DNA of 64,000 bases from Lachnospiraceae bacterium (GTDB taxonomy: Bacteria > Bacillota > Clostridia > Lachnospirales > Lachnospiraceae). The notes under the pieces were generated by a model. The model was not told the origin of the DNA. It saw only the letters and a list, made by a program, of their open reading frames with translations, and ran no database searches. Of this stretch, positions 1-64,000 are shown one piece after another (positions within the stretch are counted from its first letter, which is position 1; the number at the start of each line of letters is the position of its first letter). Made by a program: the position numbers and the translations under genes. The stretch is taken from the NCBI GenBank assembly GCA_017619615.1, contig JAFZRY010000007.1:1-64000 (forward strand). The letters run 5' to 3'.

Positions 1-853
1 ACTCAAACTGATACAATGGCATTTGTTCCTTTGCTGCTGTTTGAGAGTAGTGTGATTTCGGAAGGGACTCAAACCTCTTTACAGACCCTTATATCAAGGT
101 TTGTGTTTGAGAGTAGTGTGATTTCGGAAGGGACTCAAACTGGGTAGGTACGGTAATTACGGCACTCACTGTTTGAGAGTAGTGTGATTCCGGAAGGGAC
201 TCAAACCGCGGCTGACAATAAGGCGTCCGCGGAGAGTTTGAGAGTAGTGTGATTTCGGAAGGGACTCAAACTGATACAATGGCATTTGTTCCTTTGCTGC
301 TGTTTGAGAGTAGTGTGATTTCGGAAGGGACTCAAACATGATAACAAGGAAGGACGTCACGTTATCGGTTTGAGAGTAGTGTGATTTCGGAAGGGACTCA
401 AACTGATACAATGGCATTTGTTCCTTTGCTGCTGTTTGAGAGTAGTGTGATTTCGGAAGGGACTCAAACACGGTGGGCGTATAGAATGACGGGTCGATTG
501 TTTGAGAGTAGTGTGATTTCGGAAGGGACTCAAACCTGACCGGCGCGAAGAAGAAAGTCCTCCTGGTTTGAGAGTAGTGTGATTTCGGAAGGGACTCAAA
601 CGATACAATATCCGGCAGATGTGTTGTTGGGTTTGAGAGTAGTGTGATTTCGGAAGGGACTCAAACCTGGTAGTTCAGCCGGTCCTTTGCGTGCTGGTTT
701 GAGAGTAGTGTGATTTCGGAAGGGACTCAAACCATCGACCGACTTCTACGCCGACGACATCAGTTTGAGAGTAGTGTGATTTCGGAAAGACTCAAACTAT
801 TATCCTTGTGCTACTATTACGTTAATGTTTGAGGGTGGTGTGTTTTCGAGAAG
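1..853 (+). CRISPR. Type II-like CRISPR array, trailer end, 14 full or near-full repeats in view
   Basis: A 36-base repeat beginning GTTTGAGAGTAG and ending GGGACTCAAAC recurs with 29-30 base spacers. The last 8 bases of one repeat are at 1-8; repeats then start at 39, 105, 171 (one T-to-C change), 236, 302, 368, 434, 500, 566, 631, 697, 763 (35 bases, decayed) and 827 (strongly decayed). Decay at the right end marks the trailer, so the leader lies to the left and the array reads on the + strand. The GTTT...AAAC ends and the length resemble Cas9-associated repeats; this type call is by resemblance, as no cas gene or tracrRNA is in view. The spacer at 9-38 recurs exactly at 272-301 and 404-433. 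Confidence 0.97.
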
Positions 854-858
854 TCCTT

Positions 859-897
859 ATGCAATTACAAGCTGAATTAATCAGCTTGTAATTGCAT
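859..897. repeat. Perfect 17-bp inverted repeat just after the CRISPR array
   Basis: Bases 859-875 are exactly complementary to 881-897, with a 5-base loop (876-880). The stem is A+T-rich and no proper T-run follows on either strand, so it is a weak candidate for an ordinary terminator. It closes the array before the MMPL gene. Confidence 0.8.
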
Positions 898-987
898 TAT
901 TATTGAGAAAACCACTTTATAATTGCCAATGAGTTGGATTATAATAAAACTAATTGCTATCCATATATATATAGTTTTTGGTGCATC

Positions 988-3192
988 ATGCTTAAGAAAA
1001 AACTCGCGGCCGGCATCGTCCGCGCCCGCTTCCTCCTCCTGGCCCTCACGCTGGCCGCCGCTGCTTTCAGCGCGGCCTCCATCGGCCGGACAATAATCAA
1101 TTACGACCTGACGAAGTATCTTTCCGAGGATACCATGACCCGGCGCGCCCTGGCCGTAATGGAAGAGGAGTTCGGGGCGAGCGAGCAGCTGCGGGTGATG
1201 TTTGCGGATCAGGAGGAGGCGGCGCTGGAACGGTATGTTTCCGCGATCAACGACCTGCCGGGCGTCCTGCTGGCGGCCCACGATCCGGAGACGGGCGTGC
1301 GGGTGGCGGACGGGGTCACCTGGCAGCTGGTGACGGTCTCCCTGAACAGCGGCAGCGCGGCGGAGACCGTGAAGCAGCTGCGGGGGATGTTCCCGGAGAC
1401 GGGCCGGTATTACGTGGGCGGCTCCGCGGCGGGACAGCTGGACCTGCAGCAAAGCGTGGCGGAGGAGATCCCGGAGGTCCTGGTGATCGCGGTGGTCATC
1501 GTGCTGCTCGTGCTGCTGGCGACGTCGCACGCGTGGCTGGAGCCGGTGCCGGTGCTGGCCGTGCTGGGGGTCTCGATCCTGATCAACATGGGGACGAATT
1601 TCGTGTTCCCATCGGTGTCGTTCATCACGTTCGCGGTCAGCGCGATCCTGCAGATGGCGCTGTCCATCGACTACGCCATTATGCTGCTGCATACTTATAA
1701 CGGCTACCGGGACGGCGGGCTGGACGCGAAGGAGGCCATGACGGAAGCGCTGGCGGAATGCTTCATGCGGATCACGTCCAGCGCGATGACGACGGTGGCG
1801 GGCCTGCTGTCGCTGCTGTTCATGTCCTTCACGTTCGGCGCCGACATCGGCATGGTCCTGTCCAAGGGGATCGTCTGCAGCCTGCTGGGCGTGTTTCTTC
1901 TCATGCCGGCCCTGATCCTGCTGATGGAAAAGCCGCTGCGGCGGACGCGGCACAGGCCGCTGAAACTGGGCGGGGAACACTTGGCCCGGGCCGTTGCGCG
2001 GGGGCGGTATCCGGCGGCCGCGCTGCTGATCCTGCTGGTGCTGGGCGGCCTGTATCTGAACAGCCGCAACGAATTCAGTTTCACTACCACGGAAGAAAAG
2101 GCAAACAGCGATTCCTCGCAGATCACGGCGCGCTTCGGCACGTCCAACCCGCTTGTCCTGCTGGTCCCGGGCGGGGAGGAGGACGCGGATTACGCGCGCC
2201 AGCGCGTGCTGGCAGAGCAGCTGCAGAAGATCCGGAAGGCGGACGGCAGCCCGGCCGTGTCCGCGGTCACGTCTCTGGTCACCACCGGGGAAATGGCGCT
2301 GCGCTATTACACGCCGCAGGAGGCGGCGGATTTGACCGGGGTGAACCCGCTGGCGGTCCGGCTGTTTTACGGGATGCAGGGCTTCGGCGATGCGGTCCGG
2401 GGCGACCGGCTCCTGGAGGCCGCGTCGTCGCTGGCGCCGGACAATGAGGACCTGCGCGAAATGCAGGAACTCTGGCAGACGGCCCGGGAAGCGTTTATCG
2501 GGTCCGCGCACGACCGTATGATAGCCGAGATCAGTTTCACAACCTCCGACCCGCACTCGGCGGAGTACATGGAGCAGATCCTGGCCGCGGCGTCCGCGGT
2601 GTACGGGGACGATTATTATGTGACGGGCGTCCCGATGTCCAATTACGATATCGCGCGGGCGTTCCGCGGGGACCTGATCCGGGTCAACATCATCACAGCG
2701 CTGGCGATCCTGCTGATCGTGACGGTCTCGTTCCGCGCGTTCGCCCTGCCGCTGCTGCTGGTCTTCGTGATCGAAGGCGCGATCTGGATCACGATGGGCG
2801 CGTCCCGCCTGGCCGGAAAGCCGGTGTTCTTCATCTCTTATCTGATCTGCCTGTCCATCCAGATGGGCGCGACCATCGACTACGGCATCCTGGTGGCGGA
2901 CCAGTACCGCAACCTGCGGCGGAAAGGACTTGCGCCAGAAGCCGCGCTGCAGGAGGGCATGAAAAAATCGCTCCCGACGGTGCTGACGTCCGGGATCATC
3001 CTGATCACTGCCGGATTCGTTATCGGCATCCGCTGCAGCATCTTTTACATCTCCGATATCGGCCTGCTGGTCTCGCGCGGCGCCCTGGTGTCCGCGGCTC
3101 TGGTGCTGACGCTGCTGCCCGCGCTGCTGCTGATCTGCGATAAGGTGATCGTGAGAGAGAAGAAAACAGGACCGGTGCAGCATCGGTCGTGA
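988..3192 (+). CDS. MMPL/RND family exporter
   Basis: A 734-residue inner-membrane transporter with the two-fold repeat of the MMPL/HAE3 branch of the RND superfamily: an N-terminal membrane helix, a soluble domain, a helix bundle, then the whole pattern again. The paired signatures are LSIDYAIMLLHTY in the first half and GATIDYGILVADQY in the second, each with the conserved aspartate thought to carry protons. Relatives export lipids, peptides or drugs; the substrate here is unknown. I chose ATG at 988, giving an MLKKKLAAG start with a positive N-terminus; an in-frame TTG at 934 is possible but sits on a likely -10 box (TATAAT, 940-945). The ribosome binding site is weak. It stands alone, facing fau. 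Confidence 0.88.
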   Translation: MLKKKLAAGIVRARFLLLALTLAAAAFSAASIGRTIINYDLTKYLSEDTMTRRALAVMEEEFGASEQLRVMFADQEEAALERYVSAINDLPGVLLAAHDPETGVRVADGVTWQLVTVSLNSGSAAETVKQLRGMFPETGRYYVGGSAAGQLDLQQSVAEEIPEVLVIAVVIVLLVLLATSHAWLEPVPVLAVLGVSILINMGTNFVFPSVSFITFAVSAILQMALSIDYAIMLLHTYNGYRDGGLDAKEAMTEALAECFMRITSSAMTTVAGLLSLLFMSFTFGADIGMVLSKGIVCSLLGVFLLMPALILLMEKPLRRTRHRPLKLGGEHLARAVARGRYPAAALLILLVLGGLYLNSRNEFSFTTTEEKANSDSSQITARFGTSNPLVLLVPGGEEDADYARQRVLAEQLQKIRKADGSPAVSAVTSLVTTGEMALRYYTPQEAADLTGVNPLAVRLFYGMQGFGDAVRGDRLLEAASSLAPDNEDLREMQELWQTAREAFIGSAHDRMIAEISFTTSDPHSAEYMEQILAAASAVYGDDYYVTGVPMSNYDIARAFRGDLIRVNIITALAILLIVTVSFRAFALPLLLVFVIEGAIWITMGASRLAGKPVFFISYLICLSIQMGATIDYGILVADQYRNLRRKGLAPEAALQEGMKKSLPTVLTSGIILITAGFVIGIRCSIFYISDIGLLVSRGALVSAALVLTLLPALLLICDKVIVREKKTGPVQHRS

Positions 3193-3213
3193 AAAAAAGG
3201 ATATATAAGAAAC

Positions 3214-3232
3214 GGGCGGCCATCAGCCGCCC
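3214..3232. terminator. Shared hairpin between convergent genes
   Basis: GGGCGGC (3214-3220) pairs with GCCGCCC (3226-3232). T-rich sequence lies on both flanks, so it can serve both the MMPL gene and fau. Confidence 0.6.
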
Positions 3233-3243
3233 ATTGTATTTGA

Positions 3244-3804
3244 TTATTCAGTGATGATTTGCGGGATCCGGATATCGTAGTCATCCGCCGGAATCTCCCC
3301 GCACAGCATCCGCCGGAAGCAGAGGCAGACCGCGCGGCCGGTGAGGCCGGCTCCGGCCAGGAAGCGGTCGTAATACCCGGCGCCGTGGCCCAGACGGCGG
3401 CCGTCGGGGGCGGCGGAGAGGCAGGGGACCAGGATGAGATCGAGGTCCGCAGCGGCCCTTGTTTCCGTGATATCCGCCGGCTCCGGGATCCCGAACGCGC
3501 CGGGCTTCATCCCGGACAGGTCCCGGATGCGCACGGCCAGCATTTCGGTGCGGCTGACGCATTTCGGAACGTAAACTGTTTTTCCGTCCGCCAGCGCCTG
3601 GCGCAGGATGCGGTCTGTGGCGGGTTCGTAGGGCATATGGAGATAAAGGCAGATGCTTTGCGCCTCGCGGTATGCGGAGGAGGAGAGGACGAGGCCCTGG
3701 ATGCGGTCGGATGCAGCGTGAACGTAGTCCGCGGAAAGCGCGGACTGACGGAGGCGCAGCGTGCGCCGAAGCTCGGTTTTCGCGGTTTTCACATCAGCTG
3801 ACAT
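3244..3804 (-). CDS. fau: 5-formyltetrahydrofolate cyclo-ligase
   Basis: A 186-residue cytosolic enzyme that converts 5-formyl-tetrahydrofolate to 5,10-methenyl-tetrahydrofolate using ATP, returning a storage or inhibitory folate to one-carbon metabolism. The family motif GRRLGHGAGYYDRFL near the C-terminus (substrate and ATP site) is intact, and an N-terminal KTELRRTLRLRQ helix is typical. The length matches the family. The start overlaps the end of rqcH by 11 bases, so the two genes are probably translated from one message. Confidence 0.93.
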   Translation of the reverse strand: MSADVKTAKTELRRTLRLRQSALSADYVHAASDRIQGLVLSSSAYREAQSICLYLHMPYEPATDRILRQALADGKTVYVPKCVSRTEMLAVRIRDLSGMKPGAFGIPEPADITETRAAADLDLILVPCLSAAPDGRRLGHGAGYYDRFLAGAGLTGRAVCLCFRRMLCGEIPADDYDIRIPQIITE

Positions 3805-5602
3805 CGGAACACGGGACCTGCTCCAGCCCCTCCAGCGACGGCGTCACCACCAGGGAATAATTCGTGTGATAGATCACCATGCCGGGCTTATAATGCCCCG
3901 GCTTTTTCAGTTCCCGGCGGCGGGTGTAGTCGACCTCGACCTTGCTGTCCCGCGGGGCGGACGAGTACCAGGCGGCGAGGGCGCCGGCCTGCTCGAAGCC
4001 GCGGTCGCTCAGCTCGCGGCCGCCGGTCTTGACGATCACGTGCGAGCCGGCTAGGCCCTTCACGTGGAACCACCAGTCGCTGCCGGAGGCCAGCTCGAAC
4101 GTGACGGTCTCGTTCTGCAGGTTGTTCTTGCCCACGTAGAAATCGAAGCCCTCGGCGGAAACATAATGCAGCGGAACGCTTTTCACGGGTTTTGCCGCGC
4201 CTTTCTTCCCCGCGCTCTGCCGTGCCCGGATGTAGCCGCCGGCGGTGAGCTCCTGCTTGATGGCGGCCAGATCCGCCTCGCTTTCCGCCATGTTGAGCGC
4301 CTGTTCCACGCTGCGCAGGTATTCCAGTTCCTGGTCGGTCTCCGCCATCTGCACCTGCGTGGCTTCGAAGGTGCGCTTGAGTTTCTGGTAGCGCTCGAAG
4401 TATTTCGCGGCGTTCTCCTGCGGGGAGAGCGTCTCGTCCAGCGGGATCGTGATCTCCGCGTCGTTGTCGTAGTAATTGCGGACGGTGATCTGCTTCGCGC
4501 CGGGCTCCACGCCGTAGCCGAAGCTCCGGATCAGCTCGCCCCAGAGTTTGTATTTATCGCGCTTTTCCGCGTCTTTCAGCTGTTTGACCATCAGGTCGCG
4601 CTTGCGTGAATCCCGCTCCATGGTCTGCGTGACCAGATGGCGCAGCTCCGCAGACCGCTGTTTGATGCGCGAGGCGGAATTGCGCTCCGAATAATAGGTG
4701 AAGAGCAGTTCGCTCATGCTGTCGAACGGGACCGCCTCCTCCTGCGCGTACAGGCTGAGGGGCAGCGCGGAGAATTCGACCGCCTGCTCGCCGTGATAAT
4801 AGATCTGAGGCGCGAATTCGTGCTCCCGCAACTGTGTGATCAGCCGTTCCAGCGCCGCCCGCAGCTGTTCTTTTTCCGCCTCCGTCAGCGCCGCCGCGCT
4901 TTCCGAGCCGTCCAGCCCGGCCTGCATGACCAACTCCCGCGCCATCTGCGGGCTGATCCCGGTCAGGATCCCGCCCAGCGCCTTTTCCACCGGTCCGGGC
5001 CACGCGGCCAGACGGGACCAGAAGGAACCGTCCCCGATAGCACTGTTCCCGCCGGCACCGCCGTCCCGGTCCGCACCGTCCGGCAGCAGCTGCAGCTTGT
5101 CCTGCGTGTTCGGAATGAAATACGGCCGCCCGGGCAGCACCTCGCGCACGCTGCTGGTGCCGGAGCCGATGCGCCGGATGGCGTCGCAAATTACGCCCTG
5201 ACTGTCGCAGAGAATCAGGTTGCTGTGCTTGCCCATGATCTCCAGGACCAGCACATGCCGGCACGGATCCCCCAGTTCGTCCAGATGCTCCGCCTCCAGC
5301 CGGATGACCCGCTCCAGCCCCGGCTGCGTCACCGACAGGATCCGCGCCCCGGACAGATGCTTCCGCACCAGCATCAGGAACGCGGGCGCCTGCGGCGGCC
5401 CGGACAGATTCTTATCCGTAATATACGCAAGCGGCAGCGACGGATTCGCCGACAGCAGCAGTTTCACCGTCTCCTCCCTCGTCTTGATATGCAGCAACAG
5501 CGCATCCCGCTCCGGCTGCACGATCTTACTGATCCGCCCCCCAGCGAGACGCCCGTCCAACTCATATGTCAAAGCCGCAATGCTGATCCCGTCCAGCGCC
5601 AT
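3794..5602 (-). CDS. rqcH: RqcH (NFACT family), ribosome quality control
   Basis: A 602-residue NFACT protein, homologue of eukaryotic Rqc2/NEMF. Bacterial RqcH binds stalled 50S subunits holding peptidyl-tRNA and adds C-terminal alanine tails. The order is NFACT-N (from MALDGISIAALTYEL), HhH, a long coiled coil (about residues 260-430) and NFACT-R near the C-terminus (DWWFHVKGLAGSHVIVKTGG). Length and order are those of the full family. Older annotations call it a fibronectin-binding protein. It leads a two-gene unit with fau. smpB, for the trans-translation rescue route, is 23 kb away. Confidence 0.94.
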   Translation of the reverse strand: MALDGISIAALTYELDGRLAGGRISKIVQPERDALLLHIKTREETVKLLLSANPSLPLAYITDKNLSGPPQAPAFLMLVRKHLSGARILSVTQPGLERVIRLEAEHLDELGDPCRHVLVLEIMGKHSNLILCDSQGVICDAIRRIGSGTSSVREVLPGRPYFIPNTQDKLQLLPDGADRDGGAGGNSAIGDGSFWSRLAAWPGPVEKALGGILTGISPQMARELVMQAGLDGSESAAALTEAEKEQLRAALERLITQLREHEFAPQIYYHGEQAVEFSALPLSLYAQEEAVPFDSMSELLFTYYSERNSASRIKQRSAELRHLVTQTMERDSRKRDLMVKQLKDAEKRDKYKLWGELIRSFGYGVEPGAKQITVRNYYDNDAEITIPLDETLSPQENAAKYFERYQKLKRTFEATQVQMAETDQELEYLRSVEQALNMAESEADLAAIKQELTAGGYIRARQSAGKKGAAKPVKSVPLHYVSAEGFDFYVGKNNLQNETVTFELASGSDWWFHVKGLAGSHVIVKTGGRELSDRGFEQAGALAAWYSSAPRDSKVEVDYTRRRELKKPGHYKPGMVIYHTNYSLVVTPSLEGLEQVPCSDVS

Positions 5603-5777
5603 AACGATCTCCCGTATGCCGATCCGTGCGCGAACCGCACGAAAATACCTTCATGTGTCACGTCAAATATACCGATTGCCCGCAATAAAAGCAATATGTT
5701 TTTATCCTGCCAGAACACGAAAAAACGGTGATAACACTGCAGTTTACTACTATTTACTGCAACTTTTCCACAATCCC

Positions 5778-5807
5778 TTTACAAACGCCTGTTCGAAAAT
5801 CTATAAT
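5778..5807 (+). promoter_or_regulatory. Sigma-A-type promoter of the small toxin-like gene
   Basis: TTTACA (5778-5783), 18 bases, TATAAT (5802-5807). It points at the terminator and short gene that follow. The 170 bases between this and rqcH hold nothing I can name. Confidence 0.65.
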
Positions 5808-5853
5808 GCTTTCGGCGATACCATATTCGGTAGGCGGTTTCCCGAAGCATTTG

Positions 5854-5881
5854 CGGAGGGACTGTTAAGCCCTCCGTTTTT
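5854..5881 (+). terminator. Leader terminator that can alternatively mask the ribosome binding site
   Basis: CGGAGGG (5854-5860) pairs with CCCTCCG (5870-5876), followed by five T. It lies between the promoter and the 30-residue gene. The left arm GGAGGG is repeated as that gene's ribosome binding site (5904-5909), so CCCTCC can pair with either. Confidence 0.75.
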
Positions 5882-5916
5882 GCCCCGCAAGGGAGCTTTG
5901 AAAGGAGGGTATTCAG

Positions 5917-6009
5917 ATGAGTGTGAAGGAATTTGTGGCCATAACCGGCCTGATGATATCCAGCTTTGCTCTGGGCTTCGCCCTGGGCCGGGCTCTGAAG
6001 AACAAATAA
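5917..6009 (+). CDS. 30-residue hydrophobic peptide, probable type I toxin-like
   Basis: ATG at 5917 follows a near-perfect ribosome binding site (AAAGGAGGG, 5901-5909). The peptide has a short polar head (MSVKEF), one hydrophobic helix (residues 7-25) and a basic tail (ALKNK). This build is that of the small membrane peptides annotated as holin-like or Fst/TxpA-type toxins of type I toxin-antitoxin loci in Firmicutes; I see resemblance of architecture, not a specific match. The surroundings fit: its own promoter, a leader that can hide the ribosome binding site, and two strong hairpins directly downstream, the first able to stop transcription from either side. The antisense RNA such a locus needs cannot be shown from sequence. 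Confidence 0.6.
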   Translation: MSVKEFVAITGLMISSFALGFALGRALKNK

Positions 6010-6013
6010 CAGA

Positions 6014-6047
6014 AAAGACCGCTGAACCCGAACAGTGAGCGGTCTTT
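6014..6047. terminator. Bidirectional hairpin after the small gene
   Basis: 6014-6023 pairs with 6038-6047 (core GACCGCT/AGCGGTC), with A/T runs at the base on both sides, so it can end transcription in either direction. Confidence 0.65.
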
Positions 6048-6086
6048 CTGCTTACCACAACAGGGAAACCATCTATCGGTATCTCC

Positions 6087-6120
6087 CGTCACGGTCATTA
6101 TACGGCCGTGACGTTTTTTT
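6087..6120 (+). terminator. Strong intrinsic terminator
   Basis: CGTCACGG (6087-6094) pairs with CCGTGACG (6106-6113), followed by seven T. It ends the small-gene unit and insulates nifJ. Confidence 0.88.
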
Positions 6121-6186
6121 GTCAAGAATTCCAGACAAACCGCCCCCGTACCGGACCGCAGCCATCCAGCGAGCGGGGAGACAATA

Positions 6187-6222
6187 CTTTTCGATGCCCC
6201 TCGGGTTTCGGGGCTCGAAAAG
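6187..6222. repeat. Palindromic hairpin in the gene-free stretch before nifJ
   Basis: CTTTTCGA (6187-6194) pairs with TCGAAAAG (6215-6222), with CCCC/GGGG inside. No gene lies at 6121-6325 and I cannot assign the hairpin a role. Confidence 0.6.
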
Positions 6223-6284
6223 TTTTCGTCGAACCCGCGAGCGGGGCTGTAAAAATGGTACTGCAGAGTTTTTGTCGAACCCGC
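6223..6284 (+). repeat. Two direct copies of TTTT(C)GTCGAACCCGC
   Basis: One copy is at 6223-6238 and the other at 6270-6284, 31 bases apart. They lie about 40-100 bases upstream of the nifJ -35 box. A regulator site or a simple duplication are both possible. Confidence 0.55.
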
Positions 6285-6325
6285 AAAAGGAAGCGGAAAG
6301 CACACCCGGTCCCTCCACTTTTCCC

Positions 6326-6353
6326 TTGACTTTCCGCCTCCTTGTTCTATAAT
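6326..6353 (+). promoter_or_regulatory. Promoter of nifJ
   Basis: TTGACT (6326-6331), 16 bases, TATAAT (6348-6353): close to the sigma-A consensus, fitting a highly expressed central enzyme. Confidence 0.85.
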
Positions 6354-6418
6354 ATATTTCGGTATATTCCGTACACCATATCATTTTGTTTGCTTTATAC
6401 AGCAAAGGAGGAAAAACA

Positions 6419-9937
<3,519 letters not shown>

Positions 9938-9970
9938 TCTGATCTGCCTTCAGGCGGAACTCTCAAAAGG

Positions 9971-9997
9971 GCGGGCGGCTCTCTGGCCGCCCGCTTT
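9971..9997 (+). terminator. GC-rich hairpin between nifJ and the MATE gene
   Basis: GCGGGCGGC (9971-9979) pairs with GCCGCCCGC (9986-9994), but only TTT follows. It may be leaky, letting nifJ transcripts run into the MATE gene 16 bases on. Confidence 0.55.
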
Positions 9998-10012
9998 CAC
10001 GAAAGGCCTGTT

Positions 10013-11392
10013 ATGAGTTTGTTAAGTTCCATTCGTGCAAATTCTCATCAGGGACATAAGACTTCCCAGTATCTGATGACCGACGGCCCGGTGGCGAAGC
10101 GCATCATCCTGTTCGCCATCCCGGTCTTCATCGGCCAGCTGTTCCAGCAGATGTACAACACGGTCGATTCGCTGATCGTGGGCAACCTGGTGGGGGATTC
10201 CGCGCTGGCCGCGGTGACCTCCGTGGGTTCCATCGTGTATCTGGTGGTCGGCTTTTTCATGGGCTTCTCCATGGGCGCCGGCGTCGTGATCGCCCGGGAC
10301 ATCGGCTCCGGCGACGAGCGCGCGGTGTCCCGGTCCGTGCATACGACCGTGGCGATGGGCCTGGTCGCGACCGTGATCATGACCCTGCTGGGCGTCTTCG
10401 GCACGCCGGTGATCCTGAAGTGGATGGATACGCCCGCGGAAGTGTTCAACGAGGCGGCGGTCTACCTGCGCGTCTATTTCGCCGGCAGCATCGGCCTCGT
10501 GTTCTACAACCTGCTGGTGGGCATCCTGCAGGCCAGCGGGGACTCGCGCCATCCGCTCTATTACCTGATCTTCAGTTCCGTGCTGAACGCGGTGCTGGAC
10601 TACTGCTTCATCCGCTTTTTCGGGATGGGCGTGGACGGCGCGGCGCTGGCGACGATCATCGGCCAGTTCATCAGCGCGCTGCTGGTGCTGCGGCGGCTGC
10701 TGAAGACGGACGAGGCGATCCGCATCGTGCCGTCGAAGATCCGCTTCGACATGGCCAAACTGGGGCAGATCATCCATATCGGCCTGCCCACGGCCCTGCA
10801 GGCCTGCGTGATCGACCTGGCGAACATGATGATCCAGGCGTACATCAATTCCTTCGGCAAGGCGGCGATGGCGGGCATCGGCGCAGCCTCCAAGGTGGAG
10901 GGCTTCTGCTTCCTGCCCGTGAACGCGTTCGGCATGGCGCTGTCCACGTTCATCGCGCAGAACCTGGGCGCGGGGAGGAAGGACCGCATCCGCAAGGGTA
11001 TGAATTTCGCTCTGCCGGCGGCCGTGCTGGCCGTGCTGGCGGCCGGGACCGTGATCTTTTTCTTCAGCCCGACGCTGGTGGGTCTGTTCAACCAGGACTC
11101 GGACGTCATCTACTACGGCATGCTGCGCGGCCGGATCTGCGGCCTGTTCTTCTGCCTGTGCGGCTTCTCGCACGTGAGCAGCGCGGCCATGCGCGGGCTT
11201 GGCAAACCGGTGGTCCCGACCGTCGTGATGCTGACCTGCTGGTGCGCGGTCCGCGTCCTCACGCTGATGACCATCGGACGGATCTACCACAACATCCTGC
11301 TGGCGGTCTGGATCTACCCGATCACCTGGACGCTGAGCACGATCGTGTATATTTTCTACCTGCGGCATCTGAAGAAGCAGGGGATGTTCTGA
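10013..11392 (+). CDS. MATE family efflux transporter
   Basis: A 459-residue, 12-helix antiporter of the MATE superfamily (DinF/NorM-type), which exports drugs or metabolites in exchange for Na+ or H+. Seen directly: a polar N-terminus, the opening MTDGPVAKRIILFAIPVFIGQLFQQMYN region typical of clostridial MATE proteins (quoted here only as a landmark at residues 21-49), repeated small-residue helices, and a basic C-terminus. Length is normal. The start is 76 bases after nifJ. The substrate cannot be told. Confidence 0.92.
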   Translation: MSLLSSIRANSHQGHKTSQYLMTDGPVAKRIILFAIPVFIGQLFQQMYNTVDSLIVGNLVGDSALAAVTSVGSIVYLVVGFFMGFSMGAGVVIARDIGSGDERAVSRSVHTTVAMGLVATVIMTLLGVFGTPVILKWMDTPAEVFNEAAVYLRVYFAGSIGLVFYNLLVGILQASGDSRHPLYYLIFSSVLNAVLDYCFIRFFGMGVDGAALATIIGQFISALLVLRRLLKTDEAIRIVPSKIRFDMAKLGQIIHIGLPTALQACVIDLANMMIQAYINSFGKAAMAGIGAASKVEGFCFLPVNAFGMALSTFIAQNLGAGRKDRIRKGMNFALPAAVLAVLAAGTVIFFFSPTLVGLFNQDSDVIYYGMLRGRICGLFFCLCGFSHVSSAAMRGLGKPVVPTVVMLTCWCAVRVLTLMTIGRIYHNILLAVWIYPITWTLSTIVYIFYLRHLKKQGMF

Positions 11393-11417
11393 CGTCCCCG
11401 TGTCCCGCTTCCCATTC

Positions 11418-11445
11418 AAAAAGGCAGCCCATGCGGCCGCCTTTT
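11418..11445. terminator. Hairpin between convergent MATE and secreted-protein genes
   Basis: AAAGGC...GCCTTTT forms an imperfect stem with A- and T-runs at the base, suited to terminate both genes. Confidence 0.6.
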
Positions 11446-11465
11446 GCGTGGATGCTGTCCGGTTT

Positions 11466-12815
11466 TTACTTCTTATCCTTCTTCCCTTTCCTGGTCACCA
11501 GGATCACAACGACGATCACCGCTATGATGATCAGCAGCCAGATGAAAATGCACAGCCCCAGCGGCTGCGGGCAGAAATGGCAGATCGGGCAGCTGTCCTT
11601 CGCCGTCTGCGTCGCCGCCGCCGTGGTGGTCTCCTCCGCCGCCGTAGTGGCTTCCGGCACGGGATCGCTCCCCTGGCCGATCTCCGCGGTGCCGAAGGTC
11701 AGGATCTCGGAGTAATCCGAGTACAGGTCGTCCGCCTCGGCCTGGCTGATGCGGTAGCGGCAGCGCAGTTCGACGGGACTGTCCTGCGCAATGACGGGCC
11801 GGCTGTCGTTCACCAGATGGAGCAGGGGGCATTCCATCTCCCCGGCCTTGATGATCCAGTCCGCATTCTGCATACTGGTCCATTCCGCGTCCCCCGGGAC
11901 CCGACAGTAAGTCTCGACAACGATCTGTCCCCCGTGCGCCTCCAACTGCGTGGCCTTTTCCCGGAGCTCATCCGGCACGGTCAGGGTGAAGGCGACGATC
12001 GGGTTGCCGTTGAAGGTCTTATCCGTCATGTGCAGGTCCGTGATCACCGGCGCTTTGATCTCGCCGGCCTTGACGGGCTCCCATTTTTCCGCGTCCTTGC
12101 CGACGGAGGCGACGTCGGACCAGTCGGAATAATAATACTTCATGACGACACCTTCTTCGGTATCTTTGTAGGTGGTCACCACGAAGCGCATGCGGAAATA
12201 GGCGGTGTGTTTGGTGAAATCGATGCGCAGTTCTTCATTTGCGGTATCGTACGTGTACTGACCGGGATTCAGCTGGTCCTTCACGCCGGGCGTCAGGGTA
12301 TCGGGGTTGCCGTTCCAGCGGTCGTCGTTCGGGACGCCCCGGATGATCCAGTGCTCGTTCACGGTCTCCGTGGCGTTGCCGATCCCGAAGTCCACGGCAT
12401 CCCAATCGCTGACACGGTAGCGGCCTTCCTCATCATAGCCAAAACCGTTGTCGGCGTTCCAGTATTCATTGCAGTGCCAGCCGGAAACGGGGTCGTTCAC
12501 GTCATCGATGGCCCAGTCCACCTGCGTGGTCATGGAAATGTCGTCGATGCCGTACGGCTTCAGGAGTTCCTCCCCCGTGCCGGCGTCGCGGGCTTCCTCC
12601 AGTTCCTTGAAGAACGCGGTCATTTCGTTGCTTAAGCTGTAGGCGATGCCGGTGGTGGTGGGCGAGTCGTTGCCCTCCATCCAGCTGGCGGTCACGTTGG
12701 CCGGGGCCACCAGGTCAAAGGGGAGTTTGTCCTCCTCCGCCCGTACCGAGAGCGATCCGGCGAAGCAGGCCAGCAGCAGGACGGCGGCCAGAAATACAGA
12801 TATTTTCTTCTTCAT
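11466..12815 (-). CDS. Membrane-anchored extracellular protein of unknown function
   Basis: 449 residues. An N-terminal signal peptide (KKKISVFLAAVLLLACFAG, likely cleaved after SVRA), about 380 residues outside the cell, a short Ala/Thr-rich stretch, and a C-terminal membrane helix followed by TRKGKKDKK. This is a surface protein with a single C-terminal anchor and a basic stop-transfer tail. The ectodomain has many Asp, Tyr and Trp and looks all-beta, but I recognise no family. It has its own promoter and a GGAGG site. No neighbouring gene suggests a role. Confidence 0.75.
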   Translation of the reverse strand: MKKKISVFLAAVLLLACFAGSLSVRAEEDKLPFDLVAPANVTASWMEGNDSPTTTGIAYSLSNEMTAFFKELEEARDAGTGEELLKPYGIDDISMTTQVDWAIDDVNDPVSGWHCNEYWNADNGFGYDEEGRYRVSDWDAVDFGIGNATETVNEHWIIRGVPNDDRWNGNPDTLTPGVKDQLNPGQYTYDTANEELRIDFTKHTAYFRMRFVVTTYKDTEEGVVMKYYYSDWSDVASVGKDAEKWEPVKAGEIKAPVITDLHMTDKTFNGNPIVAFTLTVPDELREKATQLEAHGGQIVVETYCRVPGDAEWTSMQNADWIIKAGEMECPLLHLVNDSRPVIAQDSPVELRCRYRISQAEADDLYSDYSEILTFGTAEIGQGSDPVPEATTAAEETTTAAATQTAKDSCPICHFCPQPLGLCIFIWLLIIIAVIVVVILVTRKGKKDKK

Positions 12816-12874
12816 GATGCAAAACCTCCGCGGGGGTGTTCCGGGGCCGGGTGCGGCCCGGATCTTTGCGTTTT

Positions 12875-12903
12875 ATTTTACTCCGCGGAGGCGGTAATTA
12901 CAA
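12875..12903 (-). promoter_or_regulatory. Promoter of the secreted-protein gene
   Basis: On the minus strand: TTGTAA (12898-12903), 17 bases, TAAAAT (12875-12880). Confidence 0.65.
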
Positions 12904-12960
12904 GGAGTACCGGAGCGGGTTTTTGAAATATCGGGAGAGATCTTGTTTTGAAATACTAAG

Positions 12961-13002
12961 GTGACAAAGGGACGAGGTGACAAAGGGACGGTTCTTTTGT
13001 CA
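12961..13002 (+). repeat. GGGACGGTTC hairpin element, full copy plus a partial one
   Basis: A 25-base element (12978-13002) runs from TGACA to TGTCA around the core GGGACGGTTC and folds into an 11-bp stem. A truncated copy (12961-12976) precedes it. Between 12904 and 13066 I see nothing else. Confidence 0.8.
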
Positions 13003-13066
13003 TCTTTATAAAACAGGCGGTCTTTGCGGCCGCCTGTTGCGTGAAGGGAAAGGTTTGAGAAAAGGC

Positions 13067-13113
13067 TTGACAATGCAAAACTATCGTGATAGTATGAGAC
13101 TATCCTAATAGTC
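13067..13113 (+). promoter_or_regulatory. Promoter with two BlaI-type operator palindromes
   Basis: TTGACA (13067-13072), 17 bases, TAGTAT (13090-13095). Two dyads overlap or follow it: ACTATC-GT-GATAGT (13080-13093), lying over the spacer and -10, and GACTAT-4-ATAGTC (13098-13113), at the start of transcription. They share the ACTAT half-site. The arrangement is that of an autoregulated BlaI/MecI operon. Confidence 0.82.
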
Positions 13114-13143
13114 TGCCCGGACATGACCGGGTTGAGGTATCCG

Positions 13144-13500
13144 ATGGAAGATCATTTTTACGACAGTGAAATGAAACTGATGGAGCTCGTCTGGGAGCAG
13201 GAGCCCGTGAGCGCGAAAGCGTTGAGCCTGCTGGCGGAGGAGCGCATCGGCTGGAACAAGAATACCACGTACACCGTGCTGAAAAAACTGGTGGCCAAGG
13301 GCCGCGTGGAGCGGAGCGAGCCGGGCTTCATGTGCCGCTCGCTGATCAGCCGCGAGGCGGTGCAGCAGCAGGAGGCGCGCGGCCTGCTGGAGCGGTTTTT
13401 CGGCGGCTCGAAGAAGGCGCTGTTTTCCGCGCTGCTGGAGGATGAAAGCACCACACCGGAGGAACTGGACGCGTTAAAGCGGATGATCGAGGAGCATTGA
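13144..13500 (+). CDS. BlaI/MecI/CopY family repressor
   Basis: A 118-residue winged-helix repressor. The N-terminal HTH runs over KLMELVWEQEPVSAKAL to NTTYTVLKKLVAKGRVE, as in BlaI and MecI, followed by a C-terminal dimerisation helix region. Relatives bind as dimers to palindromes and are cleaved or released when their M56 partner senses a signal. I start at 13144 (GAGG six bases upstream) rather than 13123, which lacks a binding site. The M56 gene begins two bases after its stop. No beta-lactamase or penicillin-binding gene is adjacent. Confidence 0.93.
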   Translation: MEDHFYDSEMKLMELVWEQEPVSAKALSLLAEERIGWNKNTTYTVLKKLVAKGRVERSEPGFMCRSLISREAVQQQEARGLLERFFGGSKKALFSALLEDESTTPEELDALKRMIEEH

Positions 13501-13501
13501 C

Positions 13502-14434
13502 ATGGCGGAGACCTTTTACTGGTTTCTGAATATGAATATCGTAGCCTCGCTGTGCGGGCTGGTGATCCTTCTGCTGCGCCTCATCCGCCGGATCCCGCGG
13601 CGCCTGATCTGCTGGCTGTGGCTGATCCCGGCGCTGCGCGTGCTGCTGCCGTTCGGAGTGGGCGGCCGCTGGGGGAGTTTCGGCCTGGTAGGGCTCTTAA
13701 GCCGCGTCTGGGGCCGGCCGGCCCGAATCACGGGGCTGCCCGATGCGATCATCACCAACTACGTCCAGGCTGCTTCGTCCTACGATCCGCTGACGTTCCG
13801 GGAAGCATGGCAGTTCAAAGTTTTCACCTGGGGCGGCCTGATCTGGATCATTCTGGCCTGCGCCCTGGTCCTGGCCTTCGGGATTCTGTACGGGATCACG
13901 ATGCGGGAGATAAAGGATGCGCGGCCGCAGGAAGGCCGGCGCGGCGTGTATCTGTCGGATAAGATAACGGGCCCGGCGCTGTACGGGATCGTGCGGCCGC
14001 GGATCGTCCTGCCGGAAGGGATGGAGGAGAGCCCGCAGCTGGAACACGTCCTGCTGCACGAGGAGACCCACCGCAGGCGCCTGGACAACCTCCGCCGTGC
14101 GGCGGCCTTCGCGCTGACGGCGCTCTGCTGGTTTAACCCGCTGGCCTGGCTGTTCCTGAAATGTTTCCTGGCCGACCTGGAACTGGCCTGCGACGAGCAG
14201 GTTCTGGTCCGGCTGGGCGAAGAGAAGAAAAAAGCGTACGCCCTGGCGCTCGTCAGCCAGGCGGAGCAAAAAAACCTGTTCGCGTCCGCGTTCGGCGGCG
14301 CGGCCATCCGCGTGCGGGTGGAGCGTATCCTGTCCTGGAAACGCATGAGCCTGCTGGCCTGCCTCGCGCTCGGCGCGTTCGCGGCAGTCCTGGCCTGGTT
14401 TTTGCTGACCGATCCCACGGGAGGTGTGAGATGA
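13502..14434 (+). CDS. M56 family metallopeptidase (BlaR1/MecR1-like antirepressor)
   Basis: 310 residues with about four membrane helices and a cytosolic zinc protease domain holding HEETH plus a downstream ELACDEQ glutamate region, as in BlaR1. In characterised systems this domain destroys the repressor when a signal arrives. Unlike BlaR1 it stops just after the last helix (FAAVLAWFLLTDP): there is no extracellular penicillin-binding sensor. Sensing must therefore be by the membrane part or by a partner, for which the overlapping lipoprotein gene is the obvious candidate (inference). The end overlaps that gene by ATGA. Confidence 0.92.
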   Translation: MAETFYWFLNMNIVASLCGLVILLLRLIRRIPRRLICWLWLIPALRVLLPFGVGGRWGSFGLVGLLSRVWGRPARITGLPDAIITNYVQAASSYDPLTFREAWQFKVFTWGGLIWIILACALVLAFGILYGITMREIKDARPQEGRRGVYLSDKITGPALYGIVRPRIVLPEGMEESPQLEHVLLHEETHRRRLDNLRRAAAFALTALCWFNPLAWLFLKCFLADLELACDEQVLVRLGEEKKKAYALALVSQAEQKNLFASAFGGAAIRVRVERILSWKRMSLLACLALGAFAAVLAWFLLTDPTGGVR

Positions 14435-16449
14435 AACGAATGATCAGTGCGGTTCTCGCAGTTATACTGCTTTTGAGTATGTGCGCATGCGGCGCGCAGA
14501 AGGGAGAGACAAAAATGACGGAAGCCATGCAGGCCGATAAGATGGCGGCAGTCCCGTTTGGTTCGGTCGAAAACCATGTGTCTGAAGCGGCGTTCACGCT
14601 TGCAGAGGAGCAGGAGACGACGGCGGCTTCCGCCCCTGTTTCCCCGGCATCCGCGGGATCCCCCTTCCTCCCGTCCGAAACCGTTCAGACGCTCTGGGAT
14701 ACCTTCGGTCTGGATCAAACCGCGTCGGAATCCCTTCAGGAAGCGCTGTCCCGCGGCGACATCGTCATCACGAAAAACAGCGATTTCCTCGCCGGCCGCG
14801 ACCGCCTGCGCGCCTTTACCGATGCCGCGCATCAGGGCGAACGCGGCGAGATCCTGGTCCTCAACTATTACGACCTGGTGGGGACCCGCTGCGGCGTAGA
14901 GTATTTCAACGAAGACGGTTCGAACTACCCGGTGGCTTACCTGAACCGCCTGAGTTTCGACGGCGAACAATATCATTTCGCCGTCCGCGAGACCGGCACC
15001 ACGGAAATAGAGCAAGGCGCGGAGGGCACTTTCCGCTATCTGATGCATTATGAAGGTAAAACCACTCCGCCGGCCCGTCCGTTCCTGTACGAGCGCTTCG
15101 TTCTGGTAAACGATGAGACCCTCACCTGGGACCGGATCGAGTGGGGCATGCTCAGCTCGCAGTTCGGGGACTCCGTCCCTCATCACATCGTCGCATCCGT
15201 CCTGTATACGGAAGCATCGGAACAGCCCGGAGTTTATGTCCCGACAGAAGAGGAGCGCCAGCTCTGGTACCGCATCGACGGCAAGGAGACGTGGAACACC
15301 CACTTCGCTAAGGCTAATCTGGACTCGGAGCGGGCTGTGACGCTGTTCGCGCCGCAGGCGGACGCGCAGGGCTTGCTTTCCTACTGGGAAAGCGGCCGGA
15401 TCCTCTGGCGCGTCGAACTGCCCTACAGCGTGGAATACTCTTGCCCTACTGACGAGGGGATCCTGATCTACGGCGTTCAGTATTCGAAAACCAGCGTGTT
15501 GCCGCAGGTGAATTATCTGGAACATTACGATACCGGCGGCAACCGGCTGTGGCAATGGAAAGAAGCCGCCACCGGAGCGTACCGGCACCTGCTCGGCGCC
15601 GGGGAAAAGGACGGGGAACTGACCTGCGTTTTCCGCGGCGGCAACCTTTATGCTTCGGATCCGAAACAGACGAATTATGCGGATATCTGGACGTTTGACG
15701 GCGAGGGGAAGAGGACCCGTACCTGTCAGGTCACCCTTCCCGCAGGTTCCGTACTGGCAGCGAGCGTGAACGGTGCCAGCGACAACTGGCCGATGATCCT
15801 GCTGGCGATGCAGGAGAGCAGCACTGAAACGGCCGGGATCTATCTGCTGTCGGAGGGCATGGAGGAAGCGCAGCGGATCATGGAGATCCCCGCCGGCGTG
15901 GCGCCGGACGGGAAGGTCATGGAGATCCGAGACATCCTGGAACAGGACGGTACCCTGTACATTTCCGCGTATTTCTGCCCGGCATACGAAAAGAAGGCTA
16001 ATTCGACAAAACGGGACGAGGTGCAGGACATCATAAAATGGGGCTATGAACGGATCGCGGCCGTCCCGCCGACCGAAGACGGATCCTTCCCCGACCTTTC
16101 GGACGAGGTCACGCCGATGGTGCAGGCCAGATACACGGCGGTTCTTTTCCGCACCCCCGTCTTGCTAAGCGGCCTGCGCCACCAGCCGGAGCACTTCAAA
16201 ACCATCCGCACCCGCGCCGGCAGCCTCGGCGGCGCGCTGGGCGTCAACGACCAGGGCGAAGTCACCTGGGAGATCGAAGAGATCAACCGCGTCATCTATT
16301 CCCCCGCCACCTCGTTTGCCACCCTCTACGGCTCCTGCCGCGTCATTCAGTACTTCTTCCAGCCCGAAGAACTTGACGCGGAAAGGCTCTTCGACGACAC
16401 CCCCGGCGGCTACATGCTGCTCGACAAAATGGGGATGTACTACCGCTGA
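14431..16449 (+). CDS. Large lipoprotein translationally coupled to the M56 protease
   Basis: 672 residues. ATG at 14431 overlaps the M56 stop (ATGA) after GGGAGG. A lipoprotein signal (MKRMISAVLAVILLLSMCACG) places it on the outer face of the membrane. A Ser/Thr/Glu-rich stretch (about 30-85) leads to a region of about 150 residues, then a longer C-terminal part with repeated short beta-like motifs (DTGGNRLWQW, DIWTFDGEGKRT) that could form a propeller. I recognise no named family. The coupling suggests it is the sensor or the regulated product of the BlaI-M56 system; this is inference. Confidence 0.8.
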   Translation: MKRMISAVLAVILLLSMCACGAQKGETKMTEAMQADKMAAVPFGSVENHVSEAAFTLAEEQETTAASAPVSPASAGSPFLPSETVQTLWDTFGLDQTASESLQEALSRGDIVITKNSDFLAGRDRLRAFTDAAHQGERGEILVLNYYDLVGTRCGVEYFNEDGSNYPVAYLNRLSFDGEQYHFAVRETGTTEIEQGAEGTFRYLMHYEGKTTPPARPFLYERFVLVNDETLTWDRIEWGMLSSQFGDSVPHHIVASVLYTEASEQPGVYVPTEEERQLWYRIDGKETWNTHFAKANLDSERAVTLFAPQADAQGLLSYWESGRILWRVELPYSVEYSCPTDEGILIYGVQYSKTSVLPQVNYLEHYDTGGNRLWQWKEAATGAYRHLLGAGEKDGELTCVFRGGNLYASDPKQTNYADIWTFDGEGKRTRTCQVTLPAGSVLAASVNGASDNWPMILLAMQESSTETAGIYLLSEGMEEAQRIMEIPAGVAPDGKVMEIRDILEQDGTLYISAYFCPAYEKKANSTKRDEVQDIIKWGYERIAAVPPTEDGSFPDLSDEVTPMVQARYTAVLFRTPVLLSGLRHQPEHFKTIRTRAGSLGGALGVNDQGEVTWEIEEINRVIYSPATSFATLYGSCRVIQYFFQPEELDAERLFDDTPGGYMLLDKMGMYYR

Positions 16450-16451
16450 AT

Positions 16452-16480
16452 GGGACATGGGGACGGTTCTTTCCGTCCCG
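16452..16480 (+). repeat. GGGACGGTTC hairpin element, GGGAC-ended variant
   Basis: The core sits between GGGAC and GTCCC ends instead of TGACA/TGTCA; GGGACGG pairs with CCGTCCC around a TTCTTT loop. Confidence 0.7.
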
Positions 16481-16527
16481 TTTTCTGAAGCAGGACCGTT
16501 GAAACAACGGCCCCTACGGAACAAAAA

Positions 16528-16574
16528 AAGGACGGGTCATCCCCGTCCTTATCTCCGCCGGAAGGCGGTTTTTT
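16528..16574. terminator. Two hairpins between the lipoprotein and the next gene
   Basis: AAGGACGGG/CCCGTCCTT (16528-16550), preceded by an A-run, suits the minus strand. CCGCC/GGCGG (16555-16568) with six T after it is a good plus-strand terminator. Confidence 0.8.
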
Positions 16575-17232
16575 ATTTGATCTTAGCCTGCGGGCAGTTC
16601 TCTTTCACGAAGTTCCACACGAAGTCGTAATCCTCCGGCAGGACGTAGATCTGGTTCTTTTCCAGCGTTTCGTTGACTTTGATGACGCCGCGGCGGGGGA
16701 AGCCCTGGATGCTTTTGACTTTGCTGAAGTCCGTGGTCATCTCGGTGCGGGCGGCATTCAGGCCGACGCCCATCGTGGTCGGGTTTTTGGCCAGCAGGCC
16801 GGCCAGCGTGGTGAGCATGCTGATCGCCTGCGCCTTATCGGCCTGGGCCGCGATCTGGCGGTGGGAGAAACCGTTCTTCCCCATCTCGAACACCACGGTA
16901 TAACGCCCCTTCATGATCATGGCGTACACCAGGTAGCCGATCAGGACCAGCACCAGGAAGCCGCCGGTGATCAGCCCCCAGAACTTGAGGTTCTCCAGGA
17001 ACCCTTTCCAGAAAAAGTCGCGGTTGCCCATGTCGAACAGGGACGTGAACACGAAGATCCCGATGCAGATGAAGAAAAAGATCTTCCAGAGCATGAACAG
17101 GATCGTGGGATTTTTGTACAGATTGAGTTCCCCGATCCAGCGGTACACGCCGTCAGGGTACAGGTTGACACGCCGCTCGTCGACGGTTTCGTCGGGATTG
17201 ACCGGCTTCGTGTATTTATCCAGTTCGTACAT
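16573..17232 (-). CDS. Membrane protein of unknown function
   Basis: 219 residues with a polar N-terminus (about 45 residues, KYTKPVNPDETVDERRVNLYP), two membrane helices (about 48-66 and 88-107) and a C-terminal cytosolic domain rich in basic and hydrophobic alternation ending in NCPQAKIK. I recognise no family. The C-terminal part (KGRYTVVFEMGKNGFSH onward) looks like a small PH-like beta domain, by impression only. It follows the tRNA gene on the same strand, with a GGAGG site before ATG. Confidence 0.7.
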   Translation of the reverse strand: MYELDKYTKPVNPDETVDERRVNLYPDGVYRWIGELNLYKNPTILFMLWKIFFFICIGIFVFTSLFDMGNRDFFWKGFLENLKFWGLITGGFLVLVLIGYLVYAMIMKGRYTVVFEMGKNGFSHRQIAAQADKAQAISMLTTLAGLLAKNPTTMGVGLNAARTEMTTDFSKVKSIQGFPRRGVIKVNETLEKNQIYVLPEDYDFVWNFVKENCPQAKIK

Positions 17233-17296
17233 GGGGGCCTCCTTTTCGGTGCACGGGGCTCGCAGGATGAGCTATCTTCTTATGGAATTGTATTCG

Positions 17297-17370
17297 TGGA
17301 CCCTCAGGGATTCGAACCCGGGACCGATCGGTTATGAGCCGACTGCTCTGACCAGCTGAGCTAAGGGTCC
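17297..17370 (-). tRNA. tRNA-Met (CAT), elongator type
   Basis: A 74-base cloverleaf read on the minus strand: 7-bp acceptor GGACCCT/AGGGTCC, D arm GCTC...GAGC, anticodon arm with loop CTCATAA (anticodon CAT), T arm with TTCGAAT, discriminator A. CCA is not encoded. One C-T mismatch sits in the T stem. The paired first base rules out the initiator; a CAT tRNA modified to read AUA cannot be fully excluded. It lies 44 bases after mecA. Confidence 0.93.
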
Positions 17371-17414
17371 GTGCGGAGGGGATTGTAGCAATTCCCTCCG
17401 GCTTTGTCAAGATG

Positions 17415-18086
17415 TCAGGCGTCCGCGGGGGGCTCCATTTCGCCCAGCAGGATCTCGATGGCATGGGACGGATAGACGGTCTCCCCGTACTCGGCGTAGT
17501 ACGTCTTGGACGCCGAGGTGGACGGCACGCGCCGGCCGTATTCCGACATCAGCAGGCAGGCGCGGTTGAACAGCTCGCCGTTCTTGGGTGAGGCGGTCAG
17601 GACCAGGTAGTACATGCTCTGCTCTTTGAAGAAATACAGGCTGGAGCCTACGGCGCCGGCCAGATTCTTCAGGCGCGGCGGCATGATCAGGCTGTCCTTG
17701 CCGTAGAAGGCGAAGACGGCCAGCGGACGGGGCTGCCGGGTCTTGATCTCCTCGGCCTGGTAGTGGATGGCCTTGGCGAAGCCCTGCAGCATGCGCATCA
17801 CGTCGGGCTGGGGCTGGAAGCCCTGCGGCAGCTCGTCGGGTGAATTGATCTTGGTCACGGTGAAGACCATGTCCCCGTCGGGGTTCTTGACGGCTTCCAC
17901 CATGACCGGCAGGTCATTGGGAACAAAGCCCACCTCGTCCACGGAGCGGTCGATCAGCTCGCGGACCAGACGCGTGGCGTCCGGCGGGCTCTGGCTGAGT
18001 TTGCGGATGGTCAGATGGCGCTGCAGCAGTTCGCCCATGGACATGGTGCAGCGGAACTGATTGTCGTTGATCTTTTCTATCTTCAT
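17415..18086 (-). CDS. mecA: Adaptor protein MecA
   Basis: 223 residues. MecA brings substrates to the ClpC unfoldase and its ClpP protease, and activates ClpC; in Bacillus it controls competence through ComK. The N-terminal substrate-binding domain (MKIEKINDNQFRCTM...RELIDRSVDE...) and the C-terminal ClpC-binding domain (from about 115) are joined by an acidic/polar linker. Length is typical. AAGGAG lies eight bases before ATG. The gene sits between the aminotransferase and tRNA-Met on the same strand. Confidence 0.93.
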   Translation of the reverse strand: MKIEKINDNQFRCTMSMGELLQRHLTIRKLSQSPPDATRLVRELIDRSVDEVGFVPNDLPVMVEAVKNPDGDMVFTVTKINSPDELPQGFQPQPDVMRMLQGFAKAIHYQAEEIKTRQPRPLAVFAFYGKDSLIMPPRLKNLAGAVGSSLYFFKEQSMYYLVLTASPKNGELFNRACLLMSEYGRRVPSTSASKTYYAEYGETVYPSHAIEILLGEMEPPADA

Positions 18087-18146
18087 ATTGGATACTCCTT
18101 CCGGGGCGGACGGGGCGGTCCGTCCCAGGGGCCGGATATCCCCGTA

Positions 18147-19418
18147 TTACCCCATTTGTTCCAGGGCGGCCAGTTCCAGAGACGTGCAGAGCACTTCCAT
18201 GGCGGCCTCCAGTTCGTGAACGGGCGGAAGCGAAGGCGCAATGCGGATATTGCTGTCCTGCGGATCCTTCCCCAGGGGATAGGTGGCGCCGGCGTCGGTC
18301 AGCACCACGCCGGCCTCCCTGCAGAGGGCGACGGTGCGTTTGGCCAGGCCCGGCAGCGTGAAAAAGGAAACGAAGTAACCGCCCTTCGGGGTCTGCCAGT
18401 GGCCCAGGCCGCGCGGCGCGATCTCGTTCTCCAGCCAGCGCAGCACGCAGGCGAAGCGGGGCTGCAGGATGGCGGCGTGTTTTTTCATGACGGCCAGCGT
18501 GTGTTCCTTGTCTTTCAGGTACATCACCTGGCGCAGCTGGTTCACCTTGTCGTAAGAGATCATCTGGACGCCCAGCAGCTTGGCCTGGAACGCCACGTTG
18601 GCTTCCGAGGAGGCCATGCAGGAGATGCCGGCGCCGGGGAAGGTGATCTTGGAGGTGGAGGCGAATTCGTATACCAGGTCCGGATGACCGGCTTCGCGGC
18701 ACATCCCGATGATGTCCGGGAAGGGCAGGTAATCGCCTTCGAATTCATGGACGCAGTAGGCGTTGTCCCAGATGACGGAGAAATCCGGGGCGGCGGGCTC
18801 CAGCTTCGCGAAGCGCTCGACCGTCTCCTGACTGTAGACGATGCCGTCCGGGTTGGAATACTTCGGCACGCACCAGATGCCCTTCACCAGCGGGTCTTTC
18901 ACCAGTTCCTCCACGAGGTCCATGTCCGGGCCGTCGGGGGTCATGGGGACGGGGATCATTTCGAAGCCGAAGACTTCGGTGATCTTGAAGTGGCGGTCAT
19001 AGCCGGGCACCGGGCAGAGCCATTTGCGGCCGGGGACCTGGCTCCACGGGACGGGAGAGCGGGTCATTCCGAAGCAGTAGCCGCGCATCACGAGGCCGTA
19101 CATCAGGGCCAGGGAGCTGGAACCGCCCATCATGACTTCCTCGGGCCGGCAGCCCAGCAGTTCCGCCATCAGACGGCGGGCGGCGGGGGCGCCGGTCATG
19201 AAGCCGTAGTTGCGGACGTCCATGCCTTCGCAGATGCAGTCCGCGGGATCGGTCAGGACCGTCAGGATGTCGGATACGGAGTCCAGCTGGTCCTTGCCGG
19301 GCTTGCCGCGGGACATGTCCAGCTTGAGGTTCAGGTCTTTCAGCCTCTGGTAGTGTGCCTGTACTTCCGCGCGTTCCTGCGCGCGCTCGGCGGGGGTCAT
19401 TTCCCGGTAGTTTTTCAT
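18147..19418 (-). CDS. Aspartate aminotransferase, class I subgroup Ic (Asp_aminotransf family)
   Basis: A 423-residue fold-type I pyridoxal phosphate enzyme. The N-terminal MTPAERAQERAEVQAHYQ and KLDMSRGKPGKDQLD, the GGSSSLALMY phosphate-binding turn and the lysine motif FASTSKITFPGAG match the aspartate aminotransferase group of PF12897, which swaps amino groups between aspartate and 2-oxoglutarate. Substrate range is inferred from the family. It is 40 bases downstream of the CofE-like gene and 60 upstream of mecA, probably in one transcript. Confidence 0.9.
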   Translation of the reverse strand: MKNYREMTPAERAQERAEVQAHYQRLKDLNLKLDMSRGKPGKDQLDSVSDILTVLTDPADCICEGMDVRNYGFMTGAPAARRLMAELLGCRPEEVMMGGSSSLALMYGLVMRGYCFGMTRSPVPWSQVPGRKWLCPVPGYDRHFKITEVFGFEMIPVPMTPDGPDMDLVEELVKDPLVKGIWCVPKYSNPDGIVYSQETVERFAKLEPAAPDFSVIWDNAYCVHEFEGDYLPFPDIIGMCREAGHPDLVYEFASTSKITFPGAGISCMASSEANVAFQAKLLGVQMISYDKVNQLRQVMYLKDKEHTLAVMKKHAAILQPRFACVLRWLENEIAPRGLGHWQTPKGGYFVSFFTLPGLAKRTVALCREAGVVLTDAGATYPLGKDPQDSNIRIAPSLPPVHELEAAMEVLCTSLELAALEQMG

Positions 19419-19457
19419 GTCTCCTCCTAAAGGTTTGTTTTCGGGAGTAGATGGTGC

Positions 19458-20651
19458 TTACTCATTGGTATAGTTGTCAAAGTAGCCCTGGATCAGGACG
19501 ACGGGCGTGCCTTTGTCGCCGGAGCCGCTGGTCAGGTCGCAGAGGGAGCCGATCAGATCGGTCAGCTGGCGGGGCGTGGTGCCTTCGGAGGCCATCTTGC
19601 CCACCAGGTTGGCGTCTTTCCGGCGGATGCTTTCGCGGATGGCGTCGCGGAGCGCTTCGCCGGAGAGGTCGGCGTAGTCGTTGTCCGCCAGGTATTTGAG
19701 CTTCAGTTCGTTCGGCGTGCCCTTGAGGCCGCTGGTGAAGAACGGGGAGACCATCGGGTCAGCCAGTTCCCAGATCTTGCCCTGCGGATCCTTGAAGGCG
19801 CCGTCGCCGTAGACCATGACTTCCACGTGGCGGCCGGTACGGAGCAGGATGCGGTTCTGGATGTCCTCGACCAGGCCCTGCGCGTCGCGCGGGAAGAGCT
19901 TGACCGTGTCCTCCGTGGCCTTGTTGGAGCCCAGCAGGCCGAAGTCCGCGTTGTAGCCGCTGCGGTTGATCGGCGCGTTCATGATCTCGGCCAGTGTGAA
20001 GACCTTCTTGGCGCCGGCCTTCTGCAACAGGCGCTTGGTGCGCGCGCGGGTGTGGATGTCGCAGTTGATCAGATGGTCCGCATAGGGCAGGATCTGCTGC
20101 GCGTGGTTGCCGAAGATGATCTCGACTTCGGCGCCGCAGCTTTCCGCCAGCTCGCGGTAGTAGGATACGTAGTTCATCCCGGTGAAGGGGTGGCGCGGCG
20201 TACCGAAGATGCGGTAGAACTGCTCCTCGGTCAGGACGTCGGAGTAGGGATTCACGCCGGATTCGTCCAGCTGGTCCAGCGTCATCAGCTCGTTGCCGAC
20301 TTCATCGGAGGGATAGCTCAGCATAATGACCAGCTTTTTGACACCCTTTGCGATGCCGCGCAGGCAGATGGCGAAGCGGTTCCGGGAGAGGATGGGGAAA
20401 AGGATCCCGACGGTCCCCCCGCCCAGCTTGGCCTTCACGTCCGCGGCGATGTCGTCCACGCTGCAGTAGTTGCCCTGCGAGCGGGCCACGACGGATTCCG
20501 TGACGGCGATCACGTCGCGGTCGCGGAGCGGAAAGCCCTCGGCTTCGGACGCCTGGAGCACGCTGTCGGTGACGATCTGCGCCAGATCGTCGCCCTGGCG
20601 GATGATGGGGCAGCGGATGCCCCGGGAAACGGTTCCGGTCATGCGGCTCAT
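19458..20651 (-). CDS. CofE-like (F420-0:gamma-glutamyl ligase family) protein
   Basis: 397 residues. The N-terminal IRCPIIRQGDDLAQIV, DRDVIAVTESVVARSQG and the later YGDGAF...GKIWELADP motifs belong to the F420_ligase family (PF01996), whose founder CofE adds glutamates to coenzyme F420. The protein is longer than CofE (about 250 residues) and is a clostridial branch with an extra central segment (about 110-215). No other F420 gene is in the window and clostridia of this type are not known to make F420, so the real acceptor is probably something else (inference). AGGAGG lies eight bases before ATG. Confidence 0.82.
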   Translation of the reverse strand: MSRMTGTVSRGIRCPIIRQGDDLAQIVTDSVLQASEAEGFPLRDRDVIAVTESVVARSQGNYCSVDDIAADVKAKLGGGTVGILFPILSRNRFAICLRGIAKGVKKLVIMLSYPSDEVGNELMTLDQLDESGVNPYSDVLTEEQFYRIFGTPRHPFTGMNYVSYYRELAESCGAEVEIIFGNHAQQILPYADHLINCDIHTRARTKRLLQKAGAKKVFTLAEIMNAPINRSGYNADFGLLGSNKATEDTVKLFPRDAQGLVEDIQNRILLRTGRHVEVMVYGDGAFKDPQGKIWELADPMVSPFFTSGLKGTPNELKLKYLADNDYADLSGEALRDAIRESIRRKDANLVGKMASEGTTPRQLTDLIGSLCDLTSGSGDKGTPVVLIQGYFDNYTNE

Positions 20652-20696
20652 GATGCTTTACCTCCTGACAAATGGGATGTTTCAAGTATCTTATAC

Positions 20697-20725
20697 ATTA
20701 TAATAGGGCAGAAGGAAATAATCAA
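20697..20725 (-). promoter_or_regulatory. Promoter of the CofE-like/aminotransferase unit
   Basis: On the minus strand: TTGATT (20720-20725), 17 bases, TATAAT (20697-20702). Confidence 0.75.
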
Positions 20726-20733
20726 TATGATTT

Positions 20734-22239
20734 TCAGCGCAGCCCGTACAGCTGCGTGTATTTCTCCTCCAGATACCGGACGTAATACCCCGGATCGAAC
20801 GGCCCGCCCAGCACGCGCTCCAGCAGTTCCTGCGGCGGGTACAGTTTGCCGTACTGCCAGATGTGTTCGCGGTTCCAGTCGTTGATCGGCTTAAGGTCGC
20901 CGCGCGCCAGGCACGCGTCCACGTCCACGGTCTCCTTCATGCGGGCCAGGATCTGCGCGCCGTAAGCGCTGCCCAGGGCGTAGGAGGGGAAGTAGCCCAC
21001 CATGCCGCCGCCCCAGTGGGAGTCCTGGAGGACGCCGCGGGTGTCGTCGGGAACGTCAACGCCCAGGTATTCTTTATACAGGGCATTCCAGGCGGCGGGA
21101 AGATCGGGGACGGCCAGGTCCCCGGCCATCAGCCGTTTTTCCAGCTCGTAGCGGACCATGACGTGCAGGCAGTAGGTCAGTTCGTCCGCCTTCGTGCGGA
21201 TCAGGGACGGCTGGGCCTTGTTGACGGCCTTCCAGAAATCCTCCGCGGTGACGCCGGCCATCTGCTGCGGGAATAGCTCCTGCACTTTCGGGAAAATGGT
21301 GCGGACGAAGGGCAGGCTGCGCGCGATGAGGTTTTCGTAGAAGCGGCTCTGGCTCTCGTGGATGCTCATCGAGACGCCGCCGTCCAGAACGGTGTAGGCC
21401 AGATCGTCCGCGCAGCCGGTCTCGTACAGGGCGTGGCCGCCTTCGTGGACGACGCTGAAGAGCGAGTAGGAGACGTTTCCGCGGTAGTAATGCGTGGTGA
21501 TGCGGGTGTCGAAGTGGGAACCCAGGCTGGTGGTGAAGGGATGCTCCGTGGTGGAGAGGCCGACATGGCCGCGGTCCAGACCGATGAGGTCCATCAGGTA
21601 GTAGGCGAGAGCTTCCTGCTCCGGCTCCGGGAAGTCGCCCAGGAGGCAGGCGTCGGAGACGGGCGGGGCGGCCAGGACTTTTTTCAGCAGCGGGACGACG
21701 CCGGCGTGGACGGCGGCGAAGAAGGCGTCGCAGGTCCTGCGGTCCAGGCCGGTCTCGTATTCGTTCAGCCAGTAATCGTAGGGGTCTTTTTCAGGCGCGG
21801 CATAGGCGGCGAAACGTTTTTTGGCGTCGAAGATCTGCTCCAGGTAAGGGGCGAAGGATGCGAAATCATCAGCGGCCTTGGCGCGGTGCCAGACGTCGTC
21901 GGACTCCACGAGGAGGCGGCGGTAGGCGAGGAATTCGTCCATCGGGATCTTCTGCATGAAGCGGAGGTCCTTGAGGAGCAGGAAGACCTGGCGCTGCTCC
22001 TTTGCCGTGAGTTCGTCCCGGTGCGCGTCCAGGAATTCCAGCAGGGAGACGGTCTCCGGGCCGGTGGCGAGGCGGTAGACTTCGCCGCTCAGGACGGGCA
22101 GCGTGCGGGCGCGGTTGGCCGCGGTGTTTTTCGGGGCGGTGGTGGCGCCGTCGTAGCTGATGAGGCCGAGGGCGTGGCGGTACGCGAACATTTTGGCCTG
22201 CAGGGCGGATAATTGGGAACGGGCTTCCTGAAGCTGCAT
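20734..22239 (-). CDS. M32 family metallocarboxypeptidase
   Basis: A 501-residue zinc carboxypeptidase (thermostable carboxypeptidase 1 type) that removes C-terminal residues from peptides in the cytosol. The zinc motif HEGGH starts at residue 265, followed by the family's ESQSRFYEN signature (glutamate ligand) and a C-terminal region ending RYLEEKYTQLYGLR. Length matches the family. I chose ATG at 22239, preceded by GGAGG at a good distance; longer in-frame starts have no homology to the family. The gene ends close to the CofE-like promoter. Confidence 0.94.
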   Translation of the reverse strand: MQLQEARSQLSALQAKMFAYRHALGLISYDGATTAPKNTAANRARTLPVLSGEVYRLATGPETVSLLEFLDAHRDELTAKEQRQVFLLLKDLRFMQKIPMDEFLAYRRLLVESDDVWHRAKAADDFASFAPYLEQIFDAKKRFAAYAAPEKDPYDYWLNEYETGLDRRTCDAFFAAVHAGVVPLLKKVLAAPPVSDACLLGDFPEPEQEALAYYLMDLIGLDRGHVGLSTTEHPFTTSLGSHFDTRITTHYYRGNVSYSLFSVVHEGGHALYETGCADDLAYTVLDGGVSMSIHESQSRFYENLIARSLPFVRTIFPKVQELFPQQMAGVTAEDFWKAVNKAQPSLIRTKADELTYCLHVMVRYELEKRLMAGDLAVPDLPAAWNALYKEYLGVDVPDDTRGVLQDSHWGGGMVGYFPSYALGSAYGAQILARMKETVDVDACLARGDLKPINDWNREHIWQYGKLYPPQELLERVLGGPFDPGYYVRYLEEKYTQLYGLR

Positions 22240-22336
22240 GGGGGACCTCCGGGACAGATGTTTTTTGCTGTATAAATGATACCATAACCGGAGGATAAAT
22301 GCTATAATAAAACAAATCGTGAAATAACATGATGGT

Positions 22337-22382
22337 GTCATTCTGAGCGAAGGTTCCGAAGGAACCGGAGTCGAAGAATCTG
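22337..22382 (+). repeat. GTCATTCTGA...CGAAGAAT palindromic element
   Basis: Nested inverted repeats: ATTCT (22340-22344) with AGAAT (22375-22379), and inside it GGTTCC-GAA-GGAACC (22352-22366). The same pattern occurs twice inside htpG (34353-34398 and 35037-35080). A possible -10 box (TATAAT, 22303-22308) lies upstream and would put the element in the leader of the next gene. Confidence 0.75.
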
Positions 22383-22413
22383 ACAGATTGGAAAGAAGAT
22401 CCGGGAGGCCCCC

Positions 22414-25023
22414 TTGAAGAAGATCACCCTCGCGCTGGCGGCGCATGTGGACGCCGGCAAAACGACGCTTGCGGAAGCCCTGCTGCATCAGGCAGGGGTG
22501 CTTCGCGTACCCGGACGGGTGGATAAGGGCGATACGGTGATGGATCATGCGGAAGCGGAGAGGCGCCGCGGAATCACGATCTTTGCGGGGGAAGCCTCGC
22601 TTCCGTGGAACGGGGCGGAGATCGGGCTGCTGGATACGCCCGGCCACGTGGATTTTTCCCCGGAGGCGGAGCGGGCGCTCCTGGCGGCGGACGCGGCGCT
22701 TCTGATCATCAGCGGGCTGGACGGCGTGCAGGCGCATACCCGGTCGCTCTGGCAGCTGCTGGCGCGGCGCGGCCTGCCCGTCCTGGTCTTCGTGTCAAAA
22801 ATGGACAGCGGCCGCCGGACCCGGGAAGACCTGCTGGAGGATCTGAAAGAGTCGCTGAAAGCGCCGTTCCTGCCCTGGGAAGTGCTGATCGAGGGCGGTG
22901 AGGAGACCGTGCTGCTGGACGAAAATCTGCTGGAGCAGTATCTGGCGGGCGGGGCCATCGGGCCGGAGGTCTGCGCGGACCTGATCCGCCGGCGGAAAGT
23001 CTTCCCCGTATTCTTTGGCAGCGGCCTGAAAGGCGAGGGCCTGGAGCCCCTGCTGGAGGCGGCCTGCCTGCTGGCGCAGGAGCAGGAAGAACAGGAGACC
23101 CGCCCCTTCCGGGGCCTGGTCTACAAGATAGATTTTGATGAGAAAGGCGCCCGCCAGACGCACGTCAAAGTGCTGGCGGGGACCGTGGCGGCGCGCGACA
23201 GCGTGGAGACCGGAGGCCCCGCACCGGAGAAGATCTCCTTCCTCCGCCGCTATACGGGCGGCCGCTTCACGCAGACGGAGCGCCTGGGCGCGGGCAGTCT
23301 CGGCGTGCTGATGGGCCTGGAAGGCGCGCGGCCCGGCGATATCCTGGGCGGCGGCGGGGAGGCTGCGGCGGACTTTTTCGAGCCCGTGATGCGCTACCGC
23401 CTGCACCTGCCGGACGGCGTGGATGCGGACACCGCCTACGCGAAACTCGCCCCGCTGGGCGAGGAAGACCCGTCCCTGAACCTGCGCTTCGCCCCCGGCC
23501 GCGCGGGCCTGACCGTCGACCTGATGGGCCCGGTACAGCAGGAGATCCTGACCGAGCGCATCCGCGCCATGACGGGCTGGGACGTGCGCATGGAAGAGGG
23601 CAGCATCCTGTACCGCGAGACGGTCTCGGGCTGCGCCGAAGGCGTGGGACATTATGAGCCGCTGCGCCATTACGCGGAGGTGCACGTGGCGCTCCGCACG
23701 CTGCCGCGGGGCACCGGGCTGGTGATCCGGGACGCGTCCGATCCCCGGAAACTGGAGCCGGTGCTGGCGGCCGGGATCGTCAAACTGCTGGCTTTGAAAA
23801 CCCACCGGGGCGTCCTGACCGGCGCGCCCGTGACCGATATGGAGATCGCGCTGCTCGGCGCGAAAGACCACGAAAAACATACCGAGGGCGGCGACATGCG
23901 CGAGGCCGCTTTCCGCGCCGTGCGCCAGGGCCTGATGACGCTGGAGGCCCGCGGACAGGCGCGCCTGCTGGAACCGTACCAGAACTTCCGCCTGCTGCTC
24001 CCGCCCGACAAACTGGGCCGGGCGCTGTCGGAACTCAAGGCGCGCGCCTGCGAAGCGGAGCAGGAGGGCATGGAGGCCGACCTGGCCATCATGACAGGCC
24101 GGGGCCCCGCCGCCTCCCTCCTGGGCTATGACCGCGAACTGGCCGCGTATACCGGCGGCCGCGCCCGCCTCCAGCTCTGGAACGGCGGATACGACCTGTG
24201 CCACAACACGGAGGAAGTCATCGCCGCCGCCGGCTACAGCGCCGAAGCGGACCGCGAAGATCCCTGCGATTCCGTCTTCTGCGCGCACGGCGCCGGCTTT
24301 TCGGTCCCCTGGGATCAGGTCCCGGACTACATGCATCTGCCGTACCTGCTGCCTACGGAGGACGATGAGCCGGCCGGCCCGAAGACCGCCCCTTCCGCCG
24401 GTCCTGCCGCCCCCCACGTCCGCGACCCGCGCGCCGCGGACGCGGAACTCGAAGCCATCATGCTCCGCGAATTCGGCCCCATCAAACGCCCCGTCGTCAC
24501 CGGCGTCACCCATACCAACGCGGGCCTGCCGCGCGGCCCGGAATTCCTTTCCCTCCCGGCCCACACCTACCTCATCGACGGCTACAACCTGATCTTCTTC
24601 TGGCCGGAAATGAAGGAACTTGCGGCGAAAAGCCTCGAAAACGCCCGTGAACAGCTGCTGCGCCGCCTGCAGAACTACGCGGCTTTCGCAGACAAAAAAA
24701 TGCTCGCGGTCTTCGACGGCTACCGCGTGGGCGGCGGCGCCGGGGAAACGCAGGAACTCCCCCACCTGACCGTCATCTACACGAAAGAGCACGAGACCGC
24801 CGACATGCTGATCGAGCGCTTCCTGGCCGAAAACAAAAAGACCGGCCGTTACGCCGTCGTCAGCAACGACAACCTCATCCGCCTTGCCGCTATCCGCCAG
24901 GGCGCCCTCCGCGTCCGCTGCGAGGAATTCCTGGACGAATACGCCGCCGCCATCGCCTCCCTGCAGGAACGCATGGAGCAGGAGGGCGGCCGCATCGGCA
25001 GCAAACTCGTGTGGAAGGAGTGA
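22414..25023 (+). CDS. EF-G/TetM-like translational GTPase fused to a NYN (Rae1/YacP-like) nuclease domain
   Basis: 869 residues. The first 640 or so form an elongation-factor-like GTPase close to ribosomal protection proteins: G1 AAHVDAGKTTL, G3 LLDTPGHVDF, then domains II-V. The G4 motif is SKMD (S128), not NKMD. A Pro/Ala-rich linker (about 640-705) joins a C-terminal NYN domain: LIDGYN (D722), VFDGYR (D768) and SNDN (D819) give the acidic site. Standalone Rae1 of Bacillus cuts mRNA in the ribosomal A site. The fusion suggests a GTPase that delivers a nuclease to ribosomes; this is inference. Start is TTG, five bases after GGGAGG. Annotation pipelines may call it tetracycline resistance, which is not shown. 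Confidence 0.88.
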   Translation: MKKITLALAAHVDAGKTTLAEALLHQAGVLRVPGRVDKGDTVMDHAEAERRRGITIFAGEASLPWNGAEIGLLDTPGHVDFSPEAERALLAADAALLIISGLDGVQAHTRSLWQLLARRGLPVLVFVSKMDSGRRTREDLLEDLKESLKAPFLPWEVLIEGGEETVLLDENLLEQYLAGGAIGPEVCADLIRRRKVFPVFFGSGLKGEGLEPLLEAACLLAQEQEEQETRPFRGLVYKIDFDEKGARQTHVKVLAGTVAARDSVETGGPAPEKISFLRRYTGGRFTQTERLGAGSLGVLMGLEGARPGDILGGGGEAAADFFEPVMRYRLHLPDGVDADTAYAKLAPLGEEDPSLNLRFAPGRAGLTVDLMGPVQQEILTERIRAMTGWDVRMEEGSILYRETVSGCAEGVGHYEPLRHYAEVHVALRTLPRGTGLVIRDASDPRKLEPVLAAGIVKLLALKTHRGVLTGAPVTDMEIALLGAKDHEKHTEGGDMREAAFRAVRQGLMTLEARGQARLLEPYQNFRLLLPPDKLGRALSELKARACEAEQEGMEADLAIMTGRGPAASLLGYDRELAAYTGGRARLQLWNGGYDLCHNTEEVIAAAGYSAEADREDPCDSVFCAHGAGFSVPWDQVPDYMHLPYLLPTEDDEPAGPKTAPSAGPAAPHVRDPRAADAELEAIMLREFGPIKRPVVTGVTHTNAGLPRGPEFLSLPAHTYLIDGYNLIFFWPEMKELAAKSLENAREQLLRRLQNYAAFADKKMLAVFDGYRVGGGAGETQELPHLTVIYTKEHETADMLIERFLAENKKTGRYAVVSNDNLIRLAAIRQGALRVRCEEFLDEYAAAIASLQERMEQEGGRIGSKLVWKE

Positions 25024-25024
25024 G

Positions 25025-25057
25025 AATCTGACAAAAGAACCGTCCCCCTGTCAGATT
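25025..25057 (-). repeat. GGGACGGTTC hairpin element between the GTPase-NYN gene and pheS
   Basis: Core 25029-25053 in reverse orientation; the stem extends outward as AATCTGACA/TGTCAGATT, immediately after the upstream stop codon. Confidence 0.8.
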
Positions 25058-25150
25058 CCCGCCTTATTTTCTACTTGTATTTCCCCAATCACCGCATTAT
25101 AATATTCGTTTGTAATACTATCGGGGAAGCGATTCCCCCGGGAGGCAGTT

Positions 25151-26170
25151 ATGCAGGAAAAACTGGCAAAAATCAGAGAGGAAGCGCTGGCGCGGCTGAA
25201 TGCCGCCGCGGATTCCGATGCGATCAATGAGATCCGTCTGGCTTATCTGGGCAAGAAAGGCCAGCTGACGGAAGTCTTAAAGGGCATGCGCGACGTGGCC
25301 CCGGAGGACCGCCCGAAGGTGGGCGAATGGGTGAACGACACCCGCAAGGCCATCGAGGCGAAGCTGGAGGAAGTCCAGAAGAAGGCCGCGGAAAAAGCGC
25401 TGGCCCTGCGCCTTGAGACCGAGACCATCGACGTGACCATGCCTGCCAAATCGGCGAGCCTGGGCCATCCCCATCCCAACACCCTCGCGCTCAAGGAACT
25501 GGAGCGCGTCTTCGTGGGCATGGGCTATGAAGTCGTGGAAGGCCCGGAGATCGAATACGACTACTACAATTTCGAGGCCCTGAACATCCCCGCCGGCCAC
25601 CCGGCCAAGGACGAGCAGGACACTTTCTATATCAACGACAAGATCCTGCTGAGGACCCAGACCTCGCCGGTGCAGGTCCGCACCATGGAGAAGACCAAGC
25701 CGCCCATCCGCATTGTGGCGCCGGGCCGCGTGTTCCGTTCGGACGACGTGGACGCCACCCACTCCCCCTGCTTCAATCAGGTGGAGGGCCTGGTGATCGA
25801 CAAACACATCACGTTCGCGGACCTCAAGGGCACGCTGGCGCAGTTCGCGCGCGAAATGTTCGGACCGGAGACCAAGGTCAAATTCCGGCCGCACCACTTC
25901 CCGTTCACCGAGCCCAGCGCGGAGATGGACGTGTCCTGCTTTAAGTGCGGCGGCAGGGGCTGCCGGATGTGCAAGGGCAGCGGCTGGATCGAGATCCTGG
26001 GCTGCGGCATGGTGCATCCGAAGGTCCTGCGCATGAGCGGCATCGACCCCGAGGAGTACTCCGGCTTCGCTTTCGGCATCGGCCTCGAGCGCATCACCCT
26101 GCTCAAGTACGAGATCGACGACATGCGCCTGCTGTACGAAAACGACGTGCGGTTCCTGAATCAATTCTGA
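25151..26170 (+). CDS. pheS: Phenylalanine--tRNA ligase alpha subunit
   Basis: 339 residues; with PheT it forms the (alpha-beta)2 enzyme that charges tRNA-Phe. An N-terminal coiled coil (about 1-85) precedes the class II catalytic core: motif 2 around RTHTSPVQVRTM-like sequence (here RTQTSPVQVRTMEK), FRSDDVDATHSP and motif 3 GFAFGIGLERITLLKY. Length is typical. GGGAGG precedes ATG. pheT starts nine bases after the stop. No T-box is visible upstream. Confidence 0.98.
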   Translation: MQEKLAKIREEALARLNAAADSDAINEIRLAYLGKKGQLTEVLKGMRDVAPEDRPKVGEWVNDTRKAIEAKLEEVQKKAAEKALALRLETETIDVTMPAKSASLGHPHPNTLALKELERVFVGMGYEVVEGPEIEYDYYNFEALNIPAGHPAKDEQDTFYINDKILLRTQTSPVQVRTMEKTKPPIRIVAPGRVFRSDDVDATHSPCFNQVEGLVIDKHITFADLKGTLAQFAREMFGPETKVKFRPHHFPFTEPSAEMDVSCFKCGGRGCRMCKGSGWIEILGCGMVHPKVLRMSGIDPEEYSGFAFGIGLERITLLKYEIDDMRLLYENDVRFLNQF

Positions 26171-26179
26171 GGTGGCGAG

Positions 26180-28609
26180 ATGAATACTTCCTATAACTGG
26201 ATCAAATCCTACGTCCCCGGCTTAAGCGCGGGCGACCAGGAATACTTCGATAAAATGACCCTTTCCGGCACCAAAGTGGAGGGCTTCACCCGTCTGGACA
26301 AAAATCTGGACCGCATCGTGGTGGGCCGCATCGAAAAACTGGAGCCCCATCCGAACGCGGACAAGCTGGTGGTGTGCCAGGTGAACGTCGGCGCGGAGGA
26401 ACCGCTGCAGATCGTGACCGGCGCCCCGAACGCGGCGGCGGGCCAGACCGTGATCGTCGTCCTGGACGGCGGCAAAGTCGCGGGCGACCACGACGGCCAC
26501 GTGGCGGAAGACGGCGTCGTCATCAAAGCCGGCGCCCTGCGCGGCGTCCCGTCCGCGGGCATGATGTGCTCCGTGGAGGAACTTGGCTTTGACCGCAACT
26601 TCTTCCCCGAAGCCCCCGAATACGGCATCTACGTCTTTCCGGAAGGCAGCGACGTAAAGCCGGGCGACGACGCCCTGGAGGCCCTGGGCCTGCGCGACAC
26701 GGTCTTCGAATACGAGATCACCTCCAACCGCGTGGACTGCTACAGCGTGCTGGGCATCGCGCGCGAAGCGGCGGCCACGTTCCGCCTGCCGTTCGTCCCG
26801 CCGGCCGTGCCGGTCACGGGCAACGGCGAGCAGGCCTCGGATTACATCGCCGTGGAAGTGGCGGACCCCGATCTGTGCCCGCGCTATACCGCGCGCGTGG
26901 TAAAGAACATTAAGTTCGGGCCGTCCCCGAAGTGGATGCAGGAGCGCCTGCGCGCCAGCGGCATCCGCCCCATCAACAACCTGGTGGACATCACCAACTA
27001 CGTGATGGAAGAGTACGGCCAGCCGATGCACGCGTTCGATTACGACACCATCGCGGGCCATAAGATCGTGGTGAAGCGCGCGCAGGACGGCGACCGCTTC
27101 GTGACCCTGGACGGCCAGGAGCGGCAGCTGGACGGCAACATGCTGATGATCTGCGACGGCGAGAAGGAGATCGGCATCGCCGGCATCATGGGCGGCGAGA
27201 ACTCCAAGATCACCGAAGACGTGCACACCATGGTCTTCGAATCCGCCTGCTTCAACGGCGTGAACATCCGCCTGTCCGCGAAGCGCCTGGGCCTGCGCAC
27301 CGACGCCTCCGGCAAGTTCGAAAAGGGCCTGGATCCGGAGAACGCCCTGGCCGCCATCGACCGCGCATGCGCACTGGTCGAGGAACTCGGCTGCGGCGAA
27401 GTGGTCGGCGGCGTCGTGGACGTCTACGCGAAGAAGCCCGAACGCCGCGAGATCCCGTTCCGTCCGGACTGGATCAACAACTTCCTGGGCACCGACCTTT
27501 CCGAAGAGACCATGCTCGGCTACTTCCCGCCCCTGGCGCTCGAATACGACCCCGCCCGCCGCGCCGTGAAGATCCCGACCTTCCGTCAGGACCTGGAAGG
27601 CGAAGCGGATCTGGCGGAGGAAGTGGCCCGCTTCTACGGCTATGACAAGATCCCGGTGACCCTGCCCCGCGGCGAAGCCACCGCAGGCAAACTGTCCTAC
27701 AAGAACCGCGTGGAGGATCTGGCCGGCCAGGTCATGGAATACTGCGGCTTCAGCCAGGCCATGAATTTCTCCTTCGAAAGCCCGAAGGTATGGGATAAAC
27801 TGCGCCTGCCGGCGGATTCCCCGCTGCGTCAGGCCGTGACCATCATGAACCCCCTGGGCGAGGACTACAGCATCATGCGCACCCTCCCGCTGGGCGGCAT
27901 GCTGACCTCCCTGGCCACCAACGCGAGCCGCCGCAACAAGAACGCGCGCCTCTACGAACTGGCCAACATCTACCTGCCCAAGGCCCTGCCGCTCACGGAA
28001 CTCCCGGATGAGCGCCGCCAGCTGTGCTTCGGATTCTACGGCGAAGGCGACTTCTTCACGCTGAAGGCCGCCGCGGAGGAACTCCTGCGCAAGGCCGGCA
28101 TGAAGGGCCTGCCCGAGTATGAAAACACCGGCGCGTACCCGTTCTTCCACCCGGGGCGCCAGGCGGTCCTGCGCTATGAAGGCACGGAACTGGGTTATCT
28201 GGGCGAAGTGCATCCGCTGGTTGCCGAGGCCTTCGGCCTGGCCGAGCGCGCGTATATCGCCGTCGTGGATCTGCCGGCCCTGCTGCCGTTCACGAACCTG
28301 GACCACCAGAAGTTCGAAGGCATCGCCCGCTTCCCGGCGGTGAGCCGCGACCTCGCCATGGTCATGGACAAGAAGATGCCCGTGGGCGAAGTGGAGAAGA
28401 TCCTGCGCCAGCGCAGCGGCAAGCTCCTGGAATCCGTGGAACTGTTCGACGTGTATGAAGGCGCGCAGGTCGGCGAAGGCAAAAAATCCGTCGCCTACAA
28501 GCTGGTGCTCCGCGCGAAGGACCGCACGCTGGAGGAGAAGGACATCACCGCCGTGATGAACAAGATCCTGAACGGCCTGTCCCAGAAGGGCATTGAATTA
28601 AGAAGTTAA
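26180..28609 (+). CDS. pheT: Phenylalanine--tRNA ligase beta subunit
   Basis: 809 residues, the full bacterial length. Domains in order: EMAP-like tRNA-binding domain (about 40-150), the B3/B4 editing domain that removes mischarged tyrosine (about 210-390), B5 (about 405-475), a catalytic-like core, and the C-terminal anticodon-binding FDX-ACB domain (KFEGIARFPAVSRDLAMVMD to the end). Co-transcribed with pheS. Confidence 0.98.
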   Translation: MNTSYNWIKSYVPGLSAGDQEYFDKMTLSGTKVEGFTRLDKNLDRIVVGRIEKLEPHPNADKLVVCQVNVGAEEPLQIVTGAPNAAAGQTVIVVLDGGKVAGDHDGHVAEDGVVIKAGALRGVPSAGMMCSVEELGFDRNFFPEAPEYGIYVFPEGSDVKPGDDALEALGLRDTVFEYEITSNRVDCYSVLGIAREAAATFRLPFVPPAVPVTGNGEQASDYIAVEVADPDLCPRYTARVVKNIKFGPSPKWMQERLRASGIRPINNLVDITNYVMEEYGQPMHAFDYDTIAGHKIVVKRAQDGDRFVTLDGQERQLDGNMLMICDGEKEIGIAGIMGGENSKITEDVHTMVFESACFNGVNIRLSAKRLGLRTDASGKFEKGLDPENALAAIDRACALVEELGCGEVVGGVVDVYAKKPERREIPFRPDWINNFLGTDLSEETMLGYFPPLALEYDPARRAVKIPTFRQDLEGEADLAEEVARFYGYDKIPVTLPRGEATAGKLSYKNRVEDLAGQVMEYCGFSQAMNFSFESPKVWDKLRLPADSPLRQAVTIMNPLGEDYSIMRTLPLGGMLTSLATNASRRNKNARLYELANIYLPKALPLTELPDERRQLCFGFYGEGDFFTLKAAAEELLRKAGMKGLPEYENTGAYPFFHPGRQAVLRYEGTELGYLGEVHPLVAEAFGLAERAYIAVVDLPALLPFTNLDHQKFEGIARFPAVSRDLAMVMDKKMPVGEVEKILRQRSGKLLESVELFDVYEGAQVGEGKKSVAYKLVLRAKDRTLEEKDITAVMNKILNGLSQKGIELRS

Positions 28610-28618
28610 AAAAAGTGC

Positions 28619-28647
28619 TTGCAATCCGCCGGGGTTGGTGCTATCAT
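28619..28647 (+). promoter_or_regulatory. Promoter of secG
   Basis: TTGCAA (28619-28624), 17 bases, TATCAT (28642-28647), immediately after pheT. Confidence 0.65.
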
Positions 28648-28679
28648 AATCTGGCGTTTGTTCAGGAGGATAGAACAAG

Positions 28680-28937
28680 ATGAACACAGTTATCACCATA
28701 CTGACCATTTTATTAGCCATTATCAGCGTCGGTCTGATCGTTCTGGTGATGCTCCAGGAAGGCAATGAAAAGGGCCTGTCCGGCAGCATCGTCGGCGGTA
28801 TGTCCGAGACCAGCTATGCTGCGAAGAACAGCGGCCGCACCAAGGAAGGCCAGCTGCGGAAGTACACCCGCATCGTCCTGGCGGCTTTCATGTTCATCGC
28901 GCTGCTCATCGGCTTCCTGCAGAAGTTCGTCAAATAA
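28680..28937 (+). CDS. secG: Preprotein translocase subunit SecG
   Basis: An 85-residue membrane protein with two helices (2-23 and 62-82) and the conserved cytosolic loop LQEGNEKGLSGSIVGG between them. SecG joins SecYE and helps SecA-driven protein export. Length and topology are typical. AGGAGG lies before ATG. The next gene is smpB, a common Firmicutes order (secG-rnr-smpB), but rnr is missing here. Confidence 0.96.
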   Translation: MNTVITILTILLAIISVGLIVLVMLQEGNEKGLSGSIVGGMSETSYAAKNSGRTKEGQLRKYTRIVLAAFMFIALLIGFLQKFVK

Positions 28938-28974
28938 TCACGCTGATACGGGCGGCCCAGGCCGCAAGTCAGAC

Positions 28975-29008
28975 AAAGGCCGGGCTGCAAAGCCAGGCCT
29001 TTTGTTTT
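28975..29008 (+). terminator. Terminator between secG and smpB
   Basis: AAAGGCC (28975-28981) pairs with GGCCTTT (28996-29002), with GGCT-GCAA-AGCC inside and TTTTGTTTT at the 3' side. It ends ten bases before the smpB start codon. Confidence 0.85.
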
Positions 29009-29018
29009 GGGAGTTATC

Positions 29019-29477
29019 ATGAGCAAAGAATCCACCCGGCTGATTGCCAACAATAAGAAAGCCTATCACGACTACTTTATCGAGGATACCTACGAGGCGG
29101 GCATCGCCCTCGCGGGCACTGAGGTAAAGTCCCTCCGCATGGGCAAATGCTCGCTGAAGGAATCCTATATCCAGATCAAGCGCGGCGAGTGCTTCGTGCA
29201 CGGCATGCACATCAGCCCTTATGAAAAAGGCAATATCTTCAACCGCGATCCCCTGCGCGTCCGCCGCCTCCTGCTGCACGCTTACGAGATCCGCAAGCTG
29301 CAGGCCGGCGTGGAAAAGCAGGGCTATACAGTCGTCCCCCTGAAGATCTACTTCAAGGGCCAGCTGGTCAAAATGGAGATCGGCCTGGCGCGCGGCAAGA
29401 AACTTTACGACAAGCGCGAAAGCATCAAGGAACGCGACATGAAGCGCCAGGCGGAGCGGGAGAGAGACGACGACTGA
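29019..29477 (+). CDS. smpB: SsrA-binding protein SmpB
   Basis: 152 residues. SmpB binds tmRNA and places it in the A site of stalled ribosomes for trans-translation. The oligonucleotide-binding barrel ([37 protein letters not shown]) and the basic C-terminal tail ([19 protein letters not shown]) that fills the decoding site are complete. ATG at 29019 follows GGGAG. ssrA itself is not in the window. Confidence 0.97.
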
Positions 29478-29501
29478 CGGCGGGACCGGCGGACAACAAA
29501 G

Positions 29502-29528
29502 AAGGGCGGGCATTGAGCCCGCCCTTTT
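29502..29528 (+). terminator. Terminator after smpB
   Basis: AAGGGCGGGC (29502-29511) pairs with GCCCGCCCTT (29517-29526), followed by TT. Confidence 0.85.
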
Positions 29529-29575
29529 GATTGGGATGATCAGAGGCTGGCGGGAATCCCCCGCGCCTCCGTGTC

Positions 29576-31456
29576 TTACGGTTCTTCTTCGACGAACACG
29601 ATGCGGCCTTCGCCGTACGGATCTTCGTATTCTTCACCGATCACGCCGCCGAGGGTCTCCGTGATGTAGTCGATCAGGACCTGGTTGTCCAGCTTGACGC
29701 TGTCCTGCAGGACGTTGCAGCCTTCGAACATGGTGTAGCCGTCGCCCTGGTTGAGCAGCATGTAGTTGTGGCTGGCCAGCGTGTAGGTCTTTTCGGGATC
29801 CAGCGGTTCGCCGCCGATCATGACGTTCTGCACGCGGCGCTCACCGGCCACGCGGACGAACAGGCCGTTCTCATCCGCTTCGCAGGTGGAATCGATGGCA
29901 ACGTGGATCTCGTAGGTCAGGCCCGAGACCTGCAGGAAGCCGCCGGATTCACCGGGGACGGCGCGGGAGCCCCATTCCAGGGCGTCCAGGATCTGCTGGC
30001 CGGTCACTTCGATCACGCACATCGCGTTGCCGAAGGGGTGCACGCTGAGGATGTTGCCCAGGGTGATGTCGCCGGCCTTGATGTTGGTGCGGATGCCGCC
30101 GCCGTTCACGAAGGCGATGTCGGAGCCGCCCTGGTTACGGTAGGCGTCGGCGCACAGGTCGCCCAGGTTGGTCTCGGCGCGGCGGATCATGCGGATCGGC
30201 TTGCCGTTGCTGTCCACTTCGACGGGGTCGTTGATGGTCAGGTCGACCTGCGTGAGGGCAACCACTTCGTTCAGCTTTTCATTCAGCAGGGCGTTGCCGC
30301 TGTCCACGACCTTGGTCATCGCGTTGTCCAGACCCAGCAGTTCGGGCGCGGAAACGCTGTTGTTCCAGGTGTACAGGCCGGTGGAGAGGGCGCCGTCCTT
30401 GCTGATGCGGCACCAGCCGATGCAGGACAGTTTGGTGCCGCAGGCGGAGCGGAGCACGGTCTCACCGTTCTTGTTGAGCATGGAGACCTGCTCGGTGTCA
30501 TGGCTGTGGCCGTCGAGCATCGCGTCGATCCCCGTGGTGTTGCTCAGCACGTCGGCGTAGGTGTAAGGGACCGCTTCGGCTTCGTTGCCCATGTGGCCCA
30601 TCAGGATGACGAATTCCGCGCCTTCTTCGCGGGCGGCGTCGACGGCGGACTGGACGGCATTATAAACGCCTTCGCCGGTCTCATCCTGCAGGAAGCCGTA
30701 CACGAATTCGCCGTTCTCATCCTGGAAGTAGCGGGGGGTGGAAGTGGTCAGGGTCTTGGGCGTGGTGACGCCGACGAAGGCCACCTGATGGCCGGCCAGT
30801 TCGCGGATCACGTACGGCTCGAACACGAGCTCGCCCTTGTAGTTGAAGTTGCAGCTGATGTAGTCGAATTCTGCTTTTTCGGCCAGGGCCAGGAAAGTAT
30901 CCATGCCGTAGTCGAATTCGTGGTTGCCGGGGATGGCGACGCTGTAGCCGGCGCAGTTCATCAGGGTGATCAGCGCGTCGCCCTTGGTCAGGGTGCCGAT
31001 GGGCTCGCCCTGGATGTTGTCGCCGTCATCCACCAGGATCACGTCGTCGCCCTGGGAGAGCAGATAATTGCGGATCTGTTCCAGGCCGGCGTAGCCGAAG
31101 CCCTGGTCAATGCCGCAGTGGACGTCGCTGGTGAACAGGATCACGATGTCGCCGCTCGGCTCAACTTCCGGTTCGGGCGCTTCGGTCTCGGGCGGTGCTT
31201 CCGTAGGAGCCTCGGTAGGAGCTTCCGTGGGAGCTTCCGTCGCGGGCTCTTCGGTGGGCGCCGGGGTGGTCTCCGGAGCTGCGGTAGTTTCCGGAGCCGC
31301 AGTGGTCTCCGGCGCTTTCGTGGTCTCCGGGGCCGCGGTCGTGGGAGCGGCGGTCGTCGGAGCAGCGGTGGGCTGGGGCTTGGACGCGCAGCCGCTTGCC
31401 AGCAGGACGATAGCCAGCAGCAGGGCGGTCAGGACCTTCCAGGTCTGTTTCTTCAT
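29576..31456 (-). CDS. Cell-surface 5'-nucleotidase / metallophosphatase lipoprotein
   Basis: 626 residues. A lipoprotein signal (LLLAIVLLASGC) is followed by a 70-residue Thr/Ala/Pro/Glu-rich spacer built of APETT and APTEA units. Then come the metallophosphatase domain (ILFTSDVHCG, DDGDNIQGE, GNHEFDYGMD, MLDGHSHDTE) and the 5'-nucleotidase C-terminal domain (VNGGGIRTNIKAGDIT, SHNYMLLNQGDGYTMF). Such enzymes strip phosphate from external nucleotides for salvage; upp at 60650 would use the uracil. It starts 20 bases after the deacetylase gene, in the same unit. Confidence 0.94.
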   Translation of the reverse strand: MKKQTWKVLTALLLAIVLLASGCASKPQPTAAPTTAAPTTAAPETTKAPETTAAPETTAAPETTPAPTEEPATEAPTEAPTEAPTEAPPETEAPEPEVEPSGDIVILFTSDVHCGIDQGFGYAGLEQIRNYLLSQGDDVILVDDGDNIQGEPIGTLTKGDALITLMNCAGYSVAIPGNHEFDYGMDTFLALAEKAEFDYISCNFNYKGELVFEPYVIRELAGHQVAFVGVTTPKTLTTSTPRYFQDENGEFVYGFLQDETGEGVYNAVQSAVDAAREEGAEFVILMGHMGNEAEAVPYTYADVLSNTTGIDAMLDGHSHDTEQVSMLNKNGETVLRSACGTKLSCIGWCRISKDGALSTGLYTWNNSVSAPELLGLDNAMTKVVDSGNALLNEKLNEVVALTQVDLTINDPVEVDSNGKPIRMIRRAETNLGDLCADAYRNQGGSDIAFVNGGGIRTNIKAGDITLGNILSVHPFGNAMCVIEVTGQQILDALEWGSRAVPGESGGFLQVSGLTYEIHVAIDSTCEADENGLFVRVAGERRVQNVMIGGEPLDPEKTYTLASHNYMLLNQGDGYTMFEGCNVLQDSVKLDNQVLIDYITETLGGVIGEEYEDPYGEGRIVFVEEEP

Positions 31457-31475
31457 GTTTTTCCTCCTGTGATTC

Positions 31476-33635
31476 TTATTGTATTGTATCAACAGCATTT
31501 TGTACTGTGTGATGCCAGGCGGGAGAGGACCACTGCAGGGGCAGGAACGTGTATCCGTTGTTCAGGCCCCACTGGATGATCCGTTCGACGGCTTCGGCCA
31601 CGGGCGGGTTGACGTCGTGCATCAGGACGAGGGATTCCTGCTTGGTGGAGATCCCGTTGATGACGTTCTGGGACGCCTCGTAGGCGGAGAGCGGGGAGCC
31701 GTCGCCGGCGATCACGTTCCAGTCGAAGTACTGGTAGCCGCGGGCGAGGACTTCCTGCGTGAGGCGGCTCATGATGCCGGGATTGAAACCGCTGATGGAG
31801 TTCGAACTGCCCCCCGGGAAACGCAGCATCTTCAGGTGCTGGCCCGTCTGGGAGGCGACGACCTCCTCGATCGCGTACAGGTCTTCGAAATAGGCCTGTT
31901 CGCTGCTATAGATGGTATTGTAATTGTGCGTGGAGGTGTGCATGGCCACCGTGTGCCCGAGCTCGGCTTCGCGGCCCATCAGCCAGCGGTAGGCCGCGAA
32001 CTGGTTCGTCACGAAGAAAGTGGCCTTGACGTTGTATTTGGCCAGGATCTCCAGCAGGTGCTCCGTGTATGGGCCGGGGCCGTCGTCGAAGGTCAGGTAG
32101 ACGACCTTTTCGCCGGTGACGACGGGCGTGGGCGGCGGCGCCGGTTTGGCCTTTACGATGACCTGGCGCGTGGCGCTGCCGGTGTTGCCGTAGGAATCCG
32201 AGACGGTGTAGGTGAGGGTATACGTGCCCGCGCGGCCCGTGTCCACGCCGCCGGAGACCTGGATGCGGGCGCTGATGTCGCCCTCCAGGTTGTCGCTGGC
32301 CGAGGCCCACGGATCCTTGAATTCCTGGCCGAATTCCAGCGTGACGGTGCTGTCCCCGTAGAGGGTGATCACGGGCGCGACCATGTCGCGGTAGCGGACG
32401 ATGCGCTGCACGGTGGCGCGATTCCCGAAGGAATCCGTGACGGTGTAGACGTAGATCTCCGTGTCCTGCCCTTCACCGGCGGTTTTTTCGACCCGCACTT
32501 TCCGCGTGATGTCGCCGTCCTTCGCGTCCCAGGCGGAATAGCCGGGTTCGGTGAAGACGCCGTCGAGGGGGAGCGTGAGGTCGGCGGCGCCGGCCAGCGT
32601 AAGGACCGGCGGGTCGAAGTCCCCGAAATGGAGGCGGCGCGCGGCGGACGCGGTGTTGCCGCCGCTGTCGCGGACGGTGTAGCGGAGCAGGAGGCCCGGC
32701 CCGTTCGGGAGCGGGCGTTTGGTCACGAGGACCCGGTCCGTGATGTCGCCGTCGCGGCGGTCGTCCGCGGTATAGCCGGGCTCCACAAATTGGTCCGCGT
32801 CTTCCATCAGGAGAAATCTGCCGCCCTGCAGGCGGATCGCCGGCGGCTTCATGTCCGCCCGCTTGACCAGGCGCAGGACGCTGGCTTCGTTGCCGTAGAG
32901 GTCACTCACGTGATAAGTGTAGAGCGTGCTGTTCGGCCAGTGGCCGGGCGCTTCGTCGCGGATGACGAGGCCGGAGATGTCGCCGTCGCAGTCGTCCACG
33001 GCGGTGCAGCCGGGATCCTTGAAGACGTCCTCGTAGTCCAGCAGGAGCTCCGCCTCGCCGCGCAGGGTCAGGACCGGCGCCGTGCGGTCGTCGTAGGGGA
33101 TCGGGCGCTTCGCCTCGGCCGTGTTGCCGTGGCTGTCGGTGACTTTGTAATAAATGAAACCGTCGCCGGGATCGCTGCGCCGGACTTTGTCCGTCAGGTC
33201 GCCGTCGAAAGTGTCGGAGGCGGTGAAGCCTTCTTCCTCGTAAGAATCAATGGGACGGGTGTAATAGCCTTCTTTCTGCTGCAGCGTGATGACCGGCGGC
33301 GTGGTATCCGTGATGAGCACGGTCTGCTCCGTCCGGGTCCGCAGCAGGAACCAGGAGGCTTCATAGGCCAGGACGTATTCGCCCAGCGCGTGCTCCGGCA
33401 GCGTGCTTTCGGAGCGGACGGCGAGGGGCTGTTCTTTGATGAGGAAATTGCTGCCCGCGAGGCGAGCGGTGACGGCGGGGACGGGAGAGGGTGTGCCGTA
33501 TTCCCAGACGACGGGCTCCGCGCTGATCCCGTCGAATTCGATGTGACGGCCGCCGCCCCATACCACGAAGGCGGCAAACCCGAGGAGCGCCGCCAGGGAC
33601 AGGAGCAGGATGATCAGCTTTTTATGCGAAGACAT
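31476..33635 (-). CDS. Polysaccharide deacetylase with five Ig-like DUF5011 repeats
   Basis: 719 residues. An N-terminal membrane anchor (KKLIILLLSLAALLGFAAFVV), a poorly defined region to about 110, five Ig-like repeats of about 75 residues (each starting P(V/A)(I/L)TL and holding a DGD(I/L) turn, as in DGDLTDKV, DGDISGLV, DGDITDRV, DGDITRKV, EGDISARI), and a C-terminal NodB domain (YLTFDDGPGPYTEHLLEIL, HTSTHNYNT, RFPGGSSN). The repeats probably carry the catalytic domain through the wall. Likely substrates are peptidoglycan or another N-acetylated wall glycan (inference). First gene of a two-gene surface unit. Confidence 0.93.
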   Translation of the reverse strand: MSSHKKLIILLLSLAALLGFAAFVVWGGGRHIEFDGISAEPVVWEYGTPSPVPAVTARLAGSNFLIKEQPLAVRSESTLPEHALGEYVLAYEASWFLLRTRTEQTVLITDTTPPVITLQQKEGYYTRPIDSYEEEGFTASDTFDGDLTDKVRRSDPGDGFIYYKVTDSHGNTAEAKRPIPYDDRTAPVLTLRGEAELLLDYEDVFKDPGCTAVDDCDGDISGLVIRDEAPGHWPNSTLYTYHVSDLYGNEASVLRLVKRADMKPPAIRLQGGRFLLMEDADQFVEPGYTADDRRDGDITDRVLVTKRPLPNGPGLLLRYTVRDSGGNTASAARRLHFGDFDPPVLTLAGAADLTLPLDGVFTEPGYSAWDAKDGDITRKVRVEKTAGEGQDTEIYVYTVTDSFGNRATVQRIVRYRDMVAPVITLYGDSTVTLEFGQEFKDPWASASDNLEGDISARIQVSGGVDTGRAGTYTLTYTVSDSYGNTGSATRQVIVKAKPAPPPTPVVTGEKVVYLTFDDGPGPYTEHLLEILAKYNVKATFFVTNQFAAYRWLMGREAELGHTVAMHTSTHNYNTIYSSEQAYFEDLYAIEEVVASQTGQHLKMLRFPGGSSNSISGFNPGIMSRLTQEVLARGYQYFDWNVIAGDGSPLSAYEASQNVINGISTKQESLVLMHDVNPPVAEAVERIIQWGLNNGYTFLPLQWSSPAWHHTVQNAVDTIQ

Positions 33636-33641
33636 GGCAAA

Positions 33642-33708
33642 GCCCGCCTAAACAGATAATAGTGAGTGGTACGTCACCTATTATATGCCCGGCGGGCTTT
33701 GATTGCAA
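33642..33708 (-). promoter_or_regulatory. Promoter inside a long inverted repeat, between htpG and the deacetylase
   Basis: On the minus strand: TTGCAA (33703-33708), 17 bases, TATAAT (33680-33685). The outer arms AAAGCCCGCC/GGCGGGCTTT and inner arms ATAATAGTGA/TCACCTATTAT form one extended hairpin across the promoter, which may also terminate htpG transcripts. Confidence 0.7.
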
Positions 33709-33731
33709 GATGAGAGAGGGCGGTTTCCTGT

Positions 33732-35723
33732 TTATTCTTTGATCAGCCGCTCCAGAATCTGCAGGCTGCGGGAGGCGAACGCGGCGTTGCCCTCAGCGCT
33801 CAGCGGTTTGTGCGCCATCAGCGCGAGGTCGTACAGCTGCGCGGCCACCAGCGAGGCGGTCTCCTCGTCGGCCGGCTTCTCCAGATACTGCACCAGCGGG
33901 TTGCCGCTGTTTAAGACCAGGGTCTCCTCGGCCGGGAACTGCGACGGATCCATGCCGTACAGGCGGAACATGTCGCTCATGCGGCGGCTCTCCTCCGCGT
34001 AGGTCATGACGGAGGCGACGGAATCGTCTTTAAAGCGCACCAGTTTGAGCGCGTGCAGATCGTGGCCCAGGGCTTTCTGGAAGATGTCCTTCAGACCCTC
34101 TTCGCGCGCGGCGGCCTCTTCGGGGCTTAAGTCCTCGGCCAGCGCCTTGCTGACGTCCGAATCGATGCGGCAGAATTTGTAGTCCGGGTAGCGCTGCTCC
34201 AGGCGGGTGATGAAGGGCTCGTCGATCGCGTGGGTGAAGAGCAGGGCGTCCTGGCCGGCTTCCTTGAACATGCGGACGTAGGAGGCCTGCCGGACCGGGT
34301 CGGTGACGTAATAGATGACGGAGCGCTTGTCGGCGGGGGCTTCTTCCTTGGTGTCATCCTGAGCGGAGGAAGCGTCAGCTTCCGAATCCGAAGGACCTGC
34401 TTCAGAGCCTGCGGCCGTCTCTGCGGGTTTTTCCGCCAGATACTCATCCAGCGACACGTATTTCCCTTCCAGATTCTTATAGATCACCGCCTTGCGGATC
34501 TTCTCGCTGAACTTGTCGTCCTTCAGACAGCCGTACTTGATGAACGGGGAAATGTCCTCCCAGTACTTTTCGTACGCTTCGCGCTCCACGTTGAACAGGC
34601 CGGTCAGCTTGTCCGCCACTTTTTTCGTGATGTAGTCCGAAATCTTGCGCACGAAGCCGTCGTTCTGCAGCGCGCTGCGCGAGACGTTGAGCGGCAGGTC
34701 CGCGCAGTCGATCACGCCCTTGAGGAGCAGCAGGAACTCCGGGATGACTTCCTTGATGTTGTCCGCGATGAAGACCTGGTTGGCAAAGAGTTTGATGGTC
34801 CCCTCCGCCGGCTCGGTCTCCAGATTCAGCTTCGGGAAGTAGAGCAGGCCCTTCAGGTGGAACGGGTAGTCCATGTTCAGGTGGATGGTGAAGAGCGGGT
34901 CGCGCCATTCGCGGAACAGTTTTTTGTAGAATTCGTTGTACTGCTCGTCCGTGCATTCGGAGGGGTTCTTCAGCCAGAGCGGGTGGACGTCGTTGACGGG
35001 GGCGGGGGCGGATTTGGCGGCCGCAGCCTCGTCCGTGTCATCCTGATCGATAGCGTCAGCCTCCGCAGCCGAAGGTTCTTCCTCCTTGTCCGCATTCTTA
35101 AAATAAATCGGGTACGGCATGAACGCGCAGTACTTTTCCAGCACTTCGCGGGCCCGGTACTCGTTCGCAAATTCCTTCGAATCGTCGGACAGGTACAGCG
35201 TGACCAGCGTGCCGCGCTCCGTACGGTCCCCGGTCTCCATCGTGTAGGTGGTCCCGCCGTCGGATTCCCAATGGACGGGCTCGGCGCCTTCCTCCCAGGA
35301 GAGGGTGTCGATCGTGACCTTGTCCGCCACCATGAACGCGCTGTAGAAGCCCAGGCCGAAGTGACCGATGATCTGGTCCTCGGTGGCCTTGTCCTTATAC
35401 TTCTCCAGGAAGTCCGCCGCGCCGGAGAACGCGATCTGATTGATGTACGTCTTCACTTCCTCCGCCGTCATGCCGAGACCGTTGTCCTCCACCTGCAGCG
35501 TCCGCGCGTCGGGCGACACCGTCACGTGCAGGCACAGCTCCTGTTCCTGCGGAATCTCCGCCTGCCCGGCCAATTCCAGCTTCTTCAGCTTCGTGATCGC
35601 ATCACAGCCGTTCGAGACCAGCTCCCGCAGGAAAATATCGTGGTCGCTGTAGAGCCACTTCTTGATGATCGGAAAAATATTCTCCGAGTTGATGGACAGA
35701 TGTCCGTGTGATTTTCTTGCCAT
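33732..35723 (-). CDS. htpG: Chaperone HtpG (bacterial Hsp90)
   Basis: 663 residues. The N-terminal GHKL ATPase domain has ELVSNGCDAITKL, DNGLGM and HFGLGFYSAFMV; the middle domain includes HPLWLKNPSE and the client-binding regions; the C-terminal dimerisation domain ends the chain. Two acidic low-complexity inserts lie around residues 215-230 and 442-459, encoded by two copies of a palindromic repeat. ATG at 35723 follows AAGG. A CIRCE operator stands upstream, so HrcA heat-shock control is expected. Confidence 0.96.
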   Translation of the reverse strand: MARKSHGHLSINSENIFPIIKKWLYSDHDIFLRELVSNGCDAITKLKKLELAGQAEIPQEQELCLHVTVSPDARTLQVEDNGLGMTAEEVKTYINQIAFSGAADFLEKYKDKATEDQIIGHFGLGFYSAFMVADKVTIDTLSWEEGAEPVHWESDGGTTYTMETGDRTERGTLVTLYLSDDSKEFANEYRAREVLEKYCAFMPYPIYFKNADKEEEPSAAEADAIDQDDTDEAAAAKSAPAPVNDVHPLWLKNPSECTDEQYNEFYKKLFREWRDPLFTIHLNMDYPFHLKGLLYFPKLNLETEPAEGTIKLFANQVFIADNIKEVIPEFLLLLKGVIDCADLPLNVSRSALQNDGFVRKISDYITKKVADKLTGLFNVEREAYEKYWEDISPFIKYGCLKDDKFSEKIRKAVIYKNLEGKYVSLDEYLAEKPAETAAGSEAGPSDSEADASSAQDDTKEEAPADKRSVIYYVTDPVRQASYVRMFKEAGQDALLFTHAIDEPFITRLEQRYPDYKFCRIDSDVSKALAEDLSPEEAAAREEGLKDIFQKALGHDLHALKLVRFKDDSVASVMTYAEESRRMSDMFRLYGMDPSQFPAEETLVLNSGNPLVQYLEKPADEETASLVAAQLYDLALMAHKPLSAEGNAAFASRSLQILERLIKE
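34353..34398. repeat. Palindromic element copy inside htpG, downstream copy
   Basis: GTCATCCTGAGCGGA, then GGAAGC-GTCA-GCTTCC, then CCGAAGGA. On the coding strand it reads PSDSEADASSAQDDT, an acidic linker in HtpG. Confidence 0.65.
35037..35080. repeat. Palindromic element copy inside htpG, upstream copy
   Basis: GTCATCCTGATCGAT ... CTCCGCAGCCGAAGG. On the coding strand it reads PSAAEADAIDQDDT, nearly the same peptide as the other copy, in the same frame and orientation. Confidence 0.6.
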
Positions 35724-35762
35724 GTATATCAACCTTCTTTCTGTGTTTGTCGGCTTTTCTTT

Positions 35763-35824
35763 ATTATACAACCCGGCCGCCGGAAGTCAAGCGATTTTTA
35801 GCACTCAACTCAAAAGAGTGCTAA
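35763..35824 (-). promoter_or_regulatory. htpG promoter with CIRCE operator
   Basis: CIRCE at 35798-35824: TTAGCACTC, nine bases, GAGTGCTAA, a perfect HrcA site. Just downstream on the minus strand are TTGACT (35785-35790), 16 bases and TATAAT (35763-35768). HrcA bound here would block access to the -35 box. Confidence 0.95.
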
Positions 35825-35831
35825 CAAAACC

Positions 35832-35906
35832 TGACAGGGGGACGGTTCCTTTGTCAGATTTTGTTCTCCTGTCCGGAGATCTGACAAAGGAACCGTCCCC
35901 CTGTCA
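35832..35906. repeat. Two GGGACGGTTC elements in mirror orientation
   Basis: One forward copy (35832-35856) and one reverse copy (35882-35906) are exact complements of each other, 25 bases apart, so each can fold alone or the pair can fold as one long hairpin. Confidence 0.85.
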
Positions 35907-35917
35907 GATGTTTTCCC

Positions 35918-35945
35918 TTGACACGCGCGGATTTCGTGATAAAAT
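35918..35945 (+). promoter_or_regulatory. Promoter of the thrS leader
   Basis: TTGACA (35918-35923), 16 bases, TAAAAT (35940-35945), with TG one base before the -10 box. Confidence 0.8.
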
Positions 35946-35951
35946 AACGAT

Positions 35952-36210
35952 AACCCGCAAGGGTTTTAAAGCGTTGATGAGAAGAGTAGGACGGAACTTC
36001 CTTCCCCAGAGAGAGAGGCCTTGGCTGGAAGCCTCTTGCAGGAAGCCGGCTGAAGACCACCTCGGAGCGGCCCCAATCCGGCCCGGGTAACGCCGTCACA
36101 CGTTAAAAGAAGAGCCCGAAAGGCTGGCGCCTTTCCGGGAAGCAGGGTGGAACCGCGGGTTTACTCGTCCCTGGCCGGCATCTTGTGATGCCGCGGGACG
36201 TTTTTGTTTT
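35952..36210 (+). promoter_or_regulatory. T-box riboswitch upstream of thrS
   Basis: Stem I begins with GATGAGAAGAGTAG (S-turn AGTAG) and its 3' side has GAAGACCACC, giving ACC (36056-36058) as the likely specifier codon for uncharged tRNA-Thr. The T-box sequence AGGGTGGAACCGCGG is at 36144-36158. The terminator is CGTCCC/GGGACG (36166-36200) with an inner hairpin and TTTTTGTTTT. Uncharged tRNA-Thr would pair with the T-box and prevent termination. Confidence 0.95.
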
Positions 36211-36224
36211 AGGAGGAGAAAAGC

Positions 36225-38153
36225 ATGAAGATCACACTGAAGGACGGCAGCGTACGGGAATACGATCACCCGATGCGGGCTATCGACATCGCGGCGGACA
36301 TTTCCGAGGGCCTGGCCCGGATGGCCTGCCTGGCGGAGATCAACGGGGAGAAGAAGGATCTGCGGACCGAGATCGCGGAAGACGCGAAACTGAATTTCTT
36401 CACCGCGAAGGATCCGGAGGGCCTTTCCGCGCTGCGCCACACCGCGGCCCATGTCATGGCCCAGGCCGTGCTGCGCCTGCATCCGGACGCCAAACTGGCC
36501 ATCGGCCCGTCGATCGCGGACGGCTTCTATTATGATATCGACTTCAAGGAGCCGCTGCTTGCGGAAGAACTTCCGAAGATCGAAGAAGAGATGAAGAAGA
36601 TCATCAAGGAGGACATCCCGCTGGAGCGCTACACCCTGCCGCGGGAAGAAGCCCTGGCCTGGGCGCACAGCGTCGAGGAGCCTTATAAAGTGGAACTGAT
36701 CACGGACCTGCCGAAGGACGCCACCATCAGCTTCTACAAGCAGGGCGATTTCACGGACCTCTGCGCGGGTCCTCACCTGATGAGCACGAAGGGCGTAGGC
36801 AAGGCCTTCAAGATCATGAGCCTGGCCGGCGCGTACTGGCGCGGCAGCGAAAAGAACAAGATGCTGACCCGTATCTACGCCACGGCTTTCAATAAAAAAG
36901 AAGAACTGGAAGAGTACATCCGCCTGCTGGAGGAAGCCAAGAAGCGCGACCACCGCAAGCTGGGCAAGGAACTGCAGCTGTTCATGAGCGACGAGCTGGT
37001 CGGCAAGGGCATGCCCATGTTCCTGCCGAAGGGTTACACGGTCTGGCGCATCCTGGAGAACTACATCCGCGATAAGGAACTCGCCCAGGGCTATCAGCAC
37101 GTGCTGACCCCGTGCGTGGGCACCGTGGACCTGTACAAAACCTCCGGCCACTGGGATCACTACAAGGACAACATGTTCCCGGCCATGGAAGTGGACGACG
37201 AAGTCTACGTGCTGCGGCCGATGAACTGCCCGCACCACATGCGGATCTACGCGTCGCAGCCGCATTCCTACCGGAACCTGCCGGTGCGCATCGGCGAGAT
37301 CGCGCACGATTTCCGCTACGAGGCCTCGGGCAACCTGAAGGGCATTGAGCGCGGCCGGCATTTCTGCCAGAACGACGCGCACCTGTTCGTGACGCCGGAC
37401 CAGATCAAGGCGGAATTCTCCAAGGTCGTGGACCTGATCTTCGACACCTACAAGGATTTCGGGATCACGAACTACCGCTGCGTGCTGTCCCTGCGCGACC
37501 CGGCGGACAAGGAAAAGTATCATGACGATGACCAGATGTGGAACACGGCCGAGAACGCGCTGCGCGAAGTGCTGAACGACCTGGGCCTGGACTACACCGA
37601 AGAGATCGGCGAGGCCGCCTTCTACGGCCCGAAGCTGGACGTGAACGTGAAGCCCGCGGTCGGCGCGGAATACACGCTGTCCACCTGCCAGCTGGACTTC
37701 TGCCTGCCGCAGAAATTCCACCTGACCTACATCGACAAGGACAACGGGGAGCAGACGCCGGTGGTGATCCACCGCGCCATCCTGGGCTCCCTGGACCGCT
37801 TCATGGCCTACCTGATCGAGGAGACCATGGGCGCCTTCCCGACCTGGCTCGCGCCGGTCCAGGTGAAGGTCCTGCCCATCTCCGAGAAGTATCTGGACTA
37901 CGGCCGGAAAGTGACGGAGCACCTGGCCGCCGCCGGCCTGCGCGTCGAACTGGACGAGCGCGGCGAGAAGATCGGCTACAAGATCCGCGAAGCCCAGAGC
38001 ATGAAGATCCCTTACATGCTCATCGTCGGCCAGAAGGAAGAAGAGGACGGCACCGTTTCGGTCCGCTCCCGCTCCGAAGGCGACCTGGGCAGCAAGCTGC
38101 TGGCTGACTTCACAGAGGCCGTCCTGCAGGAAGTAGCGAACCGCAGCCGGTGA
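36225..38153 (+). CDS. thrS: Threonine--tRNA ligase
   Basis: 642 residues, full length. TGS domain (1-62), the editing domain that removes serine (RHTAAHVMAQAVLRLHP, with the downstream CAGPHL zinc/editing site), the class II core with catalytic zinc residues (MNCPHHMRIY, the RIGEIAHDFRYEASG motif 2) and the anticodon-binding domain (VQVKVLPISEKYLDYGRKV onward). Controlled by the T-box. Followed by two hairpin repeats, then the flavodoxin-like gene. Confidence 0.98.
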   Translation: MKITLKDGSVREYDHPMRAIDIAADISEGLARMACLAEINGEKKDLRTEIAEDAKLNFFTAKDPEGLSALRHTAAHVMAQAVLRLHPDAKLAIGPSIADGFYYDIDFKEPLLAEELPKIEEEMKKIIKEDIPLERYTLPREEALAWAHSVEEPYKVELITDLPKDATISFYKQGDFTDLCAGPHLMSTKGVGKAFKIMSLAGAYWRGSEKNKMLTRIYATAFNKKEELEEYIRLLEEAKKRDHRKLGKELQLFMSDELVGKGMPMFLPKGYTVWRILENYIRDKELAQGYQHVLTPCVGTVDLYKTSGHWDHYKDNMFPAMEVDDEVYVLRPMNCPHHMRIYASQPHSYRNLPVRIGEIAHDFRYEASGNLKGIERGRHFCQNDAHLFVTPDQIKAEFSKVVDLIFDTYKDFGITNYRCVLSLRDPADKEKYHDDDQMWNTAENALREVLNDLGLDYTEEIGEAAFYGPKLDVNVKPAVGAEYTLSTCQLDFCLPQKFHLTYIDKDNGEQTPVVIHRAILGSLDRFMAYLIEETMGAFPTWLAPVQVKVLPISEKYLDYGRKVTEHLAAAGLRVELDERGEKIGYKIREAQSMKIPYMLIVGQKEEEDGTVSVRSRSEGDLGSKLLADFTEAVLQEVANRSR

Positions 38154-38155
38154 TC

Positions 38156-38217
38156 TGACAGGGGGACGGTTCCTTTGTCAGGTTTTGGGACGGAAAGAAC
38201 CGTCCCCCCCTGTCCCA
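38156..38217. repeat. Two GGGACGGTTC elements between thrS and the flavodoxin-like gene
   Basis: A forward TGACA/TGTCA copy (38156-38180) and a reverse GGGAC-ended copy (38186-38217) begin three bases after the thrS stop. Confidence 0.82.
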
Positions 38218-38243
38218 TCAACCGCCCGAATAAGGAGGACCCC

Positions 38244-38876
38244 ATGCCCAAAGTATTGCTTATCAACGGTTCCCCCCACCCGCACGGCTGTACCTTCGTC
38301 GCGCTGGACGAGGTGCGGAAGACGCTGGAGCAGGAAGGAATAGAGACCGAAATGATCCACGTCGGCCACCTGGCCGTGCGCGGCTGCACTGCGTGCCGCG
38401 GCTGCTGGGAGCATGACGGCTGCATCTTCACGGACGATCCGGTCAATGAGACCGCACGGAAATTCGAGGAGGCGGACGGCCTGATCGTGGGCAGCCCGGT
38501 CTATTACGCGTCTCCGAACGGGACGCTGATCGCGTTCCTGGACCGGCTGTTCCAGAGCAGTCATTTCTCCAAGCACATGAAGGTCGGAGCAAGCGTGGTG
38601 AGCTGCCGGCGCGGCGGGAATACCGCGAGCTTCGACGTGCTGAACAAGTATTTCACGATCAGCGGCATGCCGCTGGCCTCCTCCACCTACTGGAACCAGA
38701 TCCACGGCTGCACGCCGGAAGAGGCGCGCAGGGACCTCGAAGGCCTGCAGGTCATGCGGAACCTGGGCCGGAACATGGCGTTCCTGATCCGCGCCATCGC
38801 CGCGCAGAAGGAAAAAGAGGGCCTGCCCCCCGTGGAACGCAAGGATTTCACCAGCTTTATGGACGTAAAGGAATAA
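38244..38876 (+). CDS. Flavodoxin-like NAD(P)H-dependent FMN reductase family protein
   Basis: 210 residues with the flavodoxin fold of the iron-sulfur flavoprotein/WrbA-like group: MPKVLLINGSPHPHGCT (FMN phosphate loop), a CTACRGCWEHDGC cysteine cluster at about 50-62 and GSPVYYASPNGTLIAFLDR. The cysteines could hold a cluster or be redox active. Substrate unknown. ATG at 38244 follows AAGGAGG; trpS starts four bases after its stop. Confidence 0.88.
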   Translation: MPKVLLINGSPHPHGCTFVALDEVRKTLEQEGIETEMIHVGHLAVRGCTACRGCWEHDGCIFTDDPVNETARKFEEADGLIVGSPVYYASPNGTLIAFLDRLFQSSHFSKHMKVGASVVSCRRGGNTASFDVLNKYFTISGMPLASSTYWNQIHGCTPEEARRDLEGLQVMRNLGRNMAFLIRAIAAQKEKEGLPPVERKDFTSFMDVKE

Positions 38877-38880
38877 GAAC

Positions 38881-39972
38881 ATGGCTGAGAAAAAGATCAT
38901 CCTGACCGGAGACCGCCCCACCGGGCGCCTGCACCTGGGCCACTACGTCGGCTCCTTAATGCGCCGCGTGGAGATGCAGAATTCCGGCGAATATGACCAG
39001 ATCAACATCCTGATCGCGGACGATCAGGCCTTAACGGACAACGCGGACAACCCCGGCAAGATCCGGGACAACATCATCCAGGTCGTGCTGGACTACCTGG
39101 CCGTGGGCATCGACCCGGCCCGCACCACGATCTGCGTCCAGTCCGCCCTGCCGGCCCTGCACGCGCTGACGTTCTATTACCTGAACATGGTGACCACTGC
39201 GCGCCTGTCGCGCAACCCCACCGTGAAGGCGGAGATCCAGATGCGCGGCTTCGAGGACGAGGGCCTGCCCGCGGGCTTCTTCACTTACCCGGTGTCGCAG
39301 GCGGCGGACATCACGGCCTTCAACGCGACCATCGTGCCGGTGGGCGAGGACCAGCTGCCCATGATCGAGCAGACCCGCGAGATCGTGGAGAAATTCAACC
39401 GCATTTACGGCGAGACCCTGGTCATGCCGAAGGCCGTCATCCCCGAAAACGCGGTGCAGCGCCGCCTGCCCGGCGTGGACGGCAGCGCCAAGATGAGCAA
39501 GTCCCTCGGCAACGGCATCTATCTCTCCGACACCGCCGCCACCGTGAAAAAACTGGTCAACGGCAAGATGTTCACGGACCCGCAGCACCTGCGCATCGAA
39601 GACCCGGGCCATCTGGAGGGCAATGTAGTCTTCACCTACCTGGACGCCTTCTCGCAGCCGGAGCATTTTGCGGAATTCCTGCCGCAATACGCGAACCTGG
39701 ACGAGATGAAGGAGCACTACAAGCGGGGCGGCCTGGGCGACGGCACCTGCAAGAAGTTCCTGATCAGCGTGCTGAACGAGATCATGGATCCCATCCGCGC
39801 CGAGCGCGCGAAATGGGAAGCCGACCTGGACACGGTCTACGACATCCTCCGCGACGGCACCGCCCGCGCGCGGGAGATCACGAATGAGACGCTGGCCCGC
39901 GTGCGCCACGCCATGCGGATCGACTATTTTGAAGACCGCTCCATCCTCAATGAATGGAAGAAACTGTTATGA
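38881..39972 (+). CDS. trpS: Tryptophan--tRNA ligase
   Basis: A 363-residue class I synthetase. The HIGH-type motif is TGRLHLGHYVGS and the KMSKS loop is intact (GSAKMSKSLGN). The N-terminal TGDRPTG replaces the commoner SGIQPSG and marks a divergent bacterial branch. Length is slightly above the usual 330-350. It sits in a compact unit: its stop overlaps the next start (ATGA at 39969-39972). No T-box is visible before it. Confidence 0.96.
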   Translation: MAEKKIILTGDRPTGRLHLGHYVGSLMRRVEMQNSGEYDQINILIADDQALTDNADNPGKIRDNIIQVVLDYLAVGIDPARTTICVQSALPALHALTFYYLNMVTTARLSRNPTVKAEIQMRGFEDEGLPAGFFTYPVSQAADITAFNATIVPVGEDQLPMIEQTREIVEKFNRIYGETLVMPKAVIPENAVQRRLPGVDGSAKMSKSLGNGIYLSDTAATVKKLVNGKMFTDPQHLRIEDPGHLEGNVVFTYLDAFSQPEHFAEFLPQYANLDEMKEHYKRGGLGDGTCKKFLISVLNEIMDPIRAERAKWEADLDTVYDILRDGTARAREITNETLARVRHAMRIDYFEDRSILNEWKKLL

Positions 39973-41600
39973 AGATCACATTTTTAGGGGCCGATCATGA
40001 AGTGACCGGCTCCCTGACTTATTTAGAGGCCGGTGGTCACCGCATCCTGGTGGACTGCGGGATGGAGCAGGGCAAGGACATCTTCGTGAACCAGAGCCTG
40101 CCCATCGGGGCGGATCAGGTGGACGCGGTCTTCCTGACCCACGCCCATATCGACCACTCCGGCAATCTGCCGCTTCTGTACAAGCAGGGCTACCGCGGGC
40201 CGATCTACGCGACGGAAGCAACGACGAACCTGTGCCGCATCATGCTGATGGACTGCGCCGCGATCCAGGAATCCGAGGTGGAGTGGCAGAACCGCAAGAA
40301 CGACCGCGCCGGCCGCCCGGAAGTGGAGCCGCTCTACACCAAGGAGGACGCGGAGGCCGTGCTGCGCCAGTTCATCCCGCTGTCCTTCGGCGAGCGGAAA
40401 CAGGTGCAGGAGAACGTGGAGGTCCGCTTCGGCAATGCGGGGCATCTGCTGGGTGCCTCCCACATCGAACTCTGGCTGACCGAGGACGGCGTCACGAAGA
40501 AGGTCCTTTTCAGCGGCGACGTGGGCAACACGGACCGTCCGCTGATCAGTGACCCGCAGCCCGTGGAAGAGGCGGATTACGTGATCCTGGAATCCACTTA
40601 CGGCGACCGCCTGCACGAGCCGCACGAGGGGCACGAAGCCTACGTGCTGCAGCTCGCCCGCGCCATCGAACAGGTGCTGGGCCGCGGCGGCAACCTGGTG
40701 ATCCCGGCGTTCGCAGTGGGCCGCACCCAGGAGATCCTGTATTTCATCCGCCAGATCAAGGAAGAAAACATGATCCCGTCGCTGCCGCACTTCAAAGTGG
40801 TGCTGGACAGCCCGCTGGCTGTGGAAGCCACCGCGGTGTTCCAGCAGACGCCCCGGGATTATTTCAACGAGGACACGCGCGCCCTGCTGGACGAGGGCAT
40901 CAACCCGGTCTTTTTCGACGGCCTGGAACTGTCCGTCTCGTCCGAGGAATCCAAGGCCATCAACCTGGACCCGGAGCCCAAGGTCATCATCTCCGCCAGC
41001 GGCATGTGCGAGGCCGGGCGGATCCGCCATCATCTGAAGCACAACCTGTGGCGGCCGGAAAGCGCCGTGCTCTTTGTGGGCTATCAGACCGAGGGGACCC
41101 TGGGCCGCTACCTGCTGGACGGCGCCGACATGGTGAAGCTGTTCGGCGAGGAGATCTCCGTGCAGGCCGAGCTCCTGACCATGCAGGGCATCAGCGGCCA
41201 CGCGGACCGCGACGGCCTGACTGACTGGCTGAACGGCCTTGCCGCCAAACCCGAGCGCGTCTTCATCAACCACGGCGAAGCCGCGGTCTGCGACAGTTTC
41301 GCCTGGTACCTGCGCGACCAGTTCGGCTATTACACGGCGGCGCCTTACAGCGGCACCGTGTACGACCTGCTGACCGGCGAACCGCTGATCCAGACCGAGG
41401 GCATCCCGGTGGAGAAGGCGGAGAAGGGCAAGGAAGAGAAGGCCGGCAAGGCCGCCGAGCCGTCCCTGTTCAACTCCCTGCTGGCGGCCGGCGAACGCCT
41501 GCTGACGATGATCGGCGCCATGAAGGATCGCAGCAACAAGGAGATCAAGAAGATGATCTCGGAGATCGACAAGCTGATCAACAAGTATTCCAAGGAATGA
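39969..41600 (+). CDS. Beta-CASP metallo-beta-lactamase family RNA-processing nuclease
   Basis: 543 residues. The metallo-beta-lactamase part has the zinc motif THAHIDHSG (about residue 58), a later GNAGHLLGASH and SGDVGNTDRPL; a beta-CASP domain follows (AFAVGRTQEILYFIRQI, ASGMCEAGRIRHHLKHNLW), with SGHADRDGL closing the site. The family includes bacterial relatives of CPSF73; substrates are RNA by inference. The C-terminus (about 480-543) is a basic, helical extension. Start and stop both overlap neighbours by ATGA. Confidence 0.92.
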   Translation: MKITFLGADHEVTGSLTYLEAGGHRILVDCGMEQGKDIFVNQSLPIGADQVDAVFLTHAHIDHSGNLPLLYKQGYRGPIYATEATTNLCRIMLMDCAAIQESEVEWQNRKNDRAGRPEVEPLYTKEDAEAVLRQFIPLSFGERKQVQENVEVRFGNAGHLLGASHIELWLTEDGVTKKVLFSGDVGNTDRPLISDPQPVEEADYVILESTYGDRLHEPHEGHEAYVLQLARAIEQVLGRGGNLVIPAFAVGRTQEILYFIRQIKEENMIPSLPHFKVVLDSPLAVEATAVFQQTPRDYFNEDTRALLDEGINPVFFDGLELSVSSEESKAINLDPEPKVIISASGMCEAGRIRHHLKHNLWRPESAVLFVGYQTEGTLGRYLLDGADMVKLFGEEISVQAELLTMQGISGHADRDGLTDWLNGLAAKPERVFINHGEAAVCDSFAWYLRDQFGYYTAAPYSGTVYDLLTGEPLIQTEGIPVEKAEKGKEEKAGKAAEPSLFNSLLAAGERLLTMIGAMKDRSNKEIKKMISEIDKLINKYSKE

Positions 41601-42241
41601 AAACCGACTTCGACCGGAACATGCAGGATATCATCGCCGGGCTGGATCCCCAGGATCCGCCCCGGCTTTTATTGCATTCGTGCTGCGCGCCGTGCTCCAG
41701 CTCCGTACTGGAACAGCTGGCCGGCCCGTTCCGGGTAACGGTTTTGTATTACAACCCCAACATTTATCCGCGGGAGGAGTACGAATTCCGCAAAGCGGAG
41801 CAGAAAGACTTCATCCGCACGTACCCGTTCGCCTGCCCGGTGGATTTCCTGGACTGCGAGTACGAGCCCGCGCAGTTTTACGGGGCGGTGAAGGGCCTCG
41901 AGCAGGAACCGGAGCGGGGCGGCCGCTGTACGGTCTGCTACCGGCTGCGGCTGGCGCGGACGGCGCGGGAAGCGGCGGCGGGCGGCTATGATTTCTTCGC
42001 CACCACGCTGACCCTGAGCCCCCTGAAGGACGCGGTGCGCCTGAACCGCATCGGCGAAGAAGAGGCGGCGCGCCTGGCCGCGGAGCTTGGCCCTTCCGCC
42101 CCCCGCTGGCTCCCCTCGGACTTCAAAAAACGGAACGGATACCTCCGCTCCCTGGAGATCACCCGCGCCTGCGGCATGTACCGCCAGAACTACTGCGGCT
42201 GCGAATTCTCGCTGCGGGCGGGAAATAAGGACGACTTATGA
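41597..42241 (+). CDS. queH: Epoxyqueuosine reductase QueH
   Basis: 214 residues of the DUF208 family: LLHSCCAPCSS near the N-terminus, YYNPNIYPREEYEFRK, CTVCYRLRL and a CGCEFS end give the cysteine set of QueH, which reduces epoxyqueuosine in tRNA to queuosine without cobalamin. Both its start (ATGA with the nuclease gene) and its stop (ATGA with the deaminase-like gene) overlap, so translation is coupled across the unit. Confidence 0.95.
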   Translation: MKTDFDRNMQDIIAGLDPQDPPRLLLHSCCAPCSSSVLEQLAGPFRVTVLYYNPNIYPREEYEFRKAEQKDFIRTYPFACPVDFLDCEYEPAQFYGAVKGLEQEPERGGRCTVCYRLRLARTAREAAAGGYDFFATTLTLSPLKDAVRLNRIGEEEAARLAAELGPSAPRWLPSDFKKRNGYLRSLEITRACGMYRQNYCGCEFSLRAGNKDDL

Positions 42242-44697
42242 CCTATTTCGGACGATTTTATCTGGACCGCGAAAAGGACATCGCCGTGGACCTCTACCGC
42301 GACGGCGACGCCATGGAGTACCGCCTCCGCACGCCGAACCACCACAGCGGCAACCTGATCACGAACCTCGCGCGCGTCTGCCGCGCCGACCTCACCGAGG
42401 AAGAAGAAACGGGACTGAAAGTCATGACAGGCCCCGTTTTTTCCTATGTGGACGGGGAGAACCGCCAGGTCTTCATCCTGCGCCTGGGCAACACCAAGGT
42501 CGCGAACATCTACCCGGACGGCACCATCGAGCGGAAGGCCACGGTCCCGGCCATCGCCAAAACGCTGATGAGCCAGACCAAGGATTACCGCCTGGACCTG
42601 TTCCGCACGCTGGTCAAGACATACATCCTGAGCGAGTGCAAGTTCCGGACGGACCTGCACACGCACATGAACGCGATCCTGGAGCCGGACGCGCTGATCG
42701 CGCTGGGCATCGCCCACCAGATCCGGTACCCGCTGTATTACGTCAAAAAACTGGGGCTGGAGCTGACGGAAGAGCAGCAGCGGACGATGGCAGCGCGGCG
42801 CGCGCGGGCGGAGGAGTCGCTGGACCTGACGGGGCTGGAGGGCAAATACCGCGACCGGCGCATCGACGATAACTGCTTCATCAACGTGGCGAAACTGATT
42901 TTGGGCCATCCCGAGGCCGCGGAACGGAACATCGCGAAGATCCGCGCGTCGCTGGCCGTGCTGAAGGACGGCCAGGCGGTTTTTTCCAATCTGGAAAAAG
43001 TCTACCTGTACCGATATGTGTTCACGCGCGGTGTGCGCGCGGAAGATCCGATGCCGGCGGAAGCGCTGCGGGAGAAGATCACGGACATCCCGGACCCGGA
43101 TATCCGCCGCACCGCGGCGAAGATGCTGGCGGACCGGCAGAGCAAAGCGTACGGCGGCAACACGCTGTTCCAGGACAAGCTGCTCTGGATCGCGCGCAGC
43201 TATGCGGCGGCGGGCGTGCGGTACGCGGAGATCTCCGATACCGCGCTCGCGAAGGCGGACCAGGCGCCCGGCCGGCTGGCGGAGATCCACGGCGTGATGC
43301 CGGCGGCGATGCGCGAGACCGGGGTGACGCTGCGTTTCCTGGCGGGGATCCGCCGGACGCCGCTCACCATCGTGAAAGACCAGGTCGCGCCGCGCGATTA
43401 CCTGCGCGAGAACATCCGCACCCTGGAGGCCGTCGCGGAGGACCCGTATCTGGCGGGCTGCGACATCCTGGGCGAGGAGATCAATGATATTGAAGAACTT
43501 AAGCCGCTCATCGAACGGCTGACGGCGCTGGCAGGGCGGATCCCGGACTTCGTGATCCGCATCCATGCCGGTGAAAGCGACAGCCTGCGGGGCAACGTCG
43601 CGGGCAGCCTGCGCTGCGTGCGCGAGTCGCTGGCGCCGGGACAGCCCATGCCGGCCCTGCGCATCGGCCACGGTCTGTACACCTCCAACCTGAAAAGCGC
43701 CCGCGGCCAGGCGCTGCTGAAAGACCTGAAAGAAAGCGGCGCGGTGCTGGAATTCCAGATCAGTTCCAACGTGCGACTGAACAACTTAAGCCGCGTGGAG
43801 GACCACCCGCTGAAGCAGTATCTCCGCGCGGGCGTCGCCTGCGTGCAGGGGACGGACGGCGGCGCGCTGTACGGGACCAATTCCATCGACGAGGAACTGG
43901 CGCTGGAGCGCCTGCTGGGCCTGACGCCGCGTGACCTGAAGGCGATGTGCCGGGCCGAGGAACGCGTGATGCGGGCCGGCCTGGAAGCGTTCCGCACGAA
44001 AAAACAGCGCCTGGGCCGGGCGCTGAAAGGACGCGGGATCAGGGAATACTATGAAGCGCAGCTGCAGGCGGAAGGCGGGCGGCTGCTGACCATGCCGGCG
44101 GAAAAGCGCCGGACTTCGGCCGAAGTGCTGGAGGACCGGATCCGCCCGCTGCCCGCGGAGAAATTCCCGCTCATCCTGGCCGGCGGCAGCTTCAACAGCG
44201 ACCGGCGGCGCTCTGCGCTTCGGCCGGAACTGCTGGGGCTGCTGGACGACCTGCTGGCGCGGCTCAACCCGCAGAAAACGTACTTCGTCATCGGCCACAA
44301 ACTGAGCGCTTACGAAAAAGCGTTGGTAGAGAAAAACGCCGGCCGCTTCGAGATCTTCGCGGTCGTGCCCACGCTGCTGACGCCGCGCGAGGCCGCGGCC
44401 CTGCGGCGCTCCGGCGTCTCGGTCCGGCTGTCCATCGAGCCCTACGGCCTCGGCCTTTACAAAAGCATCGCCTACGAGATCTTCAAGAACCGCGCCTCCG
44501 TCCTGCTCGCCCTGGACGGCAACGCCGCCGGCGCCAACCTGATCCAGGAAGCCAAAAACGCGCGCGTGAAATGCCATATTTTCGTCAGCCGCACCTCCCG
44601 CGGCCTCCGCGAAAAGACGCGCTCCCTCGAAGGGTACATCCGTTTATTCGATCCCGCGGAGGATATCGTTCCGGAAATCGCCGCCCTCATCAAATGA
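42238..44697 (+). CDS. Adenosine-deaminase-like protein with N-terminal and C-terminal extra domains
   Basis: 819 residues. Residues 1-130 are a beta-rich domain I do not recognise. The middle is a divergent adenosine/AMP deaminase barrel: H141-T-H143 (metal), H443-A-G-E446, H478 in RIGHG and D540 in TDGG. The usual second aspartate of TDD is a glycine. About 300 residues separate HTH from HAGE, roughly 100 more than in plain deaminases. The C-terminal part (about 640-819) has a Rossmann-like pattern (LILAGGSFN, YFVIGHKL, ALDGNAAGANLI) suggesting a SLOG- or TIR-like nucleotide-binding fold. Function unknown; a nucleotide or tRNA-base deaminase is inference. ATGA-coupled to queH. Confidence 0.8.
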   Translation: MTYFGRFYLDREKDIAVDLYRDGDAMEYRLRTPNHHSGNLITNLARVCRADLTEEEETGLKVMTGPVFSYVDGENRQVFILRLGNTKVANIYPDGTIERKATVPAIAKTLMSQTKDYRLDLFRTLVKTYILSECKFRTDLHTHMNAILEPDALIALGIAHQIRYPLYYVKKLGLELTEEQQRTMAARRARAEESLDLTGLEGKYRDRRIDDNCFINVAKLILGHPEAAERNIAKIRASLAVLKDGQAVFSNLEKVYLYRYVFTRGVRAEDPMPAEALREKITDIPDPDIRRTAAKMLADRQSKAYGGNTLFQDKLLWIARSYAAAGVRYAEISDTALAKADQAPGRLAEIHGVMPAAMRETGVTLRFLAGIRRTPLTIVKDQVAPRDYLRENIRTLEAVAEDPYLAGCDILGEEINDIEELKPLIERLTALAGRIPDFVIRIHAGESDSLRGNVAGSLRCVRESLAPGQPMPALRIGHGLYTSNLKSARGQALLKDLKESGAVLEFQISSNVRLNNLSRVEDHPLKQYLRAGVACVQGTDGGALYGTNSIDEELALERLLGLTPRDLKAMCRAEERVMRAGLEAFRTKKQRLGRALKGRGIREYYEAQLQAEGGRLLTMPAEKRRTSAEVLEDRIRPLPAEKFPLILAGGSFNSDRRRSALRPELLGLLDDLLARLNPQKTYFVIGHKLSAYEKALVEKNAGRFEIFAVVPTLLTPREAAALRRSGVSVRLSIEPYGLGLYKSIAYEIFKNRASVLLALDGNAAGANLIQEAKNARVKCHIFVSRTSRGLREKTRSLEGYIRLFDPAEDIVPEIAALIK

Positions 44698-44706
44698 GGC
44701 CGCTGA

Positions 44707-44753
44707 GGGACGGTTCTTCCTGGCACTGCCACCAGGAACCGTCCCCAGTGGCA
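44707..44753. repeat. GGGACGGTTC element, TGGCACT-ended variant
   Basis: Two readings overlap: GGGACGGTTC...CCTGG with CCAGGAACCGTCCC (44707-44745), and a reverse copy with ends TGGCACT/AGTGGCA (44721-44753). Confidence 0.7.
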
Positions 44754-44768
44754 CCGTTTGACGAATCA

Positions 44769-44807
44769 AAAAACCTGACAAAGGAACCATCCTTCTGTCA
44801 GGTTTTT
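44769..44807. terminator. GGGACGGTTC-type element acting as a bidirectional terminator
   Basis: AAAAACCTGACA (44769-44780) pairs perfectly with TGTCAGGTTTTT (44796-44807), with AAGGA/TCCTT inside. A-run before and T-run after make it a terminator for both converging genes. Confidence 0.82.
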
Positions 44808-44828
44808 AATTTCCGGGCTGCGGCAGGT

Positions 44829-45353
44829 TTATTCGTCCTGCAGCAGGGTGTGCATGATGTGGCTGTAGATCTCCTGGCTGGAGGACTGCCAGCGGTCGCA
44901 GATGATGCGGGCCTGCTCTTCGCTGGGGACGGAGAGGAGGAGTTTCAGGAGCTGTACTTTGCCTTCGCGGACTTCGCAGGTGACTTCGTAGTCCGTGCCG
45001 GCGGTCTTGCGGTAGTCCGCGGTGATGCCCATTTCGTTGCGGAGGCGGATCTTATGTTTCTTCAGGAAGGCGTGGATGTCTTCCTTGATGGCGTCCGGGA
45101 TATCGCTGCCGAAGAAACTCAGCGTCTCCTCGCCCTCGCGGGTGATCTCATAACGCTGGGATCCGCGCACGGTGGTCACTTTGATGAGGTGCGCATCCAG
45201 CAGTTCGCTGACGCCCTGCTGCAGGGTCATGTAGTTGGTGTATTCCGTAGTCAGGAAAAATTCGGAGATCTGTTCGTTGCTGATGGGCAGATTGGCCTGC
45301 TGCAGCAGGTAGAGAACCATCAGTTTGTATAATACCTGCGGGTCGCTGATCAT
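44829..45353 (-). CDS. DUF4364 family protein
   Basis: 174 residues. The N-terminal half looks like a winged helix (MISDPQVLYKLMVLYLLQQ, NEQISEFFLTTEYTNYMTLQQGVSELLDAHLIKV), followed by an alpha-beta domain. The DUF4364 family is widespread in Clostridia and is treated as a probable regulator; no target is known to me. ATG at 45353 follows GGGGAGG; the longer start at 45386 lies on a TAAAAT-like -10 box. Confidence 0.87.
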   Translation of the reverse strand: MISDPQVLYKLMVLYLLQQANLPISNEQISEFFLTTEYTNYMTLQQGVSELLDAHLIKVTTVRGSQRYEITREGEETLSFFGSDIPDAIKEDIHAFLKKHKIRLRNEMGITADYRKTAGTDYEVTCEVREGKVQLLKLLLSVPSEEQARIICDRWQSSSQEIYSHIMHTLLQDE

Positions 45354-45649
45354 GGCGCGTTCCTCCCCCCGTGTTATTCCGTCCATATTTTACCAAGCCG
45401 CGCAAAAAAAAGCAATAAAATGTCCGCTTTCTTCCGTCTTCCTCTTGCAATTTTTGAAAAAATGGTTTAGTCTTTTGCTGAAGACAGAACGTGCATGGGG
45501 GAGACCTCTATTTCTCATTGTTTTTTCATCTGTCTTTTCCCCTGATTTTCCAGACGAACCTTACACTTTTTTCCATATGAGATCATTATATTTCCCGGAT
45601 AATACTGGTTGGGAACGACAGGCGGCGGAGCCCGCGGAGGTGCAGCAGT
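45354..45649 (+). other. Intergenic leader region of rho
   Basis: It holds divergent promoter sequence (TTGCAA near 45445 on the + strand, with only weak -10 matches), then about 150 T-rich bases with no ORF. rho is often self-controlled by early termination in its own leader; the low-structure, C/T-rich stretch fits that, but I cannot mark a site. Confidence 0.4.
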
Positions 45650-47421
<1,772 letters not shown>

Positions 47422-47425
<4 letters not shown>

Positions 47426-47748
47426 CCCGGCCGCCCTTCCAGTTCCTTCAGCGCCTTCCGGTGCAGCGCGTACACCGTGCTTTCGCTGACGTGCAGTACC
47501 GCGGCAACCTCCAGCCAGCTCATCCCCTCCAGATAGCGCGCCTCCAGCAGGCGCCGGCGGCGGGGAGAGGACAGCGAATAAACGGCCCGCTCGATGCGCA
47601 GCACCAGCAGGCGGTCGCGGAAAAGCGCGCGGCGGACCGGGGCTTCCTCTGCGGAGCCCGCGGGCAGCGCGGCCAGGCGCTTTTCCAGATGGATGATCTC
47701 GTCTTTCAGGGAGAAATAAGAGGATAACAGAGTTTTGACCTGTGAAAT
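47422..47748 (-). CDS. Small sigma-region-4-like HTH protein, probable ATT start
   Basis: 108 residues if it starts at ATT (47748). An N-terminal coiled-coil region (SLKDEIIHLEKRLAAL) leads to a C-terminal HTH (SSPRRRRLLEARYLEGMSWLEVAAVLHVSESTVYALHRKALKEL) of the sigma region 4/ArpU-like type, probably a DNA-binding regulator. AAGGAG (47754-47759) is five bases before ATT, and no ATG, GTG or TTG lies between the promoter and the HTH in frame. The in-frame GTG at 47802 is upstream of the -10 box. The stop overlaps the rho stop by a few bases on the other strand. Confidence 0.65.
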
Positions 47749-47790
47749 GGCGGCTCCTTCGGGGGGACCGGGCGGCCGCTTCCGGGAACC

Positions 47791-47818
47791 ATTATAAGGC
47801 ACGGAGGCCCGTTGTCAA
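47791..47818 (-). promoter_or_regulatory. Promoter of the small HTH gene
   Basis: On the minus strand: TTGACA (47813-47818), 16 bases, TATAAT (47791-47796), a perfect match to consensus in both boxes. Confidence 0.85.
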
Positions 47819-47868
47819 TCCGCACGAACGAATCTGCGGAAAAACAGCCCGAAAAACTTATAAAATTA

Positions 47869-47910
47869 GCCGCAGGCGGACTTGACAGCCTGCGGCTGTT
47901 TTGATAGGAT
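47869..47910 (+). promoter_or_regulatory. rpoBC promoter with inverted repeat around the -35 box
   Basis: TTGACA (47882-47887), 17 bases, TAGGAT (47905-47910). GCCGCAGGC (47869-47877) and GCCTGCGGC (47888-47896) form a perfect 9-bp dyad flanking the -35 box: an operator, or a terminator for upstream transcripts (TGTTTT follows). Confidence 0.75.
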
Positions 47911-47990
47911 GAAGAATGCACTATTGTGGCGCATTGGCTTTACTATGCCCTCAAAAAGGTGCAAACAATTCTTGCAGGGGAGAAGCATCT

Positions 47991-51851
<3,861 letters not shown>

Positions 51852-51856
51852 AGAAT

Positions 51857-55465
<3,609 letters not shown>

Positions 55466-55482
55466 TCATAGGGAACAAAACG

Positions 55483-55510
55483 GGGCGGACGCTTTCGTCC
55501 GCCCTCTTTT
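55483..55510 (+). terminator. Terminator after rpoC
   Basis: GGGCGGAC (55483-55490) pairs with GTCCGCCC (55497-55504), followed by TCTTTT. It lies just before the ecfA1 ribosome binding site, so ecfA1 either relies on read-through or has an unseen promoter. Confidence 0.82.
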
Positions 55511-55523
55511 CATAAGGAGCCGC

Positions 55524-56399
55524 ATGTCCGTCATCCGCACCGAAAACCTGATCTACGATTTCACCGTTCCCGACCCCGACGGCGGGGAGGGACAGAAAAA
55601 CCGGGCCCTGCAGGGCCTGGATCTTAGCGTGGAACCGGGCGAATTCATCGCGATCCTGGGGCGCAACGGCTCCGGGAAATCCACGCTGGCGCGCCATATC
55701 AACGCGCTACTGACGCCCACGGAGGGCACGGTCTGGATCGAGGGGATGGATACGGCGCAGGAGGACAAGCTGTGGGATATCCGCACCGCGGCCGGGATGG
55801 TGTTCCAGAACCCGGACAACCAGATCGTCATGACCGTGGTGGAAGAGGACGTGGGCTTCGGGCCGGAAAACATCGGCGTGCCCACGGAAGAGATCTGGCA
55901 GCGCGTGGGAGACGCGCTGGAGAAGGTCGGGATGACCGCGTACGCGAAGACGGCGCCGCACCGCCTGTCCGGCGGACAGAAGCAGCGGGTCGCCATCGCG
56001 GGCGTGCTGGCCATGAAACCGCGCTGCATCGTGTTCGACGAATCCACCTCCATGCTGGACCCGCGCGGGCGGGACGAGGTCCTGTCCACGGTCCGGGAAC
56101 TGAACCGGCAGGAGCACATCACGGTCCTGCTGATCACGCATCACATGGAGGAGGCCGCGCTGGCGGACCGCCTGCTGGTGATGGACCGCGGGCGGCTCGT
56201 GATGGACGGGACGCCCCGGGAGATCTTTGCGCAGCGCGAAGCCCTGCGGCAGCGGGGCCTGTCCGTACCGCCGGCAACGGCGCTGGCGGATGCCCTGCGG
56301 GAGGCGGGCCTGCCCCTCGCGGAAGGCATCTGCGGGGAAGAAGAGCTGGCAGAGGAACTGGCCGGCCTGGTCAGGAAGAACGGAGGGCCGCGCGCATGA
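55524..56399 (+). CDS. ecfA1: Energy-coupling factor transporter ATPase 1
   Basis: 291 residues, an ABC ATPase of the EcfA (CbiO) family. Walker A GRNGSGKSTLARHI, Q-loop VFQNPDNQIVMTVVEEDVGFGPEN (landmark at about residues 93-116), signature LSGGQKQRVAIAG, Walker B CIVFDESTSMLDP (D-E preceded by F), H-loop LITHHMEE. The Q-loop sequence is diagnostic of EcfA. It powers vitamin or metal uptake with EcfT and a substrate-specific S protein. AAGGAG precedes ATG. The stop overlaps ecfA2 by ATGA. Confidence 0.95.
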   Translation: MSVIRTENLIYDFTVPDPDGGEGQKNRALQGLDLSVEPGEFIAILGRNGSGKSTLARHINALLTPTEGTVWIEGMDTAQEDKLWDIRTAAGMVFQNPDNQIVMTVVEEDVGFGPENIGVPTEEIWQRVGDALEKVGMTAYAKTAPHRLSGGQKQRVAIAGVLAMKPRCIVFDESTSMLDPRGRDEVLSTVRELNRQEHITVLLITHHMEEAALADRLLVMDRGRLVMDGTPREIFAQREALRQRGLSVPPATALADALREAGLPLAEGICGEEELAEELAGLVRKNGGPRA

Positions 56400-57256
56400 G
56401 CCTTCGTCTGGAAAACGTCAGTTATACCTACGAACCGGGCACGCCGATGGAGACCGAGGCCGTCCGGCCGATGGACATTATCGTAAATACCGGCGAGATC
56501 CTGGCCCTGATCGGCGCCACCGGCTCAGGAAAGTCGACCCTGATACAAATGATGAACGGCCTTAACAGACCTGTAACCGGGAAAGTTTTCCTGGATGACC
56601 AGGATGTTTTCGCCGAGAAGTACGACCGCCGGGAACTCCGCAGCCGCGTCGGCCTGGTCTTCCAATACCCGGAATATCAGCTTTTCGAAACGGATATCCT
56701 GAAGGATATTTCCTTCGGCCCGAAGAACCGGGGCCTGGATGAGGAGACCTGCCTGGCCCGCGCCCGCGCCGCCATGGCCGCGGTCGGCCTGGGTCCGGAA
56801 TACGAGACCCGCTCCCCCTTCGACTTATCCGGCGGGGAGAAACGCCGCGCCGCCATCGCCGGCGTCCTGGCCATGGAGCCGGAGATCCTGGTGGTGGACG
56901 AGCCCGTCGCCGGCCTGGACCCCGAAGGCCGCGCGGAACTCCTGGACGAATTCCGCCGTCTGAAAGAAGAGAAGGGCATGGGAATCGTCATCGTCTCGCA
57001 CAGCATGGACGACGTCGCCTCGCTCGCGGACCGCATCATCGTCCTGAGCCAGGGGGAAATCGTCATGCAGGGCACGCCGCGCGAAGTCTTTTCCCGCGGC
57101 GAGGAACTGGAATCCCTGGGCCTGGCCCTGCCCGCCGTCACCCGCATCCTGCTCCGCCTCAAAGAAAAAGGCGTCCCGGTCAACACGGACGCCCTTACGG
57201 TGGAGGAAGCGAAAGCGGAGATCCTGCGCGCGCTCTCACCCGCCCACGATCAGTAA
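56396..57256 (+). CDS. ecfA2: Energy-coupling factor transporter ATPase 2
   Basis: 286 residues, the partner ATPase. Walker A GATGSGKSTLIQMM, VFQYPEYQLFETDILKDI (the EcfA2-type Q-loop), signature LSGGEKRRAAIAG, Walker B ILVVDEPVAGLDP. Normally ecfT and often truA follow. Here the gene ends inside an oppositely oriented membrane gene with a 21-base overlap, so EcfT must be elsewhere in the genome. Confidence 0.95.
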   Translation: MSLRLENVSYTYEPGTPMETEAVRPMDIIVNTGEILALIGATGSGKSTLIQMMNGLNRPVTGKVFLDDQDVFAEKYDRRELRSRVGLVFQYPEYQLFETDILKDISFGPKNRGLDEETCLARARAAMAAVGLGPEYETRSPFDLSGGEKRRAAIAGVLAMEPEILVVDEPVAGLDPEGRAELLDEFRRLKEEKGMGIVIVSHSMDDVASLADRIIVLSQGEIVMQGTPREVFSRGEELESLGLALPAVTRILLRLKEKGVPVNTDALTVEEAKAEILRALSPAHDQ

Positions 57257-58435
57257 AAACAGCCGGAACAGCCAGTTCGCGGCAATGCCCGCCGCCAGCC
57301 CGCCGATGGTGTGGCTGACGATGGCCTTGCCCGTCAGGTCCGGCCTTTTTAATGCCTGCATCATCGACGCGTGCGTGCTCAGGAACCCGCTCCAGCACAT
57401 GCACATGGCCGTGAACACCGCGATGTCGTGGCCGTTCACGATCCCGTCCGCCGCCAGATCCCGGACGATACCGGTCGCGGCGCCCGCGGACCCCAGCGCG
57501 GTGATCGGCACCGCGATCGCCTCGGTGGACGCAAAGCCGAACATCGGCTGCAGGATGAAATTCAGCTTCTCCGCGATTTTCGGCAGCAGCGCGACGCCTT
57601 CATAGGCCGCGCCCGTATACCCGCCGCCGGCCGACGGCCCCTTGGTCAGCAGCATCACCAGCGTGCAGACGACCAGCACGCCGGGAATGATGGACAGGCC
57701 GATCTCGACGCCGCCCTTGCCGCCGTTTAAGGCCGCGTTCAGGACCCGCATCCCGATGCTGGGCTTTTTCTTTTTGCGCCGGCTGATGTGCCGCGTGAGC
57801 GGGAAATACTCCGCCATCGTCACGTGCACGTCCTCCGCGTACTCATCCTCGCCGAACTCCTTCTTCGTCTGGCGGATCATCAGCCGCGTGCTCACGATGC
57901 TCCCGATGACCGCCCCCAGGTTCCCGATCAGCACCGCGCCCAGCAGGTGCCCGCCTTTGATGGTCAGGCCCAGCATGAACGTGGACACGATAATGCCCAT
58001 GCCGAACGCGGTCCCCAGGTTGGTCAGCGCATAAAACTGGTATTTCTTGAAATACTTCCGGAAGCCGCGCTCCTCCGCCAGCGACAGGATCGCCGGGTTA
58101 TCTGACAGGTACGTGGACACCACGCCCAGCGCTGCCGCGCCCGGCAGCCCGTACAGCGGCTTCATCAGCGGGTTCAGCAGCTTGTTCAGCAGATCCACCA
58201 CCCCGAACTCCGTGAGCAGCGAGTCCAGCGCTCCCATGATCACGGCGATGGCCATGATATAGAAGCACGTGTCGATCAGCAGTGCGAACGCCGTATTCAT
58301 CGTCGTGCTCAGGAAATTCGGCAGCCCCATCACCAGCGCGAAGCCGGTGACAGCTGCGATCAGCAGCACCAGAAACACGAACGGCGTCACCCAGCTCTGC
58401 TTTTTGGGCGGGACGTTCTGAGTCTGTTCTTCCAT
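57236..58435 (-). CDS. CD0519/CD1768 family membrane protein (nucleoside-recognition/gate domains)
   Basis: 399 residues with about ten helices and two gate-like repeats: one around YIMAIAVIMGALDSLLTEFG-VVDLLNKLLNPLMKPLYGLPG with YLSDNPAILS, and a second around GFASTEAIAVPITALGSAGA. The family is named after Clostridioides difficile proteins and its substrate is not known to me. A basic loop (SRRKKKKPSIGMR) is cytosolic by the positive-inside rule. It is 33 bases downstream of the antiporter gene on the same strand. Confidence 0.82.
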   Translation of the reverse strand: MEEQTQNVPPKKQSWVTPFVFLVLLIAAVTGFALVMGLPNFLSTTMNTAFALLIDTCFYIMAIAVIMGALDSLLTEFGVVDLLNKLLNPLMKPLYGLPGAAALGVVSTYLSDNPAILSLAEERGFRKYFKKYQFYALTNLGTAFGMGIIVSTFMLGLTIKGGHLLGAVLIGNLGAVIGSIVSTRLMIRQTKKEFGEDEYAEDVHVTMAEYFPLTRHISRRKKKKPSIGMRVLNAALNGGKGGVEIGLSIIPGVLVVCTLVMLLTKGPSAGGGYTGAAYEGVALLPKIAEKLNFILQPMFGFASTEAIAVPITALGSAGAATGIVRDLAADGIVNGHDIAVFTAMCMCWSGFLSTHASMMQALKRPDLTGKAIVSHTIGGLAAGIAANWLFRLFLLIVGG

Positions 58436-58468
58436 TGTTTTTCCCTTCTTCAGGCAGGTTTCGGCCGC

Positions 58469-59785
58469 TTATTTCCGGCTGCGCCGCTTCAGCAGTTCCT
58501 TGCCCTTCACTTCTTCCAGTTTCCTTGCCCGGCGGGTGAGCAGCTCCTGGGACTTCGGCTTGATGTCGCCGGCCTTTGTCAGCGCCCACTTGGTCATCAG
58601 CGGTCCGAATACTTCATAGACCAGGACGGCGAACAGGACGATATTGCGGATCAGCGGTCCGTCCCCCGGCAGCTGGGAGGCCGTTACGCACATGCCAAGA
58701 GCCACCCCGGCCTGCGGGAACAGCGTGATGCCCAGGTATTTCACCACTTTATCATTGCAGCCCATGGCCCGGGAGGAGAGCACCGCTCCCGTGTATTTAC
58801 CTATGCAACGCACCAGAATATAAACGATTCCAATCAGAATAATAATGCCGTGCGAGAAAACTGTCAAGTTTAAATCCGCCCCGCTTAAGACAAAGAAGAG
58901 CACCAGCAGCGGCGATGACCACCTGTTGGCCCGTTCCATCAGATCCTCCGCCAGCGGCGAGATATTGACGAACAGCGTCCCCAGCATCATGCATACCAGC
59001 AGGGACGAAAAACCGATCGTGACCGGCCCGGCCTGGATCTTCAGCATGGACAGTGCCACCGTCAGAAAAATGAACGCGATGGTCATGGCCAGGCGGTTCG
59101 TATTCGAATGGAACATCGTCTCCAGCTGCTTGAGCACGAAGCCCGCCGCCGCGCCCAGCAGCAGCGAGAAAACGATCTCCAGCAGCGGGTTGACCAGGAT
59201 GGAGAACAGGTCCGGGCTCCCGGAACTGATAGCCCGCGCGATCCCGAACGACACCGCGAACAGCACCAGGCCCACCGCGTCGTCCAGCGCGACGATCGGC
59301 AGCAGCAGCGACGTCAGTTCGCCCTTTGCCTTGTACTGCCGCACCACCATCAGCGTAGCCGCCGGCGCCGTGGCCGATGCGATCGCCCCCAGCGTGATGG
59401 CCGCCGGCAGGGACAGCGCCTCGGGAAACAGCAGATGGATCCCAATCAGCGCCAGGTCCACCAGCACCGTCGCCATGACTGCCTGCACCACGCCGATCAC
59501 CGCCGCCTGCCGCCCGGTCTTCCGGAGCGCAGCCAGATTGAACTCCGACCCGATCGAAAAAGCGATGAACCCCAGCGCCATGTCAGAGAAATACCCCAGC
59601 TTATCCACGCTCTCCGTGCTCACGAACCCCAGTCCGTCCACACCGAGCCGCCCCAGCACGAACGGCCCGATCAGCACCCCTGCGATCAGATACGCCGTAA
59701 CGTCCGGCAGTTTGAGTTTCCCCAGCACCCTCGTCATCATCAGCCCCGCGAAGATCGCCACCGCGATCGACAGCAGCACATGCAT
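58469..59785 (-). CDS. Cation:proton antiporter (CPA2, Kef/NapA type)
   Basis: 438 residues. About twelve helices with the CPA2 features: AGVLIGPFVLGRLG in the first repeat, the GAIASATAPAAT unwound helix, LDDAVGLVLFAV with two acidic residues (the ion site in this group is usually ND or DD; here D-D), and FPQAGVALGMCV. There is no nucleotide-binding RCK domain; the C-terminus is a basic tail (LLTRRARKLEEVKGKELLKRRSRK). Exchanges Na+ or K+ for protons. ATG at 59785 follows AGAAGG. Confidence 0.9.
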   Translation of the reverse strand: MHVLLSIAVAIFAGLMMTRVLGKLKLPDVTAYLIAGVLIGPFVLGRLGVDGLGFVSTESVDKLGYFSDMALGFIAFSIGSEFNLAALRKTGRQAAVIGVVQAVMATVLVDLALIGIHLLFPEALSLPAAITLGAIASATAPAATLMVVRQYKAKGELTSLLLPIVALDDAVGLVLFAVSFGIARAISSGSPDLFSILVNPLLEIVFSLLLGAAAGFVLKQLETMFHSNTNRLAMTIAFIFLTVALSMLKIQAGPVTIGFSSLLVCMMLGTLFVNISPLAEDLMERANRWSSPLLVLFFVLSGADLNLTVFSHGIIILIGIVYILVRCIGKYTGAVLSSRAMGCNDKVVKYLGITLFPQAGVALGMCVTASQLPGDGPLIRNIVLFAVLVYEVFGPLMTKWALTKAGDIKPKSQELLTRRARKLEEVKGKELLKRRSRK

Positions 59786-59889
59786 ATCCTGAACCTTCTT
59801 TCTCCAAAACAATAGGGGCGCATTCCCACCCCGCAACGACCCAATCTATCACTTTCTCCATTAATAAGCAACCCCAAACGCAAAAAAAC

Positions 59890-59957
59890 TGACAGGGGGG
59901 ACGGTTCCTTTGTCAGGTTCAGGGTGACAGCCTGACAGGGGGACGGTTCCTTTGTCA
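59890..59957 (+). repeat. Two GGGACGGTTC elements in direct orientation
   Basis: Copies at 59890-59915 (26 bases, one extra G) and 59933-59957. They lie in the antiporter upstream region. The rest of 59786-60070 holds only the terminator below. Confidence 0.85.
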
Positions 59958-60027
59958 GATTCAGGACGGATCCGCGTGTTCGTCTCTTCGCAGGAAAACG
60001 GCTGCCGCCGCCATTTTTTTCCAATAA

Positions 60028-60052
60028 AAAAACCGCCCGACAGGCGGTTTTT
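60028..60052. terminator. Bidirectional terminator
   Basis: AAAAACCGCC (60028-60037) pairs with GGCGGTTTTT (60043-60052). It serves the minus-strand DUF5662/upp unit. Confidence 0.85.
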
Positions 60053-60070
60053 CCTGCTGTGTTCAGGCTG

Positions 60071-60628
60071 TCATTTTATCCCTTTCCGGATCATCTCAAA
60101 CGATTCTTCCCCGACCTCCGCGTACAGCCGCAGCAGGCTGCGCAGCTTTTCCGCGGTCTCGGGATGCATGAGCCCTTCAGTCCTGCAGCGTTCAAAATAC
60201 GCAAGCGGCTGGCTTTTGTCAAAGCGGTCCTTGTAATAGGTCTCGCACGCCGCCACGCGGTCGCAGAACATTTCGATGATGTACTTGTTCGGCATCGGGA
60301 CAGGCGTGAAGCGGGGTTCCGGCTCGCCGGTCTTGTAGTCCGTCCAGTACTCGTAATGGTGGCGGTTGCGGCCCTTGTGATGCATCCAGGCGTACGAGGC
60401 CCCGCGGTCCCGGCGCTCCGCGTCGTTGGGGGAGCGGTCCCCCTGGTAGTAGCGGGCGCCGGTGAAGAATTCCGTGGGCGAGAATTTGGACAGGTCGTGG
60501 ACCAACCCCTGCCAGAAAAGACCGCACTGCCGGCAATGCTTGAACACCAGGTTCCGGTGGTGCACGATAGTGCGCAGGTGGCGGCGGACTTTTTTGATAT
60601 TCAGTTCTCCGTTGGTCTTTTCCGACAT
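60071..60628 (-). CDS. DUF5662 family protein
   Basis: 185 residues, mostly helical and rich in His and Arg: HHRNLVFKHCRQCG, then GLVHDLSKFSPTEFF and later HHKGRNRHHYEYW. The HD-and-downstream-His pattern resembles a metal-dependent phosphohydrolase site, by motif only. It is 21 bases after upp on the same strand, so the two are probably co-transcribed; a nucleotide-related role would fit but is inference. Confidence 0.85.
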   Translation of the reverse strand: MSEKTNGELNIKKVRRHLRTIVHHRNLVFKHCRQCGLFWQGLVHDLSKFSPTEFFTGARYYQGDRSPNDAERRDRGASYAWMHHKGRNRHHYEYWTDYKTGEPEPRFTPVPMPNKYIIEMFCDRVAACETYYKDRFDKSQPLAYFERCRTEGLMHPETAEKLRSLLRLYAEVGEESFEMIRKGIK

Positions 60629-60649
60629 AGCATTAATTCCCGAAAAAGC

Positions 60650-61294
60650 TTATTTCGTCCCGAAGATGCGGTCGCCGGCGTCGCCCAGGCCCGGGCAGAT
60701 GTAGGCGTGCTCGTTCAGTTCGCGGTCCAGGTTGCCGACGTAGATCTGCACGTCGGGGTGCTCCTCATGCAGCTTCTGCAGGCCTTCCGGCGCGGCAATG
60801 ATGCACATGAACTTGATGGTGCGGCCGCCGTGCTTCTTGATCTGCGTGATGGCGTCCACGGCGGAGCCGCCGGTGGCCAGCATGGGATCCAGCACGACGA
60901 TGGTGCGCTCCTCGATGGGGCTCGGCAGCTTGCAGTAATATTCCACGGGCTCATGTGTTTCCGGATCCCGGTACAGGCCGATATGGCCGACCTTCGCCGT
61001 GGGCGTCAGGTTCAGGATGCCCTGCACCATGCCCAGGCCGGCGCGCAGGATCGGGACGATGGCCAGCTTGCGGCCGGCGATCATCGGGGACATGCAGGTC
61101 TCCAGCGGCGTGGTGACTTCCACGTCCTTGAGCGGCAGGTCGCGCAGCGCTTCGTAGCCCATCAGGGTGGCGATCTCTTCGATCAGTTTGCGAAATTCAT
61201 TGGTGCCGGTATTGACGTCCCGCAGCATGGTGATCTTGTGCTTGATCAGCGGGTGGGTCAGAATGGTGACGTTTTCCATTTCCGTAAAGTCCAT
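60650..61294 (-). CDS. upp: Uracil phosphoribosyltransferase
   Basis: 214 residues. It makes UMP from uracil and PRPP. Seen: [14 protein letters not shown] at the N-terminus, [11 protein letters not shown], the PRPP loop [13 protein letters not shown] and the C-terminal [17 protein letters not shown] uracil-binding end. Length is typical. GAGG lies seven bases before ATG. Confidence 0.98.
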
Positions 61295-61330
61295 AAAGAT
61301 ACCTCGCAGATGAGAGATTTATTCGCTCTT

Positions 61331-61359
61331 ATTTTATCAGAGGGCGGGCCATTATGCAA
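61331..61359 (-). promoter_or_regulatory. Promoter of upp
   Basis: On the minus strand: TTGCAT (61354-61359), 17 bases, TAAAAT (61331-61336) with TG one base upstream. Confidence 0.72.
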
Positions 61360-61392
61360 GGGAGGGAAATATAAAAAAGATGCAAAAAACAG

Positions 61393-61421
61393 TTGAAAAA
61401 TGCGAAGTTATCAGGTAAAAT
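61393..61421 (+). promoter_or_regulatory. Promoter of efp
   Basis: TTGAAA (61393-61398), 17 bases, TAAAAT (61416-61421), divergent from upp. Confidence 0.72.
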
Positions 61422-61487
61422 ATCCCGGGGCAAAAGTGCCCGGCATTTATATTGGAAAATGATACACCATCGATGAAGGAGGTTTTT

Positions 61488-62045
61488 ATGGTATCAGCAG
61501 GTGATTTCAGGAACGGCATTACGATCGAATGGGAAGGCGGCGTCTGGCAGATCATTGAATTCCAGCACGTCAAACCCGGCAAAGGCGCCGCATTCGTGCG
61601 GACCAAACTGAAAAACATCGTCAGCGGCGGTGTGGTGGAAACTTCCTTTCGTCCCACGGAACGTTTTGAAAATGCCATCATCGACAGAAAAGACATGCAG
61701 TATCTGTACGCGGACGGCGACATGTACACCTTCATGGACATGGAGACCTATGACCAGATCAGCCTGAATGCGGACAAGATCGGCGACGCGCTGAAGTTCG
61801 TGAAGGAAAACGACACGGTGAAGATCTGCTCCCACAAGGGCAACGTGTTCTCCGTGGAACCGCCCCTGTTCGTGGAACTGGAGATCACGGAGACCGAACC
61901 CGGCTTCAAGGGCAACACGGCCACCGGCGCCACCAAGCCCGCGATCGTGGAGACCGGCGCGCAGGTACTGGTCCCGCTGTTCGTAAATATCGGGGACCGG
62001 ATCAAAATCGACACCCGCACGGGCGAGTACCTTTCCCGGGCATAA
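61488..62045 (+). CDS. efp: Elongation factor P
   Basis: 185 residues, three beta-barrel domains. EF-P relieves ribosomes stalled at polyproline. Loop [15 protein letters not shown] carries the lysine that is modified in Bacillus (PGKGAA type), and the C-terminal [17 protein letters not shown] is diagnostic. ATG at 61488 follows AAGGAGG. Proline-rich proteins in the window (Rho, the nucleotidase spacer) are plausible clients. Confidence 0.98.
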
Positions 62046-62106
62046 GACGGCGGCAGGGCTCTGCGGAAGCGGGGCCCTTCTTTATCGGCAGGCGAAAGAG
62101 GAGACG

Positions 62107-62889
62107 ATGGATAAGAATCAACAGTTTCTGCAGGGCCTGAACGCCATCCGCAACAAGGCCGCCATCAAGCGCGGCACAGTCAGCGTGGCCGATATCCTGG
62201 CCGCTTTTCCCGGCACGGAGCTGAACGACGCGCAGGTCGCGCTGATCTACGATTACCTGGAGCGGGAAAACATCACGCTGGAGGACTACGAGCCCCACGA
62301 CGTGAACACGGTGGGCCTGGATGACCTCGCGGAAGAAGCCTGGGGCGGCGCGGACTCGGAGCGCGAGCAGCGCATCTTCGAAATGTACCAGGACGACCTG
62401 GCCGCGGTCCCGCCCATCAGCACCGCGGAGGAAGAAGACCTGCGCCGTGCCCTGCTGGAGGGCGATGCGAAGGAAAGCCGCCGCGCGGCGGAGCGCCTCA
62501 CCGAAGGCAATCTCCGCTGGGTGGTGCAGATCGCCCGGGGCTATGCCGGCCGCGGCGTGCCGCTGCCCGACCTGATCCAGGAGGGCAACCTCGCCCTCTG
62601 GGAATGCATCCAGGGCTACGGCGGGGACGGCGACCTGACGGCGCTCGTGGAAAAAGCCATCCACAAGTCCATGAAGGACCTGATCCGGGAAGCCGGCAGC
62701 TTCGAAAAGATGGAAGACCAGATGGCGGCCATGGCCAACCGCATCATGGAGACCGTGAAAGCCTGGGAAGAGGAAAACGGCCGCCCGGCCACCGCCGCGG
62801 AGATCTCCGCCCGCACCGGCATCCCGGAATCGAAGGTGGAGGAAGTCCTGCGGGAATCCGCCAAAGCCATCCGGAACGAGGAGCACTGA
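62107..62889 (+). CDS. Sigma-70-like protein without region 4
   Basis: 260 residues. Residues 5-60 resemble region 1.1 of RpoD. Residues 100-165 match sigma 1.2/2 (STAEEEDLRRALLEGD, LTEGNLRWVVQIARGYAGRG, LPDLIQEGNLALWECI). The promoter-melting segment that should follow (KFSTYATWWIRQ in RpoD) is replaced by DLTALVEKAIHKSMKDLI. Residues 205-255 resemble region 3 (VKAWEEENGRPATAAEISARTGI). There is no region 4. It could bind core polymerase but not recognise normal promoters; function unknown. It follows efp by 61 bases, with GAGGAG before ATG. Confidence 0.8.
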   Translation: MDKNQQFLQGLNAIRNKAAIKRGTVSVADILAAFPGTELNDAQVALIYDYLERENITLEDYEPHDVNTVGLDDLAEEAWGGADSEREQRIFEMYQDDLAAVPPISTAEEEDLRRALLEGDAKESRRAAERLTEGNLRWVVQIARGYAGRGVPLPDLIQEGNLALWECIQGYGGDGDLTALVEKAIHKSMKDLIREAGSFEKMEDQMAAMANRIMETVKAWEEENGRPATAAEISARTGIPESKVEEVLRESAKAIRNEEH

Positions 62890-62983
62890 GCCCCCGGAAA
62901 CGGAGGCCCGCGCGCCTGCCGGAAAATACTTCATTAATTAAGGGAAAGACCGCATCTTTCCGAAGAAATCAAAGACGCGCCGG

Positions 62984-63012
62984 TTTTAGAAACAGGCCGT
63001 TTGTGATAAAAT
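62984..63012 (+). promoter_or_regulatory. Promoter of ppdK (extended -10)
   Basis: A weak TTTTAG (62984-62989), 17 bases, TAAAAT (63007-63012), with TG one base before the -10 box. Confidence 0.6.
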
Positions 63013-63057
63013 ATATCGTTGTTTCAAAACACATATTATTTGAGGAGGAACCAATAT

Positions 63058-64000
63058 ATGAAGAAGTGGGTTTACCTGTTCAGTGAAGGCAATGCTTCCA
63101 TGCGCAACCTGCTGGGCGGCAAAGGCGCCAACCTGGCGGAGATGACCAATATCGGCCTGCCCGTGCCGCAGGGCTTCACCATCACTACCGAAGCCTGCAC
63201 CCAGTATTACGAGGACGGCAAAAAGATCAACGACGAGATCCGCGCCCAGATCCTTGAGTACGTGGAAAAGCTGGAAAACATCACCGGCAAGAAGTTCGGC
63301 GATCTGGAGAACCCGCTGCTGGTCTCCGTCCGTTCCGGCGCCCGCGCCTCCATGCCCGGCATGATGGACACCATCCTGAACCTGGGCCTGAACGAAGACG
63401 TCGTGGCCGTGATCGCGCAGAAGTCCGGCAACCCCCGCTGGGCCTGGGACTGCTACCGCCGTTTCATCCAGATGTACTCCGACGTCGTCATGGAAGTCGG
63501 CAAGAAATACTTCGAACAGCTCATCGACAAGATGAAAGCGGAAAAGGGCGTCAACCTGGACGTCGACCTGACCGCGGACGACCTGAAGGAACTGGCCTTC
63601 CAGTTCAAGGCCGAATATAAGGCCAAACTGGGCACCGATTTCCCGGACGATCCCAAGGAACAGCTCTTCGGCGCCATCCAGGCGGTGTTCCGCAGCTGGG
63701 ACAACCCCCGCGCCAATGTGTACCGCCGCGACAACGACATCCCCTACAGCTGGGGCACGGCCGTCAACGTCCAGTCCATGGCCTTCGGCAACATGGGCGA
63801 TGACTGCGGCACCGGCGTCGCCTTCACCCGCGACCCCGCGACCGGCGAAAAGGGCCTGTTCGGCGAATTCCTGACCAACGCCCAGGGCGAAGACGTGGTG
63901 GCCGGCGTGCGTACGCCCATGCACATCACCGAGATGGAAGACAAGTTCCCGGCGGCGTTCGAGCAGTTCAAGCAGGTCTGCGAGACCCTGGAAGAGCACT
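63058..64000 (+). CDS. ppdK: Pyruvate, phosphate dikinase (N-terminal part, runs off the window)
   Basis: The first 314 residues are in view: KKWVYLFSEGNASMRNLLGGKGANLAEM and the ATP-grasp sequence (VSVRSGARASMPGMMDTILNLGLN, AVFRSWDNPRANVYRR, GTGVAFTRDPATGEKGLFGEF), quoted as landmarks. PPDK interconverts pyruvate and phosphoenolpyruvate using ATP/AMP and pyrophosphate. GAGGAGG lies nine bases before ATG. The phosphohistidine and PEP-binding domains would follow outside the window. Confidence 0.97.
   Translation, partial: MKKWVYLFSEGNASMRNLLGGKGANLAEMTNIGLPVPQGFTITTEACTQYYEDGKKINDEIRAQILEYVEKLENITGKKFGDLENPLLVSVRSGARASMPGMMDTILNLGLNEDVVAVIAQKSGNPRWAWDCYRRFIQMYSDVVMEVGKKYFEQLIDKMKAEKGVNLDVDLTADDLKELAFQFKAEYKAKLGTDFPDDPKEQLFGAIQAVFRSWDNPRANVYRRDNDIPYSWGTAVNVQSMAFGNMGDDCGTGVAFTRDPATGEKGLFGEFLTNAQGEDVVAGVRTPMHITEMEDKFPAAFEQFKQVCETLEEH

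Follow-up and report, generated by a model that had tools for sequence, protein, structure and literature searches.

A single gene in the window, the 64,000-nucleotide stretch of a Lachnospiraceae genome analysed here, may encode a stand-alone, ligand-gated purine-nucleotide deaminase, for which the likeliest use, on a reading that we hold tentatively, would be as a single-gene anti-phage effector. The ORF was confirmed as real, and its 819 aa make up one large predicted enzyme of gut bacteria. Its start overlaps the queH stop by 4 bases, and its parts are given in Table 1.

Table 1 The gene, its surroundings and the parts of its product (positions in the window)
Feature	Position	Strand	Basis
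Whole gene, 819 aa	42238..44697	+	ORF translation, family alignment A1
queH (epoxyqueuosine reductase)	41597..42241	+	ORF; Pfam QueH in near relative's scanned copy
DUF4364 gene, converging	44829..45386	-	ORF list, neighbour Pfam scan, genus genome comparison
Dispersed palindromic repeat, directly 3′ of the gene	44707..44792		Repeat analysis
N-terminal domain, residues 1-134, no fold assigned	42238..42639	+	PDB profile search, family conservation
First barrel strand TDLHTHMN; metal ligands H141, H143; N145	42640..42753	+	Family alignment, ADA-family ORF comparison
Stretch containing the ~115-residue insertion (residues 173-310); invariant R207, K243, R259	42754..43167	+	Alignment, spacing counts
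Remaining deaminase barrel, residues 311-575: R372-R373, G412-E413-E414, H443, E446, H478, D540, G541	43168..43962	+	Pfam, alignment
Variable linker, residues 576-635	43963..44142	+	Mean majority-residue share 0.37
C-terminal domain, residues 636-819, read as derived SLOG: GGSFN loop, IGH..YE, LYKS..YEIF, DGNAAGAN..QEA	44143..44694	+	Consensus, hhalign, BLASTP

Relatives of the protein are encoded by 248 stretches at E ≤1e-3, a count that possibly includes matches to the adenosine deaminase (ADA) part only, and the best 80 of the 248 were retrieved. Alignment of these with the window protein and four further sequences (L010-L013) gave 85 full or nearly full rows (A1; one row, L026, is cut at 761 aa), which form a conserved family with a mean column identity of 60%. 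Pfam A_deaminase matches residues 319-570 above its cut-off (E 2.1e-15), and this match with the HxH, HAGE, GH and TD metal site places the protein in the adenosine deaminase superfamily. A sequence-only reading of this DNA had stated that the metal site is kept, and the family bears this out: H141, H143, H443, E446 and H478 are present in 85/85 rows, so that no aligned homologue has lost any of these five, and D540 is present in 84/85, the exception (L052) reading TGG. The basic residues K171, R207, K243, R259, R366, R372, R373, R475 and R513 are likewise invariant in 85/85 rows. Judged from these residues, the family protein is very probably catalytically competent.

The substitution of glycine for the second aspartate of the TDD motif, also pointed out from the sequence, holds for all 85 rows (G541). 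By itself this loss carries little meaning, because at least 13 of 36 ADA-family ORFs from related bacteria read [ST]DN at the same point. The comparison set came from 39 loci, three of which (L018, L175 and L178) gave no ORF with the motifs; since the [ST]D pattern was misplaced or absent in 14 of the 36 ORFs, just the 13 [ST]DN and 9 [ST]DD readings were used. At residue 145, after HxH, 77 of the 85 rows have N and the other 8 have S; the ADA-family ORFs carry D (18/36) or E (18/36) there. Mouse ADA uses Asp19 to contact the ribose 5′ and 3′ hydroxyls, and in TaqCad1, which converts ATP, the equivalents of mouse Asp19 and Asp296 are both replaced, according to the available part of PMC12669630. 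Both equivalents are also lost in every row of the family, position 145 being N or S and position 541 G. Given that the two substrate contacts are gone, as in the ATP deaminase TaqCad1, a 5′-phosphorylated substrate is likely, and we consider it probable from the alignment that the substrate is phosphorylated.

The spacing from HxH to HAGE is 300 residues in the window protein (family median 296, range 294-316, 85 rows) and has a median of 182 (172-191) in the 36 ADA-family ORFs. We therefore count about 115 extra residues in the barrel, slightly more than the roughly 100 first proposed. The N-domain, described earlier as without known identity, is named confidently by no library. It is conserved in the family (residues 1-134; mean majority-residue share 0.75), and its profile found one chain among PDB sequences at E 0.94, nothing usable, with no CARF domain among the matches. 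It matches weakly the N-terminus of L111, a 783-aa relative, and the PADLOC REase_II model weakly matches residues 19-149 (E 0.0079).

For the C-terminal domain the best reading is a derived SLOG domain, on the strength of a two-step homology chain through intermediates, from the family C-domain profile (A4) to L111 and from L111 to L139. In the window protein the domain has no direct Pfam match, its PDB profile search found no match, and a direct SLOG match above the Pfam cut-off was absent for the window protein and for the family members L105 and L108. L111 is the sole tie to SLOG. Profile A4 aligned with the L111 C-domain at an hhalign score of 54.0 over 172 columns, against 21.9 for the best of 60 shuffles and 29.0 for the highest-scoring of 228 other proteins, each represented by its first 400 aa. 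BLASTP in turn aligned the L111 C-domain with the L139 SLOG region at 35.0 bits, against 21.9 for the best of 200 shuffles. The Pfam model LSDAT_prok (SLOG of the LSDAT_prok/TRPM type) matches the L111 C-domain weakly, under its cut-off of 25.4 bits (16.1 bits, E 0.0069), and matches L139 at 25.0 bits alone and at 27.3 bits, above the cut-off, with neighbouring stretches. The assignment is transitive, because A4 and L139 fail to match when compared directly and L105 and L108 gave no SLOG match; a search of 98 genomes of L111's family returned L111 alone. Of the SLOG/TIR-like domain claimed from the sequence, the SLOG half thus stands by way of L111 and L139, and of TIR there is no sign. Nor did the searches run match any other fold, non-nucleotide folds included. 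Fifteen positions of the domain are at least 99% identical across the family, and its consensus loop reads DGNSAGANLIQEA.

The sequence-only reading had also been reminded of RdrB of the RADAR system. PADLOC at E ≤10 gave the window protein only CARF_ADA and the weak REase_II match, and the PDB searches returned no RdrB chain; RdrB, presumably represented in both libraries, was compared through them and not directly. The likeness lies in the layout. From the residues given in the available part of PMC9994260 (H152/H154, H498, E501 and H530), the distance from HxH to the next His is 344 in RdrB, 300 in the window protein and a median of 182 in ADA-family ORFs, and that between the following His residues is 32, 35 and a median of 24. 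RdrB and the family thus have in common the ADA metal site, an N-terminal extension ahead of HxH and, from there to the next His, a large insertion. Unlike RdrB, the window protein has a C-terminal SLOG-type domain and no large insertion was seen past its last His; the family, at 60% mean column identity, also differs from RdrB proteins, which share 24-28% in their conserved part (PMC9994260, same part). Membership of RADAR was rejected, because queH and the DUF4364 gene adjoin the window gene whereas the AAA+ ATPase gene rdrA lies beside rdrB, and even the commonest neighbour cluster reaches only 11 of 81 loci. On RdrA the PADLOC neighbour scan says little, since its upper limit of 900 aa excludes proteins of RdrA's size. 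Other marks of RADAR are its dodecameric shell and the conversion of ATP to ITP.

Cad1 (CARF-ADA) also joins an ADA domain to a Rossmann-type domain, and in it too both mouse ADA contact aspartates are replaced, although by Gly and Asn in TaqCad1 and by Asn/Ser and Gly in the family (available part of PMC12669630). The domain order is reversed, however, with SLOG instead of CARF; Cad1 sequences were compared through libraries and published description only. The PADLOC CARF_ADA model matches residues 138-559 with its positions 261-559, the deaminase part. This match means little, because ADA-family ORFs of about 350 aa match the model far better (E down to 2.3e-62), and kinship with Cad1 by this route was dropped. 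A CARF-ADA chain found in the PDB with the single sequence (E 0.0035) was gone from the family-profile listing. We conclude that the protein is not a Cad1, because no N-terminal CARF was found by Pfam on the window protein or by the N-domain profile in PDB sequences, and because the Csm1 model TIGR02578, the sole Cas10 model used, scored above its cut-off in 0/16 genomes of the genus, all drafts; weak matches in 7/16 all fall within profile positions 4-120. Thoeris ThsA (SIR2-SLOG) likewise fuses an enzyme to a SLOG domain, which there acts as the sensor (available part of PMC11204291), but in the family a deaminase replaces SIR2, and a TIR partner is absent beside the gene in the window. No deaminase-SLOG fusion is named in the titles or abstract openings of the open-licence literature matches listed.

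In the mechanism that we favour, the C-terminal SLOG domain would bind a nucleotide signal or metabolite, and binding would open the ADA-type barrel. The opened barrel would then deaminate a 5′-phosphorylated adenine nucleotide, most likely ATP or dATP and possibly AMP, to its inosine form, in an oligomer that the N-domain and the barrel insertion may build; the nucleotide pool would be spoiled as in RADAR and Cad1, making the protein a single-gene conflict (anti-phage) effector. Gating of the deaminase by SLOG appears moderately likely. A role in defence is conceivable but falls short of likely, and is weakened by the lack of defence-gene enrichment, the strong conservation and the lack of a partner. 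PADLOC at E 1e-10 recognised 28 families (25 of them listed) in a set of 114 immediate neighbours and 22 in an equal set of genes 6-7 places off. Each set has one protein per cluster, of 100-900 aa, with the window's rows excluded, and was capped at 114, from 153 proteins near the gene and 176 farther away. The commonest neighbour cluster occurs in 11/81 loci, at no fixed distance. L048 is missing from these tables, and some neighbour ORFs are spurious because a simple longest-ORF caller was used. A search of 50,697 phage records gave no family match, and a pattern scan, a limited method, gave none in viral contigs, with L111 likewise giving none. TIR genes, considered as makers of a signal, were rejected as partners: present in 13/16 genus genomes and absent from the carriers G001 and G007, they do not track the gene. 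The full form of the defence proposal, a partner-free immune effector whose SLOG domain would detect a nucleotide signal and thereby turn on deamination of ATP/dATP, as a third independent route of inosine-nucleotide poisoning beside RADAR and Cad1, is rather unlikely. In the parts of the literature compared, ATP-to-ITP deaminases occur in two bacterial defence settings, each dependent on a partner, RdrA in one and, in the other, a Cas10 signal via CARF; a partner-free effector would show such a deaminase acting alone, and would be a ready, testable enzyme.

There is a real, if minority, chance that the protein is instead a metabolic deaminase that converts AMP, dAMP or an N6-modified AMP to IMP under allosteric SLOG control, serving purine use in gut bacteria and spread as a niche gene. 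Of the 130 Pfam families among the 114 neighbours 25 are listed; most of these 25 are metabolic or housekeeping and none recurs, which, with the strong conservation, the position after queH in 9/16 genus genomes and the lack of PADLOC enrichment, favours metabolism. The Asn after HxH, which most of the family has, is reminiscent of the N6-methyl-AMP deaminases. Six of the ten genus carriers have no other ADA match; three, however, have a separate ADA, and in G009, where the copy is split across two contigs, the ADA scan gave no match at all. No purine gene recurs as a neighbour, and scattered single-gene sites would be unusual for a core pathway enzyme. A metabolic role would make the family a SLOG-controlled nucleotide deaminase spreading as a single gene. 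The remaining readings are less probable. That SLOG captures a nucleotide messenger or alarmone, which the barrel deaminates to turn the signal off, would suit two domains of adenine-nucleotide-binding kinds and altered ribose and base contacts, which would fit an unusual substrate; it is nonetheless improbable, since no enzyme that makes a messenger regularly accompanies the gene (no cluster exceeds 11/81 loci) and TIR presence does not track the gene. LOG enzymes have the SLOG fold and a PGGxGTxxE motif, and the highly conserved C-domain positions might suggest a two-step salvage enzyme in which SLOG cleaves the glycosidic bond; the motif is not seen in DGNSAGANLIQEA, LOG-type catalysis was judged unlikely, and we give this reading little weight. 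Single-domain adenosine deaminases share the Pfam barrel, matched above cut-off, and the intact metal site, but a decorated ordinary enzyme of this kind is scarcely credible with the acidic residue after HxH lost and TDG in place of TDD in 85/85 rows, the insertion and two additional domains.

The gene sits alone and moves as a single gene among gut Bacillota and Actinomycetota. Apparent isolates among its carriers include Lachnospiraceae FE2018 and AC2012 (L071, L098). The gene is carried by 10 of 16 genus genomes, in 9 directly after queH, and queH stands beside the DUF4364 gene in five of the six genomes without it, leaving empty sites. Among Actinomycetota (10 of 12 loci with enough flank; L046 and L057 not included), copies are 80-88% identical and share a neighbour within 5 kb in only 5/45 pairs; flank-sharing counts cover the 76/81 loci flanked by 4 or more ORFs. 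Rampant cross-phylum transfer was rejected, since the tree requires 1 phylum change among 81 rows (a quick method with mixture off and a long-branch warning, built after removal of L010-L013). In L055 and L063 the gene lies after a locus that also occurs in G813, G814 and G819, where the gene does not follow it and has its place elsewhere.

From its sequence, we read the protein as a putative SLOG-gated nucleotide deaminase. Its residues 319-570 match the Pfam A_deaminase domain over the cut-off (E 2.1e-15), and it scores far below the cut-offs of the NCBIfam ADA models. Its matches among PDB sequences are ADAs, together with the CARF-ADA chain 9ebt (E 0.0035), which is absent from the matches listed once the family profile replaces the single sequence. 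We rejected CARF_ADA matches as a sign of Cad1, a CARF-ADA system, since the PADLOC model PDLC01908 also matches ADA-family ORFs of ~350 aa, with E values down to 2.3e-62. N-domain residues 19-149 weakly match a type II restriction enzyme model (PADLOC, E 0.0079); this is probably chance, because the match is not listed for the relatives L037, L071 or L111.

Coordinates of the deaminase gene, related loci and repeats
Feature	Position	Strand	Description
Deaminase gene	42238-44697	+	ORF, 819 aa
Restriction-enzyme-like match	within 42238-42700		N-domain
L111	865-3216		783-aa deaminase-SLOG relative; short insertion, glycine loops better kept
L139	961-2988		SLOG protein, possibly a conflict gene
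L052	6934-9408		Family member with Gly at D540
L121 (genome G003)	881-1480		Single ORF in queH-DUF4364 slot, reading by eye like pyroglutamyl-peptidase
G008 (genus member), C37	56578-63200		Three consecutive TIR-domain matches, open frames 850-1209 aa
Repeat	44707-44792		REP-like, palindromic, dispersed; CTGACAAAGGAACCRTCC core
Other CTGACAAAGGAACCRTCC-core copies	12986, 25028, 35840, 35881, 38164, 59899, 59941

The C-domain has no direct match in Pfam or PDB sequences, and its profile gives no significant match to the SLOG protein L139. L111 provides a link. This relative, the sole representative of its type among 98 genomes searched in its family, resembles our family weakly in the N-domain (score 24.0 versus a shuffle maximum of 20.6), at 32% identity in the deaminase (residues 317-695), and strongly in the C-domain (54.0 versus controls of 21.9 and 29.0). 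Its C-domain contains VTGGTNHGVEKEA and AIGGGPIVSDMIQRA, which we take to be SLOG-like loops, matches LSDAT_prok weakly, and matches the SLOG region of L139, itself over the LSDAT_prok cut-off when scored with its neighbouring stretches. Because L111 shares the C-domain and has these links, the best reading of our protein's C-domain is as a derived SLOG domain, its glycine loops changed to IGH and DGNAAGAN. The SLOG/TIR-like domain of the sequence-only reading is thus supported as SLOG, through intermediates rather than directly. The C-terminus of L139 resembles a RyR domain.

Both active-site features picked out in that reading, a kept metal site and a glycine for the second aspartate of the TDD motif, extend to the family: H141, H143, H443, E446, H478 and G541 are invariant in 85/85 aligned rows, and D540 is kept in all but one. 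The exception, L052, may be a sequencing error or an inactive copy. As a caveat, the motif is [ST]DN in at least 13 of 36 ADA-family ORFs, so that related bacteria commonly lack the second Asp even where nothing else is lost. At position 145, 77 of the 85 rows have Asn and 8 have Ser; its equivalent in the ADA-family ORFs is Asp or Glu (18/36 each). According to the excerpted text of an EMBO J. study (PMC12669630), mouse Asp19 contacts the ribose 5' and 3' hydroxyls, and a mutation of Asp296 is severely detrimental to both substrate binding and catalysis; TaqCad1, with Gly and Asn at these places, converts ATP and hardly adenosine, and restoring its Asp residues did not yield an enzyme that accepted ATP. 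Our family, like TaqCad1, lacks both Asp contacts, with different replacement letters. Nine tabulated Arg/Lys positions in the deaminase part are invariant across the aligned family and would suit phosphate binding.

The proposed insertion in the barrel is borne out by the HxH-to-HAGE spacing, which is 300 residues here, 214 in L111 and a median of 182 in the ADA-family ORFs. The suggested likeness to RdrB of RADAR stands as one of layout: residue numbers in the excerpted RdrB paper (PMC9994260) give spacings of 344, 3 and 32, against 300, 3 and 35 here. In that excerpt, an N-terminal extension and a core-dividing insertion join RdrB subunits, and a third insertion follows the last His; an N-terminal domain and a dividing insertion are also present in our protein. 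Across the aligned family, a variable linker leads into a C-domain that is itself conserved. ADA-fold nucleotide deaminases with a sensor domain are a known kind, and we therefore place the family as a variant of these; SLOG joined to a deaminase did not appear among the literature matches listed.

A pattern scan of GTDB contigs, accepting relatives at E up to 1e-3, found 248 stretches encoding one, some of which may match through the ADA part only. The top 80 of these (52-97% identity) and our protein give 69 Bacillota and 12 Actinomycetota rows (phylum by record title, our own row labelled by hand); 68/80 titles fit a ruminant-gut project name list that includes run codes of only putative gut source. 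At E 1e-3, matches were obtained in 23 of 98 relatives, 9 by the deaminase part only and 14 with the deaminase-SLOG family (4 outside the genus and 10 within it, own genome counted). Samples of the class and phylum gave 8/291 matches at 1e-30 (own genome and the distant L111 counted) and 2/299 at 1e-20 (own genome counted). The family was not found in phage records or, including the L111 type, in pattern scans of viral contigs; the sole plasmid match was one distant ADA gene.

By eye, the surrounding genes are thrS, trpS, a metallo-beta-lactamase RNase, queH, a DUF4364 gene, rho and rpoB/rpoC; Pfam confirmed the RNase-like, QueH and DUF4364 types in near relatives' copies. The gene directly follows queH in 9/16 genus genomes. 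Six others lack it, and in all 5 of these where the arrangement could be read (all but G002) queH adjoins DUF4364. In G003 the gene, 58% identical, lies at another site and a different ORF fills the queH slot. Among Actinomycetota (10 of 12 loci, copies 80-88% identical), only 5/45 locus pairs have even one neighbour in common within 5 kb. In L055 and L063 the gene is preceded by a locus that looks by eye like K+ transport; this locus was matched in 6/10 genomes searched, these two included; G813, G814 and G819 keep it without the gene, which each carries elsewhere, and G820 has a 54% match to one of its genes only. The sequence after this locus differs between genomes, so the right edge of the site is not placed. 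Closer groups share a site (for example L072, L073, L075 and L083), and phylum changes only once on the family tree. We conclude that this is a lone gene changing place, mostly inside lineages. The CTGACAAAGGAACCRTCC-core repeat has 8 window copies at up to 3 mismatches (0.07 expected) and 50 genome-wide at up to 1 mismatch (reversed control, none).

A defence role is a serious but somewhat doubtful possibility. Counting for it are the patchiness, the mobility, and an enzyme-plus-SLOG logic in common with Thoeris ThsA, as the excerpt of PMC11204291 describes it, with Cad1-like site changes. Counting against it are the near absence of defence enrichment (28 PADLOC families among 114 neighbours versus 22 among 114 genes further off), neighbour Pfam families that are mostly metabolic or housekeeping among the matches listed, the lack of a recurring partner gene in neighbour comparisons or of a phage or viral copy, and the high sequence conservation of the aligned family. 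Within the genus, TIR genes do not track the deaminase gene, and Csm1 is over the cut-off in 0/16 genomes, 7 of which show weak matches to part of the model. A separate ADA is present in 3/16, all three carriers of the deaminase gene.
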